Below, piece by piece: positions 1 through 20,745 of a DNA stretch of 20,745 nucleotides. The DNA lies in IMG/VR virus record IMGVR_UViG_3300022752_000468, positions 1 through 20,745 of that record. One strand, given 5' to 3'. Every line of letters begins with the position of its first letter. Positions within the stretch are counted from its first letter, which is position 1. The position numbers were made by a program, and so were the translations under genes. The notes under the pieces were generated by a model. That model was not told the DNA's origin. It searched no databases and worked only from the letters and a program-made list of their open reading frames with translations. This DNA is from a virus.

Positions 1-354
1 GGTGACTGTGACCGAGGTTTCTAGGTCGTAGATTCGGTCAATGAGCATACTGATTGGTTCTAGCAACTCACCTTCTCGTTCAGTCCAGTCGTGACCAGAA
101 GGTAGGTCACGGATGATACTGAGCGGGTTGAATTCAGCGACAGAGCCACCATTGGCTACTGTTCTGCTAGGTACAGCCTTGAGGACCGTACCAGCAAAGG
201 TGCTGATGTAGTTGCCGTCTGACTCATCAACTATCTGATGAGCCAGTTCTATGTCTCTGGCGTCCTTGGCTTCAAGGCAGTCAGGGCAGAGTTCTACTAG
301 CGCTTGGCACTGATAGCACATAGTTTGGATAGTGATGCCCAGCGGGTCTGACAT
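1..354 (-). CDS. Small CxxC zinc-ribbon-like protein (partial, C-terminus outside window)
   Basis: The reverse strand reads open from an ATG at 354-352 to the window edge, giving 118 codons and no stop, so the C-terminus is missing. A good ribosome binding site (GGAAAGGAA, 358-366) sits just upstream. The protein starts MSDPLGITIQTMCYQCQALV and has two CxxC pairs, C13/C16 and C23/C26, separated by six residues. This spacing is typical of a small zinc ribbon, so the N-terminus probably binds one Zn ion. The rest is acidic and mostly hydrophilic with no membrane segment. It is transcribed away from the structural operon, so it probably belongs to another (for example early or regulatory) transcription unit. 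I do not recognise the family. A DNA- or protein-binding role is only an inference from the cysteines. Confidence 0.7.
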   Translation of the reverse strand, partial: MSDPLGITIQTMCYQCQALVELCPDCLEAKDARDIELAHQIVDESDGNYISTFAGTVLKAVPSRTVANGGSVAEFNPLSIIRDLPSGHDWTEREGELLEPISMLIDRIYDLETSVTVT

Positions 355-366
355 AGGTTCCTTTCC

Positions 367-387
367 GATATAGATACTTTCTATATC
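367..387. repeat. Inverted repeat just upstream of the minus-strand gene
   Basis: GATATAG (367-373) and CTATATC (381-387) form a perfect 7-bp stem around a 7-nt loop. It abuts the ribosome binding site of the minus-strand gene, so it would lie in that gene's leader or be an operator for it. The sequence is A+T-rich and could overlap a -10 region. Confidence 0.5.
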
Positions 388-401
388 TACTATTCAGACC
401 T

Positions 402-415
402 GCGCCGATAGGCGC
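402..415. repeat. Short GC-rich hairpin
   Basis: GCGCC (402-406) and GGCGC (411-415) make a perfect 5-bp GC stem around the tetraloop GATA. No T-run follows on either strand, so it is not an ordinary terminator. Confidence 0.4.
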
Positions 416-453
416 TAGCCCCTGCTCAGGTACAGATTTATTAACAGCCTAGC

Positions 454-481
454 CCCCGCAGTATTTGTTTTTACGGCGGGG
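454..481. repeat. GC-rich inverted repeat with T-rich loop
   Basis: CCCCGC (454-459) pairs perfectly with GCGGGG (476-481). One more G-C pair (452/482) forms if C453 bulges. The 16-nt loop holds the T-rich stretch. A terminator would have the T-run after the stem, so this looks more like an operator or structural element. Confidence 0.4.
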
Positions 482-534
482 CAGATAGTATGTAGTCCAG
501 CATACTGACGGACTGTATCTGTACGGCGACAGCC

Positions 535-569
535 AAACAGGATGGGGTCTAGATGACCCCAGACTGTTT
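535..569. repeat. Long interrupted hairpin with tandem G/A mismatch
   Basis: The arms are AAACAG (535-540) with CTGTTT (564-569), and TGGGGTC (543-549) with GACCCCA (555-561), around the loop TAGAT. The two stems are separated by GA (541-542) facing GA (562-563). That arrangement allows tandem sheared G-A pairs, which are stable in RNA. This gives 13 Watson-Crick pairs in total. No T-run follows on either strand, so it is not a standard terminator. It could be an RNA element, operator or packaging-site landmark. Confidence 0.6.
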
Positions 570-681
570 AAAGTGGGGTTGAACTTCTATAGGTAACTCC
601 CAAAACTATTTTCCCGTACAAAGATAGCACCCCTGCACTGTCCTAGTTTGTCCTATTTTAGATAGCCTATTATGTGAGTTG

Positions 682-699
682 TATAACAGTTTTGTTATA
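682..699. repeat. AT-rich hairpin
   Basis: TATAACA (682-688) and TGTTATA (693-699) form a perfect 7-bp stem with loop GTTT. Both arms contain -10-like TATAAC/TTATAA strings, so this may be a promoter/operator palindrome rather than an RNA hairpin. Confidence 0.45.
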
Positions 700-701
700 A
701 A

Positions 702-726
702 CCGTTCGGAATGGCTGTTTGAACGG
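702..726. repeat. Inverted repeat CCGTTC/GAACGG
   Basis: CCGTTC (702-707) and GAACGG (721-726) are perfect 6-bp complements separated by 13 nt. The spacing suits either a hairpin or a dimeric repressor site. It lies just upstream of the candidate initiation region at 729-744. Confidence 0.4.
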
Positions 727-728
727 AT

Positions 729-744
729 TAATACTATATAGGGG
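729..744 (+). promoter_or_regulatory. Candidate promoter core upstream of terL
   Basis: TAATAC (729-734) is followed directly by TATATA (735-740) and GGGG (741-744). TATATA or TACTAT (732-737) could act as a -10 box, but no good -35 lies at 16-18 nt. The string resembles a T7 RNA polymerase promoter shortened by five internal bases, so it should not be taken as a functional T7-type site. Transcription starting at the G-run would give an RNA that begins with the 742-756 hairpin. The distance to terL is about 120 nt. Confidence 0.3.
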
Positions 745-756
745 CACAAAGTGCCC
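742..756. repeat. 6-bp hairpin with 3-nt loop
   Basis: GGGCAC (742-747), loop AAA, GTGCCC (751-756). The stem is perfect with an all-purine triloop. It sits immediately after the candidate promoter core. The shape (5-7 bp stem, 3-nt loop with a central purine) resembles the DNA hairpins known in N4 virion RNA polymerase promoters. A 5' mRNA-stabilising hairpin is the simpler reading. Confidence 0.55.
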
Positions 757-766
757 ACTGATGGTA

Positions 767-787
767 GCAAGGTCTTTAGGACCTTGC
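767..787. repeat. Strong 8-bp hairpin in the terL leader
   Basis: GCAAGGTC (767-774) pairs with GACCTTGC (780-787) around the loop TTTAG. GTA (764-766) can extend the stem with TAC (790-792) across a 2-nt bulge. No T-run follows. It would lie in the 5' untranslated leader of the terminase transcript if initiation is upstream. Confidence 0.55.
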
Positions 788-790
788 GTT

Positions 791-843
791 ACAGACTGTA
801 TCTACTGTCTGTTTCTAACTGTCTGTACTAACTGACAGTATCT
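791..843. repeat. CTGTCTGT and GAC(T/A)GTATCT repeats before terL
   Basis: ACTGTCTGT occurs at 804-812 and 818-826, with a 14-nt period. ACAGAC (791-796) is an inverted partner of GTCTGT (807-812). GACTGTATCT occurs at 794-803 and also at 511-520, and the variant GACAGTATCT occurs at 834-843. Three copies of a 10-mer in one control region suggest a protein-binding site (activator, terminase or replication protein). This is seen directly; the role is inferred. Confidence 0.45.
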
Positions 844-862
844 ATACAGATGGGACACTTCT

Positions 863-2749
863 GTGACTTTTCAGAAAGGTAAAGCCAACCCTAGGGCAGA
901 GGCTATGGCAGCCGCAAAGGCTAAAGTAATAGCCCTTGTCTCTGAAGGCTGGGCGCCTCATAAGGCGATGGCTGAGGCTGGTAAGCAACCCGACACTATC
1001 CGAATCTGGATGATGCGGGATAAGAAGTTTGCCGCTGACCTGACACAGGCAAAAGAAGACGCCAAAGAGCGTTCCTTGACCGCCCTGGGCATAGCCCGTG
1101 AAGATATAAGTTTTCCACAGTTCTCTGAGATGTTCTTAGAGCAGAAGGTCTTTCCCCACCATCAGGACTGGATTGACCTGCTAGAAGGTAACGAGCCTAG
1201 TTGGCTCCACCCAAGTATGATTTATGAGAAGGGCGACCCTAACCGCCTTCTTGTAAACGTGCCGCCTGAGCACGCCAAGTCCACCGTTATTACGGTGAAC
1301 TACTCTACTTACCGCATCGCACTAAATCCCAATGTCAGAATCATCGTAGTTTCTAAGACGTTGGTCAAAGCACGTGAGTTCGTGTATGCCATTAAACAAA
1401 GGTTAAGCCACCCGCGCTGGTTGAAGTTGCAGACAACATTTGGACCAGAAGGGGGATGGAAAGAAGATTCCGATACCTGGCGTGTTGACACCGTCTATTT
1501 GGGAAGCGATGCCCGTAATTCATCTGAGAAGGACCCGACGATTCAGGCGCTCGGTATGGGGGGTCAAATCTACGGTGCCCGTGCCGACCTCATCATTCTT
1601 GACGACTGTATTACCACTGCCAATGCTCACGAGTATGAGAAGCAGATTAACTGGCTACAAAAAGAAGTTATCACCCGTTTGGGTAAGAATGGCAAATTGC
1701 TAGTAGTTGGGACCCGAATTGCGCCGACAGACTTTTATAAAGAACTCCGTGACCCGAAGCATTGGTCGGGCGGTAAGAGCCCGTTCACTTACATGGGTAT
1801 GCCTGCCGTGCTGGCATATGCGGATAAACCAAAAGATTGGGAAACTCTCTGGGCTAAGTCGGACGTTCCGTGGGATGGCGATGATGAGACACCTGACGAG
1901 CAAGGGCTCTACCCGAAATGGGATGGACCGACACTAGCCAGACGTAGAGGAGAGGTGACTCCATCTACGTGGGCATTGGTCTATCAGCAAGAAGATGTCA
2001 CAGAAGATTCAATCTTCCCAGCAGAACTGGTGCAAGGTTCGCTGAATGGAATGCGTAAGCGTGGTCCGCTAAGACCAGGCGCTGCAGGTCATCCTAACCA
2101 AGTTGAGGGATATACCGTCATAGGCTTTGACCCTGCTATGGCAGGTAATGCTGCTTTTGTTGCTATGACCTACAACAGACACGATGGAAAGATTTACATA
2201 CTTGACTGCCTGAATATGGCAGAACCAACACCACAGAAGATTAGGCAGGCTATTGAGGAGTTTGTTCAGAAGTACAAGCCGCAAGAACTCCGCGTTGAAA
2301 TCAACGCCCACCAAAAAGCCTACTCCCTTGACTCAGACTTACACCAATGGCTCGCATCTTATGGTGTTCGCCTCAATGCTCACTTCACTGGAAAGAATAA
2401 GTGGGATACCAACTTCGGAGTCGCAGGAATGTCTACGCTCTTTGGAACTGTCCTCAACGGCAAGCACCAAAAGAACAACATCATTGAACTCCCAAGTACT
2501 GAAAATTCTGAAGGACTTAAGGCTTTAGTTCAACAACTTATTACGTGGAAGCCCAACACCAAAGGTAAGACTGACTGTGTGATGGCTATGTGGTTTGGTG
2601 TGCTGCGATGCCGAGAGTTTATGCAGCAGAACTCCTATGTTCAGAGATATGCCCACAACCGTTGGGCTACTAGAGCACAGGCACAAAAACGTTACTCAGT
2701 AAATCTAGACGAAGCCATTGCAGAGCAGTGGCAACAGACATACGGATAG
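863..2749 (+). CDS. terL: Terminase large subunit with N-terminal HTH-like segment
   Basis: This is the ATPase and nuclease of the DNA-packaging motor, which docks on the portal and cuts and translocates phage DNA. In the 628 residues, the Walker A-like motif is PPEHAKST (134-141), the Walker B is LIILDD (243-248) and a VGTR motif III is at 282-285. The RNase H-like nuclease domain starts near GFDPAMAG (421-428), with D423, probably E479, and D571 as metal-ligand candidates. The Walker A has Ala where Gly is usual before the Lys, as some phage terminases do. Residues 18-60 look like a helix-turn-helix as in small terminase subunits. No separate terS is seen in the window. The start used is GTG at 863 with a weak ribosome site. 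ATG 905 (residue 15), behind GGGCAGAGG, is a good alternative and keeps all the domains. Confidence 0.95.
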   Translation: MTFQKGKANPRAEAMAAAKAKVIALVSEGWAPHKAMAEAGKQPDTIRIWMMRDKKFAADLTQAKEDAKERSLTALGIAREDISFPQFSEMFLEQKVFPHHQDWIDLLEGNEPSWLHPSMIYEKGDPNRLLVNVPPEHAKSTVITVNYSTYRIALNPNVRIIVVSKTLVKAREFVYAIKQRLSHPRWLKLQTTFGPEGGWKEDSDTWRVDTVYLGSDARNSSEKDPTIQALGMGGQIYGARADLIILDDCITTANAHEYEKQINWLQKEVITRLGKNGKLLVVGTRIAPTDFYKELRDPKHWSGGKSPFTYMGMPAVLAYADKPKDWETLWAKSDVPWDGDDETPDEQGLYPKWDGPTLARRRGEVTPSTWALVYQQEDVTEDSIFPAELVQGSLNGMRKRGPLRPGAAGHPNQVEGYTVIGFDPAMAGNAAFVAMTYNRHDGKIYILDCLNMAEPTPQKIRQAIEEFVQKYKPQELRVEINAHQKAYSLDSDLHQWLASYGVRLNAHFTGKNKWDTNFGVAGMSTLFGTVLNGKHQKNNIIELPSTENSEGLKALVQQLITWKPNTKGKTDCVMAMWFGVLRCREFMQQNSYVQRYAHNRWATRAQAQKRYSVNLDEAIAEQWQQTYG

Positions 2750-2755
2750 GAACTA

Positions 2756-3793
2756 ATGGCTACGCCACCGCTTAATAAAGATGTTAAGGAAGTCATTAAA
2801 GAGATTTCTAAAGCACCTTTTGGAAGAGCATCTAAGCCTGATAAGTCTAGACCGATGTTGACTGTTACTGAAACTGAACAAGCAAAAGAAGCAGCAAAAA
2901 AAGTACCTCCAGTAACTGTTAAAAAAGAGGGACTTAAACTTACTGATGTTCAAAAAGATAAAGCAATTAAACAAATTGCTAAAGAACGCAGTATAGCATA
3001 TAACGAGGCTAAAGAAGTATTACGTAAAGAACTTGCAACCACTCCTAAAGCAACACCTGTAAAACAAACGGATGTTGTATTAAGTAAAGCAATTCCTACA
3101 CGACAAGAAATAGAAGATGTTGCCCCACGTGCGGTTACGTATAGAGGTAAAGTAATTTATCTTACACCCGCTCAAATAAAACAACTTGGTCTATCTGTAG
3201 ACTATCCAGAAACTACTTTTGGAAATCTTTTTGGTGAGCAACAACCTAAAACTCAATATGAAAGAATGACTGGAATTAGTCCACTTAGCAGACAAATAAA
3301 AGACATTGAGTCTGCTAAAGAAGAAACAAGGTTGCGTACCCAAGCACTAAATGATTGGAATAACCAAGCACGAGCCGCTAGTGTAAATCCAGAAGTTAGA
3401 AGCCCAGCAGAAGCATTAGGCAAAGCAACTCCAGATTCTGCTAAAGCAGAAGCATACGCTGAAAGGCTTTATCAAAAGGCTTATAAAGAATTGTCACCTA
3501 AAGAACGTAAAGATATTAAAATAATTATAGAAGAAGAAAATAGACGAGCACAAAAAGCAACACGTTCTACAGTTGGTGCAAAAATGGACGAAGAAAAGGT
3601 ATTGCGTCCAGGAGTGAAAAAATACCGTTATAGCCCTAAACCAGGTGTTGTTCCAAAGATACCTATACCACCATCACAATTAGGTGGATTAAATGCTTTA
3701 GGATTTATAGGTATGGCAGCAAGTGCATTTTTTAATTATAAATTAATAGCAGAACAACAGCAACAAAAATTACAAGATGAAGCGATGAACTAA
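2756..3793 (+). CDS. Lys-rich protein with C-terminal hydrophobic segment, unknown function
   Basis: This gene begins 6 nt after terL, behind the ribosome site AGGAA, and ends 2 nt before the portal gene, so it is in the same operon. The 345-aa product is rich in Lys, Glu and Ala. Its first 110 residues are mostly charged and probably disordered or helical. The middle part contains RGKVIYLTPAQIKQLGLSVD. Residues 309-332 (starting LGGLNALGFIGM) form a hydrophobic stretch that could be a membrane helix or an amphipathic membrane-active segment, followed by a Gln-rich end. It is more A+T-rich than terL and portal (21 G/C of 60 at 2881-2940, against 34 of 60 at 1261-1320). I do not recognise the family. 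A virion protein that interacts with membrane during DNA entry is a guess from the composition and position. Confidence 0.8.
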   Translation: MATPPLNKDVKEVIKEISKAPFGRASKPDKSRPMLTVTETEQAKEAAKKVPPVTVKKEGLKLTDVQKDKAIKQIAKERSIAYNEAKEVLRKELATTPKATPVKQTDVVLSKAIPTRQEIEDVAPRAVTYRGKVIYLTPAQIKQLGLSVDYPETTFGNLFGEQQPKTQYERMTGISPLSRQIKDIESAKEETRLRTQALNDWNNQARAASVNPEVRSPAEALGKATPDSAKAEAYAERLYQKAYKELSPKERKDIKIIIEEENRRAQKATRSTVGAKMDEEKVLRPGVKKYRYSPKPGVVPKIPIPPSQLGGLNALGFIGMAASAFFNYKLIAEQQQQKLQDEAMN

Positions 3794-3795
3794 GG

Positions 3796-5547
3796 ATGGC
3801 GATGTTATCTATTGAGCAAATCTCAGCCCGTGTAGAGAACCTACGTGAGCGTTCTGCTGAGCGTGATGCACGCCAACAAGACGTGCTTGCTGTCCGTAAA
3901 GGTCAGATTGCTAGCGTATATCCTGATTTCTTTCCTGAAGGTGTAGATGCAAATGTCGTTGCAAATTTTATTGACATTGTTGCACGTGACCTTTCGGAGG
4001 TTATGGCGCCACTACCGTCGGTCAACTGTTCGGCAGCGAATCAGGCTAATGACCGCGCTCGTAAGTTTGCTGACACCCGCACTCGTATTGCTACTAATTA
4101 TTTTGCTCACTCGGACCTTCAGGTCCAGATGTATACAGGCGCAGACCTATACATCACATTCGGTTTCGTTCCATTCATAATTGAGTTGGACGAAGAAGCA
4201 GGGCTGCCGCGTATCCGCATAGAAAACCCAGTGGGCGCTTACCCAGAGTTTGACCGCTATGGTCGCTGCATTGCCTTTGCAAAACGCTACTATATGGCTA
4301 CTGGAGAACTTGCTTCGCAGTTCCCTGAGTATGCAAATATCTTGCTTGGCAGAGAAATGTACAAGTCAGATATGAACTCACAGTTAGAGGTTGTTCGTTA
4401 TTATGACGACCAGCAATCTATTCTGTATGTGCCAGAACGCAACAACCTAGTACTGTCACAGGCTAAGAACCCTATTGGCAAGATGATGGTTGTAGTAGCA
4501 CGCCGTCCTTCAGTTGACGGCGAGATGCGTGGACAGTTTGATGACGTACTCGGTATTCAGTTGCTTCGCAATAGGTTCGCATTACTTGCGATGGAAGCAG
4601 CGGAAAAGTCCGTACAGTCTCCGATTGTTTTGCCATCAGATGTTAACGAACTGGAAATGGGTGGCGATGCTGTTATTCGCACCGCTAACCCTGCTGGTGT
4701 ACGCCGCGTTGATTTGAATATTCCACCTGGAGCATTCACAGAACAAGCGCTACTACAGCAAGAACTACGTACTGGAACACGTTATCCAGAGGGACGTACA
4801 GGAAACATTGATGCCAGCATCATCACGGGACAAGGTGTGCAGGCGCTTATGGGAGGCTTTGACACACAGGTCAAGTCTGCTCAGGCTATCTTTGCTTCAT
4901 CACTACGTGACGTTATCTCCGTCTGCTTTGAAGCGGATGAGAAGTTCTTTGATTACGAAAAGACTATTCGTGGTGTAGATGCTGGTAGCCCGTACCAGAT
5001 TACATACAAGCCTTCTAAAGATATTAAGAAAGATTATTCAGCCGATGTTCGCTACGGAATGTTGGCAGGACTTAACCCAGCACAGGGTCTTATCTTTATG
5101 CTACAGGCACTTGGTGGCGGTTTAATTTCAACAGACCTTGCTATGCGTGAGTTGCCATTTGGTATCAACGTAACACAAGAGCAAGAAAAGATTGAGATTG
5201 AGAATATGCGTAAGTCGCTAGTTCAATCTCTGCAAGCCTATACACAAGCCATTCCGCAGATGGCAGTACAAGGTGGGGACCCATCAATGGTAATCAAGAA
5301 GGTGGCTGACGTTATCAAGGCGCGTCAAAAAGGCGTGCCGATTGAAGACGCAGTTGAAGAAGTCTTTGCACCTGAAGAATTACCTCCTGCTGGTGCTCCA
5401 CAGGTTGAGCAACCGTCCCCTGCTCCCGCTGCGCCAGCAGGAGGCGCTCTTGCCGAAGGCGCTCCACCGTCTTTGCAAACATTATTGTCTAATTTAACAT
5501 TAGGTGGAAAAGCAAGCGCTAGCGCTAGAACTTCTACTCAGAGGTAG
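3796..5547 (+). CDS. Portal protein
   Basis: The portal forms the dodecameric ring at one capsid vertex through which terminase packs DNA and to which the adaptor and tail attach. The 583-aa length and position after terL fit. Typical portal-like segments include EGVDANVVANFIDIVARDLS near the start, the GADLYITFGFVPFIIELD region and GRCIAFAKRYY. Residues 521-583 form a Pro/Ala-rich, low-complexity C-terminal tail. The identification rests on overall character and gene order, not on a catalytic motif. The start is either ATG 3796 or ATG 3802. The AAGG at 3792-3795 is too close to the first and well spaced (6 nt) for the second, so the true start may be 3802. G+C is high (34 of 60 at 4021-4080), unlike the gene before it. 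Confidence 0.85.
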   Translation: MAMLSIEQISARVENLRERSAERDARQQDVLAVRKGQIASVYPDFFPEGVDANVVANFIDIVARDLSEVMAPLPSVNCSAANQANDRARKFADTRTRIATNYFAHSDLQVQMYTGADLYITFGFVPFIIELDEEAGLPRIRIENPVGAYPEFDRYGRCIAFAKRYYMATGELASQFPEYANILLGREMYKSDMNSQLEVVRYYDDQQSILYVPERNNLVLSQAKNPIGKMMVVVARRPSVDGEMRGQFDDVLGIQLLRNRFALLAMEAAEKSVQSPIVLPSDVNELEMGGDAVIRTANPAGVRRVDLNIPPGAFTEQALLQQELRTGTRYPEGRTGNIDASIITGQGVQALMGGFDTQVKSAQAIFASSLRDVISVCFEADEKFFDYEKTIRGVDAGSPYQITYKPSKDIKKDYSADVRYGMLAGLNPAQGLIFMLQALGGGLISTDLAMRELPFGINVTQEQEKIEIENMRKSLVQSLQAYTQAIPQMAVQGGDPSMVIKKVADVIKARQKGVPIEDAVEEVFAPEELPPAGAPQVEQPSPAPAAPAGGALAEGAPPSLQTLLSNLTLGGKASASARTSTQR

Positions 5548-5549
5548 TT

Positions 5550-5810
5550 ATGCCACCCCGTAAAAAAATTAACAAGGCTAAGCCACAGCCAAAGCGTAAG
5601 CGCACAACAAAAGAACCCGTACTAGTAAAAATTGATTTCTGGGCTATTGCAGCAAAAGAAGTTTATGACGCTTGTCTTCGTGCTGGTTTTGACGAAGGAA
5701 CTGCTATGGCATTTGCTATGGATAGGTCAAGTTATCCCGACTGGATAGTTGACCCGCTAGACCCAATTAAAAATCCCTTGGACGACTTTGATGAGGAGGA
5801 GGACAACTAA
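5550..5810 (+). CDS. Small protein with basic N-terminus and acidic C-terminus
   Basis: This 86-aa protein is encoded directly after the portal, with AGAGGT (5540-5545) as ribosome site. Residues 1-20 are Lys/Arg/Pro-rich (MPPRKKINKAKPQPKRKRTT), the middle is a likely helical domain with DFWAIAAKEVYDACLRAGF, and the end is acidic (DDFDEEEDN). Its stop shares an A with the next ATG (TAATG), and the next gene's strong ribosome site GAGGAGGAGG lies inside its acidic tail codons, so the two are translationally coupled. I do not recognise it. A small head-assembly protein is plausible from its place. Confidence 0.75.
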   Translation: MPPRKKINKAKPQPKRKRTTKEPVLVKIDFWAIAAKEVYDACLRAGFDEGTAMAFAMDRSSYPDWIVDPLDPIKNPLDDFDEEEDN

Positions 5811-6193
5811 TGGCAGAAGTTAGAGAACAAGTTTCTGGAATTGGTGCTCAATCTAAAAGAACCGATTTAAATGTTTCTAAACAACCTGTTAGATATATTT
5901 CTGGTATGTCCAATATGGGACAAACAACTGGACAAGAAGTTTTGGACCAACAGTCGGGTGCTCCTATGGTTGCTGTAGAAACACCCCGTCCGTTGCCACC
6001 AATTGTGGATTTTAATGCGCCTACTCAATTTAAAAATGAACCTATTTCTTCAGGTGCTGATTATGACCTTACTACGCCAGGATTGTCATCTGTTATTCCA
6101 CAACCAGTATCAGCCTTAACAACAATAGAAAAGGCTATGCAATACGACACTACAGGAGTATCCGAATTTCTTTACAGTAGAATGAATAGATAA
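5810..6193 (+). CDS. Unknown small virion-region protein
   Basis: The 127-aa product starts at an ATG overlapping the upstream stop by one base, behind a strong AGGAGG ribosome site. It has no membrane segment and no cysteine pairs. It is rich in Pro, Ser, Thr and Gln and looks extended (PRPLPPIVDFNAPTQF). The codons turn A+T-rich here and stay so in the giant gene that follows 3 nt later. No function can be assigned; position between the portal and the giant gene suggests a structural role. Confidence 0.75.
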   Translation: MAEVREQVSGIGAQSKRTDLNVSKQPVRYISGMSNMGQTTGQEVLDQQSGAPMVAVETPRPLPPIVDFNAPTQFKNEPISSGADYDLTTPGLSSVIPQPVSALTTIEKAMQYDTTGVSEFLYSRMNR

Positions 6194-6196
6194 CCT

Positions 6197-9100
6197 ATGT
6201 CAAACCAAGGTTTTATTCCAGTAACTATTGATTTAGATACTTTAGAAAATACACCAGAAATGATTCAAGTCAGAAACGCTGGTGCATTTACACCAGAAGA
6301 GTCTGCACGTTGGAATGGTATGGCTAGGTTAACCAACCTTAATACTTTTTTAATGACTGACCCTGACATCAATAATGCAAGAAATACTTTTAATGCTCTA
6401 GACCCTACAATACAAAAGGCTTTGATTGATTTTAATCCAGAGGCTGAGTATGCAAAACTTGATGAAAAAGGATTTTTAAGTAAATTTACAAATAATTTAT
6501 TTATAGTAAAATTGCTTAGGGAGCCTTTGCCGACCCTTGTATCGGCAGCCGAAACCTACACAAAGGCTGTAGAAAATACCGCTCTTAATGCTTTAGAGTT
6601 TAGCAAAAAAATTAGAGAAACAGGCTTAAGCATTTTTGGCGGACCAGATGCTTTTGAAAAAGTAACTAATCCAGATTATTGGACTACGGGTTGGAATGCC
6701 TACAATAAATGGAATGAAATAGAAACAGATAAATTAGATAACTTTTATAATAAAGCAACTGGTGTATTTGTAAGAGGCATTCTTGATGGAAAAAATCAAT
6801 TAGAGATTTTCCGTGAGTATGGTGCTATTGATGAAGATATGGTTAACATATATTCTAAATTCGGAACACCAGAATTTGATGAAATTGCAAACCGTTATTC
6901 TCGTCAAAAAATAAATCTTGGAAGCAGGATTGTTGACTGGGCTGGAAGATTTGCTCCATTAAAAGAAAACCCAACTGCAACTGATACTTTACGTGAGGCT
7001 ATTGCTGCTTCTGTTCTTAGTATCGGGGGTATGCGGAATGTTACAAGAAATAAGTATGGCGAATTTGTAACAGAAAAATTATTTAAACCTGATGAGTATG
7101 GAGACCCAGGCACAGGTTTAGATATAGTTGCACTTGGAGTAGTGGACCCTTTAACCTATGTTACTTTTGGCGGGTCAAGGGGTATGGCTCTTACTGCGTC
7201 TGCTAAAACAACAGCAGAATTACAAAATGCAGCAAATGCTGCAGCGCTAATAAGAAGTGTTGAACAATTATTTACAGACCCTGCATTTTCTGTAAAAAAT
7301 AGTAATTTTATTAATGACCTTAATACTTACAGAAATGCTCTAGATAAAAAAGATTTAACTACGGCTGGTGCTGCAAGAGTAAAAATATCATTAGACCACC
7401 CTGAATATGATGATGATGCGTGGCTAGGTCTGCTTATGAAGAGCACGGTTGTTAAAGGCGATAAAGAAGTTCCTATTACTGATATGGATACTTACTTTGA
7501 GTTTTTTAAATCGGGTCAGTATGTTAACTCGCTAGTAAATGGAACTGTAAATAACATTATTACCGCCCGTGAAGGTGTGGTTGCTTTACAGAAACGTCAA
7601 AATTTATTTGTTAATAATTTAAGAAAATACAGTGCTAAAATATTTCAAGGCTTAGACACTGGTGTAGTAATAGGTGCTAAACCTATGCCTGGTGAAATTG
7701 TAGATACCTGGGCTGATTTTGAAAAAACAATTTTGGCTAGACCTGTTTTAGACGTTGCTGGCGCTCCAGAAGAAATGTTAGACGAAATTGTAAAAAGCGA
7801 AACTTTGCTAAACAGTCTTACAAGACCAAAAGAATATGGCATTAAAAATGTTAATAGATTATTTGGTGAGTTATTCACAACAATGCCAACTTCTCGTGGT
7901 CAAATTTTTTGGTCAGATGCTCTTGTAGATAAAGGGCTAGATAATTTAAGAAGATATGCACGCCTTATCACAGGAGATAGATTGCGTGCTGAATTTATAA
8001 CTCAGTTATATAAATCTTCAACCAGAAACGAACGAATCAACATAATGTATAATTTAGATAAGTTATACTTACAGGAAATAGCAGGTGCTAGTTCTACAAA
8101 TGCAGGTGTTGAACTTACGCAAAGCATTTTAAATTCTAGATACATTGGTTCTGAGTTGGCAAGCGTTGCAAATTATTTAGAAGATGTTCCAGATGTATTT
8201 AAAAATCTTAACGATGTAGATACACTACCGCCAGGTGCCAGTGCATTTATGCACCTAACTGATGGTATTACATTATTTGATTTTGACGACGTACTGCAAA
8301 AAGTTTATGGCAGTATGGGGAAGCCAGGAACAAGAGCCGTAAGTTCTACTGAATATAAATATGGTCCCACAACATATAAAAATATATTTAAGAAACTTGG
8401 GTATTTATGGTGGACTGGTTCTACTAATAATGAAATATCTAGAATTATAAATCGTGGTCTAGTATTTTTATACCTCTTTCCTAAACTAGGTGTTAAAACC
8501 GCAACTGACGAAGCCACGGTTTTAGCAAATGTTTCTAGTCCTGATTTGTTGGTTAATGGAATTGCTGGTAAGGGTCGTGCCTTAAGCGCAATTAATGTTG
8601 CTATTAAGGGTGACACTAGTTTTCAAGGTCCTGTAAAGTCAATATTGCTTGATTTGTTTGGCAAGAACCCTGCTAAATTTGCAGATGCTGCACAACGCAA
8701 GGAATTAACTTCTATGAAAATGGTAGAAATTCCTTTAAGAGACCCCGACACTGGCAAAGAAATAATTCAAAAAGAACTTTTGTCTGCTGAAGAATTTTTT
8801 GGCAAACCACCAGAAGAAATTTTGGTAGACGAAGCAATTGCTAAATATGGAAAAGTTCTTTCTCCAAAAGAAAAACAACGGTTTGCTGAGCATTTTATGC
8901 TAGAAGGAGATACCGTAAGTGATGCAATAATTGGTTCATCAGTTGCCTCTACTTATGGCGATTCACTTGCACCAGCAACAAGACTTGCTAAAGAAATTTA
9001 TGGCAAAAGTCCCCTTACTAGAGCATTTGATTCACTAGAACTTAAAGTGCTATCTAAACCATACCTAGTCAAGGCAAATAAATTAAATGAATTTGAAAGA

Positions 9101-11803
9101 CAATTTGCTCAGTACAGTTATTTTTATAAGTTATTTGCAAAAAATGACAAGTATGGTGTAGAGCCTACTCGTATATTTATGAACTACAATGCTTTAAAAA
9201 CTGAGCAGGATGTTCAAGGTTTTGTAAATACGATGATGGGCTGGTTTGGTTGGACAAAAGAACCTACTGCCAAGACTATTGCTAAGGCAATTAGGATAAA
9301 TGATGAGTTTGGGCAGGTTCAACAACTTCGTGCTGCTGGAAAATCCGAAGAAGAAATAAGTAAAATAATTATTAAAAATATGGCTATTGAAATGCGCTAT
9401 ATTTTTCACGGTGGTTCTGGCTACAATCAAAAATTAGTTGATTTGTTACGACAGAAAGCATCAGAAACTGTAGAAAAGATTGATAAGTCACAAAGAATTG
9501 CCGATGCTAAAATGGCACAGCGTGAACGCGCAGGTGCTGAAGAAGTAATTAGCGACGTTGAATTAGCAAGAAGACAAAAATATTATCGTGAGGCAACTGC
9601 CTGGAGAACAATAGTTGGAAAGTTAAACTGGGAAGAATTTGAAGAGGCAACAAAAGGTTTTGTCATCAAAGGCGAAATTAAAACAGATGTTGCTTTTCCT
9701 GAAGTTTTAAAAGTTGCTAAAGAAGCAGGTGATATTAAGTCCCGTGCTACAAATGCTATTGCTACAGGATTTAGAGCAATGGACCGTACTAGCAATGACC
9801 TTACACGTTCCGATGTTTACTTCTTAAAAGTGCTTGAAGAAAGAGAAAAGTTAGAAGCAAATGAAGAATTATATACCAACTATCTTATTTCTCAAGGCGT
9901 TGACAAAGAAAATGCTTTAGTTCAATCTGCTGCTGTAATGGCTAATCAAGCAAGATATAACGCTGCAAATGATATGTTAAAGTATGTAGATAATCCTGCA
10001 TTGCGTTCTCAGTTAGCGTTTAATATGCGAGTGGTTGGTCGTTTTATTCGTGCTACTGAAGATTTTGCTAAGAGAAGTTTGCGTTGGATGCTAAAACATC
10101 CTACGTCTATTCCTTATAGAATAGGTCATTTGAGTCACGCAACAGATGGTTCTGGTGTTACATACACCGATGATGATGGTAATACATATGTAGTAATTCC
10201 TAATGATGGTGTTTTTTGGCAAGACATAGCACCAGCAATAGTAATGCTTGGAACTCCTCAAGGATTGATTACTGCAGGTAAAATAGGTATTGATGGTCTG
10301 CGCGGTCAATCTATTAAAGATAGTCCTTACTGGGGCTTCTTTAAACAGGTTGAGTGGAATCAATACACAATGAAATTGTCTATTTTGAATCCATCTTTGA
10401 TGGAAAACTCTGGCGTTTATACATTGTTGGGTCCTAATATAGGACTACCAGTTATTGCTATCAGAGATTTTCTTGTAGGTAAATTAGCCCAAAGTCAACA
10501 AAGTCCAGAACTTGCTCAGTTTGGTTTATCAATAGATAATATTTTACTCGGCGAAATTTCTGACGACACCACAATTTGGCGTTCTATAATTCCACCTGCT
10601 GTAAATAATTTCTTTAAATCTCTTGACGGAGAATATAAAGATAATCAAGGTGCAATTGCTGCATATCAGGCTATTGCCTATATGCAATATATCAATCCTA
10701 AAAAAGCAGAAGACTTCTTAAATGAAACTGGAGATGTAGACCCAGGTAAAGCACAAGAATTTTTGAATGAATGGCGAATTCAAGTGTCTAACGTACTGGC
10801 ACAAAAGGCTGGATTTAATACAATCTATGGTGCTCCTATAGCACTAGGTACTCCTGAAATTTCTAAATACCTGAGAGATAATGGAACTGTTACTTTTACA
10901 AAAGAGTATGGAGACATACTTAGGGCTGTATTAGATTTCAATCAGGAGAATGGTTTCTTTATTAAAGACCCCTATGCAACGGCAATTTCTCTGCACGCTT
11001 TAGAAAGACCTGGCAAACTAATATTTCAGGTACCTAAAAATCTTAGAGAGACACCAATAGCAATAAACTATACAATGGAAACTTATCTATGGGGTGTAAA
11101 AAATAGAAAGTTTATCCAGAAATATCCCAACGCTAGTTGGGTATTTGCTCCCAATGTTGGTGAGTATGACCCTAGAGTTATTGCCTATATGGAAGCAGCC
11201 GACTTAATACCTGTAGGTAAGAATCCATTTGATGATAACAATGCAGCATTAAGGTCTTATATTGAAAAAACTACTGTTGCTAAACAGTTGTATGAATATT
11301 TCCAATATGATAAAGAGGTTGAAAGACTACTTAACGACCCTAATAATCCTCGTAGGAATTTTGTAGATTATCGTACAGAAATAATGCGAAAGGCTGATGT
11401 AGAAAAGGAAGCCTTAAAGTTAAGTAATCCTCTGTTGAAGCACGTATTGGAAACGCAGAAGGTTATAACTACAGAAGAACTAAGAAATAACTTTAATGAA
11501 TTAAAAACAATTGTTAATCAAAATCTATTTCCAAAAGAAGTAGGTTTAGACACTAGAGATTTGTTAAAAATTATGGTTCGTTCTGCATCTGAATTACTTG
11601 TTGTTACAGAAAACAATGCAGTGGCTAGACAGTATCTAGGAGATACAGAATTACGGCAGCAAGTAGAAGTTATGTATTCTCAATATCAAGATATTGCTAG
11701 ACAAAATCCTATTTTAGGTCAAGCCTGGACAGCAATTATTAAGCCAATGTTAGACAAGACATACGATTATCCAATTCAAATAGTAAGAAAGCCTGGTGAT
11801 TAA
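6197..11803 (+). CDS. Giant 1,868-aa putative internal virion or ejection protein
   Basis: This single open frame of 5.6 kb is the largest gene in the window. It begins with ATG TCA AAC, with no clear ribosome site, so translation probably depends on the gene just upstream. It ends in TAATG with the next gene. The product is mostly helical by eye, with charged coiled-coil-like stretches such as RIADAKMAQRERAGAEEV near residue 1100. It has a basic amphipathic stretch FNMRVVGRFIRATEDFAKRS (from about residue 1275) and hydrophobic patches (about 1338-1366 and 1410-1430). I found no polymerase, lysozyme, peptidase or kinase motif by eye. Large proteins encoded in the head block of short-tailed phages (T7 gp16, P22 gp16, N4 virion RNA polymerase) are packaged and ejected with DNA. 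That comparison is by size and place only. The gene is very A+T-rich (15 G/C of 60 at 7261-7320). Confidence 0.85.
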   Translation: MSNQGFIPVTIDLDTLENTPEMIQVRNAGAFTPEESARWNGMARLTNLNTFLMTDPDINNARNTFNALDPTIQKALIDFNPEAEYAKLDEKGFLSKFTNNLFIVKLLREPLPTLVSAAETYTKAVENTALNALEFSKKIRETGLSIFGGPDAFEKVTNPDYWTTGWNAYNKWNEIETDKLDNFYNKATGVFVRGILDGKNQLEIFREYGAIDEDMVNIYSKFGTPEFDEIANRYSRQKINLGSRIVDWAGRFAPLKENPTATDTLREAIAASVLSIGGMRNVTRNKYGEFVTEKLFKPDEYGDPGTGLDIVALGVVDPLTYVTFGGSRGMALTASAKTTAELQNAANAAALIRSVEQLFTDPAFSVKNSNFINDLNTYRNALDKKDLTTAGAARVKISLDHPEYDDDAWLGLLMKSTVVKGDKEVPITDMDTYFEFFKSGQYVNSLVNGTVNNIITAREGVVALQKRQNLFVNNLRKYSAKIFQGLDTGVVIGAKPMPGEIVDTWADFEKTILARPVLDVAGAPEEMLDEIVKSETLLNSLTRPKEYGIKNVNRLFGELFTTMPTSRGQIFWSDALVDKGLDNLRRYARLITGDRLRAEFITQLYKSSTRNERINIMYNLDKLYLQEIAGASSTNAGVELTQSILNSRYIGSELASVANYLEDVPDVFKNLNDVDTLPPGASAFMHLTDGITLFDFDDVLQKVYGSMGKPGTRAVSSTEYKYGPTTYKNIFKKLGYLWWTGSTNNEISRIINRGLVFLYLFPKLGVKTATDEATVLANVSSPDLLVNGIAGKGRALSAINVAIKGDTSFQGPVKSILLDLFGKNPAKFADAAQRKELTSMKMVEIPLRDPDTGKEIIQKELLSAEEFFGKPPEEILVDEAIAKYGKVLSPKEKQRFAEHFMLEGDTVSDAIIGSSVASTYGDSLAPATRLAKEIYGKSPLTRAFDSLELKVLSKPYLVKANKLNEFERQFAQYSYFYKLFAKNDKYGVEPTRIFMNYNALKTEQDVQGFVNTMMGWFGWTKEPTAKTIAKAIRINDEFGQVQQLRAAGKSEEEISKIIIKNMAIEMRYIFHGGSGYNQKLVDLLRQKASETVEKIDKSQRIADAKMAQRERAGAEEVISDVELARRQKYYREATAWRTIVGKLNWEEFEEATKGFVIKGEIKTDVAFPEVLKVAKEAGDIKSRATNAIATGFRAMDRTSNDLTRSDVYFLKVLEEREKLEANEELYTNYLISQGVDKENALVQSAAVMANQARYNAANDMLKYVDNPALRSQLAFNMRVVGRFIRATEDFAKRSLRWMLKHPTSIPYRIGHLSHATDGSGVTYTDDDGNTYVVIPNDGVFWQDIAPAIVMLGTPQGLITAGKIGIDGLRGQSIKDSPYWGFFKQVEWNQYTMKLSILNPSLMENSGVYTLLGPNIGLPVIAIRDFLVGKLAQSQQSPELAQFGLSIDNILLGEISDDTTIWRSIIPPAVNNFFKSLDGEYKDNQGAIAAYQAIAYMQYINPKKAEDFLNETGDVDPGKAQEFLNEWRIQVSNVLAQKAGFNTIYGAPIALGTPEISKYLRDNGTVTFTKEYGDILRAVLDFNQENGFFIKDPYATAISLHALERPGKLIFQVPKNLRETPIAINYTMETYLWGVKNRKFIQKYPNASWVFAPNVGEYDPRVIAYMEAADLIPVGKNPFDDNNAALRSYIEKTTVAKQLYEYFQYDKEVERLLNDPNNPRRNFVDYRTEIMRKADVEKEALKLSNPLLKHVLETQKVITTEELRNNFNELKTIVNQNLFPKEVGLDTRDLLKIMVRSASELLVVTENNAVARQYLGDTELRQQVEVMYSQYQDIARQNPILGQAWTAIIKPMLDKTYDYPIQIVRKPGD

Positions 11804-13296
11804 TGGCACGCAAACCTGTAACCAAGGGTGGTCCTAGACCAGATATTAAGGACTATAAAGGCTTGCCGAATGGTCAGGCTTTATTTGAAGAAGATATTGC
11901 TAAGTGGCAGAAATTAAATATTGGAACTCCCAGCCCGTCTTCGCCTGCTACACAGCCAGGTGGTGCTGTAGTTCCAGTAGATTCTTTGGAGTCTGATACC
12001 GTAGTTAAGTCTGGTTCGGTAAGAACTGACTGGAAATCTTTTACTGATGGTTCTTTTAATCTTCAAGAAGGTGACGCCAAAATAGGCGGAACACCTTATG
12101 TCACTGGCAAGATAGAAAAATATGGCGAAACTCCTACACCTATAGTTATTTTGCCATCTTCTGATGGGCAAGGATTTAATGTAGTACCTCGTGAGGAGTT
12201 ACTGCAACAAATTGTAACTAGTATCAAAAAGGACCCCAATAATATTACTTATTGGAAACAACAGTTACAAAATTATTATCGCTCTCAAGACGCATTTACG
12301 ACATCACTTCGTGGTGGTCCAGTAACTGATAAAGATACAGAATTTATTTATGCTTTACGTAGAGCGCTTAGTGAAATTAGCGCAGATAATTTTTCTGCTG
12401 GTGTTAGCAATGTTAATGCAGGTAGATTAAATACTACTGGTTTCTATGATGTTAATACCTGGATTCAAAGTAGGCTTGTTGTTCCAGGAAAAACATCTAC
12501 CAGTACAAGCGAAAGCGCCTTTACTAAAAAGGCAGATGCTATTGCTGATTTTATGCGGGAAGTTCAGATACAGGTTGGTGACCCTAAACTTGTAGATAAT
12601 GTAGATGCTCTTGCTGAGCAATACTGGTTAAAAGTAAAATCTGAGGAAGAAAAGCGTAAGAGTACTAGAGTTACCACAACTGACCCTATTACTGGTAATA
12701 CCATTTCTATAGGCACTGGTTATCAAATGCCTTCTGCTACGCTACTCAAAGAATGGCGTATACAGTTTATTACCAAGGGCGCTATTGAAAAAGATAAAGT
12801 TATTTCTACTGGTATTAGAAATGTAAAACCCTTAGACCTGCAAGATGCTGGCGGAGAAATGGGTGATAATTATACAAAATTAAAAGGTTATGCCTATGAG
12901 TATGGCGTAAGACTAAGCGACGAAGACCTTAAGAAAAAAGCAGCAGAAGCATCACTGCCTGGTGGCTCAATAGAAGAGCAACAAAGAAGTATTCAATTGG
13001 CATCAAGGGCGTTGTATAAACCATTAGCCCCATATATTGAGGGTGGATTAAAGGTTAAAGATATTGCTAGCCAATTTATGAGAGCAAAAACTAATGAACT
13101 GGAATTGTCTGAAGGTGAAATAGATATTTTTGACCCAGATGTTCAGGCTGCTATTTCAGGAGATAAATTGCCAGGAAGTCTTGATTACTTAATGCAGATT
13201 AGGTCAGACCCCAGATACCGCTTTACGAAAAAAGCCAATGAAAGCGCTGCTGGATTTTTAGATACTCTTCTTAAAATGTGGGGGAAGGTGGGTTAA
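11803..13296 (+). CDS. Unknown 497-aa virion-region protein
   Basis: The start ATG overlaps the stop of the giant gene (TAATG) and its own stop overlaps the next ATG in the same way, so three genes form a tightly coupled group. The product has a Pro/Gly/Ser-rich N-terminus (about residues 35-60) and a central mixed domain. The C-terminal half is helical, containing LKEWRIQFITKGAIEKDK and YGVRLSDEDLKKKAAEASLP, and it ends with DTLLKMWGKVG, a possible amphipathic helix. There is no signal peptide or recognisable enzyme motif. Base composition is A+T-rich (18 G/C of 60 at 12241-12300). A second internal virion protein is an inference from the linkage. Confidence 0.8.
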   Translation: MARKPVTKGGPRPDIKDYKGLPNGQALFEEDIAKWQKLNIGTPSPSSPATQPGGAVVPVDSLESDTVVKSGSVRTDWKSFTDGSFNLQEGDAKIGGTPYVTGKIEKYGETPTPIVILPSSDGQGFNVVPREELLQQIVTSIKKDPNNITYWKQQLQNYYRSQDAFTTSLRGGPVTDKDTEFIYALRRALSEISADNFSAGVSNVNAGRLNTTGFYDVNTWIQSRLVVPGKTSTSTSESAFTKKADAIADFMREVQIQVGDPKLVDNVDALAEQYWLKVKSEEEKRKSTRVTTTDPITGNTISIGTGYQMPSATLLKEWRIQFITKGAIEKDKVISTGIRNVKPLDLQDAGGEMGDNYTKLKGYAYEYGVRLSDEDLKKKAAEASLPGGSIEEQQRSIQLASRALYKPLAPYIEGGLKVKDIASQFMRAKTNELELSEGEIDIFDPDVQAAISGDKLPGSLDYLMQIRSDPRYRFTKKANESAAGFLDTLLKMWGKVG

Positions 13297-14759
13297 TGCC
13301 TAGATATTACGAAGACTATGATGTTCCCACGGCAACTGCTGCTCAAAGAGCGCAACAAATAGAATTTGCTAAAAAAGCCGCAAAGCCAACAGTAGGTCTT
13401 GGCGCATCTTTGGCAGAACTTCAAAGGTCTGTTGATGAAAGCAAGGCTACTTCTGCAGCGCAAACACAAATTCTTGCTGAAGCACAAATGGATGTTGGTG
13501 CTGCAGCAGAAGCAAAAGTTGAGGCTAGGGAAACAGCGGAAAAGATTGCTGTTGAAACTGGCGCAAAAATAGACCCTAATACTGGAAAGATTACACCGCC
13601 TTCTGTTTCTACTTACCCTAAAGCAGGAACTATTCTTCGTTACCGTGCTGGCAGGGCTGGTTTTAGAATTCCTATTATTGCCGATGGTAAGGGTGGAGAA
13701 TATGAGGGTGCAGAAGTTACTGACCCAGACTACAAACCAGGTGGCGGTGGAATTCAATTTGTAGAGTATGAATACTCTAAAGATTTTAAGAAACGTAAGG
13801 CTAAGTATTTTAATTCTGCTACTGGTGCGTTTTCCTATGGCGAGTGGGAAGATGTGCCAATGTCTAAGGAAGACTATGATGCACAGCAGGCAAAGATTCT
13901 TGCAGAAGAACAAGCACTTAATCAAAAACGAGATGCTTTTGCTCTTATTGAAGCCACTATGCGTTCTTATGGTTTTACTGAAGATGAGTTAAAAGAATTA
14001 AATACTTATATTCAGGCTGGATTATTAAATCCTAAACTAGGTCCTGAGCAAATGGTATTGCAATTAAGACAATTACCTGTATATAAAGCACGTTTTGCTG
14101 GCAACGAAGAACGCAGGGCTAGGGGTTTGAATGCCCTTTCAGAGGCAAATTATTTATTGCAAGAGAATGCTTATGCGGAAACATTGAGACAATATGGACT
14201 ACAAAGATTTATTACTCGTGGTCAATTTGCTACTTTTATTGGTAATGATATATCTAATACAGAAGTAGGCAAACGTGTTAAGACTGCTGTAGAAAGATTG
14301 CAGATGGGTGACCCAGCCATATTAAGGCAGTTACGTAGTTATTATGCCATTACAGATTCTGACATAGTTTCTTATTTCTTGAATCCTAAAGAAGTATTAC
14401 CTGAACTAGAGGCTAAAGTTACTACTGCTGAAATTGGTGCTACCGCTGGACAGTTTGGATTAGATACTGGCTTAGCAAGAGCATCTGACTTAGAGCGTTA
14501 TGGTGTTGATTTAGAAAGAGCACGTCGTGGCTATAGCAATATTGCACAATTATTGCCACGCACCACCACCTTAAGTGATATTTACAAACAAGCAGGAATT
14601 GACTATACCCAAACAACTGCAGAAGAAGAAGAGTTTAAGGGATTAGCATCTGCTAAAAGAGCCAGAGAAAAACTTTCAGAACTTGAAACCGCTGCATTTA
14701 GTGGCAGAAGTGGTTTAGGTAGAACATCGCTAACTGCTCAAGCAGGCGGCGCAATCTAG
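13296..14759 (+). CDS. Unknown 487-aa virion-region protein with helical ends
   Basis: The start is taken as ATG 13296, which overlaps the previous stop as TAATG and lies behind GGGGGAAGGTGGG. An in-frame ATG at 13278 would add six residues inside the previous gene and is less likely. The protein starts MPRYYEDYDVPTATAAQRAQ. Residues 15-90 are Ala/Glu/Gln/Lys-rich, likely coiled coil. A glycine-containing beta-like region follows (RAGRAGFRIPIIADGKGGEY), and the remaining half is helical with many Leu/Glu/Arg. The end is Gly/Ser/Ala-rich. It is the last gene of the block between portal and scaffold. No family is recognised. Like its two upstream partners it may be an internal virion protein. 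Confidence 0.8.
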   Translation: MPRYYEDYDVPTATAAQRAQQIEFAKKAAKPTVGLGASLAELQRSVDESKATSAAQTQILAEAQMDVGAAAEAKVEARETAEKIAVETGAKIDPNTGKITPPSVSTYPKAGTILRYRAGRAGFRIPIIADGKGGEYEGAEVTDPDYKPGGGGIQFVEYEYSKDFKKRKAKYFNSATGAFSYGEWEDVPMSKEDYDAQQAKILAEEQALNQKRDAFALIEATMRSYGFTEDELKELNTYIQAGLLNPKLGPEQMVLQLRQLPVYKARFAGNEERRARGLNALSEANYLLQENAYAETLRQYGLQRFITRGQFATFIGNDISNTEVGKRVKTAVERLQMGDPAILRQLRSYYAITDSDIVSYFLNPKEVLPELEAKVTTAEIGATAGQFGLDTGLARASDLERYGVDLERARRGYSNIAQLLPRTTTLSDIYKQAGIDYTQTTAEEEEFKGLASAKRAREKLSELETAAFSGRSGLGRTSLTAQAGGAI

Positions 14760-14879
14760 ATTCCCGACGTGGACCGACCAGCCCCACGCGGTGTATAAGA
14801 CTGGTAGCAAGAGCCAGCCTGTCAACCCCTGGACAGAACTGTGGCTTGCGACTAACTAACGATAGAAAGGGTGGTTGCT
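14760..14879 (+). promoter_or_regulatory. Structured leader region before scaffold and capsid genes
   Basis: This is a 120-nt gap in an operon that otherwise has almost none. It holds nested complementary segments: CGTGG (14768-14772) with CCACG (14784-14788), CTGTC (14819-14823) with GACAG (14832-14836), and GCAAG..CCA (14807-14816, 2-nt bulge) with TGGCTTGC (14842-14849) enclosing the previous hairpin. It is G+C-rich compared with the gene before it. It ends in AGAAAGG (14864-14870), the ribosome site of the scaffold gene. It may be a strong capsid promoter leader, an RNA-processing site or a translational control element. No -35/-10 pair is convincing. Confidence 0.5.
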
Positions 14880-15350
14880 ATGAGCAACAACTACTGGGAT
14901 GAAGAAGACGACGAACAAGATACACCAGACCATCAACTGTCTGGCGATGACTTAGTTAAGAAACTAAGGAAAGCCAAGCGTGCTGATGAGAAGCGTATCA
15001 AGGAACTTTCCGAACAACTTGAAGGATTCCTCAAGGAGAAGAAAGAAAAAACCGTCGCTGATGTCCTAGCAAAAAAGGGAGTAAACGCTAAGGCTGCAAG
15101 ACTTATTCTGAAAGATGTGCAGGAAGCCACTGAGGAGTCTATTGACTCTTGGCTCCGTGATAACGGAGATTTAATCGGCTATAACCCACAGGTTCAGAAT
15201 GAAGATACGCAGCAGAATCTTGCGACTTTACGTCAGCAAGACATTCTTACCCAAAGCGGTATTGCTCCAGACAAAGCCGTAGACCTAGAGCGACAACTAG
15301 AAAATGTTGACTCTATGGATGATTTAATGAATCTTCTACGCAATTCCTAA
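14880..15350 (+). CDS. Capsid scaffolding protein
   Basis: Scaffolding proteins guide MCP into a procapsid and are then removed. The 156-aa product is highly charged: an acidic N-terminus (WDEEDDEQD), then a Lys/Glu coiled coil at about residues 24-60 (KKLRKAKRADEKRIKELSEQ), then helical segments ending in MDDLMNLLRNS. Size, acidity, coiled coil and position directly before MCP fit the role. The start is ATG 14880 with AGAAAGG nine bases upstream. A GTG at 14871 abuts that site and is unlikely. I see no protease domain. The family is assigned by features and place, not by motif. Confidence 0.75.
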   Translation: MSNNYWDEEDDEQDTPDHQLSGDDLVKKLRKAKRADEKRIKELSEQLEGFLKEKKEKTVADVLAKKGVNAKAARLILKDVQEATEESIDSWLRDNGDLIGYNPQVQNEDTQQNLATLRQQDILTQSGIAPDKAVDLERQLENVDSMDDLMNLLRNS

Positions 15351-15360
15351 TCCGTTCATA

Positions 15361-15376
15361 GTCACTTGGAGGTGAC
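15361..15376 (+). promoter_or_regulatory. Capsid-gene ribosome binding site inside a hairpin
   Basis: GTCAC (15361-15365) and GTGAC (15372-15376) form a 5-bp stem whose loop is TTGGAG. The strong ribosome site GGAGGTGA (15368-15375) is partly in the loop and partly in the 3' arm, seven bases before the capsid ATG at 15383. Such a weak hairpin could tune translation or display the site. It may also be chance. Confidence 0.45.
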
Positions 15377-15382
15377 AACTCA

Positions 15383-16585
15383 ATGCCTAACGCATATACC
15401 GATACTGGCTCTACCTCTTTAGGTGGAACCGCTGGTGGTGCAGGTCTAGTACAGAAGGCGTATGACCGTCTTCTAGAGTTTGCTCTCCGTTCAGAACCAC
15501 TACTTCGTTCTGTCGCAGACAAGCGTCCTGCTCGCCAAGCATTCCCAGGTTCAACTGTCGTTCTACAACGCTACGTTGACCTTGATGCAAAAACCTCTAC
15601 TCTATCTGAGACAACAGACCCAGATGCAGTAGCGCTTACAACCCCAACTTCCGTCACCATTACTCTTAATGAGTACGGTAACGCGGTTCTTGTAACCCGT
15701 GCTCTTGAGTTATTCTCACTCGCAGATGTAGACCCAGCGATTGCAAATATTATTGCATACAACCTTGCTGATTCTATTGACAATGTAGTGTCAACAACTC
15801 TTACAAACGGAACAAACGTAATTTACGGTGGTGCTCGTACATCTACAGCAACCATCACTTCATCTGACACCATTGACTCAGCAGACATCCGTAAGGCTGT
15901 TGCTAAGTTGCGTGCTAATAAGGCTAAGGCTCGCCGTGGCTCTTATTTCTGGTGCGGTATTCACCCAGAAGTTTCACACGACCTTCGTGCAGAATCTGGA
16001 AACCTTGGCTGGAACTTCGTTCACGCACAAACTGCACCTGCTGCAGACAAGATTTGGGCTGGCGAAATCGGAGATTACGAAGGAGCATTCTTTGTTGAAT
16101 CTTCACGTATCCCATCTGCTAAGGATGGTGCAGACCAGACTGCTCTTACTACAACCGCTGTAACCGTTGCAGGTACTTCAGCAGGCTTCACCTTCGGTGT
16201 TGCTTCGTCTTCAGTAATTGCATCTCGTGCAGAAGTTGGCGACAAGATTGCTGGAACTGGTATTGCATCTGGTGCAAAGATTTCCGCACTCAGCACAACT
16301 GGTTCTACAACCACAATTACTGTTGATACAGCAAACACTGGTGCAGTTACTGCAACCACAACTGTTACTGTAACTCCAGTAACCCGTGTATTTGATACTC
16401 TCCTCTGCGGACAGCAAGCACTTGCTGAGGCTGTTGCAGAAGAACCACACATCGTTATCGGAAACGTAACCGATAAGTTGATGCGCTTCCGCCCAATGGG
16501 TTGGTACGGCGTACTCGGCTTTGCACGTTACCGTGAAGAAGCGTTGTATCGTATTGAAACTGGTTCCTCAATCGCTGCTAAGTAG
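15383..16585 (+). CDS. Major capsid protein (HK97 fold, N4 gp56-like)
   Basis: This is the shell subunit. The 400-aa product follows the scaffold gene, has the strongest ribosome site in the region (TGGAGGTGA) and balanced base composition (30 G/C of 60 at 15901-15960). The N-terminus (LVQKAYDRLLEFALRSEPLL), the SVTITLNEYGNAVLVTRALE region, and the end PMGWYGVLGFARYREEALYR match the pattern I know from N4 gp56-family capsid proteins found in many tailed phages. Residues about 249-333 are Thr/Ala/Val-rich and interrupt an otherwise typical sequence; they look like an added beta domain (see separate entry). The family call is from recall of motif style and gene order; a profile search would settle it. 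Confidence 0.85.
   Translation: MPNAYTDTGSTSLGGTAGGAGLVQKAYDRLLEFALRSEPLLRSVADKRPARQAFPGSTVVLQRYVDLDAKTSTLSETTDPDAVALTTPTSVTITLNEYGNAVLVTRALELFSLADVDPAIANIIAYNLADSIDNVVSTTLTNGTNVIYGGARTSTATITSSDTIDSADIRKAVAKLRANKAKARRGSYFWCGIHPEVSHDLRAESGNLGWNFVHAQTAPAADKIWAGEIGDYEGAFFVESSRIPSAKDGADQTALTTTAVTVAGTSAGFTFGVASSSVIASRAEVGDKIAGTGIASGAKISALSTTGSTTTITVDTANTGAVTATTTVTVTPVTRVFDTLLCGQQALAEAVAEEPHIVIGNVTDKLMRFRPMGWYGVLGFARYREEALYRIETGSSIAAK
16127..16381 (+). other. Thr/Ala-rich insertion domain within the capsid protein
   Basis: This corresponds to residues about 249-333 of MCP. The composition changes abruptly to Thr, Ala, Val, Ser and Gly. The core is VGDKIAGTGIASGAKISALS followed by alternating TTTITVD and TATTTVTVTP strands, as in small beta-sandwich modules that recur in phage virion proteins (patterns like GTGI-x-x-G-x-x-I). 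The flanks (VESSRIPSA and PVTRVFDTLLCGQQALAEAV) read as continuous capsid fold. It is probably a surface-exposed decoration, but the boundaries are by eye. Confidence 0.55.
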
Positions 16586-16595
16586 TTGATTGACT

Positions 16596-16632
16596 CTGTA
16601 GGGCAGGCATATTTGAAAAGTCTGCCCTACGG
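16596..16632 (+). promoter_or_regulatory. Stem-loop after the major capsid gene
   Basis: GTAGGGCAG (16598-16606) and CTGCCCTAC (16622-16630) are perfect 9-bp complements, extended by a U-G and a C-G pair outward (16597/16631, 16596/16632). The loop is about 15 nt. It lies 11 nt after the MCP stop and 22 nt before the next ATG. No T-run follows, so it is more likely an mRNA-stabilising or processing hairpin, or a leaky attenuator, than a full terminator. It would help keep capsid mRNA abundant. Confidence 0.6.
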
Positions 16633-16654
16633 GGTGAGTTCACTAGGAGGACTT

Positions 16655-16927
16655 ATGACTAATTGGTTATTCAAAACACCAACAGTAGAAGAAGGACCTG
16701 CTGGTCAGGCTCGTCTATTTGAGTTCTACAAGATTGACCGTGGCATTACTATTGTCAGAGATGTAGATGGTGACTATGCACAGGTTCGTTATCTACAAGA
16801 TAGTGACTATGCAACCTATCCAGAGATTTATCAAGGTGGCTATAACCACACTGTAGATGATGCTACTAAGGCAGCACTTATTGCTGGCAATGTCGGAGTA
16901 ACAGAAAGTAACTTTACTGCCCTATGA
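16655..16927 (+). CDS. Small head-region protein of unknown function
   Basis: The start is ATG 16655, five bases after the strong site AGGAGG (16645-16650). A TTG-started frame from 16586 would run through the hairpin and is rejected. The 90-aa product begins MTNWLFKTPTVEEGPAGQAR and has mixed beta character (RGITIVRDVDGDYAQVRYLQ) with a short helical end. I recall similar proteins after capsid genes in uncultured phages, without a known role. Its stop overlaps the next ATG as ATGA, so the two are coupled. Confidence 0.8.
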   Translation: MTNWLFKTPTVEEGPAGQARLFEFYKIDRGITIVRDVDGDYAQVRYLQDSDYATYPEIYQGGYNHTVDDATKAALIAGNVGVTESNFTAL

Positions 16928-17235
16928 AGCACTGGGAATACCATCCTGAGTATGTAGACGGCTGCTTTGGATGCAAGGGGATGAGCGTTCAGATGAACGC
17001 AGGTGACGCTGATAGCCGAAGGGTTATGCCTAATAAAGCGTTTAACAAAGAATTGGATGCCTACAAAGAGGCGAGAGCCCAGGGTATCCAGCCAAATGGA
17101 ACTTCTATGGCGAAGATTCAAGAGGCAGTCAAGGCTAGTGAGGTATTAGGCAAGCCGTATAACGGCAACAAGATGCCACCAGCCAAAGCAATTAACAAAC
17201 AAACAGCAGCGGTAATGAAAGAAATAGGAGCATAA
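16924..17235 (+). CDS. Small CxxC protein (HPEYVDGCFGCK type)
   Basis: This 103-aa protein overlaps the previous gene by four bases (ATGA). Residues 7-18 read HPEYVDGCFGCK, so C14 and C17 form a CxxC. H7 may complete a metal site, but two more ligands are not obvious, so metal binding is uncertain. The rest is hydrophilic and helical with basic residues (SRRVMPNKAFNKELDAYKEA) and a Lys/Ala-rich C-terminus. I recall the N-terminal motif from uncultured phage genomes with no assigned function. Confidence 0.75.
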   Translation: MKHWEYHPEYVDGCFGCKGMSVQMNAGDADSRRVMPNKAFNKELDAYKEARAQGIQPNGTSMAKIQEAVKASEVLGKPYNGNKMPPAKAINKQTAAVMKEIGA

Positions 17236-17237
17236 CT

Positions 17238-17417
17238 ATGCCAATGGTAAATGGAAAGAAGTTCCCTTACACAGCAAAAGGCAAGAAAGCAGCCAAGTCC
17301 TACGCAATGGGCGAGAAGATGGAATCAAAGGCTGAAAAGAAAATGGAAATGAAAAAGGGTATGAAGAAGATGGCAGCAAAGAAGAAAATGGCTGCTAAGA
17401 AAATGAAGAAGAAGTAA
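17238..17417 (+). CDS. 59-aa Lys/Met-rich basic microprotein
   Basis: This short gene has ATG 17238, TAA 17415-17417 and a good ribosome site TAGGAG (17225-17230) seven bases upstream. It starts 2 nt after the previous stop and ends 2 nt before the next start. The product begins MPMVNGKKFPYTAKGKKAAK and continues as a nearly pure Lys/Met/Ala/Glu sequence. By my count, 22 of 59 residues are Lys and 10 are Met, with no Arg and no Cys. The end repeats MAAKK-type units. A nucleic-acid-binding or DNA-condensing virion protein is plausible from the charge. It is too small for many gene finders. Confidence 0.75.
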   Translation: MPMVNGKKFPYTAKGKKAAKSYAMGEKMESKAEKKMEMKKGMKKMAAKKKMAAKKMKKK

Positions 17418-17419
17418 TT

Positions 17420-17623
17420 ATGCCAGGCAGAATTAGACCAGGGATGACTGGGTCAGAACGTATGAAAAAACAGCAGGCTATAGATGAAAGAAAAGCACAG
17501 TTGGCTGAAGACGCATACCGCAAAATGATTCAGCAAGGCAAAGTAACTCCAGTAAATAAAGAAAAAATCAAAGCAAAAATTGCCAAAGATTTTGGATTCT
17601 ATCCATTAGGAGACACTAACTAA
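17420..17623 (+). CDS. Basic 67-aa protein, unknown
   Basis: The product starts MPGRIRPGMTGSERMKKQQA and is helical and charged (IDERKAQLAEDAYRKMIQQG), ending in a short hydrophobic FGFYPLG motif. The gene starts 2 nt after the Lys/Met-rich gene and its stop overlaps the next ATG (TAATG). Only a weak AAGAAG ribosome site is present, so translation probably depends on coupling. No family is recognised. Confidence 0.7.
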   Translation: MPGRIRPGMTGSERMKKQQAIDERKAQLAEDAYRKMIQQGKVTPVNKEKIKAKIAKDFGFYPLGDTN

Positions 17624-17808
17624 TGAAAGCAAAAAAAGGAATGGGATTCAAAGCAGCCCAATCACAAATTGCCAAAAAGCAGGGTATCTCTATGGAGCGT
17701 GCAGGAGCAATCCTTGCGGCTGGTGCTCGGAAAGCCTCAGCAGCAGCCAAGAAGAAGAACCCAAACCTTAAGAAGGTTAAAGGTGCTATGAAGAAGGGTA
17801 AGAAGTAA
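17623..17808 (+). CDS. Lys/Ala-rich 61-aa protein (KKQGIS..AGAILAAGARKAS type)
   Basis: The product has 17 Lys in 61 residues by my count. It contains FKAAQSQIAKKQGISMERAG followed by AILAAGARKASAAAKKKNP. That looks like a short helix-turn-helix-like core with a basic histone-H1-like tail. I recall similar small proteins in other phage genomes with no demonstrated role. The start overlaps the upstream stop and its stop overlaps the next start, both as TAATG. Confidence 0.75.
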   Translation: MKAKKGMGFKAAQSQIAKKQGISMERAGAILAAGARKASAAAKKKNPNLKKVKGAMKKGKK

Positions 17809-18017
17809 TGGCTGAAAAACCTTTTTGGCAGCAAGAAATGGAACGTGCTCAACGTGAAATTGAATCTGCTCGTAGTGAGCAAGCCAAAGAAGCATCTAAA
17901 CAAATGCGTTCTGGAGAATCAAATAAATCATTAAAAAGCAAAACCCGTATCGGCAATCTAGCGCGACCTGGTCGTGGTGGTATGGCTGGTGGCGGTTTCT
18001 TGGACCAACTTAAATAA
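17808..18017 (+). CDS. 69-aa protein with charged helix and Gly-rich tail
   Basis: It starts MAEKPFWQQEMERAQREIES and forms a likely amphipathic helix over residues 6-35. Residues 36-55 are Ser/Lys/Arg-rich, and the end GRGGMAGGGFLDQLK is Gly-rich and flexible. AAGGG upstream can serve as ribosome site. It is coupled to both neighbours by one-base overlaps (TAATG). Unknown function; it belongs to the small basic protein cluster. Confidence 0.7.
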   Translation: MAEKPFWQQEMERAQREIESARSEQAKEASKQMRSGESNKSLKSKTRIGNLARPGRGGMAGGGFLDQLK

Positions 18018-18169
18018 TGTCTTCGGGTAAATATAAACCGCACCGCAAGTTTAACTCTGTTCAAATCAAAGATGGCTATGTGGTGCGGTTAAATAAAAAT
18101 GGAACAGTAAAAGCAACACTAGGAAAGTATGGAGAATATGGCAAGCAAGAAAGACCCGCGGCTCGCTAG
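18017..18169 (+). CDS. 50-aa basic microprotein
   Basis: The ATG overlaps the previous TAA (TAATG) and the frame runs to TAG 18167-18169. The product begins MSSGKYKPHRKFNSVQIKDG and continues with YVVRLNKNGTVKATLGKYGE, which reads as a small beta-hairpin or three-strand sheet with basic ends. It overlaps the next gene by about 32 bases in another frame, unusual here, where overlaps are normally one to four bases. Support is the exact coupled start and the composition; it is below common size cut-offs. Confidence 0.6.
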   Translation: MSSGKYKPHRKFNSVQIKDGYVVRLNKNGTVKATLGKYGEYGKQERPAAR

Positions 18170-18428
18170 AGCAGGTGTCTCTGGTTTTAACAAGCCAAAG
18201 CGCACACCTAACCATCCTAAGAAATCACACATTGTTGTGGCTAAAGAAGGCAGTCAGGTTAAGACTATCCGCTTTGGTGAACAAGGTGCTAAGACTGCTG
18301 GCAAACCCAAGGTTGGTGAGGGTGACAGGATGAAGAAGAAGCGTGCATCCTTTAAGGCACGCCACGCTAAGAACATTGCCAAGGGTAAAATGTCTGCTGC
18401 TTACTGGGCAGATAAGGTGAAATGGTAA
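18138..18428 (+). CDS. Basic phage protein with SFKARHAKNIAKGKM motif
   Basis: From ATG 18138 the product is 96 aa and starts MASKKDPRLARAGVSGFNKP. An in-frame ATG at 18129 adds three residues; GGAG (18131-18134) is close to 18138, and AGGAAAG (18121-18127) fits either. The C-terminal part SFKARHAKNIAKGKMSAAYW followed by ADKVKW and the middle TIRFGEQG are familiar from many tailed phage genomes as a conserved protein of unknown function, often near head genes. Highly basic, no Cys, no membrane segment. The conserved Arg/His/Lys cluster suggests nucleic-acid contact, which is an inference. Confidence 0.8.
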   Translation: MASKKDPRLARAGVSGFNKPKRTPNHPKKSHIVVAKEGSQVKTIRFGEQGAKTAGKPKVGEGDRMKKKRASFKARHAKNIAKGKMSAAYWADKVKW

Positions 18429-18823
18429 TGGCGTATACCAAACCTGAACTCAGAGAGCGTATTAAGAACCGTGTAATGGCTGGCAGTAAAGGCGGTAAGC
18501 CTGGTCAGTGGTCTGCTCGTAAAGCACAGATTGTTGCACAGGAATATAAAAAGGCTGGCGGTGGCTACTCTGGCAGCAAGACCAGTAAACAAAAGTCTTT
18601 ATCTAAATGGACTAAAGAAAAATGGGGCACTAAATCAGGTAAGCCAAGTACTCAAGGTAGTAAGGCTACAGGGGAACGGTACCTACCTAAGAAGGCTAGA
18701 GAAAAACTTTCTGCTGCTGAATACGCAAAGACATCCGCTAAGAAGCGGGAAGATATGCGTAAAGGTAAGCAGTTTTCAAAACAACCTAAGTCAATAGCAA
18801 AGAAAACGGCGAGGTATAGATAG
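18428..18823 (+). CDS. Basic protein resembling DUF5872
   Basis: The start is ATG 18428, which overlaps the previous stop as TAATG and has AAGGTGA seven bases upstream. The ATG six bases earlier (18422) is only one base from that site. The 131-aa product contains PELRERIKNRVMAGSKGGKP, GQWSARKAQIVAQEYKKAGG, and later SLSKWTKEKWGTKSGK and GERYLPKKAREKLSAAEYAK. From memory this pattern matches the DUF5872 family seen in phages and large viruses; the label is not verified. It is strongly basic throughout. Function is unknown. Confidence 0.8.
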   Translation: MAYTKPELRERIKNRVMAGSKGGKPGQWSARKAQIVAQEYKKAGGGYSGSKTSKQKSLSKWTKEKWGTKSGKPSTQGSKATGERYLPKKAREKLSAAEYAKTSAKKREDMRKGKQFSKQPKSIAKKTARYR

Positions 18824-19098
18824 TGGCAACGGGCACAGCAGGTAGTTCATTTACCAGCGAACTCAATCGCTTGGCTAATGGTGGGACATATCCAGCAATT
18901 ACTGCATACAAGACAGCAACTCAGGCTGCCAATGATTATGCCGCTACCACAGGACTATCTCTTATTGGTGCCCTGAATAAGAAAGCAGATGTTAACCGCC
19001 AACCTAATAACTATAAAGCCCTTGGTGGTATCTGTAATGAACTGGCAGGAACTAGTGGGCTTTCTCCGACTGATGCTTTAAGGAGCATAAACCTATGA
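18823..19098 (+). CDS. 91-aa protein of unknown function before the adaptor
   Basis: A GTG start overlaps the previous TAG by one base (TAGTG), and GGCGAGG lies a few bases upstream. The product starts MATGTAGSSFTSELNRLANG and is Ala/Thr/Asn-rich, helical and neutral, unlike the basic proteins before it. GLSLIGALNKKADVNRQPNN and GICNELAGTSGLSPTDALRS look like paired short helices. I recall similar proteins beside adaptor genes in uncultured phages. Its stop overlaps the next ATG (ATGA). A role with the head-tail connector is a positional guess. Confidence 0.75.
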   Translation: MATGTAGSSFTSELNRLANGGTYPAITAYKTATQAANDYAATTGLSLIGALNKKADVNRQPNNYKALGGICNELAGTSGLSPTDALRSINL

Positions 19099-20018
19099 CA
19101 TATACCTTGGCACAGATGATGGACGAAGTCCAGATTAACCTATCTGGATATACCTATCAGCAAGACCGCTCTACATATCTTACTGCTGCTGTTACCACAA
19201 CCACTTCTCCTAGTTCATCACCGCTCATTCTTAGCCTTGCATCTACTCAAGATATAGGCAAAGGTGTTATTGAGATTGATGATGAGTTGTTGTGGGTAGA
19301 TAACGTAGACCGTGTTGCTAACACTGCAACGGTTTCACCGTATGGTCGTGGCTATTTAGGTACTACTGCTGCTACTCACGCGGTTGATGCAAAGGTAACT
19401 ATCAGCCCAATCTTCCCACGGGCTAGCATTACCAAGGCTATCAACGACACTATTCACGCAGTTGGTAGCGCTATCTATGCTACGAAGCAGACTACATTTA
19501 CATATAACGCTGCGGTTACTACCTATGAATTTCAAGACCTAGGCATTGAAAATATCTTGTCTGTCTCCTGGCAGGATATTGGTCCTACAAAAGAATGGAT
19601 TAGAGTTAACCGCTGGACATTTGACCCATTTGCAGATGTAACTACCTGGGGTTCTAACAGCCAAACTATCACTATTGGGGATGTAATTATTGCTGGTAGA
19701 ACTGTCAAGGTTATGTACGCAACTAGTCCAGCAGTCTTTACTGCAACTAGCCAAGACTTTGCTACACAGACAGGATTACCTTCCAGCACTAAGGATGTAG
19801 TAATTCTTGGCGCTGCTTATAGATTGTTGCAATATCTAGACCCAGCCCGTGCTGCTCAGTACAGCCCACAGGCTGATGAGATTGACGCTAAGCGTCCATT
19901 CGGTGCAAGCAATAATGCTGTCCGACAACTATTTGCTTTGTATACCCAGCGACTCAATGAGGAGCGAAACAAGCAACAGAATCAGTATCCACCACGAGTT
20001 CACTATAGCGCCCGATAG
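19095..20018 (+). CDS. Head-tail adaptor/connector protein
   Basis: Adaptor proteins bind the portal and form the joint with the tail. The 307-aa product has helical parts at residues 1-30, 111-130 (SITKAINDTIHAVGSAIYA) and 232-295 (AAYRLLQYLDPARA, RLNEERNKQQNQ), as expected for the helical-bundle connector fold. A beta region (about 40-110) is inserted between them, with the motif RGYLGTTAATHAVDAKVT (85-102). The C-terminal YPPRVHYSAR tail is extended, as in connector tails that reach the portal. The identification rests on fold pattern and gene order. ATG 19095 overlaps the previous gene as ATGA. Confidence 0.7.
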   Translation: MTYTLAQMMDEVQINLSGYTYQQDRSTYLTAAVTTTTSPSSSPLILSLASTQDIGKGVIEIDDELLWVDNVDRVANTATVSPYGRGYLGTTAATHAVDAKVTISPIFPRASITKAINDTIHAVGSAIYATKQTTFTYNAAVTTYEFQDLGIENILSVSWQDIGPTKEWIRVNRWTFDPFADVTTWGSNSQTITIGDVIIAGRTVKVMYATSPAVFTATSQDFATQTGLPSSTKDVVILGAAYRLLQYLDPARAAQYSPQADEIDAKRPFGASNNAVRQLFALYTQRLNEERNKQQNQYPPRVHYSAR

Positions 20019-20026
20019 GAACATAA

Positions 20027-20745
20027 ATGACAACACGTAAATACTCATCCCGCTCACAGCAGACTACGCTGACTGGAGCCATTACATCAGGTGCTACGTC
20101 TATGACTGTAGTATCGGGTACTGCGCTGCTAGGTGGTGTAACAATCTCAGCAGGTACTACCTTTACTTTGGTTTTGGATGTTGATACTGCTATTGAAGAA
20201 ATTGTAGATGCCACTGCGGTATCTACCAATACCTTTACAATCACTCGTGCAATAGATGGTTCAACAGCGCAAGACCATAGCGCTGGTGCAGTAGTACGGC
20301 ATATGGCAATCGGTCGTGATTATCGGGACGCTAATACACATACCGAAGCAGATGCTTACTACAATGACGGTGCTGGTGCTGGGCATACCTTGCACGGTAT
20401 TGGTTCTGGCGAAGGTGTCGTAGTCGGTACCCTTAAGACCCAGACACTTACAAATAAAACTTTAACTAGCCCTACAATTTCTAACCCTACATTTACTGGC
20501 ACACCATCGGCTGAAGCCAGCATTATCTTTGAAGGCTCTACAGCAGATGCCTATGAGACAACCCTGACTGTTGTTGACCCAACACAGGACAATACAATCA
20601 CCCTGCCTAATACAACAGGTACGGTAGTCATTGCTACGGCAACACAGACACTGACCAATAAAACCTTGACGAGTCCTGTAATATCAGGTACGCCAACAAT
20701 TACAGGTCTGTCCTCAGCAGGAATGATTTCATCATCTGCTACCCC
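20027..20745 (+). CDS. Tail-fibre-like protein (partial, C-terminus outside window)
   Basis: The frame opens at ATG 20027 behind TAGGA and runs to the window end without a stop (239 codons). Residues 15-93 form a beta module ending RAIDGSTAQDHSAGAVVRHM, related in pattern to the adaptor beta region. Residues 95-130 are rich in Asp, Gly and His (NDGAGAGHTLHGIGSGEG). After that, TQTLTNKTLTSP occurs twice (138-149, 206-217), each followed by a PxISxxxTxTG-type stretch, as in trimeric phage tail fibres. It probably binds the tail by its N-terminus and the host by the missing C-terminus. Confidence 0.8.
   Translation, partial: MTTRKYSSRSQQTTLTGAITSGATSMTVVSGTALLGGVTISAGTTFTLVLDVDTAIEEIVDATAVSTNTFTITRAIDGSTAQDHSAGAVVRHMAIGRDYRDANTHTEADAYYNDGAGAGHTLHGIGSGEGVVVGTLKTQTLTNKTLTSPTISNPTFTGTPSAEASIIFEGSTADAYETTLTVVDPTQDNTITLPNTTGTVVIATATQTLTNKTLTSPVISGTPTITGLSSAGMISSSAT
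20438..20677 (+). repeat. Two copies of a fibre repeat (TQTLTNKTLTSP)
   Basis: The 36-nt units at 20438-20473 and 20642-20677 encode the identical 12-residue motif but differ at several third codon positions, so the repeat is kept at protein level. Spacing is 204 nt (68 codons). This unit recurs in many phage fibre shafts. Confidence 0.75.

Follow-up and report, generated by a model that had tools for sequence, protein, structure and literature searches.

Compensated hairpins in the predicted leaders of both divergent mRNAs beside the terminase gene of a phage related to 'Ca. Planktophila' phages

In the ompA and papA transcripts of E. coli, a short stem-loop lies a few bases from the 5′ end and its structure is kept over its sequence; the leader of T7 gene 10 also carries an mRNA-stabilising 5′ stem-loop. 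A 5′ hairpin stabilises bacterial mRNA (PMC3997798). In phage HK022, two put RNAs with two stem-loops each lie downstream of the early promoters (PMC9378689). The SAS/ESAS elements of cluster K mycobacteriophages are inverted repeats located just upstream of translation starts, with many conserved copies of SAS per genome (PMC3203893). The Beephvirinae (cluster BF) of Streptomyces are podoviruses for which terminal repeats of 253 and 265 bp have been published (PMC9753666, PMC13097060).

Here, we analyzed a 20.7-kb virus record (in the following called the window), in which a 508-nt gap separates two back-to-back gene blocks. We give about an even chance to the reading that this gap is a divergent control region with compensatory leader hairpins on both mRNAs, which probably protect or present the 5′ ends. 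As in ompA and papA, a short hairpin lies a few bases from a (predicted) 5′ end and structure is kept over sequence, but in the window such hairpins are found on both divergent phage transcripts, each with a second hairpin, and the starts are predicted. As with HK022 putL and putR, two phage promoters, in the window predicted ones, are each followed by two stem-loops; unlike in putL and putR, the two sides have no evident sequence in common and the stems are free to vary. Like SAS, the window has inverted repeats just upstream of an actinophage translation start, but its leftward hairpin occurs in one leader and with variable letters. Upstream of terL, the Streptomyces Beephvirinae carry in succession an edge motif, two CRP-like palindromes, a TATA box and two hairpins, both with paired replacements. 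The window resembles this region in its end motif, CRP-like palindrome, promoter box, two leader hairpins and terL, whereas the Beephvirinae have two CRP-like sites, other hairpin sequences and a demonstrated terminal repeat where that of the window is putative. The layout of end motif, promoter, hairpins and terL, often with a CRP-like site, is common to these phages and the 'Ca. Planktophila' phages. We found no description of such an arrangement in the open-access literature. The features are as follows (positions in the window):

1 to 354, minus strand: leftward gene, function unassigned (open reading frame, start codon 354-352)
359 to 364, minus strand: Shine-Dalgarno-like AAAGGA of the leftward gene, seen in the sequence immediately 3′ of the hairpin at 367-387
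367 to 387, minus strand: leftward leader hairpin B, GATATAGA[AAGTA]TCTATATC, with paired forms in relatives
402 to 415, minus strand: leftward leader hairpin A, GCGCCTATCGGCGC read leftward, with paired replacements in few sequences
454 to 481, no strand assigned: inverted repeat with loop, seen only in the window and near relatives
535 to 569, no strand assigned: inverted repeat overlapping the edge motif; in an alignment of 44 relatives its pairing is lost and its right half, GACCCCAGACTGTTTAAA, is kept
555 to 572, plus strand: GACCCCAGACTGTTTAAA (also given as GACCCCAGAGTGTTTAAA), probable terminal-repeat/packaging edge motif, conserved in relatives
608 to 620, plus strand: conserved ATTTTCCCGTACA between the end motif and the promoter, in 62 loci with one copy each
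673 to 688, plus strand: CRP/GlxR-like palindrome TGTGAGTTGTATAACA, overlapping the repeat at 682-699
703 to 733, plus strand: probable promoter core CGTTCG-N4-GGCTGTTTGAAC(R)G(R)TTAATA, nearly invariant, covering the repeat at 702-726
739 to 743, plus strand: TAGRG, a conserved region where transcription is predicted to start (G741/R742), immediately 5′ of hairpin I
742 to 756, plus strand: rightward leader hairpin I, GGGCAC[AAA]GTGCCC, with 16 distinct forms
764 to 792, plus strand: rightward leader hairpin II, consisting of the stem at 767-787 plus GTA...TAC closing pairs
791 to 806, plus strand: segment ACAGACTGTATCTACT, conserved in relatives just 3′ of hairpin II
863 to 2749, plus strand: terL, encoding the terminase large subunit and opening the rightward block (phrog_38, 1.5e-66)

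The leftward gene had no Pfam or PHROG match in profile searches, and a homologue lies upstream of terL in ~48 relatives. Genes for the portal and the major head protein lie downstream of terL. The TerL N-terminus (863-1080) has a helix-turn-helix-like look, and no separate small terminase gene is seen upstream of terL in the window. Further downstream, positions 6197-11803 encode a protein of 1868 amino acids without a Pfam or PHROG match. A short upstream reading frame at 850-882 was dropped, as its stop position differs among relatives.

Relatives were collected by TerL search, yielding 80 close loci and further relatives, to which we added two sets of 80 loci each, one centered on Planktophila phage E7 and the other on the Streptomyces Beephvirinae; near-full-length relatives measure ~39 kb. 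The records OX376640 and OX376641 are the 'Ca. Planktophila' phages LanE43AprE7 and F5 (PMC10202952). Their TerL is ~62% identical to that of the window, and a related freshwater actinobacterium is therefore the likely host. TerL of Streptomyces Beephvirinae is ~45% identical. The window phage is related to those infecting 'Ca. Planktophila', which belongs to the freshwater Actinobacteria, and at a greater distance to podoviruses of Streptomyces. A search for a host or prophage contig bearing such a TerL found none.

An earlier note on this DNA had described the gap as a control region adjoining the terminase gene, which is borne out, and had listed eight inverted repeats at 367-387, 402-415, 454-481, 535-569, 682-699, 702-726, 742-756 and 767-787, all of which we recovered. 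Their number is beyond chance. Perfect stems of ≥6 bp with loops of 3-20 number 10 in the 508-nt region, compared with a mean of 1.95 over 300 dinucleotide shuffles (10 reached in 0/300) and an average of 2.7 in coding stretches of equal length. Stems of at least 8 bp number 2 in the region and 0.12 in the shuffles, and the folding energy has a z of -7.7 on the plus strand and -5.6 on the minus strand. Further stems, absent from the earlier list, lie at 487-506, 791-812 and 822-850. In relatives, pairing is kept at 742-756, 767-787, 402-415 and 367-387, but not at 702-726, 682-699 and 535-569. The remark that no T-run follows the stems is right in general; an exception is 543-561, which has a weak T-rich tail when read leftward. 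On the relevant strands, no GC-rich stem with a T-run was found, in agreement with the view that these are not ordinary terminators. The three copies of GAC(T/A)GTATCT are all present, but the copy at 794-803 alone is conserved; its 13-mer has one copy in each of 45 loci and two in none. The repressor array proposed for this decamer is therefore unsupported, since the copies are not conserved as an array. As to an origin, another of the proposed options, the region contains no DnaA-box match. Searches of Rfam with the window and 14 other loci gave no match above the gathering score (best sub-threshold E 2.5).

On the terL side, the 16 distinct forms of hairpin I begin 0-4 nt past the junction of the conserved TA and G at the predicted start; some lineages, among them L078, L079 and L094, have a weak hairpin or none. 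Hairpin II was tabulated in 45 sequences. Its 8-bp stem is 100% paired in 37/37 distinct aligned relatives, in which 99.2% of the cells of the whole structure are paired, compared with 25-44% for slid versions. Both partners have changed in five of its pairs, and covariation scores 0.208 versus 0.081 when shuffled (0/500). At least 12 changes in the stem core map onto the TerL tree, a count that is uncorrected for kinship and in which recombination possibly has a share. As MAFFT columns misplace pairs in hairpin I and in the Planktophila clade, pairs were counted there by structure in a script.

On the opposite side, relatives have ~20 distinct paired forms of hairpin B, immediately 5′ of the leftward gene's Shine-Dalgarno sequence, and the order hairpin - xgAAAGG - ATG is found there again. 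Hairpin A is replaced in few sequences by GCGAACCGAAGGTTCGC (L039), GCGCCTACGGCGC (L054) or GCGCCTAAAGGCGC (L145). In two near-full-length relatives, a hairpin before the Shine-Dalgarno sequence was not seen as a genome-wide element.

The 'Ca. Planktophila' phage clade provided a wider comparison. Here, 32 distinct sequences, mostly perfectly paired, have a first hairpin that begins 0-4 nt past the TTATAT box. In hairpin III of this clade, the loop TAATATATAAA is kept and the stem is compensated. The second hairpin shows possible alternative or pseudoknot pairings, e.g., of GAACTTGC with GCAAGTTC; the terL leaders concerned are L258, L260, L289, L306 and L325.

The kinds of mismatch bear on the strand on which these stems act, in counts that are small and raw, ignore kinship and come in several cases from our own scripts and hand selection. 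Hairpin B, on the minus strand, has 9 G.U against 1 A.C in a hand count of the ~20-form subset (12 against 5 in the whole list), and hairpin III of the Planktophila clade has 5 against 1. This excess of G.U over A.C favors action at the RNA level. The first hairpin of the Planktophila clade has 0 G.U, 0 A.C and 8 other mismatches among 233 pairs. Wobble pairs are nearly absent from hairpins I and II within the clade of the window itself, where such counts do not support action as RNA and selection at the DNA level is possible. Considering their position together with the wobble counts in two hairpins, we regard it as very probable that the hairpins act as RNA leader structures.

The following course of events would agree with these observations. 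The terminase and structural genes would be transcribed rightward from ~741-742, with the promoter core at 703-733; most relatives have in addition a CRP/GlxR-like site centered ~61 bp upstream of the start. Both divergent mRNAs would open with short hairpins, 742-756 and 767-787 on the right and 402-415 and 367-387 on the left, where the hairpin at 367-387 ends just before the Shine-Dalgarno sequence. Selection would act on the pairing and not on the letters. The hairpins may close the 5′ ends of long mRNAs against 5′-end-dependent decay, and those on the left may also present the ribosome site. The compensatory pairing by which a 5′-stabilizing stem-loop is recognized was found. That end protection is the main role is our assessment at somewhat less than even chance. 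A more specific role beside end protection is suggested by the conserved sequence at 791-806 and by the loop of hairpin III, which is invariant. Most likely, the hairpins shape the starts of mRNAs rather than end transcription or package DNA.

One alternative is antitermination by RNA alone, in which the hairpins of both transcripts would bind RNA polymerase and cause read-through of terminators, as described for HK022 putL and putR. Two hairpins per transcript, on both divergent transcripts and near the predicted starts, as well as the long rightward block, would suit this mechanism. However, putL and putR share sequence and their unpaired bases matter (PMC9378689), whereas the stems in the window vary freely. 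Its left and right leaders have no evident common sequence, and a repeat search of the region returned short matches only. We consider this explanation unlikely. Slightly less likely still is a version in which the hairpin pairs form a new class of polymerase-modifying leaders in actinobacterial phages, conferring protein-free antitermination on both transcripts through shape and position.

Equally unlikely as antitermination on the HK022 model is a role of the palindromes at the DNA level, in packaging or in forming a terminal repeat at the genome end. The packaging site among the earlier options has some basis in the motif at 555-572, as GACCCCAGACTGTTTAAA resembles ACCC(C/G)(A/G)GGGTTGTTAA of Streptomyces Beephvirinae. 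There, the motif begins ~39 bp before the right edge of the terminal repeat, which falls between GGAGTG and AGTCCC (PMC9753666, PMC13097060), and repeats of 253-264 bp are directly visible in three records. The near absence of wobble pairs from both rightward hairpins in the clade of the window would fit DNA elements as well. Yet the four compensated stems lie in the predicted mRNA leaders, off the motif. Those on the right are ~170-215 bp downstream of it, within the predicted leader, and the palindrome at 535-569 that does overlap the motif is not kept as such. The wobble counts in two other hairpins point to RNA, and the contig ends of relatives give no independent support for fixed ends: two relatives have contig overlaps of 127 bp, another has one of 344 bp at 94.5%, and one has none. 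Contig starts 364-377 nt upstream of terL were set aside as a physical end, as they come from a few near-identical strains and lie in a variable stretch. The motif itself suggests that the divergent region, besides opening both mRNAs with leader hairpins, probably also adjoins a genome end; the odds that a terminal-repeat edge lies near 555-600 in the window phage are roughly balanced.

The remaining palindromes behave differently from the leader stems. The outer pair of 702-726 is broken (AACAGG) in L078, L079, L106 and L178 and the letters are nearly invariant, so this repeat is conserved as sequence and not by pairing; it is probably a DNA element, the promoter core, whose sequence at 703-733 occurs once per genome. 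At 682-699, the conserved object is the palindrome TGTGA-N6-TNACA and not the stem. The form TGTKA-N6-TNAC is kept in 34/47 nonredundant relatives, at 22.5 bp (28) or 18.5 bp (6) from CGTTCG, and is absent in 13/47. In two near-full-length relatives, this site is the only exact GTGA-N6-TCAC within 39 kb. Its center lies 60.5-61.5 bp from the predicted start in the window, and in Beephvirinae-like soil phages the nearer CRP-like site is most often 49.5 bp from the -10 box (17 with a recognizable box), as expected of a class I CRP site at -61.5. CRP-type activation in most relatives may be put at one chance in two. CRP/GlxR-like palindromes also occur upstream of terL in Streptomyces and soil Beephvirinae-like phages (L225 1-660, L327-L404), often two of them ~55 bp apart. 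A phage-encoded CRP was considered and rejected: no HTH_Crp_2 match was found in 11 phage records, with a positive control.

That the palindromes are operators bound by proteins in DNA would suit 702-726 and the TGTGA-N6-TNACA site, with their invariant letters and nearly fixed spacing. It does not fit 367-387, 742-756 and 767-787, in which the letters vary and the pairing stays; we judge this explanation a little less likely than packaging elements. Hairpin promoters, the last of the earlier options, are very improbable in the form used by the N4 virion RNA polymerase, for although the hairpins lie close to the predicted start of the rightward genes, their stem letters are free to change, nine long relative contigs gave no PF00940 match for a T7-like or N4-like polymerase (a weak result, as control genomes likewise had none), and the relatives encode a sigma-like factor instead (PMC10202952). 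This factor is present in E7 and F5 (Sigma70_r4_2) and in Kumquat, and tblastn found homologues of ~38% identity in two phages closely related to that of the window. Sigma-like proteins lie at L228 36477-37160, L236 17927-17307 and L238 2292-1669; gene 68 of Kumquat, annotated as helix-turn-helix only, also matches Sigma70_r4_2.

If the reading with leader hairpins on both mRNAs is true, widespread phages of freshwater and soil Actinobacteria would share a compact module of genome end, promoter and leader, in which an RNA shape without a curated RNA family would be conserved across very different sequences. In that case, the phages may also sense the CRP/GlxR (cAMP) state of the host at the terminase promoter. 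The arrangement would provide a concrete and testable parts list for how genes are controlled in Nanopelagicales phages, now that a host of this group is in culture and phages are available.
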